This document shows, one piece after another, positions 1 to 64,000 of a stretch of 64,000 bases of DNA. A model generated the notes under the pieces. That model was not told the DNA's origin, did no database searches, and saw only the letters and a program-made list of their open reading frames with translations. The position numbers were made by a program, and so were the translations under genes. The stretch's first letter is position 1; each line of letters opens with the position of its first letter. The DNA is from an uncultured Anaeroplasmataceae bacterium (GTDB taxonomy: Bacteria; Bacillota_I; Bacilli_A; Acholeplasmatales; Anaeroplasmataceae). Location of the stretch: assembly GCA_947589245.1 (NCBI GenBank), contig CANQBD010000004.1:1-64000 (forward strand). Direction: 5' to 3'.

Positions 1-84
1 GGTAGCGAATCACCGAGATTTTATGTGGTATTTCTACCTACATTCTTATTATATGCTAAAATTAAAAATATTACAATGGTAAAT

Positions 85-216
85 TTACTTTTTTATGAAA
101 ACCTGTTTAATATAGGCTTTAACAGGATTCTCAAATCCATGAGCTTTTAATTCGTTTTGAAACAAATCGAAATTCAAAGCTATTTTATCAGTTTATTGGC
201 GCTCTCGAGTTGCCAT
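85..216 (-). pseudogene. remnant of a small gene with an early stop
   Basis: A reading frame starts with MATRERQ, meets a TAA at codon 8 (193-195), and continues in the same frame for about 35 more codons (DKIALNFDLFQNELKAHGF and so on) to a TAA at 85-87. The text downstream of the stop reads like protein (amphipathic, charged, ending in IKK). It lies 6 bp after the end of the 109-residue gene on the same strand. The DKIALNFDL stretch is loosely reminiscent of VapD-type small toxins, but that resemblance is weak. I read it as an inactivated and probably shortened gene. Read-through or a sequencing error are alternatives. Confidence 0.35.
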
Positions 217-222
217 ATTTTA

Positions 223-552
223 TTACCACTCTCCGTGCTTTTTGGCATCTTCAATAAAATCACCTGCAATTAAAAATTCTCCATTTTTTGATTTGGAATC
301 ATTTAAAAGATACCATTCTTCACAAGCATTTTTAAACCATTGTTGTTCCAGCAATTTTTCCCATATTAATCCGAAATATGCAAAATCCTTATCTGAATTT
401 GTCCCACGATAAATAATGTGGCCTTCTTCATTTAAATCTTCAATAAATCCAGCTTCCTTTAAACCATTACAAATGATTTTAATGGATTTGTCAAAATCAT
501 ATCCGGCATTTTCCAATTTCTCTTTACTCATTACAATTTCCATTTTTAACAT
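223..552 (-). CDS. hypothetical small cytosolic protein
   Basis: This is an acidic 109-residue protein without a signal peptide, membrane segment or catalytic motif that I recognise. It has several Trp and Tyr residues in the middle (FGLIWEKLLEQQWF, EEWYLL). The start is uncertain: the ORF begins MLKMEIVMSKEKL, and ATG codons at residues 4 and 8 are also possible; no strong ribosome-binding site separates them. It sits between two gene remnants in the decayed left end of the window. Its composition resembles small immunity or antitoxin proteins, but I cannot assign a family and propose no function. Confidence 0.6.
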   Translation of the reverse strand: MLKMEIVMSKEKLENAGYDFDKSIKIICNGLKEAGFIEDLNEEGHIIYRGTNSDKDFAYFGLIWEKLLEQQWFKNACEEWYLLNDSKSKNGEFLIAGDFIEDAKKHGEW

Positions 553-562
553 TTTCTGATTC

Positions 563-803
563 TCACTCTTCTAAATTTTTGTCTAATTCATCTGCCAAAG
601 CCTCGCTTGAATTATCACCCAGCGTTAATACTTCGGGGAGCATAACAACGACTGATGATGCCGGCATCTTCAAGCCATTCCAAAGCTCTTTTAAAATCTT
701 CATTTTTCCCGCTTGCTTTAATTTTTGAAAATTGAATTTTTTTATTTTCTTTAGCCAATTGATTGGGTATAGATTTAAACACAGAAAGAAGTTTCTCTTT
801 CTT
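563..803 (-). pseudogene. remnant of an AAA+ ATPase of the DUF4143 family, plus an unidentified tail
   Basis: Directly after the stop of the FNT gene, the same frame reads VFKSIPNQLAKENKKIQFS and then RALEWLEDAGIISRCY. This matches the conserved C-terminal (DUF4143) segment of the AAA_14/DUF4143 ATPases (SIPxQLAKEN, ALxWLxDAGLIxRCY). Only about 60 codons remain. The ATPase half is missing and the frame ends at a TGA at 615-617. An overlapping +1 frame (start 667, stop 563) encodes about 34 residues ending LGDNSSEALADELDKNLEE. It looks protein-like but is unidentified. The piece is too short to work and marks recombination or decay. Confidence 0.55.
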
Positions 804-1481
804 TTACTTAACGGATTTTTTTGCGTTTTTGCGAATCATCAACAACACCAATAATTTCAACCCGTTCAAAAGGATTGCCCCTACCGAATTGGCAAGCGTA
901 TTGACAAAAATAAAAAGAACCGCTTTTCCGTTCCATGCATTCGCAAAAGCGAAATAAAAAATATTTGCGATACAGTGATTGAGTTTCAGATAAACAAAGG
1001 TTCCGATCAACCCAATGACCAAAAGAATTCGGATTCCCAAAACCAATTTTTTGATTTTATAACTTTCGACCGCCGCATATACGAACATTCCGCAAAACAT
1101 TCCACTGAAAAACAAATCCCAAAAACGAAAATTTTCCAATTTGGATTGAACCGTTGTTTCATTTATGGAAAAAAGAGTGGTGTTTCTCAAAATGCCGAAT
1201 GCCAAATATCCGACGGCAAGCGCTCCGAACAAATTGCCGACGAACATCAACAAATATTCCCAAACGGAAAATTTTCTTTCTATCGCATAAGCAATTTTAC
1301 CTGTAAACAGCCACAATCCGAACACCAATACGAGAATCAGTCCGATACTAAACGCATAGGACGCAATCACATTCCAGTAAACTTGCGTTCCGACAGACTT
1401 GATTCCCAGAAAAACAATTCCGCCAAGCGCAATCGCCATACCGGCCAAAATCGATAAAATGCTTTTTTTATACCCTGACAT
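804..1481 (-). CDS. formate/nitrite transporter (FNT) family channel
   Basis: This 225-residue hydrophobic protein has about six membrane helices. It carries the FNT hallmarks SGMFCGMFVYAAVE and, later, LNHCIANIFYFAF, which corresponds to the family's histidine-containing HxxANMF region. FNT proteins are pentameric channels for formate, nitrite, hydrosulfide or lactate; the substrate cannot be told here. It is shorter than typical members (about 260-280), mainly at the N-terminus. Codon use looks richer in G/C-ending codons than in the neighbours, and it sits between remnants, so it may be transferred. A damaged small reading frame lies 9 bp upstream and probably shared its promoter. Confidence 0.75.
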   Translation of the reverse strand: MSGYKKSILSILAGMAIALGGIVFLGIKSVGTQVYWNVIASYAFSIGLILVLVFGLWLFTGKIAYAIERKFSVWEYLLMFVGNLFGALAVGYLAFGILRNTTLFSINETTVQSKLENFRFWDLFFSGMFCGMFVYAAVESYKIKKLVLGIRILLVIGLIGTFVYLKLNHCIANIFYFAFANAWNGKAVLFIFVNTLANSVGAILLNGLKLLVLLMIRKNAKKSVK

Positions 1482-1490
1482 ATTTACTCC

Positions 1491-1817
1491 TTACATTGTT
1501 CTATATTCGTTAAAAATTGTAAAGTCACTGTTGACTATGCGCTTGGCAAGAGTATCCGATTGTTCTTTATCCAAATTGTTTAGTAACTTAATACTATCCG
1601 TAAGCACCCTTCATAATTAAATTGGAAATCTCACCTTGAAGTTCGTTATACAAATTTTCGAGAGATAAATTCCATAATAAGTCAATTTTTGAATTCCAAG
1701 CTTTTACTACTGTTTTTATAACAGCTACGATAAGATTATCTATGGTACTAATATAATAAAATTTTCAATTTCATTGCGAGGAACAAAATAAAATTTGTCT
1801 CTATAATTGAGCGCCAA
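1491..1817 (-). pseudogene. frameshifted small gene upstream of the FNT gene
   Basis: Three consecutive protein-like segments occur in different frames. The first is LALNYRDKFYFVPRNEIENF from a TTG at 1815-1817 with a GAGAGGTG ribosome-binding site, ending at TAG 1740-1742. The second is IVAVIKTVVKAWNSKID. The third ends LLNNLDKEQSDTLAKRIVNS and stops at TAA 1491-1493. Two frame changes would join them into about 108 residues. The TTG is preceded by an extended -10 (TGCTATAAT, TATAAT at 1846-1851), so the promoter appears intact while the gene is not. I do not recognise the family. The rest of the 1482-1952 gap holds only this frame, the promoter and a terminator. Confidence 0.35.
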
Positions 1818-1902
1818 AAAACACCTCTCAACTATCATTGACTATATTATAGCATAGTTTTAATGCGAATGAAGTCAAAAATCTATAATTCAGACTTTAA
1901 TT

Positions 1903-1939
1903 TGGCAAAACAAAAGAGGATTCCATATAAATCCTCTTG
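1903..1939 (-). terminator. terminator after tRNA-Gln
   Basis: Read on the minus strand, a 9-bp stem (AAGAGGATT/AATCCTCTT) is followed by TTTTGTTTTG. It is placed just downstream of the tRNA-Gln gene. Confidence 0.7.
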
Positions 1940-1952
1940 AATAGCTATGAAA

Positions 1953-2027
1953 TGGCAGGACTAGCTAGATTCGAACTAGCGCATGAGGGAGTCAAAGTCC
2001 CTTGCCTTACCGCTTGGCTATAGTCCT
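1953..2027 (-). tRNA. tRNA-Gln (UUG)
   Basis: This is a 75-nt cloverleaf read on the minus strand: acceptor AGGACTA/TAGTCCT, D-arm with AGCCAAGCGGTAAGGC, anticodon stem-loop AGGGA-CTTTGAC-TCCCT with anticodon TTG, T-loop GTTCGAATC and an encoded 3' CCA. The body closely resembles Bacillus tRNA-Gln. It has its own promoter and terminator, so it is a single-gene unit. Confidence 0.95.
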
Positions 2028-2059
2028 ATAAAATGAGCTTAATTTTTTAGTCCTTTTTT

Positions 2060-2088
2060 ATTTTACTTTATTTATCTTATAATTGCAA
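2060..2088 (-). promoter_or_regulatory. promoter of tRNA-Gln
   Basis: On the minus strand TTGCAA (2083-2088) and TAAAAT (2060-2065) are separated by 17 bp, about 30 bp upstream of the mature tRNA 5' end. It lies downstream of the preceding lipoprotein terminator. Confidence 0.5.
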
Positions 2089-2108
2089 GTAAAATATTCA
2101 ATTTGACT

Positions 2109-2155
2109 GCTAAAAAATAAAAATGAGCCTATAGGAATAGCTCCTATAAGCTCAT
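2109..2155 (-). terminator. terminator of the starch operon's last gene
   Basis: The minus strand has an imperfect hairpin (ATGAGC..TATAGGA / TCCTATA..GCTCAT) followed by TTTTTATTTTTT, 7 bp after the stop of the lipoprotein at 2163. Confidence 0.75.
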
Positions 2156-2162
2156 AAATTCA

Positions 2163-2762
2163 TTAAGCTGTCTTTTCAACTGAAATAGTCTTAGAACCTA
2201 ATAAATCACTTACTGTAATTGTATAAGTACCAGCAACTTTACACTTAATGTTTCCATCGCCTTCAAAATATTGTTTTGCAGCTTCATCAAGATTGCTAGT
2301 GTTTGCTTCATTACTCCAGTCAGCAGTAGCAATCTTCCACTCATCACCAACCTTAAATACGATACCTTCAATAGTTGCTGTAGCTTTATCAGTGTCAATA
2401 GTTAATTTAAACTTGTCAGGTGCACCCCATTCACTGTCCATGAATCCACCTCTTATATAGAATACAGGCATTGCTTTAATAGCTTCCTTCATTCTAAATC
2501 CACATACTTTGCAATCTCTATGTCTAGATCCATCTTTATTGTTGACATGGTCTGCTTCTTCATCAACTACCCAATTACCATAGTCATGAACGGCTATATC
2601 TAACATTTCATCGCAGCCTTCACATTCATGCCAATGTTGAGCAGAATCTCTTGACCAAGTTTCTTTTGCTTTGTGTTCATGTCCCTGTCCACAAGATGCC
2701 ATAAAGACAAGTGCGAAAACTCCTACGAAAGCAAATAATAAGCCCTTTAATACTTTTTTCAT
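2163..2762 (-). CDS. small secreted lipoprotein with HWH/Cys module and a putative starch-binding beta domain
   Basis: The 199 residues start with a lipoprotein signal (lipobox VFMASC, Cys about 24). Residues 27-90 hold a His/Trp/Cys-rich module (HEHKAKETW, HWHECEGC, CKVCGF) with paired CxxC motifs that could bind zinc. A very similar module begins the nuclease lipoprotein at 20004. Residues about 98-199 form one beta-rich domain (FYIRGGFMDSEW, then VAGTYTITV) that resembles outer-surface carbohydrate-binding modules of the RGxFN-W type. It is the last gene of the amylolytic run, 65 bp after pullulanase, so I infer surface starch binding. Family membership of the C-terminal domain is a guess from pattern. 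Confidence 0.7.
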   Translation of the reverse strand: MKKVLKGLLFAFVGVFALVFMASCGQGHEHKAKETWSRDSAQHWHECEGCDEMLDIAVHDYGNWVVDEEADHVNNKDGSRHRDCKVCGFRMKEAIKAMPVFYIRGGFMDSEWGAPDKFKLTIDTDKATATIEGIVFKVGDEWKIATADWSNEANTSNLDEAAKQYFEGDGNIKCKVAGTYTITVSDLLGSKTISVEKTA

Positions 2763-2827
2763 TTTCTTTTTTTTCCTCCTATTTTATTAAAAAGACTAAT
2801 TTTTTTGAATCACTAAAATGATTCTAT

Positions 2828-5536
2828 TTATTCAACACTCTTAAATGCAATAATTGTTTGATAATCTTCAATTGTTGTTTGAGATGTTAAATTTAAATTT
2901 GTTTTGTTTAGTGTATCTAAATAAAGTGTATATCCTTCTAGATTAACAACTTTATCACCACTAACACCATTACTAAGAATAATACGATATTCTCTATGGT
3001 TTACACTGTCTGTTAAATCAAAATAAATTAGACTTGCATCGGCATTATATTGAATTAAGATGTTGGTTAATGATTCATTTGGTTTACCAAATAATTCTTT
3101 GTTTTGCTTTAAGGCAATAAGCTTTTGATAGTTGTTAAACATATCTAAGTGCTTAATCTTTAATGAATAATCCAATTTATTAACATCATATGATGCATCA
3201 TAAGAATTATCATTTCCACCCTTTGTTCTTAAGAACTCTTCACCTGCAAGCATAAAGGTTATACCTTGTGAGCAGAAAACAACTGAGTTAGCAAGCATTG
3301 CCATCTTCTTTATTGTTGCTTCATCGGTTATTCCTGCGGCTTTAATTCGATCATATAAAGTATAATTATCATGACAAGTTACATAATTTACACATTTATT
3401 TGCATCGAATGTTCCAAGCTCTAGAATTTTACCTATAAGTCCATTAGCAATGGCTGAAACATCCATAACATTTACTGAATTATTATCAGTGATCCATCCT
3501 TTTTCATCAACTCCGGATAAACCGCCTTTGATTAATGCATCACGCATCTTATCATTGAAGCAGCCATACCCATCAAATTTGTTCATGTTACTTTGATTTG
3601 CTGGATCAGCACCAAGTAATCCAATTGTTCCACCTGCCCAAGGCTCACCATAAATTGTAATTGCCTCGTTTACATTATCATGTAAATTCTTTGCAAGTTG
3701 ATTCATTGTTTCAACATCGTGAACGCCCATAAGGTCAAAACGGAATCCACCAAGCTTATATTCGCTTGCTAAGAATTCTGTTGAATCCTTCATAAACTTT
3801 CTAAACATATACATTTCAGAAGCTGTTTCATTTCCACAGCCAGAGCCGTTAGAAGCTACTCCCGAAGTATATCTAAAGTAATATCCTGGCATTAATACAT
3901 CGAAGTTACTACCTTCTAATCCATTGACATGGTTATAAACAACATCCATAATAATATTAATTCCAGCTTCATTATAAGCTTTAACTAAATTTTTAAATTC
4001 TTTGATTCTTTCATAACCATCATAAGGGTTAGAAGAATAAGCACCTTCAATAACATTATAATTTAACGGATTATATCCCCAATTAAATTCAACATTCACT
4101 TCATTATTTGCTTGATCGAATATAGGTAAAATTTGAACGGCATTTACTCCTAATTCTTTGATATGATCAAATCCAGTTTTAACAGTAATTGACCCTTCAG
4201 TATATGTAGTACCTGTTTCGTAGAAACCAGCATATTTTTTCGCATTTGCTGCAGTACCACCCCAAGTTTCACTACTTGTTAAATCTGCAATATGTGTTTC
4301 ATAAACTGTTAATTGTCTTGATTCATAATTGTGAACAGAGATATCCTCCCATCCTTCTGGGTTTGTTTTAGCAAAGTCAACAATCATACCTCTAAGACCA
4401 TTTATACCAGCAGATTTTGCATAAGGGTCAACAATTTCGGCATTTGTATGCTCTGAATTTGTAACAACATATGTATAGTATTTGCCTTCAAAATCACCAA
4501 CAAGCTCTTTAGACCAAACACCTTTTTCACCCTCTAGCATTGGATATTCTTCATAAAAATCACTGCCTTTAGTACTATCTACTGAAGTAGGTGTACCATT
4601 TTCGTAAATGCGCACTTTAATTGCTGTAGAGAACGGAGACCAAACTTTGAAGGTTGTTTTTTCTGCTTCATAGATTGCTCCTAAAGTGCCATCATATGCA
4701 TAAATTTCATTAAATGCTTTTGTGTTGTAAAGAGATGTCTTGTTTACCTCTTTTGTGATTTCGTTTCCTGTCTCAGCAAATTTAACCTTCAATGTATATT
4801 CTTGCTTTAAATCCGGAAATTCAGGAAGATTGTAAATAACTCTCTTCTTAGATTTAGAAGCAACATTAACATCATCATCTACCGTTTCATTAGAAACTAA
4901 TACTTTATCTCCTACCTTAATGCTAAATTCAGAAAAATCATGATTGGTTTGGAACCAAATTGTAATAACATCTGTTGTTTCATTGTAAGACATACTGAAA
5001 TGCATAACAGCATCATTAACTTCTAATTTTTCATTAGAATATATATTTGCATCACCTGTCATTAGATATGCATGGTAATAGCCATATTTATCCTTGTCCA
5101 TTGTACTGAAATCCAAAAATCTATCTTGCTCATAATCTTTTGAAGGACTATCTGCCCAAACCTTATTTTCTTTAACAATAAAGCCTATGCCCTTTGCGAA
5201 GGCATCAGCATTAACTTCTTCGAATTTATATTTAGCATAAACGCCAAAGTCATCTTCACCATTAAATTGGTAATCGGCACCTTCAGCATCCTTAACCCAT
5301 ATCCAAAGATTATACTTGTAAGCTCCACTACTTGTTGTTGATCTTAAATTAAAGTGAATAATGAATCCAACATTTTCCGTTGTTTCGGGATCATCTGTTG
5401 ATGGATAATTAGGTTTATCGGAATCATCAGTATCTCCAGGTACATCAGGTACATCTGGAGTATCAGTATTTCCTTTACAAGCAACCAAGGACAAGCACAT
5501 AAACAAACTTAGTATAAATAATAATAGTTTCTTCAT
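2828..5536 (-). CDS. pulA: surface-anchored type I pullulanase (GH13)
   Basis: This 902-residue lipoprotein (lipobox LSLVAC) has an Asp/Pro/Ser/Thr linker and an N-terminal CBM41-like module (about 50-200, HFNLRS, NLWIWV). A second beta region is followed by a CBM48-like domain (about 280-370, FKVWSPFSTAIKV) and a GH13 barrel. The pullulanase marker YNWGYNP appears as FNWGYNPLNY (about 484). Catalytic regions are DVVYNHV (I), GFRFDLMGVHD (II, Asp nucleophile about 600), IYGEPWAGG (III, Glu acid about 630) and VTCHDN (IV, about 718). It debranches alpha-1,6 linkages in pullulan, amylopectin or glycogen at the cell surface, supplying linear maltodextrins to the MalEFG importer upstream. The start ATG follows AAGGATATAACAA. 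Confidence 0.93.
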   Translation of the reverse strand: MKKLLLFILSLFMCLSLVACKGNTDTPDVPDVPGDTDDSDKPNYPSTDDPETTENVGFIIHFNLRSTTSSGAYKYNLWIWVKDAEGADYQFNGEDDFGVYAKYKFEEVNADAFAKGIGFIVKENKVWADSPSKDYEQDRFLDFSTMDKDKYGYYHAYLMTGDANIYSNEKLEVNDAVMHFSMSYNETTDVITIWFQTNHDFSEFSIKVGDKVLVSNETVDDDVNVASKSKKRVIYNLPEFPDLKQEYTLKVKFAETGNEITKEVNKTSLYNTKAFNEIYAYDGTLGAIYEAEKTTFKVWSPFSTAIKVRIYENGTPTSVDSTKGSDFYEEYPMLEGEKGVWSKELVGDFEGKYYTYVVTNSEHTNAEIVDPYAKSAGINGLRGMIVDFAKTNPEGWEDISVHNYESRQLTVYETHIADLTSSETWGGTAANAKKYAGFYETGTTYTEGSITVKTGFDHIKELGVNAVQILPIFDQANNEVNVEFNWGYNPLNYNVIEGAYSSNPYDGYERIKEFKNLVKAYNEAGINIIMDVVYNHVNGLEGSNFDVLMPGYYFRYTSGVASNGSGCGNETASEMYMFRKFMKDSTEFLASEYKLGGFRFDLMGVHDVETMNQLAKNLHDNVNEAITIYGEPWAGGTIGLLGADPANQSNMNKFDGYGCFNDKMRDALIKGGLSGVDEKGWITDNNSVNVMDVSAIANGLIGKILELGTFDANKCVNYVTCHDNYTLYDRIKAAGITDEATIKKMAMLANSVVFCSQGITFMLAGEEFLRTKGGNDNSYDASYDVNKLDYSLKIKHLDMFNNYQKLIALKQNKELFGKPNESLTNILIQYNADASLIYFDLTDSVNHREYRIILSNGVSGDKVVNLEGYTLYLDTLNKTNLNLTSQTTIEDYQTIIAFKSVE

Positions 5537-5585
5537 TTGTTATATCCTTATAGTATATTGACCTATACCATATACTCCTTTCTTT

Positions 5586-6323
5586 TTATAATATAAATAC
5601 TTTCTCAAAATCTGTATTGTATGTAATTGTAGTTGTAGTTTCCATTTTAAGTCCTTTAGAATTATTTTTGGCTACTGAAGATAATCGAATCAGCATCCCA
5701 TATGCATTTATCGTAAAGCTATGCATATTTAAAATATCCGTATTGTCTTTATCCTTAGTTACTGTGTTAATACTATAGGTTAATTCATCTTTGGCTTCAT
5801 TCAAAGAGAAAAGTTCATAAAATTGTGCGCAATTCAATCGAACATAATCGCTATAATAAAATCCACCACGATATATACCAGCCTCTAATTCTGTATAAAA
5901 GAAATTACGAATAGATAATAAGACATCTTCCGGACTATACTGAATTGTATCTGGCATACCATCAGTAATTTGATAAGCAAATACCTCTGTTTCATCTTCC
6001 ATATAACAAAGTGTTTTTTGTGAATGGAAGCTATATTGTCCCTCTTTCGTTCCATAGAAATAGCCATCAACTTGACTTTCACTATAATAATAACTTGTAT
6101 TCTCTTTGTCGATAGTGATATCCATAATTAGATGTCCATCTTCTTTTCCATTTTCAAAGTGCTTTACTGTTGTATTACTTTGAGCCTGTTGGACAAAATC
6201 ATATGCCATCTCATAAGACAATTTTTCTACAAAATCTTTGATGTCTCCTTCTGGTATTTTCTTAGAACAAGAAGCTACTCCTACTACCATAACAAACGCA
6301 AGTAAAATGATAAGTTTTTTCAT
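5586..6323 (-). CDS. lipoprotein of unknown function in the starch operon
   Basis: I start the protein at MKKLIILLAF (6323) rather than at the longer ORF start 6407, because only then does a lipoprotein signal begin the protein (lipobox VGVASC). The result is about 245 residues. The mature part contains many Tyr, Asp and Thr residues and alternating beta-like stretches (TSYYYSESQVDGYF, ATTTITYNT type pattern) and looks like a soluble beta-sheet protein. It resembles LolA/LppX-like lipoprotein folds in general style only. Its stop-to-start distance from the upstream lipoprotein gene is 1 bp, so the two are translationally coupled. The two share size and style and may be diverged paralogues. 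Function unknown. Confidence 0.8.
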   Translation of the reverse strand: MKKLIILLAFVMVVGVASCSKKIPEGDIKDFVEKLSYEMAYDFVQQAQSNTTVKHFENGKEDGHLIMDITIDKENTSYYYSESQVDGYFYGTKEGQYSFHSQKTLCYMEDETEVFAYQITDGMPDTIQYSPEDVLLSIRNFFYTELEAGIYRGGFYYSDYVRLNCAQFYELFSLNEAKDELTYSINTVTKDKDNTDILNMHSFTINAYGMLIRLSSVAKNNSKGLKMETTTTITYNTDFEKVFIL

Positions 6324-6324
6324 T

Positions 6325-7032
6325 TTAAAAATATTCGTATGTTGCTTGTCCGTAGCAACATTTAGATTTGGTATCGGTCGAAGCATTTTCTTTGTTCTCA
6401 GGAGCATTCAAAGTTGAAAACTCCTCTTTCACCAAATAACCAGCAGCATCATATTCTACAGTAATATTCCATTTACCACTACATAATAGATCTACTAAAT
6501 CATCAACGAATCCTTCATTCCACAAATCATAATTACTAATTTTAAGTTCCTTATTAACACCAAAAAGTCTAACAATGAAGCCGCCTTCAGCTCTAGAATA
6601 GTAATATATTTTATCCATTCCAGAAGGACGATACAATTTAGACTCTAGCTGATATCTAGAAGACCAATTTGTATCTGTTTCATTCCAAGTTTCTTTTGTT
6701 ATATGCATAGGAAGTCGCAAATAGTAAGAAGCACAAGTTTTTGTATAATCATTTGTTTCATCTTCAGAAGAAGGTTTAACAGGATATTCTTTATAACTCA
6801 TCACCTGTTCCAATTTAGTTTTTAGCTTATTTTCAGATAAATTAAAGTAATTTATATATCCTGTTACTTCGATATCCTTAGGAGAAACACTATCTTCTAA
6901 ATTATTAATAATAGCTGCTAATTCTTCTTCACTTAAATAGTCTTTTGCAGGGGCTTTTCCATCAGAACATCCTGATAGAAAAACAGACAACAGAGCAAAT
7001 AAAACGAGAACAAAATATTTAATATGTTTCAT
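6325..7032 (-). CDS. lipoprotein of unknown function, coupled to the next gene
   Basis: The start is set at MKHIKYFVLV (7032), preceded by AAGGAGGAAAAA; the ORF track's 7053 start would place seven residues before the signal. The lipobox is VFLSGC. The mature region of about 210 residues has an acidic, helical opening (YLSEEELAAIINNLED) followed by Tyr-rich beta-like sequence and ends with a Cys-Cys pair near the C-terminus (KSKCCYGQ). It lies 22 bp after the MalK gene and 1 bp before the next lipoprotein gene, inside the maltodextrin operon. I recognise no family. A role on the surface in starch use is inferred only from position. Confidence 0.8.
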   Translation of the reverse strand: MKHIKYFVLVLFALLSVFLSGCSDGKAPAKDYLSEEELAAIINNLEDSVSPKDIEVTGYINYFNLSENKLKTKLEQVMSYKEYPVKPSSEDETNDYTKTCASYYLRLPMHITKETWNETDTNWSSRYQLESKLYRPSGMDKIYYYSRAEGGFIVRLFGVNKELKISNYDLWNEGFVDDLVDLLCSGKWNITVEYDAAGYLVKEEFSTLNAPENKENASTDTKSKCCYGQATYEYF

Positions 7033-7054
7033 TTTTTCCTCCTTATTCACCATC

Positions 7055-9595
7055 TTAGTAAATCTTGATATCCATAGATTTTTCTGTAATATGGACCTTA
7101 GAAATATCGAAGGTTACCTTGATTGTTTCTTTATTTACTTCTTCATTTACTAAAATATAAACTTCAGAGGTTCCATAATCATCTTCATAGGAGCAATGTA
7201 AGTATTTCTTATTTTCAAAATCTAAAACATCTAATACCTTAAGCTCTAGACCCTCATCTCCTATTTGATATGCATCATGTGGTATTTCAATAATATATTG
7301 TTTTGTAAAGACTTTAATACCTAGACTTTGAATCATCTTATTAGAAATTGCATCACTTGATAATGTGATCAATTGATTTGTTTTCAAGAAGAAAATAATA
7401 TTTGCTAAATTCAATTTCGTTTGATATTCAGCATTTAAAGCTTTCATATCTTTTTTATAATCCCTAGTTAATGCCTTTACAGGATAAGCCTCATTCTTAC
7501 ACTTATGAACTAAATCCTTATGATCCTTCTTTAAACTGTCTACTGTACGCTTGTATGTACCCTTTAAAGCATTTAAATCGCTCTCATAAGAAACGGCCTC
7601 TAAATTAATACGCTTATCTAACTCATTCTTCTTTTCAATACCAATTGTTGCTTTAAATTCTCTCAATTCCTGATTTCTCTTACGGTAAGCATCCTTATCC
7701 TTGTTAATAAGCTTAAATTGTTCAAAGGAACTCAATTCATCTGCCTTAATCTTAGCATACATTTCATCAACTTCCTTGATAATTCTTGCGTTATTAGCTT
7801 GATGAGCTTCCTTAAGTCTTTTAGAACCAGTTTGTAGCTCTTCTTTTGCCTTTTTTAAAGCCTCCTGTAAGGTAAGTTTGCTTTGCTCTAACTCAGCAGC
7901 ATTCTTTGCTTCAACAGCCTTAGAATCAACCTTACTTGCTTCAGCACAATTTTGATTATATTCTTCTGTTCTTGCAGCAATTTTTGGTTCAAATTCAGCT
8001 TTTACAGCCTCAATTCGATCAGTTAATACTGAGTCATATTTAGTACCAACAAAGCTTTTTGCCGTTTGATAATTCATAAAGATTGCGTTAATTCTATCAT
8101 ATTCAGGAACAGCATCTAACACAACCTTGTTATTTTGAATGAATTTAATTTTCGTATAATCTAATTCAATTGCAATTTCTGTACCTTTTTCTAAAGGTTC
8201 AGTATGAGTTGCAAATAACAACTGCTTTCCAAATGGAATACCTACAAGATTTACAGTTCCAATTTGTTCTGAAAGGGAAACACTACAATTCTTTTCTTCG
8301 GAATTTGAGATTGTTACTGCAGATGTAGGCATTAACATATCATATGTTCCATCTTCTAAATGAATTGCTTTTGGTAAAGCAAACTTTGCTGTACCAAGTA
8401 CAATATTGCCATTCTTAATATCACAAGTAATCAAATTCTCAGATGGAATACGAGGATTAATTGTGCATTCTGTTTCTTTATCAAACATGTGCATTTTGTC
8501 AATAGTGACTGCACATTTAGTAATATCGCCTTTTTTCATGCCATAGCTAGATGTACCTTTTACAATAATGCGGGTAGAAGTTTCAGCAAAACCATCTCCT
8601 TGCATATTGATATCACCATAAATTAATGTTTCATTTCCTAACTCCTCAAAGTGAGAAATGCGAACATCTATAACATATTTTGATTTAGAAACAATCTCAG
8701 GATCAAAGGATAAATGTTCACAACGTAAGCCAATAATAACTTCTTTTTCACCATCAAAATATTGAGGTTGAACCTTAGCTAATAAAGATTGTGGAACATC
8801 TAAACTATTGTCGCTCCATTTAAAATCAATATGAATGTTATCTTTGTTTCTTGTCAAATTGGCATGAAAGAAATTCATTTGAGGAGTACCGATAAATCCT
8901 GCGACAAACAAATTGTTTGGATAGTCATAAAGATTCTTAGGATTATCAATTTGCATAATACGACCTAAACGCATGACAACAACTCTTGTTCCAAGTGTCA
9001 TTGCCTCTACTTGGTCATGTGTTACATAGATAAATGTTGTTTGCAATTCATCATGTAATTTTGCAATCTCGCTTCGCATTTGAGCTCTTAGCTTAGCATC
9101 CAAATTTGACAATGGTTCGTCTAGAAGCATTACCTTAGGATTTCTTAAAATAGCTCTACCTAAAGCAACTCTTTGTCTTTGCCCTCCAGACATTGCTCGT
9201 GGTTTACGGTCTAAGTATTCTGTTAAATCAAGAACCTTTGCAGCCCATAATACCTTTTCATGAATTTCAGCATTTGGAACATGTCTTAGCTTTAAACCAA
9301 ATGCCATATTTTCATATACAGTCATGTGAGGATATAGTGCATAGTTTTGGAAAACCATCGCAATATCTCTATCCTTAGGTTCAACATCATTTACGATACG
9401 ATCGCCAATGTATAATTCGCCTGCACTAATATCTTCCAATCCTGCAATCATTCTTAAAGTTGTAGATTTACCACAGCCTGATGGCCCAACAAATACAATG
9501 AACTCTTTATCTTCAATTTCCATTGTAAAGTCAGAAACGGCTTTTGTGCCATTCGGATAAACCTTATAAATATGCTCTAATCTTAATCCAGCCAT
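7055..9595 (-). CDS. MalK/MsmK-type ABC ATPase with a long coiled-coil extension
   Basis: Residues 1-240 are a canonical CUT1 importer ATPase: Walker A GPSGCGKST, signature MSGGQRQRVALGRA, Walker B VMLLDEPLSNLDA and H-loop THDQ. Residues about 240-375 are the usual regulatory TOBE domain (VIIGLRCEHLSF). Normal MalK/MsmK proteins end near 370; this one has 846. The additional part contains a second TOBE-like beta region (about 380-495), a charged alpha-helical coiled coil of about 230 residues (about 500-730, ELEQSKLTLQEALKKAKEEL), and a final beta domain (about 735-846, LKVLDVLDFENKKYLHCSY). It powers maltodextrin uptake with MalF and MalG, encoded upstream in the same operon. The role of the extension is unknown. 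Confidence 0.9.
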   Translation of the reverse strand: MAGLRLEHIYKVYPNGTKAVSDFTMEIEDKEFIVFVGPSGCGKSTTLRMIAGLEDISAGELYIGDRIVNDVEPKDRDIAMVFQNYALYPHMTVYENMAFGLKLRHVPNAEIHEKVLWAAKVLDLTEYLDRKPRAMSGGQRQRVALGRAILRNPKVMLLDEPLSNLDAKLRAQMRSEIAKLHDELQTTFIYVTHDQVEAMTLGTRVVVMRLGRIMQIDNPKNLYDYPNNLFVAGFIGTPQMNFFHANLTRNKDNIHIDFKWSDNSLDVPQSLLAKVQPQYFDGEKEVIIGLRCEHLSFDPEIVSKSKYVIDVRISHFEELGNETLIYGDINMQGDGFAETSTRIIVKGTSSYGMKKGDITKCAVTIDKMHMFDKETECTINPRIPSENLITCDIKNGNIVLGTAKFALPKAIHLEDGTYDMLMPTSAVTISNSEEKNCSVSLSEQIGTVNLVGIPFGKQLLFATHTEPLEKGTEIAIELDYTKIKFIQNNKVVLDAVPEYDRINAIFMNYQTAKSFVGTKYDSVLTDRIEAVKAEFEPKIAARTEEYNQNCAEASKVDSKAVEAKNAAELEQSKLTLQEALKKAKEELQTGSKRLKEAHQANNARIIKEVDEMYAKIKADELSSFEQFKLINKDKDAYRKRNQELREFKATIGIEKKNELDKRINLEAVSYESDLNALKGTYKRTVDSLKKDHKDLVHKCKNEAYPVKALTRDYKKDMKALNAEYQTKLNLANIIFFLKTNQLITLSSDAISNKMIQSLGIKVFTKQYIIEIPHDAYQIGDEGLELKVLDVLDFENKKYLHCSYEDDYGTSEVYILVNEEVNKETIKVTFDISKVHITEKSMDIKIY

Positions 9596-9607
9596 ATTTT
9601 CTCTCCT

Positions 9608-11227
9608 TTACTTAAGTATTGCTATACTATATGGTGGCATTTTAATTGTTTTGCCTTCTATTATTCCTACATATTTTTCTTCTTCACCTGTTATAACAAT
9701 TTGACCAACTACTGAATCAAATTCAAATTCTTGAAAATCAATAGTTAAATCTTCTGTAGGTGAAAAATTAAATATGATACCAATTTCGCTACCATTGTAG
9801 GTTTTTTTAATTACTAATATCTTGTTATCTCTATCCTGTTTTAACAAAGAGACTTCGCCTCTTGCTATTTCAGGATTTTGATTACGAATGAGCAAAACCT
9901 TTTTATAATAGTTATAAATAGAATTTTTATCCTCCATCTGTTCTTTTACAGTTGGATAAGGATATTCTTTCTTTGTAGTTCCACTTGGAGCATTACAATT
10001 TCCTTCCTCATTTGCTTCACCCCATAAAATAGGAATGCGAACATTTTGATCTGGAGCATTTGCATTTGTTCCAACTAGGCCCACTTCATCTCCATAATAA
10101 GTAAAAGTTGCACCATTCATCATTTGCAATAAAGCAAATTGAAATTTAGAATTGGATAAATTGCCTGATGATGTAAATCTTGGCATGTCATGGTTGTCCA
10201 AGAATGGAGCAGGAATATGCGTTCCTGCTATCTCGATATTTGAAAGTAAGCCATCATAATATCGATTAAGCATTTTACCCTCAAGGTTTAAGCAATTAAT
10301 TAAATAGCTTGAAGGAGTAGATACGCTTGCTTCAAAATTGAAGAAGGAATCAATCCCGCTTGTATAATAGCTTTCTAAAATGCTTGAACTAGTTTCCCAA
10401 CATTCACCAACAACATAGGCATTTGAATTTTTTGCTTTTACCCATTTACTAATTTGATTTAATAACTCGATATTTTTTGTTTGACTATTAATATAGTAGT
10501 ACTTTACCGCATCTAATCTAAAGCCATCAACGCCCTTATCCATATAGAAATCTATAATAGACTTAAATTCTTGCCGTACATTTGGATTATCACAATTAAA
10601 TTCTGGCATATCTGAGGAGAAATTCGCTTCATAATAGAAACTTCTTCCTGGAACCTTTTGATAGCCTGAAGGAGGATTGTCTCCATCATAGAAACTATAA
10701 AAATCTTTAAATGCCTCTTCTTCTGAAGTTAGCGGCAATCCCATAATATATTTTTGATGAGCTGTAGCCGCCTTATTAAACCAAGAATGATTTAGGCTCG
10801 AATGATTCAAAACCAAATCTAAGATGATTTTTATATCTCTTTTGTGACATTCTGATATAAGTTCTTCTAAATCAGACATCGTACCATAGGAAGAATCTAT
10901 TTGATAATAATCCTTAACATCATACTTGTGATAGGATGGAGAGGAATTAATTGGCATAAGCCAAATTCCAGTAAAACCTAAATCTTGAATATAATCTAGT
11001 TTACTAGTTACTCCCTTTAAATCTCCCTTACCATCGCCATTTGAATCATAAAAGGATCCTACAAAAATTTCATACCAATTACGATAATTGTCATCAACTT
11101 TATTCAACGTAGTTAAGTCCTCTTCTATACGTTTTCCGTAAGGAGCATTTTCTTCTTTTGCACAGCTTGTACAAACCATAAGAACTATCAAGCAAACTAA
11201 AGATAAGTATCTTCTTAAACTTTTCAT
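9608..11227 (-). CDS. surface lipoprotein alpha-amylase/glucosidase (GH13)
   Basis: The 539-residue protein has a lipoprotein signal (lipobox VCTSC). The GH13 barrel starts with WYEIFVGSFYDSNGDGKGD, which includes the calcium-site-like DxNxDGxGD. Catalytic regions are LDLVLNHSS (I, about 137), GFRLDAVKYY (II, Asp about 238), VVGECWE (III, Glu about 275) and FLDNHDMPR (IV, about 344). A small beta domain closes the chain. The pattern fits oligosaccharide-acting alpha-amylases or neopullulanases; exact specificity is open. It lies 5 bp after malG and 12 bp before the MalK gene, so it is made together with the importer and feeds it maltodextrins. Confidence 0.9.
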   Translation of the reverse strand: MKSLRRYLSLVCLIVLMVCTSCAKEENAPYGKRIEEDLTTLNKVDDNYRNWYEIFVGSFYDSNGDGKGDLKGVTSKLDYIQDLGFTGIWLMPINSSPSYHKYDVKDYYQIDSSYGTMSDLEELISECHKRDIKIILDLVLNHSSLNHSWFNKAATAHQKYIMGLPLTSEEEAFKDFYSFYDGDNPPSGYQKVPGRSFYYEANFSSDMPEFNCDNPNVRQEFKSIIDFYMDKGVDGFRLDAVKYYYINSQTKNIELLNQISKWVKAKNSNAYVVGECWETSSSILESYYTSGIDSFFNFEASVSTPSSYLINCLNLEGKMLNRYYDGLLSNIEIAGTHIPAPFLDNHDMPRFTSSGNLSNSKFQFALLQMMNGATFTYYGDEVGLVGTNANAPDQNVRIPILWGEANEEGNCNAPSGTTKKEYPYPTVKEQMEDKNSIYNYYKKVLLIRNQNPEIARGEVSLLKQDRDNKILVIKKTYNGSEIGIIFNFSPTEDLTIDFQEFEFDSVVGQIVITGEEEKYVGIIEGKTIKMPPYSIAILK

Positions 11228-11232
11228 ATGAC

Positions 11233-12171
11233 TTATCCTTTTACAGCTCCGCCTGTAACTCCCTCAACATAGTAGCTTTGTAATGCGAAGAATAGGATCA
11301 TAATAGGAATAGATACAATTACAGCTGCTGCACAGAAAATAGGAAAATAGGATGTCCCCGCTTCCTTGCTGAGCATTTGCTGTAAACCTACTGCAACGTT
11401 AAATAGCTTATTGTCGCCACCCGCCATTACAGAGGCTAGCATATAATCACCCCAAGGGGCAGTAAATGCTAATAATATAGTATAAACCACGATTGGTTTA
11501 GATAATGGCATAATAACACGCCAAAAGATTGTATTTTTATTTGCGCCATCAATCATGGCAGCCTCATCTAATGAGGTTGATATTGTATCAAAATAGCCTT
11601 TTGCTACATAATAATTCATTACACATCCAGAAATATAAACCAATACTAACCCAAATAATGCTGGCATGCCTTGATTTAAATTTACTTGTTTTAATATGTA
11701 ATAGGTAATAATCATACCTAAGAAGCCAGGGAACATACCAATAACTAAAATTAATCGCATATATCCCTTACGCATCTTAAATCTTAATCTAGAAAATGCA
11801 TAAGCACTAACTAAAGTTAAGACTGTATTTAATACTGAAACCACCAATGCAATAACGAATGTATTTAAATACCAACGCCAGAAAGGATAAGTTTTGGCTA
11901 AAGAAACATCCTTACCTCCTAGATTCAAAACAAGATTTTGATCAAATAAAGCACGATAATTATTTATTGTCCAGCTTCTAGGAACTATTAAAGATGCTTC
12001 ATAAGTTGTTGCAAAGGATTGAATAATTAAATACACAAATGGAACCAACCAAATAATTGACATGATTACTAAAATAATGTAAATAATTGTTTTACTAGTA
12101 ATTTCTCTGGCCTTCTTCCCCCCAGACATACGAGGGTCAGCAAATAAACTAAATTTTTTATCTGGCATCAT
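11233..12171 (-). CDS. malG: maltodextrin ABC transporter permease MalG
   Basis: This 312-residue inner-membrane protein has six predicted helices. It carries the importer EAA loop, seen as SLDEAAMIDGANKNTIFWRV, which contacts the ATPase, and a typical C-terminus (FALQSYYVEGVTGGAVKG). The start overlaps the malF stop by 4 bp (ATGA), which shows translational coupling. It pairs with MalF to form the CUT1 channel that receives substrate from the binding protein at 13957. The closely linked amylase, pullulanase and MalQ genes support maltodextrin as substrate. Confidence 0.93.
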   Translation of the reverse strand: MMPDKKFSLFADPRMSGGKKAREITSKTIIYIILVIMSIIWLVPFVYLIIQSFATTYEASLIVPRSWTINNYRALFDQNLVLNLGGKDVSLAKTYPFWRWYLNTFVIALVVSVLNTVLTLVSAYAFSRLRFKMRKGYMRLILVIGMFPGFLGMIITYYILKQVNLNQGMPALFGLVLVYISGCVMNYYVAKGYFDTISTSLDEAAMIDGANKNTIFWRVIMPLSKPIVVYTILLAFTAPWGDYMLASVMAGGDNKLFNVAVGLQQMLSKEAGTSYFPIFCAAAVIVSIPIMILFFALQSYYVEGVTGGAVKG

Positions 12172-13721
12172 TGGAAATCACCTTCATTCTTTACAGCGTT
12201 CGTACGATTATAAACAATAGTTGAAATAGATGCTAATACAATAAATATGATAATTCCAATTACGGAAGCAACACCATAATCTTTTGTATTAGATGTCATT
12301 ACCATCTTATATAACCAAGTAATCAATAGATCGGTTTGTCCTGCATTATAAATCTTTGATGCATCAATTAAGTTTCCATTGATATTTGTAAACATAGGGT
12401 TACCACCAGAAAGTAGATAAATTACATTGAAATTATTGATATTACCTACAAAGGTAGATATCAAATATGGCCCTGTAACAAAGAACATGTAAGGTAATGT
12501 AATTTTTGTGTACATCTTTACTGGATTTGCACCATCAATTCTTGCAGATTCATATAGGTCTGCAGGAATATTCATTAATATACCTGAGCACATCAACATG
12601 GTATAAGGAATACCAATCCACATGTTTACAACAATAATAGTAATTTTTGCTACTAAAGCATCATCTAAGAATTTAATTGGCGAAGAAATCCAGCCCCAAT
12701 CTAATAATAGAGAGTTAATTCCTCCTGTTTCCGTTAAAAGCTTAGATAAGAACAATAAGGAAATAAATTGTGGTACCGCAATTGTGGTAATAAGGATTGT
12801 CCGCCATAGCTTCTTGAAACGTATTCCTTTTTTATTAATGATCATCGCAACAATCATACCAAAGAAATAGTTTGTAAAAGTGGCAAATATGGCCCATATT
12901 AATGTCCACAATAAGATTTGACTAAATACATGTACGAATGCTTCTCCACCATCTCCTGCCAATCCGAATAACCGTTGGAAATTATATAATCCAACCCAGT
13001 CAAACAGATGCTTGGGGTTCATATAGGTAGAAGAGTAGTTTGTGAAAGCTACCAATATCATTACAAATAATGGTAATATCGTAAACAATACTAAGCCTAG
13101 CGTTGGGAAAGAAAGCAATACCTTATGAAAGTTTCTTCCAACCAAACTTTTCATTGTATCCTTATCTGTGATTCTTTTTCCTATTTTATTTAAATTTTCT
13201 AACTCATTATTTTCTCTAATTTGAATAGACCATAAGAAAATAAAAATCCCTATAAATATAAATGTTAGAACAAAGTTCATTAATAACAATAAACTATCAT
13301 CACCAATAGCTGTTGTAATTCTAACATATGCATCAGCTTCAGCATCGTAATATTCTGCTGCTTGACTGACAAATCCAAAAGTCCCTATTTTTGCAAACGC
13401 AGGTCCTCCTGTAGAAATCATAAAGTAGATGAATATAATTTCATATAATAGGTAAAGGAATCCTTTTATATATTGTTTTCTAAATATATGCCCAAATCCC
13501 ATTACAAAAAATGAAGTTTTTGTTTTCCAGTCTCCACTGACAAAAATTTCACCAGTATGAATAAAGAAATTTGCAATTCCTCTGCCAATACGCTTTAAAA
13601 AGTTTAAAACAGTGACAGATAAAAAATGCCAAATTCCTTTTGGAATAGCACATAAAAGACTCCATAGCTTATATAAAAATCTTTTATATGAAGGAAGGGC
13701 AAGATATTCGATTGTAGTCAT
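12168..13721 (-). CDS. malF: maltodextrin ABC transporter permease MalF with extended N-terminus
   Basis: The C-terminal 300 residues are a standard CUT1 permease with the EAA motif in DLYESARIDGANPVKMYTKI. The first 210 residues are additional: an amphipathic N-terminus, a GDWKTKTSFFVMGFG segment, two membrane spans around 85-105 and 145-170, and a short extracytoplasmic loop between them (EYYDAEADAYVRI). Similar enlarged MalF proteins occur in other Firmicutes as I recall, so this may be a family variant. The start follows AGGTGG. It lies 235 bp after malE, with hairpins in the gap that may lower its expression relative to malE. Confidence 0.92.
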   Translation of the reverse strand: MTTIEYLALPSYKRFLYKLWSLLCAIPKGIWHFLSVTVLNFLKRIGRGIANFFIHTGEIFVSGDWKTKTSFFVMGFGHIFRKQYIKGFLYLLYEIIFIYFMISTGGPAFAKIGTFGFVSQAAEYYDAEADAYVRITTAIGDDSLLLLMNFVLTFIFIGIFIFLWSIQIRENNELENLNKIGKRITDKDTMKSLVGRNFHKVLLSFPTLGLVLFTILPLFVMILVAFTNYSSTYMNPKHLFDWVGLYNFQRLFGLAGDGGEAFVHVFSQILLWTLIWAIFATFTNYFFGMIVAMIINKKGIRFKKLWRTILITTIAVPQFISLLFLSKLLTETGGINSLLLDWGWISSPIKFLDDALVAKITIIVVNMWIGIPYTMLMCSGILMNIPADLYESARIDGANPVKMYTKITLPYMFFVTGPYLISTFVGNINNFNVIYLLSGGNPMFTNINGNLIDASKIYNAGQTDLLITWLYKMVMTSNTKDYGVASVIGIIIFIVLASISTIVYNRTNAVKNEGDFQ

Positions 13722-13791
13722 AAATCCACCTAGTATAATTAAAATTGTACTTAATAATTATACAATATCCTTCTTTAAGAGTTTCATTTTT

Positions 13792-13816
13792 AAAGTTATG
13801 AGTACAACATAACTTT
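13792..13816. repeat. inverted repeat (hairpin) between malE and malF
   Basis: The sequence AAAGTTATG, a 7-nt loop and CATAACTTT form a perfect 9-bp stem about 70 bp upstream of malF. It could be an mRNA stability hairpin or an operator. Confidence 0.5.
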
Positions 13817-13899
13817 TATATTAACACTTGAGTCAATATAATTTAGTTAAGCCTTGTAGCTTATTTCATTTTCTTACCTACAAGACACGCTTTTCTTCC

Positions 13900-13935
13900 A
13901 AAAAGAGTATAGACAGGCCTATTTCAGCCTGTTCC
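13900..13935 (-). terminator. weak terminator or attenuator after malE
   Basis: On the minus strand, ACAGGC..GCCTGT forms a stem with an 8-nt loop, followed by CTATACTCTTTTT. The T-tract is displaced, so termination is probably partial. It is 22 bp after the malE stop and fits the common pattern where the binding protein is made in excess over the permeases. Confidence 0.45.
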
Positions 13936-13956
13936 ACACCCACATTTTAATTTTTA

Positions 13957-15219
13957 TTACTTAGCACCTTTTACACTATCATTAAATTGCTTAACAGCTT
14001 CTCTAATTTGAGCATCAGTTGATACAGTTCCATCAGCAAATGCAGTAGTTAAAGTTGCTGGAGCATTCCAGAATTGATCAGGTACTGCAGTTTGAGCATG
14101 AGCAAATGTTGCTTGTTCAACTAAGCACTTAACATTTTCATCATCTATAACTCTCTTTTCAGCAGCAGCTTCCTTATTACATGGAGCGATGCTTGCATGA
14201 TCAAATCTCTTTAATTGGCATTCCTTACCAGATAAGAATTTAGCTAATTCATGAGCAGCTTTCAAACGGTCAGTATCCTTACCAGCTCTTGAAGGATTAA
14301 CACCAAGTAACTTACCACCTAAGAAAGCACCAAGATGTCTTGTTTCACCGTCAATTGTAATTGTTGGCATTGGAGCACATGCATAGTTTTCATCTAATTC
14401 GTTTTTATAAGCAGCGATATCCCAAGTACCAGCAATACAACCAATAAATTTGTTGTCTGGTGTTGGAGCGGCCATATCATTAGACCAAGCTGGATGATCC
14501 ATGATTTGCTTAATTGCTTTTGCAGCTTTTACACCCTTTTCGCTATCAAAGTCAGCTGTAATTTCTTTGACACTTCCATCCTCATCAAATGACATTGAGT
14601 AGTCAGCACCGAATGTAAACATTGCAGCACCACCCCAGAATGCCTCCTTTAGATTATAGCCAAGCTTTAATCCTTTTGATTCAGCAATTTCTAAAATCTT
14701 TTCGATAGATGTAGCATCCTCTGGATTAGTAATAATAGACTTATCATATTGGAAATAATAAGTATTGTCACCTGTATAAGGATAAGCATATGTGCTTCCG
14801 TTGAATGAAGCTAAATCAAATCCTAAATCATTGTTGTTATCTTTTACCCATTTTGATTGAGTAGGGGTAAGTCTTGCTAAAGCACCTTTTTGATATAACC
14901 CTGTAATCTTATCAGATGCAAACTCAAATACATCTGGTCCAATAGTCCAGTCTTGAACTTCACTATCTACTTTATCTGGACCATGTTCAACATAAGTGAT
15001 ATTATAAGTATTTTTATCACCTGCAGCCTTTCTAGCGGCCTTGAAATCTTCAAATAAACCTACGTTAAAGTCACGGTCAGAAGCAGTACCAGAATATTCT
15101 AGTTCAATAGTCTTTCCCTCTCCGTCTAATAATGGATCATCAGTTGTTGTCTCATTGCCACAGCTAGCTAGTCCAACTGCAAGTAAAGAAACAGCACCTA
15201 GAGCAAATAATTTTTTCAT
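13957..15219 (-). CDS. malE: maltodextrin-binding lipoprotein MalE
   Basis: This 420-residue extracellular solute-binding protein of family 1 has a lipoprotein signal (lipobox VGLASC, AAGGAGGAAGAAAAA upstream). Typical features are the early strand with ELEYSGTASDRDF, the aromatic-rich binding region (YAYPYTGDNTYYFQYDKS) and the C-terminal LGVNPSRAGKDTDRLKAAHELAKFL segment. It captures maltodextrins at the outer face of the membrane and delivers them to MalFG. It is the first gene of the malE-F-G-amylase-malK run, separated from malF by 235 bp with hairpins. Confidence 0.9.
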   Translation of the reverse strand: MKKLFALGAVSLLAVGLASCGNETTTDDPLLDGEGKTIELEYSGTASDRDFNVGLFEDFKAARKAAGDKNTYNITYVEHGPDKVDSEVQDWTIGPDVFEFASDKITGLYQKGALARLTPTQSKWVKDNNNDLGFDLASFNGSTYAYPYTGDNTYYFQYDKSIITNPEDATSIEKILEIAESKGLKLGYNLKEAFWGGAAMFTFGADYSMSFDEDGSVKEITADFDSEKGVKAAKAIKQIMDHPAWSNDMAAPTPDNKFIGCIAGTWDIAAYKNELDENYACAPMPTITIDGETRHLGAFLGGKLLGVNPSRAGKDTDRLKAAHELAKFLSGKECQLKRFDHASIAPCNKEAAAEKRVIDDENVKCLVEQATFAHAQTAVPDQFWNAPATLTTAFADGTVSTDAQIREAVKQFNDSVKGAK

Positions 15220-15301
15220 TTTTTCTTCCTCCTTGTTTTTTTAAATATTTGCTTTTAATAATAGAAATCTAAGAAATAAAAATAAAAACTATAACCCCTC
15301 T

Positions 15302-15316
15302 TAGAAATGATTTCTA
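15302..15316. promoter_or_regulatory. palindromic candidate operator upstream of malE
   Basis: TAGAAAT-G-ATTTCTA is a perfect 7-bp inverted repeat about 85 bp upstream of the malE start and 49 bp after the end of the HAD gene. It may be a regulator site. No clear sigma-A promoter could be fixed in this gap. Confidence 0.35.
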
Positions 15317-15364
15317 CTTCTTATTCTAAAATTTTCTATTAATTTATTAAAATAGGAATTTTTC

Positions 15365-16036
15365 CTAGTTCAATACACAATTAATCATCCAATGTAACCT
15401 CTTATAATTAAAACCAACTAAATCAGGAGTAATTGATTTCTTAAAGGTTAAATTAGATTGGATAAAGATTGTTTTTAAGCCTAATTCTTTGGCTGGTAGT
15501 ATGTCACATTCAATATCATTCCCTACCATTAAGGCCGTTTCCAATTTAAAATTCTTCATTGCTGATTGGAAGAATTCTAAGTTTGGCTTTTTTAGACCAT
15601 AAGCTGATGAAATTGCAATTCCATTAAAATATTTATCTATTTTCAATTTTTTCAATTCAGGTAAAGTAAATGCTTCTTGGGCATTAGATAGCACGTAAAG
15701 AAAATATCCCTCTTCCTTTAACTTTTTCAGCAATTTTTTTACCCCTCTATAAAGACGAATATATTTAGTAGATGCTTTTCTAAATTGCCAAGCTACTTCT
15801 ATTGCTTGTTGTTCTGTTATAGAAAGTAGTTCTTCAAACACCTCTAAAATAGCAGTTTCTTCTTTAGCTTTTCCTTTTTCTATACATATTTGGATATATT
15901 TGTTTTTCAATTCATCAGGAGAATAGTCATAATATTTTCTTACCTTTTTAGATATTCGCTTCCAAAACGTCATGCTAGCTTCATCTGTGTGAATATCAAT
16001 CAAGGTGCCATATAAATCAAATAATATAGCTTTCAT
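15365..16036 (-). CDS. HAD-superfamily hydrolase
   Basis: This is a 223-residue cytosolic protein with all HAD motifs: DLYGTLID (motif I, Asp nucleophile near the start), LSNA (II), GLKKPN (III, Lys) and VGNDIECDI (IV). The helical cap after motif I places it in the subfamily I phosphatases. I take the ATG at 16036 as start, because MKAILFDLYGTL is the family's usual beginning; the ORF track begins three codons earlier at a GTG. The substrate is unknown. It lies between malQ and malE, so a sugar-phosphate role is possible but unproven. Confidence 0.85.
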   Translation of the reverse strand: MKAILFDLYGTLIDIHTDEASMTFWKRISKKVRKYYDYSPDELKNKYIQICIEKGKAKEETAILEVFEELLSITEQQAIEVAWQFRKASTKYIRLYRGVKKLLKKLKEEGYFLYVLSNAQEAFTLPELKKLKIDKYFNGIAISSAYGLKKPNLEFFQSAMKNFKLETALMVGNDIECDILPAKELGLKTIFIQSNLTFKKSITPDLVGFNYKRLHWMINCVLN

Positions 16037-16079
16037 ATTATACACAACTCCTCAATTTTTTCTTATAAACGCAAATATA

Positions 16080-16274
16080 CCCCCCCCCCAGTATATTTTG
16101 GGTTTAAAAATTAAAGCCTTTTTTGGCTTAGACAAAATAGCTGAGAGAGGATATCATTTCACATTATTTTATTTTCGGTTGGCTTCCCCCCCTCATAAAA
16201 GCAACGGGGGATTCCCATCAGATTAAGTGATGAGAACCCCCAAAAAGGAGAAAAAACTAACATCACTTAATCTA
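16080..16274 (-). other. structured noncoding region with alternative hairpins and C/G tracts
   Basis: This region begins at the malQ stop. On the minus strand AGATTAAGTGATG (16261-16273) can pair perfectly over 13 bp with CATCACTTAATCT (16220-16232). The second arm shares its CATC with a competing hairpin, GGGGGTTCTCATC against GATGGGAATCCCCC (16206-16241). The two pairings cannot coexist. Further on are runs of seven (16186-16192) and ten (16080-16089) G on the minus strand. A small stem AAGCC-AAAAAA-GGCTT followed by TAATTTTT (16106-16130) may terminate malQ transcription. No protein reading frame is convincing. Confidence 0.55.
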
Positions 16275-17771
16275 ATTTCGCTTATATTTCACAATATAAT
16301 TTCTAATTCGAGTTGCAAGCTTATCGGACAATTGATTTTTTAAAATTCGATAACTCCAGTTACTCGTTGAAACTGTAGCCGGTAGATTCATTCTAGATGA
16401 ACCATCTAAAGTAAGTAAATCTTGAACCGGTATGATGCAAGTATTTGCTACTGAAGCAAATGCAAGCTCTACAACCGTTTCCGTTACAGCTTCATAGTTT
16501 CCATTTTTCATTTCCACATTTAGTTTATTACATTCATCCTTTAAATCAGCAAGATATGTATGTAAACTATATGGATCAAGATCTAATATATATTGATATA
16601 GTGGCATATTATCATGGGTGCCCGTATAAACAATAAAATTTTCTTTGTAATTTGAAGGCTTATGTTCATTGTCTTTAGACCCGTCAAAAGCAAATTCCAA
16701 GATCTTCATTCCAGGATAATTGGTTTGCTTTAACAACTCTCGAACATCATCATCAATATATCCCAAGTCTTCTGCAACTATACGATAATCTAACTTATCT
16801 TTAAATAAATCAAATTTTGGGCCATCCATCCATTGGCCTACTTTAGCATTTTTCATACCATAAGGAATGGCATAATATTGGGCAAAGCCTCTAAAATGAT
16901 CGATTCTTAAAATATCATATAAAGCAAATGCTTTTTTGATTCTTTCGTTCCACCAAGCATAATTTGTTTTCTTCATATAAGACCAATCATAAATTGGATT
17001 TCCCCATAACTGACCTTCCTCTGTAAAACAATCCGGCGGACATCCCGCAACAAGCTTTGGTTCCTTTTCTTCTGTTAAAACAAATAATTCCGGATACTTC
17101 CATACTTCTACACTATCATGTGCAACATATAAAGGCATATCGCCCATAATTTCGATGCCTTTAGTCTTTGCATAGGTATGAAGCTTATTCCATTCTTCTA
17201 AGAACTCGTATTGTGTCCATATCCAAAATAAATAATCTTCTCTATGCTCTGTAAGAATCTCGGTTTCTAATTCTTTAGAATAGGACTGATACTTTTTTTC
17301 CCAAAGATTCCACTGCCGATATTCATGCATTGCTTTAATGGTCATGAATAATGCAAAATCCTTATATTCACCCTTAGCTTCAAAGAAAGTAAAGTCAGGA
17401 TCTTTCTTATCAAATTTATCATAGGCTAAATGTAAAACTTTTATCTTTTCTGTAAATAACAAGCTATAATTTACTTTTCCAGCATAGTCAAAAAACTTTC
17501 TTGTTTCATAATCCTTCTTCTTTAACAAACCTTTTTTGTGTAATATGTCAAAATCTATAAGATAATAGTTCAAGGCTGTAGAAGAAACAGATTGATACGG
17601 TGAGTCACCATAGTTAGTTGGCACAAGCGGTAAGACTTGCCATATAGACAATTCTGCTTTTTCCATCCAATCTATAAACTCATAGGCAGCAGCCCCTAAA
17701 GTTCCTACACCATGTGGAGAAGGGAGTGAAGTTACATGCAAAAGAATGCCGGCACTTCTTTTAAAATTCAT
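16272..17771 (-). CDS. malQ: 4-alpha-glucanotransferase (amylomaltase, GH77)
   Basis: The 499-residue cytosolic enzyme starts with the family signature (SAGILLHVTSLPSPHGVGTLG type). Catalytic regions are LRIDHFRGF (about 289, Asp nucleophile), IVAEDLGYID (about 332, Glu acid) and YTGTHDN (about 385). It disproportionates imported maltodextrins by alpha-1,4 transfer and releases glucose. It has its own promoter, divergent from the LacI-type regulator gene, with two regulator-like sites overlapping that promoter. Confidence 0.95.
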   Translation of the reverse strand: MNFKRSAGILLHVTSLPSPHGVGTLGAAAYEFIDWMEKAELSIWQVLPLVPTNYGDSPYQSVSSTALNYYLIDFDILHKKGLLKKKDYETRKFFDYAGKVNYSLLFTEKIKVLHLAYDKFDKKDPDFTFFEAKGEYKDFALFMTIKAMHEYRQWNLWEKKYQSYSKELETEILTEHREDYLFWIWTQYEFLEEWNKLHTYAKTKGIEIMGDMPLYVAHDSVEVWKYPELFVLTEEKEPKLVAGCPPDCFTEEGQLWGNPIYDWSYMKKTNYAWWNERIKKAFALYDILRIDHFRGFAQYYAIPYGMKNAKVGQWMDGPKFDLFKDKLDYRIVAEDLGYIDDDVRELLKQTNYPGMKILEFAFDGSKDNEHKPSNYKENFIVYTGTHDNMPLYQYILDLDPYSLHTYLADLKDECNKLNVEMKNGNYEAVTETVVELAFASVANTCIIPVQDLLTLDGSSRMNLPATVSTSNWSYRILKNQLSDKLATRIRNYIVKYKRN

Positions 17772-17814
17772 AGCTACTCCTCCTTTTATTTATTTTATCG
17801 CACAACGTATATTT

Positions 17815-17850
17815 ATTGTAAAGCGTTTTCTCTTTTAATGCAAGCGTTTT
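17815..17850 (-). promoter_or_regulatory. malQ promoter with two AAAACGCTT operator-like repeats
   Basis: On the minus strand TTGCAT (17838-17843) and TACAAT (17815-17820) are 17 bp apart. Two copies of AAAACGCTT (plus strand AAGCGTTTT at 17821-17829 and 17842-17850) overlap the -10 and -35 elements. They are spaced by 21 bp, two helical turns. The plus-strand stretch TGCAAGCGTTTTTA resembles LacI/CcpA (cre) sites with a central CG. Repression by the adjacent LacI-type protein or CcpA is inferred. Confidence 0.6.
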
Positions 17851-17923
17851 TATAAAAAATACGAAAATTCTCAAAAAACAAATAATTTTTTCGAAAAAAT
17901 TTCGATTTAGTTACGAAAAAACA

Positions 17924-17952
17924 TTGAAATATCAATATAAAAAGCCTATAAT
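17924..17952 (+). promoter_or_regulatory. promoter of the lacI-type regulator gene
   Basis: TTGAAA (17924-17929) and TATAAT (17947-17952) are separated by 17 bp, 19 bp upstream of the start codon. The leader is very short. Confidence 0.7.
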
Positions 17953-17971
17953 TAAGTAAGGGTGGGATAGA

Positions 17972-18955
17972 ATGAAAATTAAAGATATTGCAAAAGAACT
18001 TCATTTATCGGTATCTACGGTATCAAAAGCTTTAAATGGTGCCTTTGATGTTTCAAAAGAAACCAAACAAACTGTTATTGCCTATGCAAAAGCACATGGT
18101 TACAAGTCACGAGATGAAAGACTTACCGTAAAAAGTATCAGAAGGCTGTGCTTTATTTATGACAATGTAACTGCACAATTTAATATTATTATGCCTTTGG
18201 GCTTATCCTTTTCTAACTATGCACGTAAGAATAATTTTGAAGTAATACAAATAGATATTAAAAGTATCAATACTTCTTATAATGAATTTATGCAACAAAA
18301 TAACTTCGATGGAGCATTTATTGCAGGATTAAATTATAAAAGTCCATTATTAACTGAATTAAAAAACACCGTATATCCAACTGTGCTTTATGATAATATT
18401 ATGGTCGCAGATATGGTGGCAACCATTCATAATGAAAACATCAATACAATAGCCAATTTAGTAAGCCTCTTAAAACAAAACAATCATACAAAGATTGGTT
18501 TTATTCATGGAGATAAACATTCATTTGTAAGTAATGAACGCTTTGCGGGCTATATTATAGGACAAACAATGAACGATATTGAGTATAATCCAAGCTATGT
18601 CTATTATGGCGATTTCACAGAAACCTCTGGAATTGAAGCAGCCAAATACTTTATTCATACAGATGTTACTGCCGTCATCTGTGCTAGTGATTTAATGGCA
18701 ATCGGGCTAATTCATGGTCTTGAAGCGGCAGGAAAGCGCGTGCCTTTAGACATTTCAGTCACAGGCTATGATGATCTAGATGTATCTAAATATGTTAAAC
18801 CATCTTTAACTACTGTAAAACAAGACTTAGATTCAATTGGTGAAAAAGCATTCACTTTACTTACAAGTATTTTAATGAATCGATCTAGTCAAAGACTAGT
18901 TATCAGTGGCGAAATTAAGGTAAGAGAATCTATCGCAATGCATCAAGAGGCTTAA
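17972..18955 (+). CDS. LacI-family transcriptional regulator, probably of maltodextrin use
   Basis: The 327 residues begin with a classic LacI helix-turn-helix and hinge helix (KIKDIAKELHLSVSTVSKAL, residues 2-21). A periplasmic-binding-protein-like effector domain follows (ICASDLMAIGLIHGLEAAGK, then ISVTGYDDLDVSKYVKPSLTTV). Such proteins repress sugar genes until a sugar binds. It is transcribed divergently from malQ, and two AAGCGTTTT repeats lie in the shared 200-bp gap over the malQ promoter. I infer it is the MalR-like regulator of this locus. Its ligand is not visible in the sequence. Confidence 0.9.
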   Translation: MKIKDIAKELHLSVSTVSKALNGAFDVSKETKQTVIAYAKAHGYKSRDERLTVKSIRRLCFIYDNVTAQFNIIMPLGLSFSNYARKNNFEVIQIDIKSINTSYNEFMQQNNFDGAFIAGLNYKSPLLTELKNTVYPTVLYDNIMVADMVATIHNENINTIANLVSLLKQNNHTKIGFIHGDKHSFVSNERFAGYIIGQTMNDIEYNPSYVYYGDFTETSGIEAAKYFIHTDVTAVICASDLMAIGLIHGLEAAGKRVPLDISVTGYDDLDVSKYVKPSLTTVKQDLDSIGEKAFTLLTSILMNRSSQRLVISGEIKVRESIAMHQEA

Positions 18956-18962
18956 TAATTAT

Positions 18963-18989
18963 CCACCAGCTAGGCTGGTGTTTTTTTTT
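18963..18989 (+). terminator. terminator of the lacI-type gene
   Basis: The stem CACCAGC-TAG-GCTGGTG is followed by nine T. Confidence 0.9.
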
Positions 18990-18990
18990 A

Positions 18991-19026
18991 CCAAAAAATA
19001 AATCTGTCAAAACAAATGACAGATTT
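18991..19026 (-). terminator. terminator of the nrnA transcription unit
   Basis: On the minus strand AAATCTGTCA/TGACAGATTT forms a 10-bp stem with a 7-nt loop, followed by ATTTTTT. Confidence 0.85.
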
Positions 19027-19044
19027 ACCAAACACTATTTAATA

Positions 19045-19995
19045 TTAATTTAAGCTTTCCTTGTATTCTTTAACTAACTTATCAGCTTTATTAACAAATT
19101 CTGCCAATAAAGACCAATTCCTTAGTTTGGCACCACTAGCTTTAGCGTGGCCACCACCCTCATATTCCTCTGCTAATTTATTAATAATAGGACCACGTGA
19201 TCTAAGCCGAATTCTAATCTCTTCTTTAGAATACTCTAATAAAATAGCCCATACCGGACAAAAGCCAATGCTTGAAATAGTAGATACTTGGGCGGCAGCA
19301 TCCTCATCACTAACTCCAAATCTTTCAATTTCTTCACGAGTAAGAGTAATATAAGCAAAACCATTTTCAGTAATTTTAAAGTTAGATAACACATAACCTC
19401 TTAACTTTAAATTTTCTAAAGTTTCAACAGAAAGTTGATTGTCCAGATAACCCAAATCAACTCCTTTATCAACTAATTCGGCAGCCACTTTAAATGTTTG
19501 GGATGTAACTGTTTCAAATTTAAATCTTGAAGTATCAGTTAGAATTCCCACATATAAAGCAGTAGCAGCTTCTTTCGTTAATACCCACTTATCCTTATTC
19601 TTTAAATATAATTCTGCAATAATTTGAGCACAAGCCGGAGCCTTAGTATCAACATATTGATAAGCCCCATAATCTTCAACAGGAATATGGTGATCAATCT
19701 TGATATATTCTTCAGCAAGATTATAACGCTTATCAGATAAACGTTCAGCAGTTGCACAATCAACACAAATTGATAAAGCACCTTTAAATAATTCTTCGCT
19801 AACCAATTCTGGTCTACCAATAAAAGCTACATAATCACTACTTTCACCAGTAATATAAACCTTTTTATTTGGATAATTTTCTTTAATTAAATAATATAAA
19901 CCATATTGACTACCAATACAATCGCCATCAGGTCTTACATGACCATGAATAATTATTGTATCATATTTTTCAATATATTCTTTTATCTTGTCCAT
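19045..19995 (-). CDS. nrnA: NrnA-type bifunctional oligoribonuclease / pAp phosphatase (DHH family)
   Basis: I start at MDKIKEYIEK (19995), which follows AGGAGGATTT; the track's 20025 start overlaps the upstream gene. The 316 residues contain DHH phosphoesterase motifs (HGHVRPDGDCIGS, CVDCA, KIDHHIP) and the DHHA1 domain with GGGHAKASG. NrnA hydrolyses 2-5-nt oligonucleotides and dephosphorylates 3'-phosphoadenosine 5'-phosphate in the cytoplasm. It lies 8 bp after the nuclease-MBL lipoprotein gene, so the two are co-transcribed. This suggests that the same pathway that cuts nucleic acids outside finishes short pieces inside. Confidence 0.88.
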   Translation of the reverse strand: MDKIKEYIEKYDTIIIHGHVRPDGDCIGSQYGLYYLIKENYPNKKVYITGESSDYVAFIGRPELVSEELFKGALSICVDCATAERLSDKRYNLAEEYIKIDHHIPVEDYGAYQYVDTKAPACAQIIAELYLKNKDKWVLTKEAATALYVGILTDTSRFKFETVTSQTFKVAAELVDKGVDLGYLDNQLSVETLENLKLRGYVLSNFKITENGFAYITLTREEIERFGVSDEDAAAQVSTISSIGFCPVWAILLEYSKEEIRIRLRSRGPIINKLAEEYEGGGHAKASGAKLRNWSLLAEFVNKADKLVKEYKESLN

Positions 19996-20003
19996 AAATC
20001 CTC

Positions 20004-22982
20004 CTATACACCATAAGCTGGCCATGTTCGCATTGGCCTAGTTATACCATTTAAAGTAATTATTGTATTAAACCATTCACTATCTTTTAAAATCGTATTA
20101 TTGTTAGAACAATTAACCTTTATTTCATTAACAGCATTAATAGTAACTGTAATGTTGCCGTTCATTGAAGCAAAATCAACAGCCTTTAAATATTCTTCAC
20201 CACCTTTTGTTGCCACTTCATAAATGGCTAAGGTTGTTACATAAATTTTATCAGTGTATTTTGCAACTCTATTTATAAAGTCTTGAGTTGGAAACATATT
20301 GTCCGTAGCATCTGTATATTCGTTAGATCCTGCACAACAACAAACACACACCACTTCCGGAGTAATTTCGGATAATAAAATTTCATTTGAAGAAGTTTTT
20401 GATCCGTGATGTCCACCTTTGAATAAACGACAATGAGGTAAATTATTTAACTCTACAAGACTCTTTTCACCATCCTCTTCTAAATCGCCTGTAAATAGAA
20501 AACGATTTTCACCATATTTCAATAAAACACAAACCGAATGGTTGTTTTCATCTGAACTTTTTTGATGATAAAATTTTTGATCTAATATTTCAAAGCTAAT
20601 CTTATCGTTGATTACAAATTCTTTTTTACCACCATTAGCGCCTGTTACACAATCTAACGCTGTATAATGCTTAGTGCCTGTAGCAACTAAGGCATCACGC
20701 TTATTTTCGTAATCCTTAGATATTTGACTTGAAGTATTTTTATAAGCATAATCAATAATAGTGTCACAATCATAAAGATCAAAAATTCCCTTATTAGACG
20801 TTCCCACAAAACCAGCTATATGATCCTCATGGGCATGAGTTGCAATGACATATTCTAATTTGCCGTCAGCTACACCATGTGTTTTTAAATAATTATCAAT
20901 TACCGTTGAGCTAGCTTTTCTTGAACCGGCATCAATTAAAATATCCGTATCGCCGGCTTTAATATATACACTATCACCAGCATAACGATTTCCTAATTCT
21001 AAGAAATGAATTTGTAAATCTTCTTCACTATAAATTGATGAGCTTTGAGCATATTCAGGATATAATACGGCAACCCATTCCGGATGATCAATAAATGGAT
21101 TACGATTCCCTTGATAGGATTGAACAACATTATTACGGTTTTTTTCTTTTTCACTGACAGGATCTTCATAGTGCCATTTTACTAATGTTTCTAATAAACC
21201 AAGTTCGCCATTCTTATCAGAGCTACCTGTTGAATGGTTAACCAGCTCTAAATCTAATTCATTGGCATCATCATAACGAACAACCATATACATTAAGGCT
21301 CTAGCAATATCACCTTTAACCTCATCTCTTGGTTCAAAATACGTGGAATTCCAACTATTTCCGTATTTATCGCTTGATCCATTAGACACTTCACCAAAGT
21401 CTTTATTATCTCGAATACCATTAATCGTTTTTTCAGAAGCAAATAAATGATGACAATCAGTATAAGCATAATAATTTTGATTGTTAAAACCATGACTCTT
21501 TGCCCAACTATGTTCACGATTCCAAACAATGCTTGAACTAGAAGCCCCGTCTCTATCACTCTTAGGAATAGATTGTCCTGTATAAATACAAATTATATTA
21601 TTTTGATTATTTGGATCTTCATCAGCATCTTGTAAAATTGTCCAGACATTTGCATAAGTATTTTTGGTGGTATGAGTGGATTTTAATAAAGTGTGTAGCG
21701 TTTCTTTAAAAGTGCTATCTAAATGCCCTACCATTGATTCATAATAATCTTCTAAATCAGGATTAGTTGGAGTATCAGGGTCTTCAGGTGTTTCTGGATC
21801 AGTAGGTTCACTTGGCTTTAGTGTGCTGCCACCCTCAACACCATAAGTAAAGGATAAAGAATAGAACCAAACAGTAAAATTTGATGATGAATTAATAAAA
21901 TATAAGTCCTCAGCATCTTCAACGACATAGGTGTAGGCAACACCATTAGTAATTTCACTAGTAGATGCCGTTTTTAAAATACCACTAGCATCTTTCCCTT
22001 GATAGAGTTTCATATTATCGTAGGTACCATAAACATTAGCAGATAAGGAATATAATACATAATCATCACCCTCAACTGTGAAGGTAATAGATTGTCCACC
22101 TAAAACACCAAATTCAGAATATTGACCATTTTCCGCAAAACCGGTCCATTTAATTTTTACTTTTGTTGTATCATTTAAGTAAATTACATATTCATCATCG
22201 GCAATAATGACTCCAAAAGGAATCGTTACAACCCCTTCTGATTTAGTAACTTTAGTCGTAATATCTACTGAATCCGAACTATCATCAGGAACATAGCCGT
22301 CATAATCACTACAAACAATAATAATCTTTTTAATATAGATAGCCTTTGAAGAGGTCTGAGTATAGTCAAAGGCTACTTTCCCATCAACACTATTAAATGT
22401 AAACAGATATTCTGTAGAAGTTGAAGTTAAAGTAGTTGAAGCCGATTTATTATCACCAACAGATACTGTAAAGGAACCACTTATTTGCGATGCACCAGAG
22501 GTCTCGATAGTAAGACTATTAACACCTTTAAATTCAATCTCTGAAATTAATTTTAAAGATTTAAATGGCTTATTACCAGAACCAAATTGTTGACCTTTTG
22601 CATTACTTGAATCATAACCCCAATAACCACCATCGCCACTAAGAGTCCATTCTACACCACCTAAATCAACAGTACCATTAGTACTAAATTTAGTAGAATC
22701 AAACATATAACTATATGTCTTTGTTGCTGGCTCTACAGGCTCCTCAGGAGTCTCTTTTGAAACTTTATAACCACAAACAAGACAAGTATCTTCTAAATAA
22801 GTATGCTTACCATAATTAGAGATCTCACTTTTATGTTCACATGTAGCATCATGCCAATGGTAATTTTCATCATAATTCCATTCGGTTTCAAATGTGTGTT
22901 CGTGAGCTGGAGTAAGTAAATTACAAGAGCACAGCATTATTAATGTCAATACTAAAATCAGGAATGTAAAAAACCTCTTCAT
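20004..22982 (-). CDS. surface lipoprotein fusing endonuclease I-type nuclease and ComEC-type MBL domain
   Basis: This 992-residue multidomain protein begins with a lipobox (IMLCSC, Cys 19) and a His/Cys module (HEHTFETEWN, HWHDATCEH, CLVCGYK; residues 27-80). About 90-400 are beta domains and a Pro-Glu-Thr linker. About 410-640 match the endonuclease I/extracellular nuclease family, with WNREHSW (about 486), TDCHHLFASEKTINGIRDN and ALMYMVVRYDD. About 650-870 match the C-terminal metallo-beta-lactamase domain of ComEC/Rec2: LEYVIATHAHEDHIAGF (about 711), LFTGDLEEDGE (about 828), KGGHHGSKTSS (about 857). An unassigned beta tail of about 100 residues follows. It probably degrades nucleic acids at the cell surface. 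It has its own promoter and is followed by nrnA. Confidence 0.88.
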   Translation of the reverse strand: MKRFFTFLILVLTLIMLCSCNLLTPAHEHTFETEWNYDENYHWHDATCEHKSEISNYGKHTYLEDTCLVCGYKVSKETPEEPVEPATKTYSYMFDSTKFSTNGTVDLGGVEWTLSGDGGYWGYDSSNAKGQQFGSGNKPFKSLKLISEIEFKGVNSLTIETSGASQISGSFTVSVGDNKSASTTLTSTSTEYLFTFNSVDGKVAFDYTQTSSKAIYIKKIIIVCSDYDGYVPDDSSDSVDITTKVTKSEGVVTIPFGVIIADDEYVIYLNDTTKVKIKWTGFAENGQYSEFGVLGGQSITFTVEGDDYVLYSLSANVYGTYDNMKLYQGKDASGILKTASTSEITNGVAYTYVVEDAEDLYFINSSSNFTVWFYSLSFTYGVEGGSTLKPSEPTDPETPEDPDTPTNPDLEDYYESMVGHLDSTFKETLHTLLKSTHTTKNTYANVWTILQDADEDPNNQNNIICIYTGQSIPKSDRDGASSSSIVWNREHSWAKSHGFNNQNYYAYTDCHHLFASEKTINGIRDNKDFGEVSNGSSDKYGNSWNSTYFEPRDEVKGDIARALMYMVVRYDDANELDLELVNHSTGSSDKNGELGLLETLVKWHYEDPVSEKEKNRNNVVQSYQGNRNPFIDHPEWVAVLYPEYAQSSSIYSEEDLQIHFLELGNRYAGDSVYIKAGDTDILIDAGSRKASSTVIDNYLKTHGVADGKLEYVIATHAHEDHIAGFVGTSNKGIFDLYDCDTIIDYAYKNTSSQISKDYENKRDALVATGTKHYTALDCVTGANGGKKEFVINDKISFEILDQKFYHQKSSDENNHSVCVLLKYGENRFLFTGDLEEDGEKSLVELNNLPHCRLFKGGHHGSKTSSNEILLSEITPEVVCVCCCAGSNEYTDATDNMFPTQDFINRVAKYTDKIYVTTLAIYEVATKGGEEYLKAVDFASMNGNITVTINAVNEIKVNCSNNNTILKDSEWFNTIITLNGITRPMRTWPAYGV

Positions 22983-23004
22983 AGTTTTACCTCCATTATA
23001 ATTA

Positions 23005-23040
23005 ATTATAACATATTACCCTGGTTTAACCAAAGGTTAA
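23005..23040 (-). promoter_or_regulatory. promoter and palindromic operator candidate for the nuclease-MBL/nrnA unit
   Basis: On the minus strand TTGGTT (23028-23033) and TATAAT (23005-23010) are separated by 17 bp. The perfect inverted repeat TTAACC-TTT-GGTTAA (23026-23040) covers the -35 box, a position where a bound regulator would block RNA polymerase. Confidence 0.6.
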
Positions 23041-23050
23041 TTTATTTTTG

Positions 23051-23088
23051 GATAAAAAAAGAGATAAAGCATTACGCCTTATCTCTAG
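23051..23088 (-). terminator. terminator after the OB-fold lipoprotein gene
   Basis: On the minus strand AGAGATAA and TTTATCTCT flank a 10-nt loop and are followed by TTTTTTT. It lies 61 bp after the stop of the gene at 23147 and separates the ABC-nuclease operon from the nuclease-MBL/nrnA unit. Confidence 0.85.
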
Positions 23089-23146
23089 ATTCATATAATT
23101 TATTAAAATTATTCAGCATGTAATTTGAGCAGACTCTTTATTAATA

Positions 23147-25225
23147 TTAATTAATAAAAGCTCCACCAACACTTACATTATAATAGTTTCCTTCTGCGGA
23201 TGGGTAACCAGTCATCACAATTTTAACTGATACAATTCCTACACCTGTTAAGGCTACACTATTATTACCAACACTTACATTGTTTATTACAGCAGTTGCA
23301 ACTTCCTCACCAGCTGCATTGTAACCATAAACTGTGAAGCAGTTTTGACTTGCTGCTGAAGTTTTTGAATTTTTATTTAAAGAGTTAATAATAATTACTA
23401 CATTAACCTCTGATTGAGCTGCAAACGTTGCAGATTGTAATCCCATATTCTCATAATTAAATTTTAAGCCACCATCACCATAGAAGCTTGGATTAGGATA
23501 TGAAGCGTTGTTTGTAAGATATGTGAAATCACCTTGAACTGCACTTTCAAATACAGAACTTGCTAACATGTCTGGTCTACCATTTAACCAATTTTCATCA
23601 ACTGGAGTTATTTGTGGATTTTTATACCAGTTTAAGAAACCATATACTGTAACTGTTGCACCAGCAGTTAATTTTTCTGATAATGTAACACTATATGCAG
23701 CAGCATTTGCATAAACTTGAATTTGCTTGTCAGCATCAACCTTAACATAATAGTTGTTACCGTCAACTACTACTTCACCAGTAACCTTTACAAGCTTACC
23801 TTGAATCTTCTCAAGCTCTTCAGTATTACCTACTAAAGAATTAATATCAGCATAAGAAGGTAATATACCAGCACCATCTACAGTAACATCATCTAATTTT
23901 TTAATAACAAATTCATTTAGACCATTATATGCTGATATAGTTGCATTAGTAACAGAAATTAATTTACCAACAACAACCTTTTCTTGCCATGTAGCTAATT
24001 CAGCTGCTTTTGTATCAGCGTCTTTGCTTCGTACGAAATATAAATAAATTGATTCACCGGCATAGTTTTGAACTGTTGCTGCCAAATATGAATTATTTAC
24101 AAGAGCTGCAGTTACAACACCTTTAAATTCATTTACTTCTGGCTCTGGCTCTGGTTCTGGTTCTACTGTACCTTGAGAAACAAGTGTGATTGAATCAGCA
24201 GCTAATGGATGAATTTGAGCAGCATTATACCAACCTAAGACACCACTAACACTAATAACTGCACCAACTTTAATTTCTAATGCCTCATAAGCTTTATAAG
24301 CATCACTATCAGTTGGTGTAATATAAGTATTAATTCTTACAACAATTTGCTTATTAGCATCTTCAGCATCACCAACAGTGATATTCCATCTGCCAGATGA
24401 ATCCTTAGAATCAACCTTAACAACTGTTAAATTAGTAAAATGAACTAATTGATTTTGATAATCTAAAGAAACGCCTGTTCCGTTAGTTACCAAAGAAGTA
24501 ATATCTGTATCCTTTGGAGTAACCTTTTCACTAGAAACTAGGTTATATGTACAACCAGCTGAACTGAATTCTCTTAAACCATTATATAATGCCTTTTCGC
24601 CAGTAACTATAATTGTATTACCAACTACTAATTCATTGGCATATTGATCTGCAGTACATTTTAATCTATAAGCATAAACACCACCAACACCACTAATGTC
24701 TTGTAAATAAACAGAAGTGTTGCCGTATGATTCAGCATATGGCTCTTTAGCTACAATAACACCTTCCATTGTTACTACTTTGCCACCACTTTCTTCATCA
24801 TATTCTTGAATAGTAGTTGCTTTAAATTTAGGTACAGTGAATTCAAATTCCTTAACATAAGAATCTGTCTTATCTGGATTTTCTAATTTAGCAGATAATT
24901 TGACTGCCTGATTACTATCAAAATTAGTAATATAATTAACTGTGATAGTATAGAAATTTCCATCTTCAGTAGCATCACCTACAGAAGCAACAGCATTTGA
25001 AGATGTCCAAGTAACAGTATAAGTTACTTTGTCATCTCCGGTAACCTTAGCAGGAACATCAAAATCACCTGTTACAGAATCTGACTTGTCTTGAGGTAAA
25101 ATAATTTTCTTAGCAGCTAATTCAGCACCGCTAGGAGCTTTGTCATTACTACCACAAGATACAAGCGTAAATAGTCCTAAAACTAAAGTTAAAACTAAAA
25201 CACTTAATTTTTTAATGCTTTTCAT
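23147..25225 (-). CDS. large secreted lipoprotein with Ig-like and OB-fold-type repeats
   Basis: The 692 residues start with a lipobox (LVSC, signal about 25). About 35-135 resemble a degenerate bacterial Ig-like (aBig_2) domain (ILPQDKSDSVTGDFDVPAKV, VTWTSSN). Then come about four repeats of an OB-fold-like pattern, each with VTxEGVIVA/ITVTGEKALYNG-type strands and an ending GLREF or NxPQITP motif. They are interrupted by an acidic PEPEPEPEV linker (about 352). The last 130 residues form a further beta domain. The repeats recall the nucleic-acid-binding OB domains of YhcR-type secreted nucleases. No catalytic motif is visible. Placed directly after the SNase lipoprotein, it is probably a binding partner; ligand unknown. 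Confidence 0.72.
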   Translation of the reverse strand: MKSIKKLSVLVLTLVLGLFTLVSCGSNDKAPSGAELAAKKIILPQDKSDSVTGDFDVPAKVTGDDKVTYTVTWTSSNAVASVGDATEDGNFYTITVNYITNFDSNQAVKLSAKLENPDKTDSYVKEFEFTVPKFKATTIQEYDEESGGKVVTMEGVIVAKEPYAESYGNTSVYLQDISGVGGVYAYRLKCTADQYANELVVGNTIIVTGEKALYNGLREFSSAGCTYNLVSSEKVTPKDTDITSLVTNGTGVSLDYQNQLVHFTNLTVVKVDSKDSSGRWNITVGDAEDANKQIVVRINTYITPTDSDAYKAYEALEIKVGAVISVSGVLGWYNAAQIHPLAADSITLVSQGTVEPEPEPEPEVNEFKGVVTAALVNNSYLAATVQNYAGESIYLYFVRSKDADTKAAELATWQEKVVVGKLISVTNATISAYNGLNEFVIKKLDDVTVDGAGILPSYADINSLVGNTEELEKIQGKLVKVTGEVVVDGNNYYVKVDADKQIQVYANAAAYSVTLSEKLTAGATVTVYGFLNWYKNPQITPVDENWLNGRPDMLASSVFESAVQGDFTYLTNNASYPNPSFYGDGGLKFNYENMGLQSATFAAQSEVNVVIIINSLNKNSKTSAASQNCFTVYGYNAAGEEVATAVINNVSVGNNSVALTGVGIVSVKIVMTGYPSAEGNYYNVSVGGAFIN

Positions 25226-25251
25226 TTTTCTTCTCCTTAATTTTTTTTATT

Positions 25252-26568
25252 TTAACGAATGACTACGTCACTCATTGAAATAAGCTTAATTTGATATGCA
25301 CCTTCGTATTTTTCGACAATGCCTGTTACATCAAGAGTTTTACCTTCAAAATTTGAAGCTAAAACAATTTTGTTAAGATCTACATCATATTGTCCACTAC
25401 GATCAACAATAATTACCGTTCTAACTGTAATTTCAACACCATCAACTTCACAATAAATAGAAATTGCCCCATTACTGCTACTACCAGGTGTATTTGTAGT
25501 ATAAGTACTCTTAACTACTAAATTTTTTAATGTAACTAAATTAAATTCAATAGCGTGATTAGCAATATCAAGATCACTAACACTAATTTCTTGAGGAACA
25601 ACAGGTACGTTTTCTTCAACAGCTCTAAGATTATTAACATCGTTTGATAATTTTTTATCAACAACATCCGTTATTTGATAAACACCAGCCGCCTCATAAT
25701 AAGTAACGGTACCAGTAAGTTTAACTCTAACTCCAATCTGCATAATACCTGTGCTTGTTTTGTGATATACTTGAATACCATAGGTAACACCAGTTTCTAA
25801 ATCTGTATCAATTAAATAGTATTCATCACCAGCAATTCTGGCTACGGTAGCTGTTAAAGCCACCTTTTGAAGATAATATTCACTTTCATTGCCTTTTTCA
25901 GCAAGACTATCTTTTAATTCCTTTAAAGAAATTTCAGATGCTCCATCATAACAATAGCCAGGCTCTTTTTCACCCCAAATTTTAATCTTTTGGTTACGAG
26001 CTTGATTAGCCGCTTTAGCAATAACTTCTGCATAACGCTTTGAGTCACTATTGTTATTAGAAGGAGATAAGCCTTCTTGAACAAGCTCAAGATTTAACAA
26101 ACGATAATCAGCCGTTTCAGTAGCTTTATACCATACCCAAACTAGATAACGACCATAACCATCTAAGTTAGTTTTATTGCCATCTGATTCAAGTACAATT
26201 GAAACCGCATTGTTAACGATACCTTTTGTAAAAGCAGAGGCTGTTACACCCCAAGGTTCAACTTTAGCTGTTGATTCAGGGGTGTTAATGCCTAAAAATC
26301 TAAGTTTTAATATTGTGCCAGTACTATCTGTAACATGAATTGTATCACCATCAATGGCCTGAAGAAGCTTAACCTCGCCCATGCCATCTCTTTGAAATTC
26401 TTTTCCTGTAATACTAGCTGTTAATTTTGTTTCTTCTACATAATCTACTATTTCAGTAGAATTCACTGGAGGTTCTTTTTCTTCATTGTTTTCGCCACCA
26501 CAACTCATTAATTGCAATGAGAATAAGGCTACAAGAAGAAAAATTAATAAATACTTTAATTTCTTCAT
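25252..26568 (-). CDS. thermonuclease (SNase-like) surface lipoprotein with OB-fold tail
   Basis: The 438-residue lipoprotein (lipobox LQLMSC) carries a staphylococcal-nuclease domain at about 65-205. It shows LLQAIDGDTIHV (metal-binding Asp), LRFLGINTPES (Arg and Glu of the active site, with Asn where the Staphylococcus enzyme has Asp40), and DGYGRYLVWVW (the Arg87 region). The remaining 230 residues look like two OB-fold domains (LTATVARIAGDEYYL, DVTGIVEKYEGAYQIKLIS). It should cut DNA and RNA outside the cell in a Ca-dependent way. It follows the binding-protein gene by 16 bp, inside the UgpC-A-E-like ABC operon. As I recall, an equivalent linkage occurs in mycoplasmas. Confidence 0.88.
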   Translation of the reverse strand: MKKLKYLLIFLLVALFSLQLMSCGGENNEEKEPPVNSTEIVDYVEETKLTASITGKEFQRDGMGEVKLLQAIDGDTIHVTDSTGTILKLRFLGINTPESTAKVEPWGVTASAFTKGIVNNAVSIVLESDGNKTNLDGYGRYLVWVWYKATETADYRLLNLELVQEGLSPSNNNSDSKRYAEVIAKAANQARNQKIKIWGEKEPGYCYDGASEISLKELKDSLAEKGNESEYYLQKVALTATVARIAGDEYYLIDTDLETGVTYGIQVYHKTSTGIMQIGVRVKLTGTVTYYEAAGVYQITDVVDKKLSNDVNNLRAVEENVPVVPQEISVSDLDIANHAIEFNLVTLKNLVVKSTYTTNTPGSSSNGAISIYCEVDGVEITVRTVIIVDRSGQYDVDLNKIVLASNFEGKTLDVTGIVEKYEGAYQIKLISMSDVVIR

Positions 26569-26584
26569 ATTTTTTTATTTAATC

Positions 26585-27964
26585 TTATAAACCTGATTGA
26601 TAATAACACTCATCAATTGCATTTTGGAAAATACGTTCAATGTCAGCGTCATTATTGCTAGCTAATTGCATAATTTGGATAAATAAAGCACCAACTTCAT
26701 CACGAGCAGTAGCTGAACCAACAAATACAGCTGAAGTGAAATAATTTTCTCTTTGAGCTAATGCTTGCTTTGCAGCAGCTGCAGCAATACCAGTTGAATA
26801 ACCATTAGCCTTAGCTAGTTCTTCTTGATATGCAGGTAAATTAGCTGCAGAATTAGTAACAGGTAAGTAACCAGTTGCTAATGCAAATCTTGCTTGAACC
26901 TGATTATTTAATAAATATTGAGTCCATAACCAAGCAGCTAATACTTGTTGAGGATTTTCATTTTTGAATAAAACTAATGATGGACCTTGAGAAATAACCT
27001 TTAAATCCTTATTAGGTGCATGAGGAATTGGGGCAACGCCTGTTTCAAATGCGCCTGCTGAATTTGCTTGATATGTAGCACCAGCTGTAGAACCAATACA
27101 CATATAAGCCTTAACTTCTGCAGATAAATCAGTCATTAAGCTGTTTGTATAAGAACCACCATTTAATTCCTGAGTTGTAAAATAACCTAAATCATACTTT
27201 TCTTTAAAAGTCTTCATAAGGCCTCTCATACCTTCGTTGTTGAAATCAAATGAGTTTGGTGAAGTATAACCATAACCATAGGTTTCAGCTAAAGTGATGA
27301 ATAAATTACCTTCACTATCATAGCCTAGAGGACAAGCGTTAGGATCAATTTGCTTAATAGCTGCACATACATCCCACATTTCATCCCAAGTTGTAGGAAC
27401 AGTTAAATGATTTTCTTCGAAGAATGTCTTATTATAGAATAATGCTTCTGTTGATCTTAAGAATGGCACTGTATAAGTAAGACCATCACCAAATTGAGCG
27501 CCTTCTTCAAGGAATGCTGTAACGAAATCCTCACGGGAAGGTGTGTCAAAAGCTACTTCAGAACCACCAAATCCATACTTAGAATTGCTCATAACATCAT
27601 CTAATGAAACAGTAATTTGAGCTTCATTATATAAAGCTACGTGGTCAGGATAGCAATAAGCCACATCTGGATATTGTTGTACACCCATATTCATAAGAAT
27701 TTGGTCACGTACATCATCATAACCACCAATGTATTCTGATTCAATTGTGATGTTTGGATAATAAACCTTAAATTCATCAATTGTCTCATTTAAATACACT
27801 TGAAGATTCTGACCCATTGTGTTCCAGAATTTAACTGTTACTGGTGTTTCTGTGTCAAATTCTTCTGGACAAGTAAAGTTTGGTCTTGCCTTTTGACCAC
27901 CACATGAAGCTAAAGTAGCAACTGTAGCAACTCCTAATAATGCTGTAATAATTTTCTTTTTCAT
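26585..27964 (-). CDS. UgpB-like extracellular solute-binding lipoprotein
   Basis: This 459-residue family-1 solute-binding protein has a lipoprotein signal (lipobox VATLASC). The ligand-cleft patterns VTVKFWNTMGQNLQVYL, PDVAYCYPDHVALYN and FLRSTEALFYNK are present. The C-terminal GPSLVLFKNENPQQVLAAW and LATGYLPVTNSA follow the UgpB pattern of glycerol-3-phosphate-type binders. The true ligand cannot be read from sequence. The downstream nuclease genes in the same operon make nucleotides, nucleosides or sugar phosphates released from nucleic acids plausible. Confidence 0.85.
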   Translation of the reverse strand: MKKKIITALLGVATVATLASCGGQKARPNFTCPEEFDTETPVTVKFWNTMGQNLQVYLNETIDEFKVYYPNITIESEYIGGYDDVRDQILMNMGVQQYPDVAYCYPDHVALYNEAQITVSLDDVMSNSKYGFGGSEVAFDTPSREDFVTAFLEEGAQFGDGLTYTVPFLRSTEALFYNKTFFEENHLTVPTTWDEMWDVCAAIKQIDPNACPLGYDSEGNLFITLAETYGYGYTSPNSFDFNNEGMRGLMKTFKEKYDLGYFTTQELNGGSYTNSLMTDLSAEVKAYMCIGSTAGATYQANSAGAFETGVAPIPHAPNKDLKVISQGPSLVLFKNENPQQVLAAWLWTQYLLNNQVQARFALATGYLPVTNSAANLPAYQEELAKANGYSTGIAAAAAKQALAQRENYFTSAVFVGSATARDEVGALFIQIMQLASNNDADIERIFQNAIDECYYQSGL

Positions 27965-27985
27965 TTTCTTCTCCTATTTCTTTTT

Positions 27986-28915
27986 TTATCCCTTAGTACC
28001 GCTTCTAGCTACGCCCCTCATGATATATTTTCTAAAGAAAACAAATATCAAGAATAGCGGAATAGAAACGATAGTAACGGCCGCCATGTTTAATGGATAA
28101 TCAATCATGCCTGTTGCTGTATCTGTAAAAGCAGACCGTAATCCATTTGTGATAAGCCAGTAGCTACCATCTGTTCCAGATGATACAAGTCTTGGCCAAA
28201 TATAAGAATTCCATGCCCCCATCATTTTCATAATGGTAATTGTAATAATTGTAGGCATAGCAAGTGGAATCATAACCTTAGTTAGATATTTAAAATCGCT
28301 TGTTCCATCAACCTTAGCAGCATAATATAAGGAATCTGGAATTTGCTTGAAGTTTTGTCTTAATAAATAAATATAGAAGACACTCACTAAGAATGGAACA
28401 ATTAATACTACATAAGAGTTTTTCCAACCCCATAAAGTAACTGTATTAAAGTTTGTTAAAGTAAACATTTCACCTGGAATCATCATTGTTGCAAGTAAAA
28501 GACTAAATAATAAATCGCGCCCTTTAAACTTCAACCTTGAGAAAGCGAAAGCTGATAAAATTGTAATAATTAAAGATAGAAATGTTGAAACAACGCCAAC
28601 GATTACGGTATTTAACATATATCTACCAAAATCTGCACCATTAGCTGTCCAAGCTCTAGCATAATTATCCCATCTAACATCAAGTGGAACAAATGTTGGT
28701 ACTGCCTTGTTATATTCTTCTAATGTTTTTAGTGATGAGTTAATCATCCAATAGAATGGGAATATCATAATTAAGGCAACCAAAATCAATAGTGCATAAA
28801 TAATAACAAGTCTTACTACTTTAAAAATCTTTTGATTTCTTTCTGCTCGCTTAAGTTGATCGGCAGATTTAATGTAAGATGATAATAGTTGTTCGTTTTC
28901 TACTGTCTTTTGCAT
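27986..28915 (-). CDS. ABC transporter permease, UgpE-like (CUT1)
   Basis: This 309-residue permease has a soluble, charged N-terminus of about 30 residues and six membrane helices. The EAA-type loop is degenerate (DSLYYAAKVDGTSDFKYLTKV), with Tyr-Ala-Ala in place of Glu-Ala-Ala, as often seen in this family. The C-terminus FFRKYIMRGVARSGTKG is typical of UgpE/MalG. It lies 12 bp after the partner permease and 21 bp before the binding-protein gene. It forms the second half of the membrane channel of the putative nucleic-acid-product importer. Confidence 0.88.
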   Translation of the reverse strand: MQKTVENEQLLSSYIKSADQLKRAERNQKIFKVVRLVIIYALLILVALIMIFPFYWMINSSLKTLEEYNKAVPTFVPLDVRWDNYARAWTANGADFGRYMLNTVIVGVVSTFLSLIITILSAFAFSRLKFKGRDLLFSLLLATMMIPGEMFTLTNFNTVTLWGWKNSYVVLIVPFLVSVFYIYLLRQNFKQIPDSLYYAAKVDGTSDFKYLTKVMIPLAMPTIITITIMKMMGAWNSYIWPRLVSSGTDGSYWLITNGLRSAFTDTATGMIDYPLNMAAVTIVSIPLFLIFVFFRKYIMRGVARSGTKG

Positions 28916-28927
28916 CAGCGTTACCTC

Positions 28928-29854
28928 CTAATAGTGTACTCTCTTCTTACTTACAAGGAATTGAATGCCTGTAAATAGAAGGATAACTAAAAATAGAACT
29001 ACAGCACCGGCAGCAGCACGACCTGTAAATTGACCTGTCATGGAATCATAAATGAAGCCAACCATTGTATTCATATTATAAATTCTTAAATTTTCACCAA
29101 AAATACCTACAACTGAAGAATATTCCTTAAAAGCCCCAATAAAACCGGTAACTACAACATATAGCACCATTGGTGAAATAAGTGGAACAGTTATCTTTGT
29201 GAATACTCTTCTTTGAGGAGTACCATCAACTTTGGCAGCATCATAATATTGCTTATTAACTGATTGTAAAGCTCCCATAAAAATTAAAATCTTAAATGGC
29301 AAGGCATTCCAAACAGAATAAATGCATAATACAAATAGGTTACGAAGGTGTTGGGCACTAAATAAATCAACCGCACTAGCAATCCAAGTTGGTGAAGATT
29401 CAGCAGGCATCCCAAACGCATGTAGTAACATATTGAATAAACCATCGTTGTTTACAGTTTTATCAAAAATCATTGCAAATACCATACCGATAGCAACAGA
29501 GTTGGTTACATATGGTAAGAAGTAGATTGTTTGTAAAAAGCTTCTTAATGGTTTAATACTATTAAGTCCAACAGCTATTAGAAGACTTAATATTGTTGAA
29601 ATTGGAACAGTAATAAAAGCAATTAACATGGTGTTAGTAAAACCCGCAATAAATTGTTTATTACCAGTAATAACATCAACATAATTTTGAACACCGACAG
29701 CAAAATCTACTCCCGCTGCGGCAAAGGTTGTCTTATAACCATTTAAAAATGAAATACCGATTGTATTTATCATTGGATAAAAGGTAAAGACTAACAACAA
29801 TAGGACTGCTGGACCTAGATAAATCCAAGCCTTCCATTGATTTTTTGTTTCCAT
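28928..29854 (-). CDS. ABC transporter permease, UgpA-like (CUT1)
   Basis: This 308-residue protein has six membrane helices. It starts with the typical WKAWIYLGPAVLLLLVFTFYP segment and carries the ATPase-contact loop VNKQYYDAAKVDGTPQRRVF. It is the partner of the UgpE-like protein encoded next. The start lies 13 bp after the ATPase gene stop, following GGAGGAAG. Confidence 0.88.
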   Translation of the reverse strand: METKNQWKAWIYLGPAVLLLLVFTFYPMINTIGISFLNGYKTTFAAAGVDFAVGVQNYVDVITGNKQFIAGFTNTMLIAFITVPISTILSLLIAVGLNSIKPLRSFLQTIYFLPYVTNSVAIGMVFAMIFDKTVNNDGLFNMLLHAFGMPAESSPTWIASAVDLFSAQHLRNLFVLCIYSVWNALPFKILIFMGALQSVNKQYYDAAKVDGTPQRRVFTKITVPLISPMVLYVVVTGFIGAFKEYSSVVGIFGENLRIYNMNTMVGFIYDSMTGQFTGRAAAGAVVLFLVILLFTGIQFLVSKKRVHY

Positions 29855-29867
29855 AGGCTTCCTCCTC

Positions 29868-31001
29868 CTAGTTTTCTAAAGTAGCTTCAGTAGCTTCTGT
29901 TTCACTAACTTCTTCTGGTTTAACTAGTGGTTCTTTGCCTAAGCGATATTCAGTCTGTCTGTTAAATAAATAGACCTTATTAGGTTTAAGGTTAAATTTA
30001 ACAATTCCTGAAGCAGGAACCTTAACATCCGCATCTACAATTGAACGAATAGTAGGTTTTTCAGAAGCCGGATTCTTAGAAATAATTGAAATATCTCTAC
30101 CCATTACCTCTAACTGATAAATTTCACAAGATAAAACGCCTTTATCAGAAACCACAAATCCTTCTGGACGAACACCAACATAAACCTCTTGGTCTTCAAA
30201 CTCAGTATCCATAATTGGTTCGTTATTAATATAAACTTTATGATCTCTAATTTCACCTAAGAAAACGTTAATAGGCGGTGTTCCTAAGAACTTAGCAACA
30301 AATAGATTTACAGGATCATCATAAACCTTTTGAGGAACATCAACTTGTTGCATAACGCCTTCTTTCATAACAACTATGAAATCAGAAATACTCATCGCTT
30401 CTTCTTGGTCGTGTGTTACGAAAACAGTTGTAACGCCTGTCTCTCTTTGAATTCTCTTAATTTCTTCTCTTGTTTGTAATCTTAATCTCGCGTCAAGATT
30501 AGATAATGGTTCATCTAATAATAAAACATTTGGATTTTTTACCAATGCACGAGCGATAGCAACTCGCTGTTGCTGACCGCCTGATAACTCATTAGGCTTT
30601 CTATCCAAAAGGTTGTCAATCTGAACTAAACGAGCTGCATTTAGACACCTTTCATCAGCTTCTTTTTTACTAACCCGCATATTAGTAAGTGGAAACTTAA
30701 TGTTTTGTTCAACAGTCATATGTGGATACAAAGCATAATTTTGGAATACTAACCCAATTCCACGCTTCTCGGGAGCTAACTGTGTAACATCTAAATCCCC
30801 AAAATAAATTTGACCAGCTGTTGGGGCTTGTAAACCACTTATCATAAATAAAGTAGTAGATTTACCACAGCCAGAAGGACCTAAAAGACCAACTAATTTT
30901 CCATCAGGAATCTCAATGTCCAAATTATCAACTGCTCTTACCTCTGACTTAGTCTTCTTGTTAACAAAGACCTTCGTTAAATTCTTAAGTACAATCTTCA
31001 T
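29868..31001 (-). CDS. ABC transporter ATPase, UgpC/MsmK-like
   Basis: The 377-residue ATPase has Walker A GPSGCGKST, signature LSGGQQQRVAIARA, Walker B VLLLDEPLSNLDARLR and H-loop THDQEEA. A short TOBE domain follows (VYVGVRPEGFVV). The last 15 residues are an acidic Glu/Thr-rich tail. Unlike the 846-residue homologue of the starch locus, it has normal length. It is the first gene of its operon, so the promoter must lie in the 31002-31284 gap. It energises the two permeases encoded next. Confidence 0.92.
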   Translation of the reverse strand: MKIVLKNLTKVFVNKKTKSEVRAVDNLDIEIPDGKLVGLLGPSGCGKSTTLFMISGLQAPTAGQIYFGDLDVTQLAPEKRGIGLVFQNYALYPHMTVEQNIKFPLTNMRVSKKEADERCLNAARLVQIDNLLDRKPNELSGGQQQRVAIARALVKNPNVLLLDEPLSNLDARLRLQTREEIKRIQRETGVTTVFVTHDQEEAMSISDFIVVMKEGVMQQVDVPQKVYDDPVNLFVAKFLGTPPINVFLGEIRDHKVYINNEPIMDTEFEDQEVYVGVRPEGFVVSDKGVLSCEIYQLEVMGRDISIISKNPASEKPTIRSIVDADVKVPASGIVKFNLKPNKVYLFNRQTEYRLGKEPLVKPEEVSETEATEATLEN

Positions 31002-31114
31002 TTTTTTACTCCTTAGTTCTTAAATTATCTAATTTTTTTAAGACGTTAGATTTTTCTTTTAATTTTTCTATAAAAACCCCTCTAGAAAAACAAGCAAAAA
31101 ACACACGCGCTTAC

Positions 31115-31130
31115 ATGTTAATTTTAACAT
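31115..31130. promoter_or_regulatory. inverted repeat in the leader region of the ABC-nuclease operon
   Basis: ATGTTAA-TT-TTAACAT is a perfect 7-bp inverted repeat about 115 bp upstream of the ATPase gene. It could be a regulator site. The rest of 31002-31284 is extremely AT-rich, and I could not fix a convincing -35/-10 pair in it. A short direct repeat (AGTAAAATACTA, twice) lies at 31317-31341 close to the asnS end. Confidence 0.35.
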
Positions 31131-31283
31131 AAGCTTACTAAAAATTAAATAGAATAAACAGAAAAAAAACAAAAAAGAACACATTTTCCTAAAAAAATTC
31201 CTTATTTTAAATTCAATTGTAAAGAATAATTAACATTAATTACCATTTTTAGTTATGACTAACTATTTTTTTGAGTTTTTTTG

Positions 31284-31314
31284 GCAAAGAAAAAGCCAAA
31301 AATTTATTTTGGCC
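31284..31314 (-). terminator. terminator of asnS
   Basis: On the minus strand GCCAAAA-ATAAA-TTTTGGC is followed by TTTTTCTTT, about 60 bp after the asnS stop. Confidence 0.7.
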
Positions 31315-31374
31315 AAAGTAAAATACTAAAGTAAAATACTAATGTAAATATTATATATATTATATTTATATTTG

Positions 31375-32757
31375 TTAGAACTCACAATTTTTTGGTGTTC
31401 TTGGGAAAGGAATAACATCTCTAATATTTTCTATTCCCGTAAGATACATAATCAGTCTTTCAAAACCCATACCAAAGCCCGAATGAACACAGCCACCATA
31501 CCTTCTAGTATCTAAATACCAATCAATATTGTTAGCATCAACCTTTAATTCTTTCATTCTAGTCAATAATTTTTCTAAATTTTCTTCTCTTTGTGATCCA
31601 CCCATTAATTCCCCAGCTTCCGGTACAATTAGATCAACTGCCGCAACAGTTTCATTATCAGAATTTAATTTCATATAATAGGCTTTAATATCTTTAGGCC
31701 AATTGGTAATAAAAACAGGACCATTAAAATATTCTGTAATATACTTTTCATGTTCTTTAGCTATATCGCCATTATAAGTTGGTTCAAATTCCCATTTAAT
31801 ATTCGCTTTTTGTAAAATATCAATAACTTCCTTATGAGTAATGCGGGTAAAATTAGAAGATAATAATCTCTCTATTTTAGCTTTTAAGCCCTTAGCTACA
31901 AATTGATCACAAAAAGCAATTTCTTCAGGACATCTTTCAATGACATATTGAATAACAAACTTAAGCATTTCTTCTTCAATATCCATTAAACCATTTAGAT
32001 CACAAAAGGCCATTTCAGGTTCTATCATCCAAAATTCATTTGCATGAACCTTAGTGTTAGAATTTTCGGTTCTAAAAGTTGGACCAAAAGTATATATATC
32101 TCCAAACGCCATAGCAAATGTTTCGCCTTGAAGCTGACCTGAGCCGGTTATAAAGGCTTGCTTACCAAATAAATCTTTAGAATAATCAACTTTTCCTGCA
32201 TTTAAAGGTAGATTATTTAAATCTAGCGTTGTGATTTTAAACATTTGGTCTGACCCCTCACAATCAGCACAAGTGATTAGCGGTGTATGGACATAAAGAT
32301 AGCCACGATCTTGAAAATAAGTATGAATGGCCATAGCTGCTACACTTCTAATTCTAAACACAGCTGAAAAAAGGTTGGTTCGTGGTCGAAGATGAGCAAC
32401 CTCTCTTAAAAATTCTCTTGTATGTCGTTTTGGTTGAATTGGATAGGTTTCTGGACAATCACCAAGCATTTCAACCTTGCTGGCATGAAGCTCAAGAGGC
32501 TGTTTCATTTCTGGTGTCAAAACAACCTTTCCTCTAATATTAACAGATACGCCAACACCAAATTTAGAAATTTCATCAAAATTAACTAAATCATTTTCAT
32601 AAACAACTTGTAAATTATTTAAAAAAGAACCATCATTAACATTTAAAAAACCAAATTGAGCTTGAGCTCGATTAGTTCTAACCCAACCCATAATAGTAAC
32701 CTCTTGATCCTTAAATTTACTTTGACATCTAAATATTTCCTTAATCCTTGTACGCAT
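31375..32757 (-). CDS. asnS: asparaginyl-tRNA synthetase
   Basis: The 460-residue class IIb synthetase has an N-terminal OB anticodon-binding domain (VTIMGWVRTNRAQAQFGFLNV). The catalytic domain has motif 2 (GPTFRTENSNTKVHANEFWM) and motif 3 (GFGMGFERLIMYLTG). It charges tRNA-Asn in the cytoplasm. The presence of AsnRS and the Asn T-box leader upstream indicate direct Asn charging that is controlled by uncharged tRNA-Asn. Confidence 0.96.
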   Translation of the reverse strand: MRTRIKEIFRCQSKFKDQEVTIMGWVRTNRAQAQFGFLNVNDGSFLNNLQVVYENDLVNFDEISKFGVGVSVNIRGKVVLTPEMKQPLELHASKVEMLGDCPETYPIQPKRHTREFLREVAHLRPRTNLFSAVFRIRSVAAMAIHTYFQDRGYLYVHTPLITCADCEGSDQMFKITTLDLNNLPLNAGKVDYSKDLFGKQAFITGSGQLQGETFAMAFGDIYTFGPTFRTENSNTKVHANEFWMIEPEMAFCDLNGLMDIEEEMLKFVIQYVIERCPEEIAFCDQFVAKGLKAKIERLLSSNFTRITHKEVIDILQKANIKWEFEPTYNGDIAKEHEKYITEYFNGPVFITNWPKDIKAYYMKLNSDNETVAAVDLIVPEAGELMGGSQREENLEKLLTRMKELKVDANNIDWYLDTRRYGGCVHSGFGMGFERLIMYLTGIENIRDVIPFPRTPKNCEF

Positions 32758-32769
32758 CTTTTTTCCTCC

Positions 32770-33023
32770 TAAAATATAAAAAAGTCCTTAAATTTAAAAA
32801 TTTAAGGACGATTTGCTCGCGGTGCCACCTTAATTCTATAAATTGTTTGAAAAATTTATAGCTCTTAATTTAATCTTTAACGCAGAAAATACGAATGGTT
32901 CTACTCTAATTTCTTCCATCACTCAGAGGTGTTAAATACTATCATTCATTACCTATTTTTCACCAACCATAGATTCTCTTAAAATGAATTTTGATAGACC
33001 CTTCCTCATCTTAGTTTTAACAA
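32770..33023 (-). promoter_or_regulatory. T-box riboswitch leader of asnS
   Basis: On the minus strand the leader holds the conserved T-box AAGGTGGCACCGCGAGC (32815-32831). A terminator hairpin GTCCTTAAAT/ATTTAAGGAC with TTTTTT follows (32778-32809). Upstream, a long stem I carries the likely specifier codon AAC (Asn, 32931-32933) in TATTTAACACC. Uncharged tRNA-Asn binding should favour the antiterminator and turn on asnS. Confidence 0.9.
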
Positions 33024-33029
33024 TACTAT

Positions 33030-33057
33030 TTTATAACAATATAAAGGCTATTGTCAA
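33030..33057 (-). promoter_or_regulatory. promoter of the asnS T-box transcript
   Basis: On the minus strand TTGACA (33052-33057) and TATAAA (33030-33035) are separated by 16 bp. The rest of the 33058-33205 gap is AT-rich, and no cwlJ promoter could be fixed there. Confidence 0.7.
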
Positions 33058-33205
33058 ATAAAATTTTACTTAAAATTCTTTAAAAAAATAACTTAAAATT
33101 TCTAAAATTTTGCAAGTAAAAAATAATTATTTTAAGATGTTTCTAAGTTCTAGGAATAAATTTTTCTTCTTATTAATATTATTCTAATGTAAGGAGTGAT
33201 ATTTC

Positions 33206-33625
33206 TTGGCAGTTATAGCCCACAATAGTAAGGAGCTTGATTTACTTGCTAGATTAATGCGTGCTGAAGCTGAAGGTGAAGGTAAAACCGGTATGCTGCT
33301 TGTTGGTAATGTCTGTGTTAACAGAGCCTTAGCAAATTGTCTTGATTTTAAAAAAATCAACACCGTTGAAAAGGCGGTCATGCAAAAACCTGGTGGTTTT
33401 GAAGCAACTTCAAAAGGATATTTCTACCAAGCGGCACGTTCTCAGGATAAAGCCTTAGCAAAAAGAATCTTAAATGGGGAAAAATTTCATCCCGCATCTT
33501 ATGCTTTATGGTTTTATAACCCACATGGGCAAGAATGTCGAAAAACGTGGTGGAATCAACAACAAAGTGGAGCCTATAAAAACCATTGTTTTTATGCTCC
33601 AAGCTCAAATGAAAATTGTTATTAG
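33206..33625 (+). CDS. cwlJ: CwlJ/SleB-type cell-wall hydrolase (spore cortex lysis)
   Basis: This 139-residue protein of the Hydrolase_2 (SleB/CwlJ) family has LLARLMRAEAEGEGKTGMLL with the conserved catalytic Glu, VGNVCVNRA, and ALWFYNPH near the C-terminus. It starts with TTG after AAGGAGTGAT. It has no signal peptide, as in CwlJ, which is made in the mother cell and placed in the spore coat. The next gene encodes GerQ, the coat protein that CwlJ needs. In Bacillus the enzyme degrades spore cortex during Ca-dipicolinate-triggered germination. Confidence 0.88.
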   Translation: MAVIAHNSKELDLLARLMRAEAEGEGKTGMLLVGNVCVNRALANCLDFKKINTVEKAVMQKPGGFEATSKGYFYQAARSQDKALAKRILNGEKFHPASYALWFYNPHGQECRKTWWNQQQSGAYKNHCFYAPSSNENCY

Positions 33626-33640
33626 AAAGGAACTTTAAAA

Positions 33641-33985
33641 ATGAATTATTTTTATCCAAATCCCTATGGTTATTATAGTGGTGGTTATGGTGGAGGATTT
33701 TATCCTATGCAGCAACAACAGGCTGATATGTCAGATGAACAATCATATATTGAAAATATCTTAAGATTAAATCTTGGAAAAATCGTTTCTGTTTACATGA
33801 ATTTTGAAAATTCTCAATGGGGTTCAAAAATTTTTAAAGGTAAGCTAGAAGCTGCCGGAAAAGACCATATTATTATCTCTGATCCTAATAATAATATGCG
33901 TTATCTTCTCTTAACTATTTATCTAAATTATGTAACATTTGAAGAAGAAATTAACTATTATTATCCATATCAAAATCAAAAATAA
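33641..33985 (+). CDS. gerQ: spore coat protein GerQ
   Basis: The 114 residues start with a Tyr/Gly/Pro/Gln-rich N-terminus (YGYYSGGYGGGFYPMQQQQ), followed by the conserved GerQ domain (ENILRLNLGKIVSVYMNFEN, then ISDPNNNMRYLLLTIYLNYV). Bacillus GerQ has about 180 residues, so the low-complexity part is shorter here. GerQ is cross-linked into the coat and retains CwlJ. The gene lies 15 bp after cwlJ behind AAAGGAAC and ends before a bidirectional terminator. Confidence 0.9.
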   Translation: MNYFYPNPYGYYSGGYGGGFYPMQQQQADMSDEQSYIENILRLNLGKIVSVYMNFENSQWGSKIFKGKLEAAGKDHIIISDPNNNMRYLLLTIYLNYVTFEEEINYYYPYQNQK

Positions 33986-34008
33986 ATGCCGTATTTTTTT
34001 TAAATAAA

Positions 34009-34055
34009 AAAAGTCCAATTTAACTTGAAATTTCAAGCTGATTTGGACTTTTCAT
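34009..34055. terminator. bidirectional terminator between gerQ and jag
   Basis: AAAAGTCCAA and TTGGACTTTT form a stem that also encloses CTTGAAATTTCAAG. A- and T-tracts on both sides allow it to serve both converging genes. Confidence 0.8.
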
Positions 34056-34057
34056 TT

Positions 34058-34660
34058 TTATTGATTTTTAGGTTTAATAACGATTGCTCGTTCTTCCCCT
34101 TCACCCTCTGATTCAGTATAGACATCACGCCATTCACTTAGCTTTTCATGAATGATTCGCCGTTCATATGAATTCATTGGCTGAAGCTTAACACTAACTT
34201 TAGTTTTAGCCACAGATTTAGCTGTTTTAGTTGCTAAAATTTCTAGTTGCCGATTTCTATTACTACGATAAGCACCAATGTCTAATGTAGTTACAATTTT
34301 ATCCTTTGTATATGTACTGATTAATGTTCTAATTAGGACTTGCAAAGCTTCAAGAGTCTTTCCTTTAATACCAATTAATAATGGATTTTCATTACTATCA
34401 ATATTGTAATAAATTTGCGAATCACCAACAGTACGAGCTTCAATTTGGTAACCAATATCTAAAGAATTTAAAATATTTTTTAAATATTTTTGCCCTTCCA
34501 AAGTTAAATTAACATCAACTAACGCTTCACAGTTTAATCCCTCAGGTAATTCTCCTAAGACATTAATAAATATTTTATCACTTGATAAATGCAATCTTTT
34601 AATGGCTTCAGCCATAGCTTGTTCTTGATTTTCAGCAATAAACTCAACTTTCTTTTGCAT
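34058..34660 (-). CDS. jag: RNA-binding protein Jag/KhpB
   Basis: The 200 residues have an N-terminal Jag domain (VEFIAENQEQAMAEAIKRL), a KH-like RNA-binding domain (LIGIKGKTLEALQVLIRTL) and an R3H domain (LQPMNSYERRIIHEKLSEW). It binds RNA and is linked to cell envelope control. It is encoded just after yidC, the order found in most Firmicutes next to oriC. Confidence 0.94.
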   Translation of the reverse strand: MQKKVEFIAENQEQAMAEAIKRLHLSSDKIFINVLGELPEGLNCEALVDVNLTLEGQKYLKNILNSLDIGYQIEARTVGDSQIYYNIDSNENPLLIGIKGKTLEALQVLIRTLISTYTKDKIVTTLDIGAYRSNRNRQLEILATKTAKSVAKTKVSVKLQPMNSYERRIIHEKLSEWRDVYTESEGEGEERAIVIKPKNQ

Positions 34661-34676
34661 CTACATCACCTCATCA

Positions 34677-35672
34677 TTAAATTACAGTGCTCTTTTTTTG
34701 AGCCTTATTATAATTTATCTCATTAATTTTTCGACCAATAAAGCTTTGGAATAATTGATAAATAGAACCAATTAACCAATATAAAGCAAGCGACGTTGAA
34801 GATAATGACATAAAAATAAACATAATAGTCATTATAATATTCATCATTTTCATTTGCTTTTGTTGTTGTTCTTGTTGAGCGGTTGATGGCTTATTACGAT
34901 TGTAATCCTTAACATATTTAGGCTTTTTTTGAGCTAACTTTTGGGATAAAAGTGTCATACCTGCAAAGCTTAAAGCTAAAACAACCGCAAATATCTTATC
35001 GCGAATTAATCCTGCTTCAAAAAATGAAGTATTTAATTCAAAATAACCAAAAATCTTTGTGTTTTTTAAAGCAAATGTGCCATATTGAACGACATCTACA
35101 CCATTAACATTGACAATACTAGTAGCATTGATACGTCTTACAACCTCATACATGGCCATAAAGATTGGAAATTGAAGAAACATAGTACCAACACAACCCA
35201 AAGGGCTAATTTTATATTTTTTATATAGTTTCATCATTTCTATTTGCATCTGTTGTTGAGATTGAGGATCTTTTCTACTACCATATTTTCTTTGAATTCG
35301 TGTCATTTCTGGTTGCATAAGACTCATCTTTAAACTCATGCTATTTTGCTTAGAATAAATTGGCCAAGCTAAAGTTCTAACAATTAAAGTTGTAAATAAA
35401 ATACCCCAAAAGAAAGAATTTCCTAAACCTTTACCAATATTAGAACATATCCAAGCTATTGGCCAAGACAAAATAGATATTGGCCAGCCCCATAATCCTT
35501 CCCAAAAGTTTTCAAAATGAAACTCTTGGGCATAACCAGCCCAATTATCTACATAAGGTTTAGCTTGCCATGTAGCTGTATTAGTACGACAACCAGTTAA
35601 AGTTACTAGTAATAAACCTAAAAAAACCACTAAAATAAACTTATATTTATTACGACAGATGAAATTAATCAT
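34677..35672 (-). CDS. yidC: membrane protein insertase YidC/SpoIIIJ
   Basis: The 331-residue protein has a lipoprotein-type signal (lipobox LLVTLTGC), five membrane segments and the YidC core (GILFTTLIVRTLAWPIY with the groove Arg, MFLQFPIFMAMYEVV). A charged tail ends the chain. It inserts membrane proteins with or without SecYEG. In spore formers the paralogue SpoIIIJ is required for forespore development. It overlaps the rnpA 3' end by 8 bp. Confidence 0.95.
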   Translation of the reverse strand: MINFICRNKYKFILVVFLGLLLVTLTGCRTNTATWQAKPYVDNWAGYAQEFHFENFWEGLWGWPISILSWPIAWICSNIGKGLGNSFFWGILFTTLIVRTLAWPIYSKQNSMSLKMSLMQPEMTRIQRKYGSRKDPQSQQQMQIEMMKLYKKYKISPLGCVGTMFLQFPIFMAMYEVVRRINATSIVNVNGVDVVQYGTFALKNTKIFGYFELNTSFFEAGLIRDKIFAVVLALSFAGMTLLSQKLAQKKPKYVKDYNRNKPSTAQQEQQQKQMKMMNIIMTIMFIFMSLSSTSLALYWLIGSIYQLFQSFIGRKINEINYNKAQKKSTVI

Positions 35673-36015
35673 TTTTTTCTCCTTTTCTTAACAATTTTTG
35701 TTTTTGAAGTAGATAATTCATTTCATTTTTTAGGCTATTAAAATTCAATTTTAAAGTTTTAGCTCTTACAATTATAAAAAAATCTACACCATCAACTATT
35801 TCAAATTGTCTAATTAAAGCTCTTACCTGTCTTTTTAAGCGATTGCGCACAACGGCATTGCCTAATTTTTTACTTACGCTCACCGCATATCGAAAATGGT
35901 TGGTTTCGTTTGTTTTTATACTATAGATAATAAAACAAGAATTAGAAGAATGATTCTTATTATTTAAAATTTTTTCTATTTCTTCGTTTTTCTTTACGCG
36001 ATATATTTTTTTCAT
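35665..36015 (-). CDS. rnpA: ribonuclease P protein component
   Basis: The 116-residue basic protein has the RNase P signature KKLGNAVVRNRLKRQVR. It helps the catalytic RNA mature tRNA 5' ends. It is 103 bp after rpmH. The gap is filled by a long hairpin, which probably shapes the joint transcript. Confidence 0.95.
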   Translation of the reverse strand: MKKIYRVKKNEEIEKILNNKNHSSNSCFIIYSIKTNETNHFRYAVSVSKKLGNAVVRNRLKRQVRALIRQFEIVDGVDFFIIVRAKTLKLNFNSLKNEMNYLLQKQKLLRKGEKND

Positions 36016-36027
36016 AAGTTTTTTAAA

Positions 36028-36122
36028 TTAATTAAATAATAAACAAAAAAGTACAACCAAAAATCGCATTTATTAATTGATCTGGTCGTACTAGTTATGT
36101 CAATTGTTTATTATTTAATTAA
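36028..36122 (-). repeat. long hairpin between rpmH and rnpA
   Basis: A perfect 19-bp inverted repeat (TTAATTAAATAATAAACAA at 36028-36046 and its complement at 36104-36122) encloses a second stem (36050-36059 with 36083-36092). In the minus-strand RNA that second stem pairs fully with one G-U wobble. On the plus strand it would hold an A-C mismatch. The outer arm covers the rpmH stop codon. Confidence 0.7.
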
Positions 36123-36253
36123 ACAGTTAATTGCTTTCTACCTTTTTTACGTCTACGAGCTAATACTTGACGGCCATCTTTAGTAGCCATTCTAGCTCGA
36201 AAACCATGAGTAACTTTTCTTTTACGTTTATTAGGTTGATAAGTTCTTTTCAT
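36119..36253 (-). CDS. rpmH: 50S ribosomal protein L34
   Basis: This gene is too short for the ORF track. It encodes 44 residues, [20 protein letters not shown] followed by [18 protein letters not shown] and a basic end, the invariant L34 pattern. It is preceded by AGGCAGGTAGGAGTCA. It is the first gene left of oriC and is read away from it. Confidence 0.97.
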
Positions 36254-36292
36254 TGACTCCTACCTGCCTTTCTTACGAAACCATGCCTTATT

Positions 36293-36321
36293 ATTCTAGC
36301 AAAAAACCTAATTGATGTCAA
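36293..36321 (-). promoter_or_regulatory. promoter of rpmH-rnpA-yidC-jag
   Basis: On the minus strand TTGACA (36316-36321) and TAGAAT (36293-36298) are separated by 17 bp, giving a leader of about 35 nt. Confidence 0.75.
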
Positions 36322-36410
36322 TTATTTTTTGGTTTTTTAATTGGTTATTTTTCAGCAAAAAAGAAAATTGTTTATAAATATAAAAATTTGTCAATAAAAT
36401 TTTTTTAAAA

Positions 36411-36551
36411 TGTGGATAACTTAACTACATATTTATCCACAGGTTAATTTGTTGAAAAATAGTAAAAATTGGCTAAAAATCCGTTTATTTTTACCTATTT
36501 ATCCACATTTTTAGACTTTTTTTTACGCTTTATTCTTCAAAGTTATCCACA
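36411..36551. other. oriC: oriC: DnaA-box cluster upstream of dnaA
   Basis: Four perfect 9-mers matching the consensus TTATCCACA occur: 36411-36419 (reverse), 36433-36441, 36499-36507 and 36543-36551 (forward). They lie in a very AT-rich gap between rpmH and dnaA. Together with the boxes after dnaA this forms a bipartite Bacillus-like origin. Gene directions diverge here. Confidence 0.9.
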
Positions 36552-36572
36552 TTTTTAGTGGAAAACTTGTTC

Positions 36573-36600
36573 TTGTTATTTTAAAAAATTATGCTATGAT
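36573..36600 (+). promoter_or_regulatory. promoter of dnaA
   Basis: TTGTTA (36573-36578) and TATGAT (36595-36600) are separated by 16 bp, with the last DnaA box 22 bp upstream. Autoregulation by DnaA is likely. Confidence 0.6.
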
Positions 36601-36624
36601 AATCTAAGAAATGTAGGTGTTAAT

Positions 36625-37941
36625 ATGGATTTTTATCAAGATTTATGGAATAAAACACGGGATAAATTAGCTTCAAGGTTTGCAGAAAAAACTTTTGAAG
36701 AAATGTTTGATGATGTAAAAAAAGTTTTAAAATGTGAAAATGGGGTTATTTATGTCCTTACACCATCTACCTATATTAAAACAAAAATTAATAATGTCTA
36801 CAGTAAAACAATAAGTGAAATTTTAAATGAATTGACAGATCAAAAACTTAAATTTAAATTTATTTGTGAAGATGAAATACCAGCAAAACCTACTATTAAA
36901 GCCCCTGTTAAATTAAATAAAAACAATTTAAAAAGTAATTTTACCTTTGAATCTTTAGTTGTAGGAGAATCTAATCGTTTAAGCTATATAACAGGTATGA
37001 AGGTAGCTGAACAACCGGGTGTTTTTATTAATCCTTTATATATATTTGGTGGGGTTGGACTTGGTAAAACTCACCTTATGCAAGCTATTGGTAATTTTAT
37101 TTTAGAAAATGATCTTAATACTAATATATTATATGTTCAAGCTACTGATTTCATGGATGACTATATCAAAGGTATTAAAAATGAAAATATGGCAGCATTT
37201 GAACAAAAATATGAAAATTTAGATGTTCTTTTAGTTGATGATATTCAAATGTTAGCTATGGGAAATAAATCCCAGCAAGAATTTTTTAAATTATTTAATG
37301 ATATGACAACAAGACAAAAACAAATTGTTATCACATCTGATTGTCCAGCTTCTAAATTGACCGGAATTATGGATAGACTTACCTCAAGATTTCAAATGGG
37401 AGTAAGTGTTGATATTCATCAACCAGACTTATCACAAAGAGTTAATATTTTAAAAAGAAAATTAGCTGAGAATTCTAATAAGGTTATTGATGAAAAGGTA
37501 TTAACCTTTATTGCTGAAAATTTTGTTGATAATGTAAGAGAACTTGAAGGTGGTCTAAACCGTGTTTTATGGTATAGTGAGATGAACAATGAAACACCTA
37601 CTTTAGAACTGGCAAAAGAGGCTCTAGATGTCTTAATTAGAGCGAAAAAACCTAATTCAAAAGATAATTATGAAACAGCCTTAAGTGTAATTTCTAATAC
37701 TTATAGTATTAGTACAGCTGATTTATTGGGTAAATCACGCAATTCTAAGTATGTTTTACCTCGCCATATTGCAATGTATATTTTGAAAAATCATTATAAT
37801 CTTACTTATTCTAAAATTGGCTCTATTTTAAATGGTAGAGATCATACTACAATAATGAATGGTTGTAATAAAATTGAAGAAGAAATTAAAACTAATTCAC
37901 AATTAAAAATGGCAATTGATACAATTTTAAAAAAAGTTTAG
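36625..37941 (+). CDS. dnaA: chromosomal replication initiator DnaA
   Basis: The 438 residues comprise the N-terminal domain I, a short linker and the AAA+ domain (FGGVGLGKTHLMQAIGNF Walker A, VLLVDDIQML Walker B). The C-terminal DNA-binding domain carries the DnaA signature (ILNGRDHTTIMNGCNKIEEE). It binds the DnaA boxes on both sides of its own gene and opens the origin. The length is near the family norm. Confidence 0.98.
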   Translation: MDFYQDLWNKTRDKLASRFAEKTFEEMFDDVKKVLKCENGVIYVLTPSTYIKTKINNVYSKTISEILNELTDQKLKFKFICEDEIPAKPTIKAPVKLNKNNLKSNFTFESLVVGESNRLSYITGMKVAEQPGVFINPLYIFGGVGLGKTHLMQAIGNFILENDLNTNILYVQATDFMDDYIKGIKNENMAAFEQKYENLDVLLVDDIQMLAMGNKSQQEFFKLFNDMTTRQKQIVITSDCPASKLTGIMDRLTSRFQMGVSVDIHQPDLSQRVNILKRKLAENSNKVIDEKVLTFIAENFVDNVRELEGGLNRVLWYSEMNNETPTLELAKEALDVLIRAKKPNSKDNYETALSVISNTYSISTADLLGKSRNSKYVLPRHIAMYILKNHYNLTYSKIGSILNGRDHTTIMNGCNKIEEEIKTNSQLKMAIDTILKKV

Positions 37942-37945
37942 AAAT

Positions 37946-38085
37946 TGTGGATAAATTACATAGATTTCCACATAAAAATATGGTATAATTATATCGATAT
38001 TTGAGGCTATTTTGGACTTTTCCACAAATCCACATCTATAATAATAACAATAATATATATAATTAATTAAATTTTTTTATCCACA
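37946..38085. other. second DnaA-box region with AT-rich stretch and dnaN promoter
   Basis: The dnaA-dnaN gap has perfect DnaA boxes at 37946-37954 (reverse) and 38077-38085 (forward) plus near matches such as TTTTCCACA around 38020. Between them lies an AT-only run (about 38037-38078) that could be the unwinding element. An extended -10 (TGGTATAAT, TATAAT at 37984-37989) with TAGATT 17 bp upstream is a likely dnaN promoter. Confidence 0.75.
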
Positions 38086-38102
38086 CATGGAGGTACAAAA
38101 AC

Positions 38103-39242
38103 ATGAATTTTACAATTGATAGAGAAATTTTACTTGAAAACCTAAACGTAATTGCTAGAGGCTTACCAGCCAAAAGCCCAATGCCAATTTTAACAGGAAT
38201 AAAATTAGATGTTACCGATAGTGATTTATATATGACATCATCAAATACTGATATTTCTGTTGAAACATTTGTAAGTGATAGTTCATTACAAGTTCTAAAA
38301 CCTGGTAAAACAGTTGTTCCAGGTCGTTTCTTTATTGATATTATTCGTAAAATAAATTCTAAAAAAGTAAGTTTAACTTTAGTTGATGAAAGAATTTTAT
38401 TAATAAAAGCTGATCGTGGTGAATATAAATTACATATTATGGATCCACTTGATTATCCTAATATTGATTTTGTTACATTAGAAAATCCTTTAGTTCTTCC
38501 AGCTGAAAGAATTAAAACAATTATTAGGCAGACTTGTTTTGCCACCGCAACAAGTGAAAAGAAGCCAATTTTAACAGGTGTTCATTTAAAATTAGAAGGT
38601 AATAAATTAACTGCTGTTGCTACTGATTCATTTAGATTATCCCAAACTATTTTAGATGTTGGGGAATATAGTCCTTTTGCTATCACAATTCCTAATAAAT
38701 CCTTAGATGAATTATTAAAAGCATTGGACAATTATAATGAAAATGTAACATTATATTTTTCTGTTAATAAATTATTAGTAAAATTTAGAAATGTTTTATT
38801 CCAAACAAGATTATTAGATGGTAATTATCCCGATACATCACGTTTAATACCAGCTTCTTATCCAATCATTATTAAGTTTAATAAAGATGAATTATTAGAT
38901 GCTGTTGAGAGGGTATCATTATTATCCCCACGTGATAAAACTAGTGATCGAGAATTAGCTTATAGTATTATCAAATTAACAGTTGCTAAAGATCATACTG
39001 TTGAAATTTCAACAACTAATGCCTCTGTTGGTGATGCAAATGAGGAATTAATACCAACTGATACTCAAGTTGCCGGTCCAATTACAATTGGTTTTAGTTC
39101 TCGTTATTTAATTGAAGCTTTAAGAAGTTTTGAATCAACCGAGATAGCTTTAAATTGTTCTGAGGGAATTCGACCTTTTGTTATTACAGGTGAAAAGGAT
39201 CATAATTTAACACAATTAATTTTACCTGTCAGAATGGATTAA
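38103..39242 (+). CDS. dnaN: DNA polymerase III beta sliding clamp
   Basis: The 379-residue protein has three repeated clamp domains (GLPAKSPMPILTGIKLDV, TSEKKPILTGVHLKLEG, and the third up to LTQLILPVRMD). The C-terminal LPVRM-type end is typical. The dimer encircles DNA and holds the polymerase. It starts after GGAGGTACAAAAAC. Confidence 0.97.
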   Translation: MNFTIDREILLENLNVIARGLPAKSPMPILTGIKLDVTDSDLYMTSSNTDISVETFVSDSSLQVLKPGKTVVPGRFFIDIIRKINSKKVSLTLVDERILLIKADRGEYKLHIMDPLDYPNIDFVTLENPLVLPAERIKTIIRQTCFATATSEKKPILTGVHLKLEGNKLTAVATDSFRLSQTILDVGEYSPFAITIPNKSLDELLKALDNYNENVTLYFSVNKLLVKFRNVLFQTRLLDGNYPDTSRLIPASYPIIIKFNKDELLDAVERVSLLSPRDKTSDRELAYSIIKLTVAKDHTVEISTTNASVGDANEELIPTDTQVAGPITIGFSSRYLIEALRSFESTEIALNCSEGIRPFVITGEKDHNLTQLILPVRMD

Positions 39243-39252
39243 TAATAAATTT

Positions 39253-39286
39253 ACATGCTTCTTTAATTAGAGGCATGTTTTTTTTA
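39253..39286 (+). terminator. terminator after dnaN
   Basis: ACATGC..TCT and AGA..GCATGT form a stem followed by TTTTTTTT. Confidence 0.85.
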
Positions 39287-39342
39287 TAGATAATAATTTT
39301 AAGTAATTAAGTTATTTATTCACATAAATAATGCTATTTTTC

Positions 39343-39371
39343 TTGAAAAATTGTCCTCTATATGATATAAT
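39343..39371 (+). promoter_or_regulatory. promoter of yaaA-recF-gyrB-gyrA
   Basis: TTGAAA (39343-39348) and TATAAT (39366-39371) are separated by 17 bp. Confidence 0.75.
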
Positions 39372-39393
39372 CATATAGAATGTGGGTGTAAAA

Positions 39394-39596
39394 ATGGAAA
39401 GTGTAAAAATTAATTCAGAATTTATTACTTTACAGCAACTTCTAAAACTTAAAAATATAATTAGTAGCGGTGGTGAAGCAAAATATTTTTTGAGTTCTAA
39501 TGCCGTTTTGGTTAATGGAGAATTAGAACAGCGTCGTGGTAAAAAGCTTTATCCTAACGACATTGTTAAAATTGAAACTAAAGAATTTGTTATTAA

Positions 39597-39600
<4 letters not shown>
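39394..39600 (+). CDS. yaaA: S4-domain RNA-binding protein YaaA
   Basis: The start is placed at the ATG of MESVKINSEFITLQQLLKL, which aligns with B. subtilis YaaA; the track starts four codons earlier at a GTG. The 68 residues show the S4-like pattern SGGEAKYFLSSNAVLVNGE and RRGKKLYPNDIV. It probably binds structured RNA; its exact role is unclear. The TGA stop overlaps the recF ATG (ATGA). Confidence 0.92.
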
Positions 39601-42550
<2,950 letters not shown>

Positions 42551-42564
42551 TAAGGAGTAACAAG

Positions 42565-45099
42565 ATGGAAAAGGATAAAGAAAATTTTGTTGAGTTAGAA
42601 AAACAAGAGTTTGATAAAATTGAACAATTAGATATTAATAATAAAGTTAAGACATCTTTCCTTAATTATGCAATGTCAGTTATTATTGCTAGAGCGTTAC
42701 CAGATGCTAGAGATGGTTTAAAACCAGTTCAAAGACGTATTTTGTATGGAATGAATGAATTAAAAATTTTTTCGAATGTAGCTCATAAAAAATCAGCTCG
42801 TATTGTTGGTGATGTCATGGGTAAATATCACCCTCATGGTGATTCATCAATTTATGAAGCAATGGTTAGAATGGCTCAACCATTTAGCTATCGTTATACT
42901 TTAGTTGATGGACATGGTAATTTTGGTAATATTGATGGTGATGGGGCTGCAGCTATGCGTTATACCGAAGCTCGTATGAGTAAAATTGCGATGGAAATGC
43001 TTAGAGATATTGATCGTAATACAGTTGATTTTACTGATAATTATGATGCAACAGAACAAGAACCAGTTGTTTTACCAGCAAGATTTCCTAATTTATTAGT
43101 TAATGGTACAACAGGGATTGCGGTAGGTATGGCAACTAACATCCCACCTCATAATTTAGGTGAGGTTATTGATGGTGTTATTGCTGTTATTCATAATCCT
43201 GAAATAACTAGTGAAGAATTAATGGAATATGTTAAAGGTCCAGATTTTCCTACCGGTGGCCAAATTTTAGGTCGAACAGGCTTATACAATGCTTACACAA
43301 CTGGTAATGGTTCAATAGTTATTCGTTCTAAGGCAGAGATTGTATCTTTAAAAAATGGTAAGAACGAGATTGTTGTCACTGAAATACCTTATATGGTAAA
43401 TAAAACGAAACTAATTGAAAGAATTGCTGAAGTAGCTAAAAATAAGATTGTTGAAGGTATTACGGATTTAAGAGATGAATCTGGTCGTGATGGAATTAGA
43501 ATTGTTATTGAATTGCGTAAAGATGTCAACGCCGAGGTAATGCTAAATAATTTATATAAATATACACAGCTTCAAACCGGATATGGTATAAATATGATTT
43601 GTTTAGTTAACAATCAACCAAAAGCTATAACCTTAAAGGAAGCCTTAGATGTCTATTTGAAGCATCAAATTGAAATTATTACTAGAAGAACTCAATTTGA
43701 TTTAGATAAGGCTTTAACTAGAATTCATATTTTAGATGGTTATATAATTGCTCAGGACAATATAGAAGAAGTTATTAAGATTATCCGTCAAACTAATGAT
43801 GGTAGCGAAAAAGAAAAGCTAATGGAACGGTTCAAACTAGATGATATTCAAGCTCAAGCCATTCTTGATATGCAATTAAGAAGATTATCTGGTTTAAATA
43901 GAGAAAAGATTTTACAAGAACATCAAGAATTAAATGAGGCCTGTGCTGAATATCGTTTGATTTTAGCTGATGATACTAAAAAGGAAACAATTATTGAACA
44001 AGAATTGTTAGAAATTAAAAATAAATATAATGATGATCGAAAATCAGAAATTTGTTTAAGTGAAGATTTAACAATTGAAAATGAAGATTTAATTCCTCGT
44101 GAAGATGTTGTTATTACAATTACTTCAAATGGCTATGCTAAACGAATGAAACAAAATTCTTATAAAACACAAGGTCGTGGTGGTGTTGGAATGAGTGGTA
44201 TAAAGACAAATGAAAACGATGATGTTCATTTCTTTATTCCAACTAACACCCATGATTACCTCTTATTCTTTACTAATAAAGGTCGTGTTTATGCTTTAAA
44301 GGGTTATAATATACCAGAAACCTCAAGAACGGCAAAAGGATTACCAATCGTTAATATTGTAACCTTCCAAGATGATGAGAAGTTAGCTGCCATCACAAGA
44401 GTAAAGAACTTAGATGATGAGAATTCATACTTATTTTTTGTTACTAAGCATGGTACTGTTAAGCGAACAGTTGTCTCTCAATTTAAAAATATTAGGACAA
44501 AGGGTATTATAGCTATCAACTTAGCTGAAAATGATGAGTTATTACAAGTTGAACTTACAGATGGTACAAAGGAAATTGTCTTAGGTGCTTCTAATGGTAA
44601 AGCAATTAGATTTAATGAAAATGACGTAAGACCAATTGGGCGTGCCGCTGCGGGTGTAAGAGGTATGGAGCTACCAGCTGGGGACATCATTGTCGGTATG
44701 GCAGTAGCAACAAAGGAACAAAATGAAATTTTAGTTATTTCAGAAAAAGGCTTTGGTAAACGTTCATTAGTTGATGATTATCGTTTACAAAATCGTGGTG
44801 GTATGGGTGTTAAAACTTTAAATATCACGGAAAAGAACGGTAAGCTTGTGACACTAAGAAGTGTTAATGAAAATAATGATTTAATTATTACAACAGATAA
44901 AGGTGTTGTTATTAGAATGCACGTTTCTGATATTTCTCAAACAGGCCGTAACACTCAAGGTGTTATCTTGATTAGAGTTAAAGAAAATCAACACATCGCA
45001 ACAATTGCTATTGTTGATAGAAGTGAAGAAGAGAATTTAGAAGAAGAAAATGCATCATCTGAAACTTCAGCTTTAGAAAATGTAGCTACTCAAGAATAA
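42565..45099 (+). CDS. gyrA: DNA gyrase subunit A
   Basis: The 844-residue protein has an additional N-terminus of about 20 residues before the usual start region. The quinolone-determining segment [20 protein letters not shown] carries Ser and Glu at the E. coli 83 and 87 equivalents, the usual susceptible residues in Firmicutes. The catalytic Tyr is in [11 protein letters not shown]. The C-terminal beta-pinwheel includes the GyrA-box-like QGRGGVGM. An acidic tail rich in Glu and Ser ends the chain. It is 14 bp after gyrB. Confidence 0.97.
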
Positions 45100-45116
45100 A
45101 ATAAATAAGAAAAAAA

Positions 45117-45158
45117 GGCTGTTAAGAAACTAAGAAGTTTCTAGCAGCCATTTTTTTA
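45117..45158. terminator. bidirectional terminator between gyrA and the pectate lyase gene
   Basis: GGCTG..AGAAACT and AGTTTCT..CAGCC form a stem with ATTTTTTT on the plus side and CCTTTTTTTC on the minus side. It serves both converging genes. Confidence 0.85.
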
Positions 45159-48100
45159 TTTAACTATAATTCCAAATAAAACAATTCTATTTGAACTTGC
45201 AGTTATATTATATGTTTGACCTTGAGTTATTGTCAAAGTATAGGCATAAGCAATCTCTGAAGATTTATTACCTGAATTTGTAACATTTGAACCATTTATT
45301 TGTAATTCTCCACTTTTTGAAGTAACCTGACTACTAAAATTTTTATCAGTACAAGTAAAATAGATAGTTATTTCAACATTTTCTTTGGCAACAATTTCAA
45401 GTATTCTGCCTGTACCACTAGGTAGTAGTGCTTTATCAAATGTTAGATTAGAACCATCGTTTGCTGTTGCAGTAGTAAAGTTTGTAGCTACTGCGATAGC
45501 ACCACCAGAAGATTCTGTATTTTTAAGAGTGTAATATTGACACTCATAAATCAAAGTATTCTTTTCATATTTTGTTGTACCTACATCCAAATCTTCTACA
45601 TCAAATACATCCTTTGTTTCAGCCTCAGGGGTATTAGTACTACCCTGATTATTATTATTATCAGAACCGCCTTTAAATGCCCCCTTTAATGTGCCCGAAT
45701 AAGCTTTACAATAAGCAGGGATTTTTTCGGCACCTAGTAGTACTGAAACATCTGATTTGCCGTTTTTATAATAGAATAGCACTGGGTTTGTATCGAAATT
45801 AGTATAATCTGTGCTACCATCAGGTTTACAGGTTGGACCAGTTAATGATTCTGTTCTACTAGTAACTGTGTTACCTTTTGTATAGCCACTTGATAAATTA
45901 GGAATATTATTATAAACATTATTGAACGCTTTAATAGAAGAATTTTTATTTTCATATGGATTCTTGGCTTGATCATAATAATTATTTTCAGCAAACACAA
46001 AGGCTCCAGCTCTTACACTTGAACAATAGCTTGTTGATTTATAATAATAATTGTTATAAATATGAATGTTAGATTGTCTTACTAAAGGCATTCTTGATCC
46101 ACATTCATTATAGTAATTATGATGTAGTGTAATATTATATTGTAATGATGAATCACTTGAACCAATCAAATTAGTTTTATGGGTGTGATTATATTGACAA
46201 TAGCTAATTGTTTCATTGTGACAATATTTAATATCTGTAGAACCGTCACCATCACCCTTGTCAGCTTCATAGGTAACATCCCAATTATTTACACCTATAT
46301 CAAAGGTACAATTATGAATCCAATAATGACCATAATCTAAATCGGAGTTACTTTTACCTTCAAATCCTACGGCATCTTCGGTATAGTTATAAAATCTTAT
46401 GTTTTTAACTTCTATGGAATTACACATTTTAAATGCGAAGCCCCATTGGAAGATAGCTGCATCAGAACCAATACCTTCAATAGTAATATTATAACCACCA
46501 GAAACATCTAACATATTAAAATATGAATCGTATTCATAAATACCATTTTCGTTGGTTTTCTTGGCTCTCGTAACGAAAGTAGTTAAACCTTTTAATTGGG
46601 TAATTCCCTTAGCCAGATCATTAGACATAGAATTTATGCCTTTCGCAATGATTTGATCTTCATATAAGCGTGAATAATTACCTGAAGATTTTTCATCCCA
46701 ACCAGAAGAATTAGAAGTATAGTTAAATAGATTTTCTAAGTTGTTTTGTCTAGCAGCAGTATTACCAGTACCATGCGATTTAGCATTCCACTGAGTAGTT
46801 TGAATTTCACCGACAATTCGAATATCTAAGGCATATTTTTTATCAGTACAAGCCTTAATTATTTCAACCAAACCAGTATAAGTCTTATTACCAATTTTAG
46901 CGCTAACTGTATTTTTGGTGGCATCTGTAACATAAACAACGACAGCATTTGCTTTTAAGGTACCATCATTATTGTAGGCACCAATGCCATCAGTGTAATT
47001 AAAATGAGCATAGCCAGAACGATCATCAGCTGAAACTTCTACCGTTACTGTTTCTTCAATTACAGATCCCGCTTCAAGCTTTATTTCATAAGTACCAGGA
47101 GTCAATGCAATTATGTCAGCTCTACCAGCGGAAGTACCAATTCGAACTAAATTTGAATCAACAGAAGTGTAGGCAGATTCAGAAGTCTTTTTATAATAAA
47201 CTTTATAATTTGCCGCTAAAACATTAGAATTTAAATTAAATTCAATATAAGCACCTTCCCGGTATCCACCATAATCAGAAATAAGGACAGTTTCCTCATC
47301 GCCTAAATCACGCCATTTTGCAACTAATGTTAAATCGGAATCAATTGGTGTGTTGATATTAAATTTAGTATTACCAACATACCAACCTACAAAGGCTTTA
47401 CCTTCTTTAGTAGGTTCAGGAAGAGAAGTAAGAAGCTCACCCTCATCAACTGTTACTTTTTCGTGGGTATTATATTCATCTTCAAAAGTAATAACATAAA
47501 CTCTTACCCAACCAGCATACAATGTAATATTTTCCGTTATTTTAGTATTGAAATTGAATTCATGTTCACATTCTTCATCAGTAAACCAACCTAAGAAACG
47601 ATGTTTTTCATAAGTAGGGTCGGTTGGTCTTGTAACAGTAGTATTTTCCTCAACTATTGCTTTTTCTACCGAAGTACCACCATGAGAATTGAATGTAACG
47701 GTATATTTTTCAGTTTCTTTCGTAGACCATTTAGCATAAAGGGTAGTATCTTTAGTTACGACACTACTATTAGTCCATTTTTTAGTTTCTGTAAAGCTAG
47801 AATCTTCATACCAACCCTCAAATATTTTATTAGTTGCTTGAGGGATTGGCAGATTGTTGATAGTTGAACCACTATCAACTGTTAATGAAGCATGAGTGTT
47901 ATAATCATCAACAAAAGACACTGTAAATGTTTCAATCCACCCAGCATATAATGTCATATTTTCCGTTATTTTAGTATTGAAATTGAATTCATGTTCACAT
48001 TTTTCATCAGTAAACCAACCTAAGAAACGATGCTTTTCATAAGTAGGATCTTTAGGCTTTGCAACAGTTTTATCCTTTTCCACTTTTATTGAATCAATCT

Positions 48101-48452
48101 TACTACCACCAACCGTATTAAAGGTTACAGTATAATAAATATTTTGTTTTTCTTCTTCCCATTTAGCATAAAGAGTAATGTCTTTAACAACCTTATCAGT
48201 TGTAAAATTCCATTTAGAATCAGCATCATACGTAGAAGTAGAATACCAACCAGCAAACTCATAGTCGGCTTTAATAGGGTCAGTTGGTTTTTCAACAAGA
48301 CCATCTTTAATAACTTTTTGTTCTTCTATAACGGTATTAGAATTTGTTACAAAAGAGACGGTATAATATACCGGCATATCAACTGTCAATTTGCAGCCTA
48401 CTAAGAAAATTAAAAAAGTACTTAATAAAGCTGTTAATAAAAACTTCTTCAT
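45156..48452 (-). CDS. surface lipoprotein pectate lyase (PL1) with InlB-type repeats
   Basis: The 1098-residue lipoprotein (lipobox LIFLVGC) begins with five InlB B-repeat (Flg_new) units at about 28-395, each with FxGWYxD and TLYAxW elements. Repeats two and four are almost identical (TYEKHRFLGWFTDE). About 480-900 form a PL1 parallel beta-helix with GHYWIHNCTFD, DGSTDIKYCHNETISYCQYN (calcium-site Asp residues) and ITLHHNYYNECGSRMPLVR (catalytic Arg region). About 960-1098 are a beta-sandwich module resembling carbohydrate-binding domains. It should cleave pectate by Ca-dependent beta-elimination at the cell surface. It runs opposite to its replication-gene neighbours. Confidence 0.88.
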   Translation of the reverse strand: MKKFLLTALLSTFLIFLVGCKLTVDMPVYYTVSFVTNSNTVIEEQKVIKDGLVEKPTDPIKADYEFAGWYSTSTYDADSKWNFTTDKVVKDITLYAKWEEEKQNIYYTVTFNTVGGSKIDSIKVEKDKTVAKPKDPTYEKHRFLGWFTDEKCEHEFNFNTKITENMTLYAGWIETFTVSFVDDYNTHASLTVDSGSTINNLPIPQATNKIFEGWYEDSSFTETKKWTNSSVVTKDTTLYAKWSTKETEKYTVTFNSHGGTSVEKAIVEENTTVTRPTDPTYEKHRFLGWFTDEECEHEFNFNTKITENITLYAGWVRVYVITFEDEYNTHEKVTVDEGELLTSLPEPTKEGKAFVGWYVGNTKFNINTPIDSDLTLVAKWRDLGDEETVLISDYGGYREGAYIEFNLNSNVLAANYKVYYKKTSESAYTSVDSNLVRIGTSAGRADIIALTPGTYEIKLEAGSVIEETVTVEVSADDRSGYAHFNYTDGIGAYNNDGTLKANAVVVYVTDATKNTVSAKIGNKTYTGLVEIIKACTDKKYALDIRIVGEIQTTQWNAKSHGTGNTAARQNNLENLFNYTSNSSGWDEKSSGNYSRLYEDQIIAKGINSMSNDLAKGITQLKGLTTFVTRAKKTNENGIYEYDSYFNMLDVSGGYNITIEGIGSDAAIFQWGFAFKMCNSIEVKNIRFYNYTEDAVGFEGKSNSDLDYGHYWIHNCTFDIGVNNWDVTYEADKGDGDGSTDIKYCHNETISYCQYNHTHKTNLIGSSDSSLQYNITLHHNYYNECGSRMPLVRQSNIHIYNNYYYKSTSYCSSVRAGAFVFAENNYYDQAKNPYENKNSSIKAFNNVYNNIPNLSSGYTKGNTVTSRTESLTGPTCKPDGSTDYTNFDTNPVLFYYKNGKSDVSVLLGAEKIPAYCKAYSGTLKGAFKGGSDNNNNQGSTNTPEAETKDVFDVEDLDVGTTKYEKNTLIYECQYYTLKNTESSGGAIAVATNFTTATANDGSNLTFDKALLPSGTGRILEIVAKENVEITIYFTCTDKNFSSQVTSKSGELQINGSNVTNSGNKSSEIAYAYTLTITQGQTYNITASSNRIVLFGIIVK

Positions 48453-48536
48453 CTAAAACACCTCCTAATATAATTAAATTTTATCATAAAATTTAAAATA
48501 ATGGTAGAGAAAAAATTAACCAACTTTGGCTATTTA

Positions 48537-48562
48537 ATTTTTAGTAGGTCTCGTGGTATAAT
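48537..48562 (+). promoter_or_regulatory. extended -10 promoter of the helicase gene
   Basis: TGGTATAAT gives an extended -10 about 25 bp upstream of the start, with only a weak TTAATT 17 bp further up. An AAGGAGGTGG ribosome-binding site follows. Confidence 0.5.
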
Positions 48563-48584
48563 AGCCTAATAAGGAGGTGGCATT

Positions 48585-50906
48585 ATGGAACTTAAAATTG
48601 CAGTTAAAGAATTGGCTTGTTTTGTCTGTCAAAGTGGCAATTTGACAAATGAATTTTTTTCTAATCGAGATTTAGAACTTGGTACCAAAGTGCATCGCTT
48701 CCTTCAAAGTAAATATAATGAAAAAAGTCAAAGTGAGGTCTATATTAAAAAAGAATTTTTTTATCACAATCGAAAAATTATTTTACATGGTTTTATCGAT
48801 GGTGTTTTAAATGAAAATGATAACCCGATTATTGAAGAAATAAAATCAACATCTAAAGAGTTAGATGAAATAGATTTAAATGAAAGAAAAGAATATTTAG
48901 CTCAATTAAAAATTTATGGTTATCTTTATGCTTTAGAGCATAATGTTAATCCAATAAGTTTAAGATTAACGTTTGTTTCTTTAATTGATTATCAAGTAAA
49001 AAGTTATAACTTTGTCATAAACCTAGAAGAACTAGAAAATTTTGTTTTTAATGTTTTAGAAGAATATATGATTTGGCTTGACCTACAAGAAGAAGCTAAT
49101 GTTTTAAAAGAAGAAACAATAAAAACTATCAAATTTCCTTTTGAAACAATGCGTAAGGGTCAAAGAGATATGATGAGAGCTTGTTTTCAAACTATGAAAA
49201 ATGAAGAAATTTTATATATTGTGGCACCAACAGGAATTGGTAAAACAATGGCCTCTTTATTTTCAACGCTTAAGACCTTAGATAAGAATGACAAGCTCTT
49301 TTATTTAACAGCTAAAGGTAGTGGTAAAAACGCACCGATTAAAGCAATCAAATTATTAGCTCAAAGAGGTTTAAAAATTAAAACAATTGATTTGATTGCT
49401 AAAAAGAAAATTTGTAATGCTAAATTAAAAAATTGTAATCCTGAAGAATGTCCGTTTGCTGTTGGCTATTTTGATAGATTAAAGGATGCCACCTTAGAAA
49501 TATTTGCTAATAATGACATTTATGATGAAGAATTGATAACAAAAGTATCTAATAAGCATAAGGTTTGTGCTTTTGAATTTAGCTTATATCTTTCCTATTA
49601 TTGTGATGTTGTCATTGCTGATTATAATTATGTATTTGATCCGCGTGTACATCTTATTCGCTATTTTGAGGATGACACTTATCACCCAAAAGTTTTAGTT
49701 GATGAAGCTCATAATTTGATTGCCCGTAGTAAAGATATGTATTCAGCCAATTTAAATGAAATTGATATTAGAAATTTAAGAAAAGCTTTAAATGGGTATA
49801 AACCATCTATTAGAAGTGATTGTAATCAAGTAATTGAAAAATTTGATTCTTATCAGGATTTAATTGTTGATAAAGCCATTTATGTATCACAGATAAATGA
49901 TCATGAATTAATTGTGATGTTAAAATCTCTTTTAGCCAAGTGTGATAATTTATTTTTAGAAAACAAAAAGATTCCTCATAAAGACGAAGCGTTGGAATCT
50001 TATTTTAAAATATTAGATTTTGTTTTAATAGCTGAGTATTTTGGACCAAATCATCGGTTACTTGCCAAAGTAGTTGATGAGGCTGTTGAACTTAATTTAT
50101 TTTGTTTAGATGCTTCTAATTTTATTTTAGATACAATAAAATCAAGTATTAAAGGAATTGTTTTCTTTTCAGCCACTTTAAAACCTTTTAATTATCATGC
50201 TAATCTTTTGACAAAAGGTGAAGGGAAATTTTTGGAATTAGCTTCCCCTTTTGATCCTAATAAGCTTGATATAATAATTAATTCAAGAGTATCAACCAAA
50301 TATAAACAAAGAAGTCAATCAATAGATTATATATTAGAAGCTATCGAAATTTTAACCAAAGTTAAACAAGGTAATTATATTGTTTTTTTTCCTTCCTACC
50401 AATATTTGAATATGGTAGTTGATTCTTTAGGAGAAACCGATTATGAAACACTTGTTCAAAAAAATAATTTTACAGAATTAGAACGAAGTGAAATAATTGA
50501 CCGGTTTAAAGAAACAACAACTTGTAAAGTGGGCTTTTTTGTTTTAGGTGGTGTTTTTGCTGAGGGAATAGATTTAATTGGGGATTTATTAAATGGAGTT
50601 ATTATTGTTGGTGTAGGACTCCCAATGATCTGTGATGAAAATAATATTTTAAAGGATTATTTTGAAATAGAATACGGCAACGGCTTTGAATATGCCTATA
50701 CTTATCCAGGCTTTACAAAAGTTGTTCAAGCAGCTGGTCGAGTAATTAGAAGCGAAGAGGATAGAGGTGTAGTCATTTTAATTGATGAAAGGTTTAGGGA
50801 AGACCGTTATCAAGAACTGATGCCTAGTCATTGGCAAAATAAAAAATATCTTGCTGATGCCTATCATTTAAAAAAAGAATTAGAAATTTTCTTTAATAAA
50901 AAATAG
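48585..50906 (+). CDS. PD-(D/E)XK nuclease fused to an XPD/DinG-type Fe-S helicase
   Basis: About 1-170 resemble a RecB/Cas4-like nuclease (HGFIDGVLNENDNPIIEEIKS with Asp and ExK, then YLAQLKIYGYLYA). From about 185 follows a Rad3/DinG superfamily-2 helicase: motif I VAPTGIGKTMAS (about 214), four spaced Cys (KKICNAKLKNCNPEECPF and KVCAFE, about 275-325) that fit an iron-sulfur cluster, DEAH box VLVDEAHNL (about 372) and motif VI VQAAGRVIRSEEDRG (about 717). It should unwind and possibly trim DNA in repair. This nuclease-helicase combination is known in Firmicutes as I recall. The next gene starts 11 bp downstream. Confidence 0.88.
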   Translation: MELKIAVKELACFVCQSGNLTNEFFSNRDLELGTKVHRFLQSKYNEKSQSEVYIKKEFFYHNRKIILHGFIDGVLNENDNPIIEEIKSTSKELDEIDLNERKEYLAQLKIYGYLYALEHNVNPISLRLTFVSLIDYQVKSYNFVINLEELENFVFNVLEEYMIWLDLQEEANVLKEETIKTIKFPFETMRKGQRDMMRACFQTMKNEEILYIVAPTGIGKTMASLFSTLKTLDKNDKLFYLTAKGSGKNAPIKAIKLLAQRGLKIKTIDLIAKKKICNAKLKNCNPEECPFAVGYFDRLKDATLEIFANNDIYDEELITKVSNKHKVCAFEFSLYLSYYCDVVIADYNYVFDPRVHLIRYFEDDTYHPKVLVDEAHNLIARSKDMYSANLNEIDIRNLRKALNGYKPSIRSDCNQVIEKFDSYQDLIVDKAIYVSQINDHELIVMLKSLLAKCDNLFLENKKIPHKDEALESYFKILDFVLIAEYFGPNHRLLAKVVDEAVELNLFCLDASNFILDTIKSSIKGIVFFSATLKPFNYHANLLTKGEGKFLELASPFDPNKLDIIINSRVSTKYKQRSQSIDYILEAIEILTKVKQGNYIVFFPSYQYLNMVVDSLGETDYETLVQKNNFTELERSEIIDRFKETTTCKVGFFVLGGVFAEGIDLIGDLLNGVIIVGVGLPMICDENNILKDYFEIEYGNGFEYAYTYPGFTKVVQAAGRVIRSEEDRGVVILIDERFREDRYQELMPSHWQNKKYLADAYHLKKELEIFFNKK

Positions 50907-50917
50907 GAGGAACAAAC

Positions 50918-52057
50918 GTGCGAAACCTTTATTATTTTGTAAAAAAATTTGGTAAACAAAGCTTTAAACAATTTCCATTTAATGAAGTTGACAGCTTAAT
51001 TTTAAGTCAATTATCTTATTTAAATCTGGAAAATTTTGTTCCTAAGTTAGAAGAAAAGCTATCAGATTCGCTAAGCTTAATTGACAAACTTAATGCGAAA
51101 ACCATTTATGAGCTATCTTATGACACTTTAGATGAAAAACGCAATAAAAAACTTTTAAAACTCTTGCTGAATACAACAAGATATCAAGGCTTAAAGGTTA
51201 ATTATTACCAAAATCAATTTTGTCCAGAAAAGATTGAACAATTCTGTGCTTTAACCTTTGTTTTTGATGAGTTTATTTATATTGCTTATAGGGGAACAGA
51301 TTTAACCTTTGTTGGTTGGCAAGAGGACTTTAATTTAGCGTTATTGGATGTCATTCCTGCCCAAGCCGACGCCTATAATTATTTAGATATTGTTGCCAAA
51401 TTATCTGATAAGTCACTCTATTTAGGAGGTCATTCTAAAGGTGGTAATTTAGCTTTATATGCGGCCTTAGCTAGTAGTGATTCAATAAAGGATAGAATAA
51501 TTAAGATTTACGACCATGATGGGCCAGGCTTCAGCAGTGATATTTATCATAGTCAAGCCTTTTTGAAGTTGAAAAATAAATTAGATAAAACAACTTGTCG
51601 GGAAGCTATGGTTGGTATTTTATTATATCATAGTGGAAAGATGCGGTTTGTTGATTCTAGAAGCATTGGTATTTTTCAACACGATCCTTATAATTGGAAG
51701 GTTACTAAAGATGGAAAATTCAAATTGGTTAAAAATTCTAATTTAATGTCAAGAACCTTTGAAAAAACAGTAAGCATGTTTATTGAAAAAACATCTATCG
51801 AAGATCGGAAGAAATTTATTGAGATTGTTTTTAAATTGGCTAAAGAAAAGCCTAAATCAACCATTTTTGATTTTAAAAAACATCCAATTAGTTATATTAA
51901 AGGGATTCATACAAGATATAAGGCTTTAACACATGAAGAAAGAATCTTTTTCAAAAGTATTTTAAAGGGCTATCAGAAACTTTGGAGTCAAAATTTTAGA
52001 TATTATTTAAAAAGAAGTTTAAGCTTTAGAAAAAAATTCGTTTCCAAGCGAGTATAA
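50918..52057 (+). CDS. DUF2974 (Mbeg1-like) alpha/beta hydrolase
   Basis: The 379-residue protein starts with GTG after AGGAGGAACAAAC. The central part is an alpha/beta-hydrolase with the lipase-like nucleophile elbow LGGHSKGGNLALYAAL (GHSKG) and the upstream YIAYRGTDLTFVGWQEDF. KIYDHDGPGF provides likely catalytic Asp or His neighbours. A basic C-terminus of about 80 residues follows (RYYLKRSLSFRKKFVSKRV). No signal peptide is seen. The substrate is unknown. It is probably co-transcribed with the helicase gene, but no functional link is evident. Confidence 0.82.
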   Translation: MRNLYYFVKKFGKQSFKQFPFNEVDSLILSQLSYLNLENFVPKLEEKLSDSLSLIDKLNAKTIYELSYDTLDEKRNKKLLKLLLNTTRYQGLKVNYYQNQFCPEKIEQFCALTFVFDEFIYIAYRGTDLTFVGWQEDFNLALLDVIPAQADAYNYLDIVAKLSDKSLYLGGHSKGGNLALYAALASSDSIKDRIIKIYDHDGPGFSSDIYHSQAFLKLKNKLDKTTCREAMVGILLYHSGKMRFVDSRSIGIFQHDPYNWKVTKDGKFKLVKNSNLMSRTFEKTVSMFIEKTSIEDRKKFIEIVFKLAKEKPKSTIFDFKKHPISYIKGIHTRYKALTHEERIFFKSILKGYQKLWSQNFRYYLKRSLSFRKKFVSKRV

Positions 52058-52095
52058 CTATTTTATTTAAGGCTATTTTATGATAAAATAACACT

Positions 52096-52860
52096 ATGAA
52101 AAAGATATTTAAAATGATTTTAATAAGCATAGAGTCAATATTGCTTTTTATAGTGGTTGGTGCTTTAACGACAGCCATTACTAAAAACATCTATGCCAAC
52201 ATTTTAATAGAGCAGTTTAAAGGAAGCGCTCAGTTTGAAGAAGAACGTTCCACACCCACGAAAAAGTTTTATCGTGTTCCTAAAGAAGAAGATGAACTTG
52301 AAGCTTTCGAAGAAATCAATGATGTTGTTTGGCCGGGAAAGACAGGCGATATTTTGATTAGTTTAAGATCAGAACTTACTATTCCATTTGTTGGTGATTT
52401 TGTTTCGTTTTTTGCGGGAGGACACGCCGCTTTTGTGTTGGGGGATTATCGCGATAAAGAGTGCAATTTATCTGAACATCGTACTTTAGAATCTTCTGGA
52501 TTAACAGAAAACAATAATCAAGCCAATATTTATGACAAAAAATATTGGACAACTGCTACGCCTTATCAGGCTTGTATCGGGGTTAGAGTTAAATTGACAG
52601 AAGCTGAAAGACACTTAGTTTTGGCTGAGGCAATGGGACTTTGGAAAGATCCATATAATTATACTTTTATTTTTAATACTAATAATTCCTCTTATTGTAG
52701 TGATTTAATCAATAAAGCCTATAATAAAGTAGGTGTTAATTTGAATAAAGATGGCTTTACAACTTCAATTTATGATATTGTGGTTAGTGGGGAAACTTAT
52801 ATTTTTTATTATCATTATTTTGATAATAATGGAGTTCAACATGTTTATTATTTGGGTTAA
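52096..52860 (+). CDS. YiiX/YebB-like NlpC/P60-superfamily hydrolase with N-terminal anchor
   Basis: The 254 residues have an N-terminal membrane helix (about 8-30). The remainder fits the permuted NlpC/P60 (YiiX/Orf) fold: GKTGDILISLRS, GGHAAFVLGDY with the conserved His, and NSSYCSDLINKAYNK with the candidate catalytic Cys. Members of this group act as amidases or thioesterases on peptides or lipids; the substrate here is unknown. The active part is probably outside the membrane. It is 12 bp ahead of dnaX, so it may share its mRNA. Confidence 0.75.
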   Translation: MKKIFKMILISIESILLFIVVGALTTAITKNIYANILIEQFKGSAQFEEERSTPTKKFYRVPKEEDELEAFEEINDVVWPGKTGDILISLRSELTIPFVGDFVSFFAGGHAAFVLGDYRDKECNLSEHRTLESSGLTENNNQANIYDKKYWTTATPYQACIGVRVKLTEAERHLVLAEAMGLWKDPYNYTFIFNTNNSSYCSDLINKAYNKVGVNLNKDGFTTSIYDIVVSGETYIFYYHYFDNNGVQHVYYLG

Positions 52861-52872
52861 AGGAGAAAAAAT

Positions 52873-54624
52873 ATGGCATATGTAGCATTATATCGAGCTT
52901 ATCGACCTCAGCGATTTGCTGATGTTGTAGGGCAACAGCATATAATTAAAACTTTACAAAATGCAATAAAATTAAATAAAGTAGCCCATGCCTATTTATT
53001 TTGTGGCCCACGTGGAACTGGTAAAACAACTTTAGCTAAAATCATGGCTAAGGCTTTAAATTGTGAACATGGTCCAGCTATTGAGCCATGTGATGAATGT
53101 GCAATTTGTCAAGGAATTACCAAAGGCGCTATTTCTGATGTTGTTGAAATTGATGCTGCCTCAAATAATGGGGCTGATGATATTAGAGCCTTACGTGATA
53201 GTGTAAAATATTTACCGTCAGTTGGTAAATATAAGGTTTATATTATTGATGAGGTACATATGCTTTCTAATGCCGCTTTTAATGCGTTATTAAAAACACT
53301 AGAAGAACCACCTCAGCACGTCATCTTTATTTTAGCAACAACCGAACCTTATAAATTACCTAATACAATTTTATCTCGTTGTCAAAGATTTGATTTTCAA
53401 GCTGTTTCAATTGAGGACATTTTAAAAAGATTAAAAATAGTGGCTGAAAGCGAAAATATCAAGATAAGTGATGAGGCATTAAATCAAATTGCTTCCTCAG
53501 CTGAAGGTGGAATGCGCGATGCGTTATCGTTATTAGATCAAACAATCTCTTATAGTGTCAATGAAACAATTACTTTAGATGATGTTTTAGCGGTTAGTGG
53601 CAATGTTTCTTATGTTAAATTATTAGAGTTGTTAAATTCTTGTCTAGCAGGTGATGGAGCTACAGCTTTAAAAATTGTTGATAGTATTTTAAAAGAAGGT
53701 AAGGAAGTACCTAGAGTTATTAATGATTTAATCTTTTTCTTAAGAGATACTTTATTATTTAAGAATAATGCTGTTATTGAAGATCGTTTAGAATACCATA
53801 ATCCAGAATTTAAAAATTTTTGTGATAAGGCCGCCAAACATGTTATTTATGAGTGGTTAAATCATTTAAATGAAGCGGCTAATAATATGCGTTTTTCTAA
53901 TCAAAAGCGTGCTTATTTAGAATTAGTAATTCTTAAGATGAGTGATCTTAAATTAAACGAAGAAGCAAACCTTTTAGAAAGAATTGATCAATTAGAACAC
54001 ACAATTGATTTGCTTTCAAATAGACAGCCAGTTACTTTAAAGGAAGAAAAGCCTTTAAATGTTCAAGTTAATATTCCAACTAAACAGGAATTAGAAGAAA
54101 TAAAGGCTGTACCACCGGTTGTTAAAACAGCAAGCTCCAACAACGAGGTTCAAATAAGCGAGATTGAAAATATCTTAAATACAGCCTCTAAACCAGCTAA
54201 GCTAAAGCTTCAAAATATTTTTAAAAAGCTTGGCGAAGAATATTCAGGGCTCTTTATTGTCCAAATTTTAGTTGCCGGAGAAATTGCGGCGGTAAATGAA
54301 GATAATTTTATTGTCATTTTAAAGGATTTAGGCTTCTGTAATCGATTGATGTGTTATGAAAGCTATGTTAAAATTATAGAAATTTTAGAACAATATGACA
54401 GCGGTATTAAGGATTATATTTGTTTACCAAAGACTGTATGGAATAAGATTCGCTTAGATTATAAAGCTAAATATTCAGTCGAAAACCCAATAGTTCATTT
54501 AGAAGAATTTAGTATAGGAGTGCTTAAACGGCAAACTCCTCAAAACAATCAACAAGAGGACACAGCTTTAGAGAAATTAAGTGAATTTATTGATAAAGAT
54601 TTGATAGAAATAATGGAGGATTAA
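52873..54624 (+). CDS. dnaX: DNA polymerase III subunits gamma and tau
   Basis: The 583 residues contain the clamp-loader AAA+ ATPase: Walker A FCGPRGTGKTT, the zinc-binding CDECAIC region, DEVHMLSNAAFNALLKTLEE and the sensor SRCQRFDF. The C-terminal third is the tau part. It loads the DnaN clamp and couples polymerases. The stop overlaps the first base of the next start codon. Confidence 0.97.
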   Translation: MAYVALYRAYRPQRFADVVGQQHIIKTLQNAIKLNKVAHAYLFCGPRGTGKTTLAKIMAKALNCEHGPAIEPCDECAICQGITKGAISDVVEIDAASNNGADDIRALRDSVKYLPSVGKYKVYIIDEVHMLSNAAFNALLKTLEEPPQHVIFILATTEPYKLPNTILSRCQRFDFQAVSIEDILKRLKIVAESENIKISDEALNQIASSAEGGMRDALSLLDQTISYSVNETITLDDVLAVSGNVSYVKLLELLNSCLAGDGATALKIVDSILKEGKEVPRVINDLIFFLRDTLLFKNNAVIEDRLEYHNPEFKNFCDKAAKHVIYEWLNHLNEAANNMRFSNQKRAYLELVILKMSDLKLNEEANLLERIDQLEHTIDLLSNRQPVTLKEEKPLNVQVNIPTKQELEEIKAVPPVVKTASSNNEVQISEIENILNTASKPAKLKLQNIFKKLGEEYSGLFIVQILVAGEIAAVNEDNFIVILKDLGFCNRLMCYESYVKIIEILEQYDSGIKDYICLPKTVWNKIRLDYKAKYSVENPIVHLEEFSIGVLKRQTPQNNQQEDTALEKLSEFIDKDLIEIMED

Positions 54625-54929
54625 TGATGAATCAACAAGCAATGATGCGTTTGAAGAAAATGCAAAAACAAATGATGGAAGCTCAAGAACAATTAGAGGC
54701 TACTGTTTTTACAGGGACAGCTGGCGGTGGCATGGTAACTGTTGAAGTTAAAGGGTCTCACGAGGTCGTATCTGTAAAAATCGATCCCGAAGCCTTAGAA
54801 TCAAAAGAAGACATTGAAATGATTGAAGACACATTAGTTGCGGCTTTAAATGATGCCAATAAGAAAATTGATGAAGCAAGCTCTAAAGCTTTAGGTGGCT
54901 TTGGTGGCGGTCTTGGTGGCTTGTTCTAA
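54624..54929 (+). CDS. ybaB: nucleoid-associated protein YbaB/EbfC
   Basis: The 101-residue protein shows the YbaB pattern LKKMQKQMMEAQEQL, AGGGMVTVEVKGSHEVVSVK and a glycine-rich end. It binds DNA as a dimer. It lies between dnaX and recR, the widely conserved order, and overlaps both neighbours by one base. Confidence 0.96.
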   Translation: MMNQQAMMRLKKMQKQMMEAQEQLEATVFTGTAGGGMVTVEVKGSHEVVSVKIDPEALESKEDIEMIEDTLVAALNDANKKIDEASSKALGGFGGGLGGLF

Positions 54930-55531
54930 TGCTTAAATATCCTAAGGCTATCGAAAACCTTATCGAAGATTTTGCTAAATTGCCATCTGTTGGTAAGAAA
55001 ACAGCTGAACGCTATGCTTTATACATTTATACGAGAATGAATGATGAGCAGATTGGTTCTTTTGCCAAGCATCTTAATGACCTTAAGGAGAATGTTAAGG
55101 TTTGTAAATGCTGTGGTAATATTTGTGAGGGTGAAAAATGTCTGATTTGTGAAGATGAATCAAGAAATCATCGACAAGTTTTAGTTGTTGAAACCATAAA
55201 AGATTTATATACGATTGAAAACGTTGATGAATTTAAAGGTATTTATCATGTTTTGAATGGGGCAATAAGCTTTTCTAAGGGAATAGGTATTAAAGATTTA
55301 AATATTGATACTTTGATTGCCAAAGCTAAAGCTAAAGAATATGATGAAATTATTTTAGCTACCAATGCTACTCTTGAGGGTGAAACAACAGCTCGTTATC
55401 TAAAAGAATTACTTGCGGACTGTGATGTTAAAATTACCCGGATAGCTCATGGTTTACCGGTTGGAGGAGAAATGTCATATGCTGATGAAATGACATTACT
55501 TAAAGCTATGGAAGGGCGCCACGAATATTAA
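54929..55531 (+). CDS. recR: recombination protein RecR
   Basis: The 200 residues have an N-terminal helix-hairpin-helix (FAKLPSVGKKTAERYAL), a zinc finger (CKCCGNICEGEKCLIC), a TOPRIM domain (VLVVETIKDLYTIE) and the final Walker-B-like region (ARIAHGLPVGGEMSYADE type). It works with RecF and RecO at stalled or gapped DNA. Confidence 0.97.
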   Translation: MLKYPKAIENLIEDFAKLPSVGKKTAERYALYIYTRMNDEQIGSFAKHLNDLKENVKVCKCCGNICEGEKCLICEDESRNHRQVLVVETIKDLYTIENVDEFKGIYHVLNGAISFSKGIGIKDLNIDTLIAKAKAKEYDEIILATNATLEGETTARYLKELLADCDVKITRIAHGLPVGGEMSYADEMTLLKAMEGRHEY

Positions 55532-55565
55532 AAAATTTTAAAGCATATAATTACTTGGTGATTTT

Positions 55566-55748
55566 ATGCTAAAAATGTTCAAATACGTAGTAAAGTCTTT
55601 AGTCATAGGGATAGCTTCAATTTTATTATTTAATTTAGTTGGTCAATTTTTTAATTTAGCATTGCCTTTTAATTTATTATCAATTATATTAATTGGTTTT
55701 TTTAGATTGCCGGGTTTTATTGTCTTGTTAATAGTATTAATATTATAG
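55566..55748 (+). CDS. bofA: short BofA-family protein (sporulation checkpoint)
   Basis: The 60 residues form two hydrophobic segments. Their arrangement matches the C-terminal two-thirds of BofA: SILLFNLVGQFFNLALPFNL and then a GFFRLPGFIVLLIV ending, with the conserved Pro-Phe/Ile-Asn-Leu and G-x-PG elements. Bacillus BofA (87 residues) has one more N-terminal helix that is missing here. BofA inhibits the SpoIVFB protease and so delays sigma-K activation. The position after recR is the same as in Bacillus, which supports the call. Confidence 0.78.
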   Translation: MLKMFKYVVKSLVIGIASILLFNLVGQFFNLALPFNLLSIILIGFFRLPGFIVLLIVLIL

Positions 55749-55755
55749 GTGTATT

Positions 55756-56118
55756 ATGAAAGTTAATTTTTTAAGCTTTGATGAGAATAATAACAAAATA
55801 TATTTTACTAGTGATTATGTTAAAGATGACAACAAAATAGTCTTTTTGGACAAGTCTACTTTAAATACAGAAATCCATTTACAAATTAAGGATAAAGAGG
55901 TTGTTTTAGAAAGAATTGGCTCAACTAATATGCAGATGATTTTTAATTTAAAAAAGTTAACAAAGGGTTTTTATAATAATGATTTAGGACTTGAATTTAA
56001 TTTTCAAATTAAATGTTATAAGCTTTTGTGTCGAGATAATAAATTAAATGTCGAATATGACTTAATTATGGAAGATGGCCAAAAACATGGTCATAAAATC
56101 GCATTATTATTTAATTAA
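55756..56118 (+). CDS. DUF1934 (YwiB-like) beta-barrel protein
   Basis: The 120-residue protein is predicted to be almost all beta. It has the DUF1934 ending pattern (KLNVEYDLIMEDGQKHGHKI). Members form small calycin-like barrels of unknown function and often sit near argS or rpoE in Firmicutes. Here it directly precedes rpoE and starts 7 bp after bofA. Confidence 0.78.
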   Translation: MKVNFLSFDENNNKIYFTSDYVKDDNKIVFLDKSTLNTEIHLQIKDKEVVLERIGSTNMQMIFNLKKLTKGFYNNDLGLEFNFQIKCYKLLCRDNKLNVEYDLIMEDGQKHGHKIALLFN

Positions 56119-56183
56119 ATGCTTGCATAATTTATTAAACTTTAGTAAAATATCAAGTGTTGCAAAAAGTTGGAGGAATTATT

Positions 56184-56741
56184 ATGGAAAGTATTTCACA
56201 AATGTCACTTTTGGAAGTGGCTATCTATTTAATGGAACAAAAGAAAACCAAGCAACCAATAAGAGCTCTAATTCAAGAAGTATTAGAAATTAAAGGATTA
56301 GATGATTCTGATAGTTCGCTTGCAACCCAATTATATATAGATATAACTACTAGTTCAAAATTCGTTTATATGGGCGATGAAGAATGGGATCTAAAGGTTC
56401 GTCAATCCTTAGATGAATATGATAAGGATGGTGCAGCATTTAATTCTAAGAACGATGAATATGAAGATGAGGATGAATTCCCAGATGATTTAGATGATGA
56501 AGATCTAGATGAATATGCTGATGAAGATGACGAAGAAGAAGATGAAGATGAGGACGAATCAGATGAATATGATGATGAATATGAATCAGAAGATGATGAA
56601 GAAGATTCTGAAAACGAATATGATGAGGATGATTTAATTATCGATGATGAAATGACAGAAAGATATTCAGAAGATGATGATTTCAACGAGGATAAATATA
56701 ACGACCTTATGGATGATTATGAGGATATGTACGAAGAATAA
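56184..56741 (+). CDS. rpoE: RNA polymerase delta subunit
   Basis: The start is set at MESISQMSLLEVAIYLM (56184), which follows TTGGAGGAATTATT; the track's start is nine codons earlier. The first 85 residues are the folded HARE-HTH domain (KTKQPIRALIQEVLEIKGL, DEEWDLKVRQSLDEYD). The last 100 are an extreme Asp/Glu tail. Delta increases RNA polymerase recycling and promoter selectivity in Firmicutes. The long Ser ORF on the other strand is only its shadow. Confidence 0.94.
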   Translation: MESISQMSLLEVAIYLMEQKKTKQPIRALIQEVLEIKGLDDSDSSLATQLYIDITTSSKFVYMGDEEWDLKVRQSLDEYDKDGAAFNSKNDEYEDEDEFPDDLDDEDLDEYADEDDEEEDEDEDESDEYDDEYESEDDEEDSENEYDEDDLIIDDEMTERYSEDDDFNEDKYNDLMDDYEDMYEE

Positions 56742-56746
56742 AAAAC

Positions 56747-56788
56747 AGGCCTATTGGTAGAATTGTTCTACTTAGGCCTTTTTCACAT
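56747..56788 (+). terminator. terminator of rpoE
   Basis: AGGCCTA..GGTAGAA and TTCTAC..TAGGCCT form a long stem followed by TTTTTC. Confidence 0.85.
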
Positions 56789-56840
56789 AATTTCACATAA
56801 TTATATGATAATATTACATTATTTTTATTTTATAATATAG

Positions 56841-56967
56841 GTGTCTTAAGGGACAGTATCTATCTAAAAATCCCTATATAGATAGAAACTTTTTTCATAA
56901 GCAAACTATAACTCTCCCAATTTGAGTAAAGGGCAGCCTAACTTTAGGTTGCCCTTTATTCGTTTTT
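56841..56967 (+). ncRNA. candidate small RNA with pseudoknot and own terminator
   Basis: A TATAAT (56831-56836) with no clear -35 precedes a stretch without reading frame. It contains two interlocking pairings: AGGGA (56849-56853) with TCCCT (56871-56875), and CTATCTA (56860-56866) with TAGATAG (56879-56885). This is the order of an H-type pseudoknot. A strong terminator hairpin follows (AAAGGGCA.CCTA / TAGG.TGCCCTTT, 56928-56956, then TTCGTTTTTT). A second TATAAT (56972-56977) with TTGCCC 18 bp upstream, inside the hairpin, can serve the response-regulator gene. Confidence 0.45.
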
Positions 56968-56999
56968 TGTTATATAATATTGTCTAAAGGGGTGATATT

Positions 57000-57665
57000 T
57001 TGTATAAAATTGCAGTTGTTGAAGATGAAAAGAATTTAGCAAGCCTTGTTGCTAAATATCTTGAAAATGAGGGCTATAACGTTGTGTGTTATGCAAACGG
57101 TGAAGAGGCTCAAAAGCATCTTGATGATGACATTGAGCTTTGGATTTTAGACATTATGCTTCCTGGAATCATCAGTGGTTATGATTTAATTAAAGAAATT
57201 CATCTCCACAATATCAATACCCCTGTTATTTTCACTTCGGCACGTGATCAAACAATTGATCGAGTAATGGGACTAGAGCTTGGTAGTGATGATTACATTT
57301 CTAAGCCGTATTCAATTAGGGAATTAGTATTACGTGTTAAAAATCTTTTAAATAGAACCTATGGAAACAATACTTCTACTAAAGAATATATAATAGGTGA
57401 TTATTTAATTGATAAAGATAAAAGGAGCGTTTATTTTAAAAAAGAGTTGATTCAATTAACCTCTAAAGAATATAATTTGTTTTTATATCTAGCTGAAAAT
57501 CCTGGTAAGGCATTTTCGCGAGAACAAATTTTAAATGCTGTTTGGGGTTCTGATTATTTTGGTAGTGATCGAGTGGTTGATGATTTGTTAAGAAGATTAC
57601 GCCAAAAGCTACCTAATTTATTTATTGAAACAATTTATGGTTATGGGTATAGGTTATTAGTATGA
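57000..57665 (+). CDS. OmpR-family response regulator
   Basis: The 221-residue protein starts with TTG after AAAGGGGTGATAT. The receiver domain has the acidic pair VVEDE, the phosphoacceptor Asp in WILDIMLPG (about 51), the switch Thr/Ser (VIFTSARD) and Lys (YISKPYS). The winged-helix DNA-binding domain ends in FIETIYGYGYRLLV. It overlaps the sensor-kinase gene by 4 bp. Target genes are unknown; cardiolipin synthase downstream is a candidate. Confidence 0.94.
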   Translation: MYKIAVVEDEKNLASLVAKYLENEGYNVVCYANGEEAQKHLDDDIELWILDIMLPGIISGYDLIKEIHLHNINTPVIFTSARDQTIDRVMGLELGSDDYISKPYSIRELVLRVKNLLNRTYGNNTSTKEYIIGDYLIDKDKRSVYFKKELIQLTSKEYNLFLYLAENPGKAFSREQILNAVWGSDYFGSDRVVDDLLRRLRQKLPNLFIETIYGYGYRLLV

Positions 57666-58951
57666 GGAAGATTTCAATATCAAGTCAGATAATTATTTTA
57701 TTCGTTTTAATTATGCTAGTAGCTTCTTCGGTTTTTTCCTCCCTTGTAATACTTGGGGTTAGAAGAACAGCGGAAAAAGAAATATATGCTCGCCTTTATA
57801 ATTATTGTTTAATAGCTGAATCTTTCGATTCGGATCATGATTCAACAAATTTTCGTGATATAACTATTTATTTTATAAAAGTTAGTGAAGACACTCTTCT
57901 AAAAAGTGCTAATATTGAAACGATTATTAGTGAAAGTGATTATAATAATATTATCTCAGAACTAAATAAAAGTGAAGAACAGGCGATTTTTTCTAAAAAA
58001 ACCAAGAACTTTGAAGGACAAACCATATATTTTGTCATGCGGAGCACTAACTATGGTCAAGCCTTTACTTTAGTTATGGCCAATGACAGTTATGTGCACA
58101 ATCTAGTAAGAAATCTATCACTTCAGTTAATTGCTATCTTTTTGGTTATTATCTTTTTGGCTGTCTTAGTAATCATTATTTGGAGTCGATTTTTTATTAA
58201 AAGAATTAACACACTTAAGGATCATATTAGGCATTTACCTCAAGGGGGCTATGATTTAACCCTTGTTGATGATGGCTTAGATGAAATAGGCGATTTATCT
58301 AGAGCGGTTGAGGAAATGCGTATAGAAATCCAGCATAATGAAAAAATAAAACAGGAGATGCTTCAAAATATTAGTCATGATTTTAAGACACCAATTGCGG
58401 TTATAAAATCTTATGCTGAAGCTCAACAAGATGGCATGGCTGGGGAAGATAGTAGTAAAATAATTATTAATCAAGCTGAAATTTTAAAAAATAAAGTCAA
58501 TCGGTTATTACAATATAATTCTTTAGAATATTTGGCTAAAGACCATGAATTTGAAGATGTAAACATGAAAAATGTTGTTTTAGATGTCATTGATAATTAT
58601 CGTTTTCAAATAAACGTTAATATTGAATTAGATTTGACTGAAGATATTTATTTTAAAGGCTATTATGAAAATTATTGTACAGTTGTTGATAATATTATTG
58701 ATAATGCTCGAAGATACGCCAAGAGTAAAATTAAAATCATTTTAAAAAAGGATCGGTTAAGAATCTATAATGATGGTGAGGCAATTAATGAGGAATTTAT
58801 CAAAAATGGTTTTAAGCCTTACGAAAAAGGCAGCAAAGGTGAATTTGGATTAGGAATGTCCATTGTGCAAAAGATTGTTGATTTTTTTGGTATGACTTTA
58901 ATTGTTAAAAATGAACCGGTTGGTGTGTCAATAATTATAACTAAAATGTAG
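57662..58951 (+). CDS. membrane sensor histidine kinase
   Basis: The 429 residues have a first membrane helix (about 10-32), an extracytoplasmic sensor part of about 110 residues, a second helix (about 155-180), a HAMP linker, the H-box LQNISHDFKTPIAVIKSYAE (His about 238), and an ATPase domain with N-box VVDNIIDNARRYA and G-box KGEFGLGMSIV. It pairs with the response regulator encoded just before. The signal is not recognisable; an envelope stress role is possible because a phospholipid synthase gene follows 20 bp later. Confidence 0.93.
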   Translation: MRKISISSQIIILFVLIMLVASSVFSSLVILGVRRTAEKEIYARLYNYCLIAESFDSDHDSTNFRDITIYFIKVSEDTLLKSANIETIISESDYNNIISELNKSEEQAIFSKKTKNFEGQTIYFVMRSTNYGQAFTLVMANDSYVHNLVRNLSLQLIAIFLVIIFLAVLVIIIWSRFFIKRINTLKDHIRHLPQGGYDLTLVDDGLDEIGDLSRAVEEMRIEIQHNEKIKQEMLQNISHDFKTPIAVIKSYAEAQQDGMAGEDSSKIIINQAEILKNKVNRLLQYNSLEYLAKDHEFEDVNMKNVVLDVIDNYRFQINVNIELDLTEDIYFKGYYENYCTVVDNIIDNARRYAKSKIKIILKKDRLRIYNDGEAINEEFIKNGFKPYEKGSKGEFGLGMSIVQKIVDFFGMTLIVKNEPVGVSIIITKM

Positions 58952-58971
58952 GATTAAGGGTTGGTGATCAA

Positions 58972-60516
58972 ATGACACAAAATGAAAGAAGAGGCTTACC
59001 GCTTTGGAAAAGAATAATATTTTTAATTTTAACGTTGATTATATTTGCTATCCAAATAAGCTTATTCACTTTATTATTTCAAATTAATTTTTCTAATCGC
59101 TTAAATATCTATATCTATTTATTAATTGAGCTTGGAGCTTTTTTGGTGGTTTTACATATCATTCATAAACCAATTTTAGCTAGCTATAAGCTTACATGGT
59201 CAATTTTAATTTTGGTGTTGCCATTACCATTTCTTTTGTTATATTTTTTAAATTCAAGAAGTAGAAAGCTACCAAAGCGTAAACAGCATAAGTTGAATGA
59301 AGCTCTAGAACTTTATACTGTGGATAATAAGATGATAACTAAATTACAAGAAATTGATCCTATGGCAGCCAAAACAGCAAGAATTATTCATAGTAATACA
59401 AACTATCCCCTTTACAATAATACAAAATTTACTTTCTTAAATGATGGCGAAGTAAAGTTTCTCGATTTTATTGAAGAGCTTAAGAGGGCTCAAAAATATA
59501 TTTTTATTGAAACATTTATCATTGGCGAAGGCTTCTTGTTAAATGAGCTATTACAGGTTCTAAAAGCTAAAGGCGAAGCTGGTGTTGAAATTAAAATTAT
59601 CTATGATGATTTAGGATCTAAAGCAACAATAAAATCAAAAACAATTAAAGACATAACCAAAATTCCTAATTGTAAAATAGTAAATTATAATCCTTTAGGC
59701 TTGAACATAAACCCCGCATTTAATTATCGTGATCACCGCAAGATTACGATAATTGATGGTAAAATTGCTTATTGTGGTGGTGATAATTTAGCTGATGAAT
59801 ATATTCATAAAAAAACGCGTTTTGGTTTTTGGCGGGATAATTGTGGCAAATATGAGGGCGATGCCGTAAACAGTTTTATTGGAATGTTTATTGAAACATG
59901 GTATATGTCAACAAAGGAAATACTCCAATTAGGAGATTATCTAGCCACTTTAGAAACAGAAGAACAATCAAGCTATATAATGCCTTTTGGTGATGGACCT
60001 TCCGATAAAAGTGATTGTGCATATGATGTATTTAGATCTTTAATTTCCAATGCAGGCAAAACCTTATATATCTCAACACCTTATCTTGTTATTGATGATG
60101 CAATGATTGAAGGCATTGTTTTAGCTTGTAAAAGTGGTGTAGATGTAAGAATATTAATGCCAGGCATACCAGATAAAAAAACAGCCTTTTATTTAGCTAG
60201 ATTTCATTATCGTGAAATCTTAAAGGCTGGTGGTAAAATATATGAATTTACAAGAGGCTTTAACCATGCTAAAAACATTATGGTAGATGGAAAATATGCT
60301 TTTATTGGCACAATCAACATGGACTATCGTAGTTTATTTCTTCACTACGAATGTGGTGCTTTAGTTTTTTTAGATGATGAAATAAAGAAAATGCAAGAAG
60401 ATTTCTTAAAAGCTTGTCAAGAAAGCAAGCAAATTACTTATGAATATTGGCATAAACGACCATTTTATCAAAAACTAGTGGCATATATAATTTATTTATT
60501 TGCCCCAATGTTTTAG
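58972..60516 (+). CDS. cls: cardiolipin synthase
   Basis: The 514-residue phospholipase-D-superfamily enzyme has two N-terminal membrane helices plus one near residue 80, and two HKD motifs, DHRKITIIDG (about 255) and NHAKNIMVDG (about 431). It condenses two phosphatidylglycerols into cardiolipin at the membrane. It is 20 bp after the sensor-kinase gene and likely in the same transcript. Confidence 0.93.
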   Translation: MTQNERRGLPLWKRIIFLILTLIIFAIQISLFTLLFQINFSNRLNIYIYLLIELGAFLVVLHIIHKPILASYKLTWSILILVLPLPFLLLYFLNSRSRKLPKRKQHKLNEALELYTVDNKMITKLQEIDPMAAKTARIIHSNTNYPLYNNTKFTFLNDGEVKFLDFIEELKRAQKYIFIETFIIGEGFLLNELLQVLKAKGEAGVEIKIIYDDLGSKATIKSKTIKDITKIPNCKIVNYNPLGLNINPAFNYRDHRKITIIDGKIAYCGGDNLADEYIHKKTRFGFWRDNCGKYEGDAVNSFIGMFIETWYMSTKEILQLGDYLATLETEEQSSYIMPFGDGPSDKSDCAYDVFRSLISNAGKTLYISTPYLVIDDAMIEGIVLACKSGVDVRILMPGIPDKKTAFYLARFHYREILKAGGKIYEFTRGFNHAKNIMVDGKYAFIGTINMDYRSLFLHYECGALVFLDDEIKKMQEDFLKACQESKQITYEYWHKRPFYQKLVAYIIYLFAPMF

Positions 60517-60570
60517 TTTATAAATATATATCATTATCTAACAATCTAGTCAATTAAACTTATCAAAACA

Positions 60571-60608
60571 AAAAAGGGATTAATCCTCGCGGATTAAATC
60601 CCTTTTAT
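60571..60608. terminator. bidirectional terminator between cls and the pectinesterase gene
   Basis: AAAAGGGATTAATCC-TCGC-GGATTAAATCCCTTTT forms a nearly perfect stem with A- and T-tracts at both ends. Confidence 0.85.
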
Positions 60609-60629
60609 TTTAGCTTAAAATTATCAAAT

Positions 60630-63600
60630 TTAAGCAACAGGCTTTAAATTAATAGCAAATATATTAATGCCGCCTGTGAAATTTTCAAGAGTATATGATT
60701 TACCACAAGTTAATTCAAATGTAAATGAAACAGCATTATTTTCTGTAATTGTACATGTTTGAAGTTCTTGTGTGCCATCTAAAACTTTAAAACCTCTTGT
60801 AAAATCGTCTGATGTTGCAGTAGCGCACCAAACAGTAACTTCAACGGTACCTGTATATTGTGATAAGTTGATAGTTAATTTACGACCAGCACCATTTAAT
60901 TTTAATCTACCAGTAGTAGTTAAATCGTTGCCATCAACATCTTTTACTTTTTTGCCACTTGCAGCGTCCATGGTAAATGCTTTGCCAGAAGTACCATTTA
61001 AAACAACAATACCTTTGTTATCCCAATCATAATCTTCTGTTATACTACCAGCAGTAATTGTGTCAACTGAGAAAGTAAGTTTAGGAGCAGCATTAGGCTC
61101 AGGATCAGTAGTAGAATCTTTTACAGCCACCATTTCAAAGGCATAGAAGTTAAATGTATTGTCTACATCAACATTATAAATCTTTCCACATTCTAAGTCA
61201 GCTTCTATAGTAAATACAGTTGATTTATCAGCAATAGTTTTAGAAGCAAGTGTCTCACTGGTTGGAGAAACTATAGAAATAGTACGTGTTGTATCACCAG
61301 AACCTACAAAGAAAATAGTTAATTTTACTTTTCCTTCATAGCCTGTTAGATCAATCTTTAATGTATTGGCTTTATTTTCTTGTCTAATTCGACCAGCTGT
61401 TTTTAAAGAACGATTACCAATTGTTAAACTCTTACCACTTGCTGCTTCATAATTCCAACCTTTTCCATCGTTACGAGCAGTGAATTGAATAATGCCATTT
61501 GCAGCAGGATAAACTTGGCCACCCTTATCTGCTAAATCTAAGTCAGACAAATCATCTGCTGTGATTTCAAATTCTGGAGTATTAACTGAATTTGCCCACT
61601 TAATATAGACATCAGTAGTTTCTGCGGTTAATTTAGCATTGGTATCAAATGCAGTTGTTAAAGTAGAATCAGTATAGAAGCCATCAAATGTTTTTCCTGC
61701 AGGGATTCTTTCTTCTTTAATTGCTAAATCAATTGCAGTCTTTAGTTGTGTCTCAGTTACATATGAACCAACGTATGAAACATATGATAATGTTGTGCTA
61801 TCAAATTCTGAACCATCTGGATTCTTTAATACAATACTAGCATTTGGTAAGATACCTCTATATTCTTCCCTGCCTTCTCCAATTTGCGCAGAAGTAAGAG
61901 TTGCACCAGCCCAAGCAGAAGTATAAGTAGTTGTACCATTATATGGGCCAAATACCTCAAGTAAGCTATCGTATAATTCAGCTTGTGCAGCAGTTGCATA
62001 AGTTACAGTGTTCTTATAAGTATCACCTTCAAAATCAGCAGGAACTAAAGCACCAGCACCCTCATTGTTATATTCAAATAATTGAGAAGCTACTGGGTCA
62101 GCATTCATCTTGGTATAACGATCATTTAATTTACTTTCAGTATTACCATAAGCCTCTTTAGAAATATGAGCGCCTAAATTAGAATTCATAACCATAACAG
62201 TCATGCCAGATTCCCAACCACGAGCGATTGATACAGAACCATCCATAACATTTTCATCAGCAACAAAATCACAATTATTGAAAATATAACCATATTTGAT
62301 ATTATTGCTGCCAACAACATTACCCTTAGTAGCTACGACATAACCACCATTAGTTACATCTTTTCCAGCGCCAATAGAACGGATTGTTGAGTTATCAAAG
62401 TAAGCTGTTGCATCATCACCGAAAATGTAATCGGTACGACCTTCAATATCACAGTGTACATAATATTGACGACCTTTTCTAGCATACAATGTATCATGAT
62501 ATGAAGAGAATACACAGTCTAAGAATACGGCTTGATCTGCTTCAACTAATGCAGCTACAGCTTGAGTATCAGAGGTCATAGTTAATGATTTATTATATAA
62601 TTCATTAGTATTATAATAATTCATAAATTTTACGTTATAGGCAAAAAATCCAACTGCATCAGCTCTAACAGAGACAGTAGCAGAACCATCTGTTGAATAA
62701 GCAACAGATTCACTAGGATCAACAAGACCATTTAAGGCATCAAACACAATAGTTGCAGGAGTTGCGCCTGGAGTAGGATCTGAAGCTGTCGGATCCATAG
62801 TAACAATTGTCAAATTAGGAACGTTGAATTCAACCTTTTCCCAATATTCTACTCCACTAACTAAGTAAATTATGAATTGAGTGTAGTCAGTATATTCTAA
62901 CAAGTTGAAAATTTGCATTGCTTGATTAATTGTGTTTACTACAACTGGTTCACTACTAAATCCATGCTCAACTGCAAATGTAGCGCTTGGATCAACTAAA
63001 GCGGAAGCATAATCACCAATTTCAGTATCGATAGTTATAACTTCAATATCATAATTAGCTGTTAATTCTGTATCTCTTGAATAAGTGATTGCTACACTTT
63101 GATTACCAGGAGTATTTAAATTTAATTCACTAGAATTAATTGAATATTCACTCTCAGCTAATAAGAATTCAATATAATCATCACTTTCAGGCAATTTACA
63201 TTTTGCCTTAACTACTAAATTATCAGCTTTAAATTGACTGCCAGTTAAATATATAACTTGAACATGTTGAGTAACACGGTTACTTGACAATGTATAATCA
63301 TATAATACTAGTTCTTCTGGCTCACAAACATTAACTGTATATGTTTGAGTGTATGTCTTATCTGCACTAACATTATATTTGACAGTTACAGTTTTCTTGC
63401 CGGCTGTAGTGAAGTCATCGTTGGTGATTGTTAATTTATCAACATCGATAGGATCTTCTCTACCATTATCATAAGTTAAATAGGCATTTAATCCCTCAGC
63501 ACTAAATTCTCTACCTAACAAGAAGTTAGTAGTTACACCAGAAAGATTAAGTCTAATTCCGGTTGTAGGACCTTGAGGTAATTTTTCTGTGATAGAAATA

Positions 63601-64000
63601 GCTGTGAAACGTACAGAACTAGCACTACCGATAGTATATTCGCCAGCAGGTAAATTAGCAACAACTTGGGCATCACATTTTACACTGTTAGCTACTTCAA
63701 CTGTGTGGACAACTTCGCCAGCAGCATTTTTTACAGTAACAGTAGTATTGCTACCTGCACCTTTAGCAATGAAAGTAATTGTATTACCAGTGCCTTCACC
63801 TCTAAGAGTTACTTTAATATTCTTTTTTTGGTTATTTAAACAATCATCACCACTTGAAACATCAAAATAAACACCGGCTTCAACAGTAAATCTACCAAAG
63901 GTTGTATCTTCAGTAGTTTTTACCTTATCGCCCAATAATTCTCTTGGTGCTTTTAAATCAAACACTGTTGTTACAGTATCATATGCTTGATCCCATTTAG
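60630..64000 (-). CDS. large secreted pectin methylesterase (CE8), 5' end outside the window
   Basis: The frame stays open from the track's GTG (63965) to the window edge (KWDQAYDTV is still coding), so the N-terminus is missing. The visible 1120 or so residues have an N-terminal beta module, two Ig-like domains (about 130-320), the CE8 beta-helix (about 330-690) with DTQAVAALV, YHDTLYA (about 490), GRTDYIFGDDATAYF (about 511) and IARGWESG (about 581), all key pectinesterase motifs with both catalytic Asp residues and the Arg. One InlB-like repeat (AGKTFDGFYTDS) and two tandem beta-sandwich modules (SGKSLTIGN, SGKAFTMDA) follow. It demethylates pectin so that the PL1 lyase at 45156 can act. 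Confidence 0.88.
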   Translation of the reverse strand, partial: KWDQAYDTVTTVFDLKAPRELLGDKVKTTEDTTFGRFTVEAGVYFDVSSGDDCLNNQKKNIKVTLRGEGTGNTITFIAKGAGSNTTVTVKNAAGEVVHTVEVANSVKCDAQVVANLPAGEYTIGSASSVRFTAISITEKLPQGPTTGIRLNLSGVTTNFLLGREFSAEGLNAYLTYDNGREDPIDVDKLTITNDDFTTAGKKTVTVKYNVSADKTYTQTYTVNVCEPEELVLYDYTLSSNRVTQHVQVIYLTGSQFKADNLVVKAKCKLPESDDYIEFLLAESEYSINSSELNLNTPGNQSVAITYSRDTELTANYDIEVITIDTEIGDYASALVDPSATFAVEHGFSSEPVVVNTINQAMQIFNLLEYTDYTQFIIYLVSGVEYWEKVEFNVPNLTIVTMDPTASDPTPGATPATIVFDALNGLVDPSESVAYSTDGSATVSVRADAVGFFAYNVKFMNYYNTNELYNKSLTMTSDTQAVAALVEADQAVFLDCVFSSYHDTLYARKGRQYYVHCDIEGRTDYIFGDDATAYFDNSTIRSIGAGKDVTNGGYVVATKGNVVGSNNIKYGYIFNNCDFVADENVMDGSVSIARGWESGMTVMVMNSNLGAHISKEAYGNTESKLNDRYTKMNADPVASQLFEYNNEGAGALVPADFEGDTYKNTVTYATAAQAELYDSLLEVFGPYNGTTTYTSAWAGATLTSAQIGEGREEYRGILPNASIVLKNPDGSEFDSTTLSYVSYVGSYVTETQLKTAIDLAIKEERIPAGKTFDGFYTDSTLTTAFDTNAKLTAETTDVYIKWANSVNTPEFEITADDLSDLDLADKGGQVYPAANGIIQFTARNDGKGWNYEAASGKSLTIGNRSLKTAGRIRQENKANTLKIDLTGYEGKVKLTIFFVGSGDTTRTISIVSPTSETLASKTIADKSTVFTIEADLECGKIYNVDVDNTFNFYAFEMVAVKDSTTDPEPNAAPKLTFSVDTITAGSITEDYDWDNKGIVVLNGTSGKAFTMDAASGKKVKDVDGNDLTTTGRLKLNGAGRKLTINLSQYTGTVEVTVWCATATSDDFTRGFKVLDGTQELQTCTITENNAVSFTFELTCGKSYTLENFTGGINIFAINLKPVA

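Follow-up and report, generated by a model that had tools for sequence, protein, structure and literature searches.

A multicopy, CU-rich small RNA of the Anaeroplasmataceae, probably under the control of a neighbouring two-component system

Introduction

A segment of about 125 nt, situated upstream of a two-component operon in the genome of an uncultured Anaeroplasmataceae bacterium, is strongly supported by its sequence and that of its relatives as the gene for a stand-alone small RNA (sRNA) with its own promoter and terminator. It is best regarded as a new family within the class of multicopy, CU-rich sRNAs controlled by two-component systems, and the set is probably activated by the OmpR-type system encoded next to the segment. 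The segment lies in a stretch of 64,000 nucleotides, hereafter the window. The sequence-only reading of this DNA had proposed either an independent small RNA or a ligand-sensing attenuator. The first of these is strongly supported by a second genomic copy, family-wide homologues, covariation and copies that face convergent genes.

The locus

The 5′ neighbour of the sRNA locus is rpoE, encoding RNA polymerase delta (TIGR04567), and on the 3′ side lies a cluster of response regulator, sensor kinase and cls genes (Table 1). The ends of the sRNA were assigned from the -10 box (5′) and the terminator (3′). Three elements of the original description hold: the -10 box is TATAAT, the terminator is indeed strong, with a 17-pair stem (-27.9 kcal/mol, z -9.3), and no reading frame is conserved between the two. 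P1, P2 and loop lengths vary freely among copies, as expected of a segment with no conserved reading frame.

Table 1. Features of the sRNA locus and the adjoining two-component operon (window coordinates)
Feature	Position	Strand	Basis or remark
Direct-repeat box, putative response-regulator site	56786..56812	+	Sequence; motif upstream of most copies
sRNA promoter, -10 hexamer TATAAT	56831..56836	+	TATACT/TATAAT at the equivalent place in most copies
sRNA gene, about 125 nt	56842..56968	+	Found by the covariance model at 116 bits (E 3.5e-21)
Hairpin P1 (UGUCU / GGACA)	56842..56855	+	Compensatory changes in relatives
Hairpin P2 (UCUAUCUA / UAGAUAGA)	56859..56886	+	UCCC in loop at 56871-56874
Near-invariant G-poor unpaired core CUUUUUUCAUAAGCAAACUAUAACUCUCCCAA	56889..56920	+	CUCUCCC at 56912-56918
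Intrinsic terminator	56924..56968	+	Stem 56924-56940 / 56945-56961; T-run 56963-56968
Probable separate promoter of two-component operon	56949..56978	+	TTGCCC 56949-56954, 18 nt, TATAAT 56973-56978
OmpR/PhoB-type response regulator, putative activator	57000..57665	+	Pfam Response_reg, Trans_reg_C
Sensor histidine kinase	57662..58951	+	HAMP, HisKA, HATPase_c
Cardiolipin synthase (cls)	58972..60516	+	TIGR04265, above its cut-off

Elsewhere in the window there is a T-box leader (Rfam RF00230, 98.9 bits, 32801-33021, minus strand). Facing cls, at 60630-63965 on the minus strand, is the gene for a protein of 1111 amino acids, part of which we take, by eye, to be pectinesterase-like.

Distribution

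The second copy in the same genome is found on another contig, after the acetate kinase gene (ackA), and has 74% identity to the first (E 4e-18). BLAST gave homologues in 34 of 60 relatives. When records titled Anaeroplasmataceae or Acholeplasmatales, with Anaeroplasma bactoclasticum ATCC 27112 among them, were taken as the genomes of the family, covariance model R1 located the sRNA in 49 of 55, and in 28 of the 31 good ones, although the weakest matches, with E around 0.001-0.01, may be chance. There are usually 1-3 copies per genome and up to seven in one. A pattern scan of GTDB contigs yielded matches whose record titles read Anaeroplasmataceae, Anaeroplasma, Acholeplasmatales or the like, and again the cultured A. 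bactoclasticum ATCC 27112 was one of them. Scans of the order and class outside the family gave borderline matches only (G092, G094). Tandem or clustered copies occur in L101, L135 and L141, and L086 has four within 8 kb (1835-1946, 2014-2127, 6563-6680 and 9523-9636), which lack most of P2.

Assignment to a known Rfam family was rejected, as no family of Rfam 15 reached its gathering score on the sRNA. A phage or plasmid origin was likewise set aside, there being no match in phage or plasmid records; L142, the sole pattern match on a viral contig, and L095 were dropped as chance matches because the rest of the element is absent from them.

Conserved fold

Three separate hairpins, P1, P2 and the terminator, make up the conserved fold together with an unpaired core. 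The segment as a whole is much more stably folded than its shuffles (z -6.7, 0 of 200). In the model-based alignment of 82 copies 91.9% of the cells pair. The covariation score of this alignment, which had been fitted to the structure, was 0.545, compared with 0.192 in shuffles and 0.07-0.15 with the partners slid. Changes on both sides were seen in all five P1 pairs, six of the seven P2 pairs and all 12 modelled terminator pairs. Because the alignment was structure-fitted, and because RNAalifold on a free MAFFT alignment recovered the terminator alone, an alignment-free test was added in which the stems of each copy were compared with those of its own shuffles. P1 averaged 5.9 pairs vs. 3.7, and P2 7.4 vs. 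4.6. Compensatory changes are visible by eye for P1 in L096, L105, L116, L126 and L140, and for P2 in L133 and L135.

The H-type pseudoknot proposed on inspection of the single sequence did not survive comparison among the copies. A GGGR 5′ of P2 that could meet the CCC of the P2 loop is available in only three of the 82 copies, so that the interlocking pairs are not conserved; in the window copy the GGGA at 56850-56853 forms part of the loop and 3′ arm of P1. A long-range helix in the minimum-energy fold of the window copy, UG-CUUA:UAAG-CA, was also rejected as not conserved, since P1 compensates in L096, L105, L116, L124, L126 and L140 while UAAGCA is unchanged.

The core, between P2 and the terminator, contains about 6% G. 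Most columns of CAUAAGCAAACUAUAACUCUCC are invariant across 50 aligned copies. UCCC is present in the P2 loop of 67 of 82 copies and in the core of 72 of 82; the window copy has none in its terminator loop. One locus missed by the model, L019 (genome G016), has upstream of the regulator a box, P1, P2 with UCCC, a C-rich single strand and a terminator, with a diverged core.

The promoter box and its probable regulator

Upstream of the -10 hexamer is a repeat of the form CATAAT-N4-CATAAT-N5-GATAAT, with half-sites at 56786-56791, 56796-56801 and 56807-56812 and thus spacings of 10 and 11. The third half-site occupies the -35 position and ends 18 nt before the -10. OmpR-family regulators bind direct repeats of ~10-11 bp over the -35 region. 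The motif TTTC[AC]CA[TC]A was found upstream of 54 of 78 copies, irrespective of the adjoining genes, compared with a mean of 0.2 in shuffled sequence. A search for the double repeat in its own genome, allowing up to 3 mismatches, gave a single instance, and a scan of the family for the box with up to 1 mismatch returned mostly sRNA copies, with some background. The ackA-linked copies of the genus, including the second copy of the own genome, have no clear box.

The box also precedes genes of other kinds, which may be further members of the regulon: in two genomes the gene is that of an ABC transporter ATP-binding protein (L222, L229), and in two different genomes that of a membrane protein (L235, L236). 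In L217 it is followed by a GTGTCTTA start and by TCTTTTCTCCCAAA, which may represent a divergent sRNA whose target motif is a different one.

In a sister family the orthologous regulator gene is likewise preceded by box-like repeats, after which come a short CU-rich stretch that is conserved, and a terminator. In L023, L024, L026, L027, L028, L305, L306 and L307 this region, some 150 nt 5′ of the regulator gene, contains CU-rich CTTATTTCTCCTTTTTT and a AAAGTGCC..GGCACTTT terminator; Rfam gave no match in four of the loci. The segment is perhaps a positional counterpart of the sRNA.

Control of the sRNA set by the two-component system is probable, since the direct-repeat box precedes most copies, linked to the operon or not. 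The OmpR/PhoB architecture of the regulator and the sister-family repeats before its orthologue point to the same control.

Proposed mode of action

The response regulator encoded just downstream would bind at the box, which would stand in for a -35 element, and would activate the box-bearing copies together. The RNA would then act through two CU-rich stretches that are exposed in most copies, the UCCC of the P2 loop and the CUCUCCC of the core. These, possibly with UUUUUUCAU, may mask the start codons and ribosome-binding sites of target mRNAs; the mRNA of the sensor kinase itself is perhaps one such target, as feedback. Both motifs resemble anti-Shine-Dalgarno sequences, and UUUUUUCAU complements AUGAAAAAA. 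We regard an independent, trans-acting sRNA of ~125 nt, activated by the regulator and pairing with ribosome-binding sites through CU-rich segments, as a reasonably probable account of the element.

The searches for targets constrain this account. In a biased sample of loci, the core gave -10.3 kcal/mol with translation starts and -7.6 with gene interiors; at translation starts the reversed core gave -8.5 and shuffled cores -9.8 ± 0.7. As the shuffled cores are almost equal, base composition may explain the general pairing of the core with translation starts. The best repeated candidate is the start of the sensor kinase gene (pairing z -2.45, 18 orthologues), which is only suggestive as a target because 14 gene families were tested, and the value is not significant after correction for them. 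The 13-nt complement GGGRGRGTTRTRG, with wobble allowed, was found in the 55 genomes only opposite sRNA copies, with one exception. A long antisense target was rejected, since no mRNA was found to match the core by a long, perfect complement; for the same reason, near-invariance over some 23 nt exceeds what a short seed needs. Pairing through short CU-rich seeds is the most likely mode, with protein binding as its main rival.

Alternative explanations

The attenuator version of the sequence-only reading, in which the terminator of a ligand-sensing leader would switch the regulator, kinase and cls genes in cis, has in its favour that 35 of the 80 placed copies immediately precede the response regulator gene, in the same orientation. 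The other 45, however, are elsewhere, including the own-genome copy after ackA, and 14 of these face a convergent downstream gene, while some copies are in tandem arrays. By eye, we take the neighbours of the unlinked copies to be ackA, yggS-like, queT-like/DUF368-like, ridA-like, rplS-like and ABC-transporter genes. Attenuation by alternative pairing was rejected, since the terminator arms paired with their own upstream part (-6.4 kcal/mol) as with that of a swapped copy (-6.2), with no sign of a matched competing pairing. The operon, moreover, probably has its own promoter beyond the terminator, as a TTGNNN in or just after the terminator 3′ arm, followed 16-19 nt on by a -10-like hexamer, is enriched at regulator-linked copies (14 of 35, vs. 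2 of 45 others); in the window its TTGCCC sits within that arm. A cis-acting leader is thus very unlikely. A genuine sRNA whose box belongs to some other regulator, the two-component operon being merely a neighbour, is also improbable, if less so. That reading would account for the absence of a clear box at the regulator's own probable promoter and at some sRNA copies. Against it stand the repeat of ~10-11 bp over the -35, which is the binding pattern of the OmpR family, the position of the two-component operon as the commonest neighbour of sRNA copies, and the box-like repeats before the orthologous regulator of the sister family.

The nature of the core is a separate matter. In an independent sRNA it could be the site at which a protein or the ribosome binds, as a decoy or scaffold, in place of an antisense element. 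The core is almost invariant across the family while its flanking stems change freely, it has no long mRNA complement, and its pairing with translation starts can be accounted for by its composition, all of which suit such a site. Yet the CU-rich motif is doubled, in a hairpin loop and in a single strand, the core is almost free of G, like known anti-Shine-Dalgarno sRNAs, and L019 has kept the CU-rich character although its core has diverged. We therefore consider a decoy or scaffold unlikely, though the least so of the alternatives to antisense pairing. Its fuller form, in which the roughly 23-nt core would be the protein or ribosome site of a two-component-induced, multicopy decoy or scaffold RNA confined to a single wall-less family, is rather unlikely; if true, the mode of action would be unlike that of the csRNAs or LhrC.

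Significance and comparison with known systems

To our knowledge, few regulatory RNAs have been described in Mollicutes-type bacteria, and a literature search on the subject found no relevant paper. The sRNA described here, family-wide and often multicopy, appears to be wired to a two-component system, as unrelated RNAs are in CiaRH/csRNA and LisRK/LhrC. Its host lineage is without a cell wall, on which stress systems of the CiaRH and LisRK type centre. Control and targets are directly testable, as there is a usable covariance model, the promoter box is defined, and a host, A. bactoclasticum ATCC 27112, is in culture.

RsaE, FsrA and SprD, the single-locus C-rich sRNAs of Firmicutes, share with the Anaeroplasmataceae sRNA a UCCC-type motif thought to cover the Shine-Dalgarno sequence, and differ from it in that no Rfam sequence match connects them. 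We are not aware that they form multicopy sets with a common box next to a two-component operon. All three have been named as UCCC sRNAs (PMC4132741).

LhrC1-5 of Listeria monocytogenes are LisRK-controlled RNAs of 111-114 nt, present in multiple copies, which cover ribosome-binding sites (PMC4132741). The present sRNA is similar in size, multicopy and G-poor, has its own terminator, and carries UCCC both in a hairpin loop and in the unpaired stretch that separates two hairpins; envelope-stress two-component control would be a further likeness. In contrast to LhrC it has two hairpins before the core, a single near-invariant core, a terminator loop that lacks UCCC in the window copy, and a host related to the Mollicutes. 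No Rfam family reached gathering score, and LhrC was absent even among the weak Rfam matches.

The csRNAs of streptococci are controlled by CiaRH and have been proposed to cover ribosome-binding sites (PMC3091779). They too are multicopy, with a regulator box of direct repeats shortly before the -10 and an unpaired region between stem-loops that is complementary to the Shine-Dalgarno sequence and AUG. Their box, TTTAAG-N5-TTTAAG, differs from the three-part repeat found here and is absent from 56740-56840; the RNA sequence is different, and in the Anaeroplasmataceae one copy is usually directly beside the regulator gene. A member of neither group by sequence or box, the sRNA has a layout that matches LhrC/LisRK and csRNA/CiaRH in its probable way of working.
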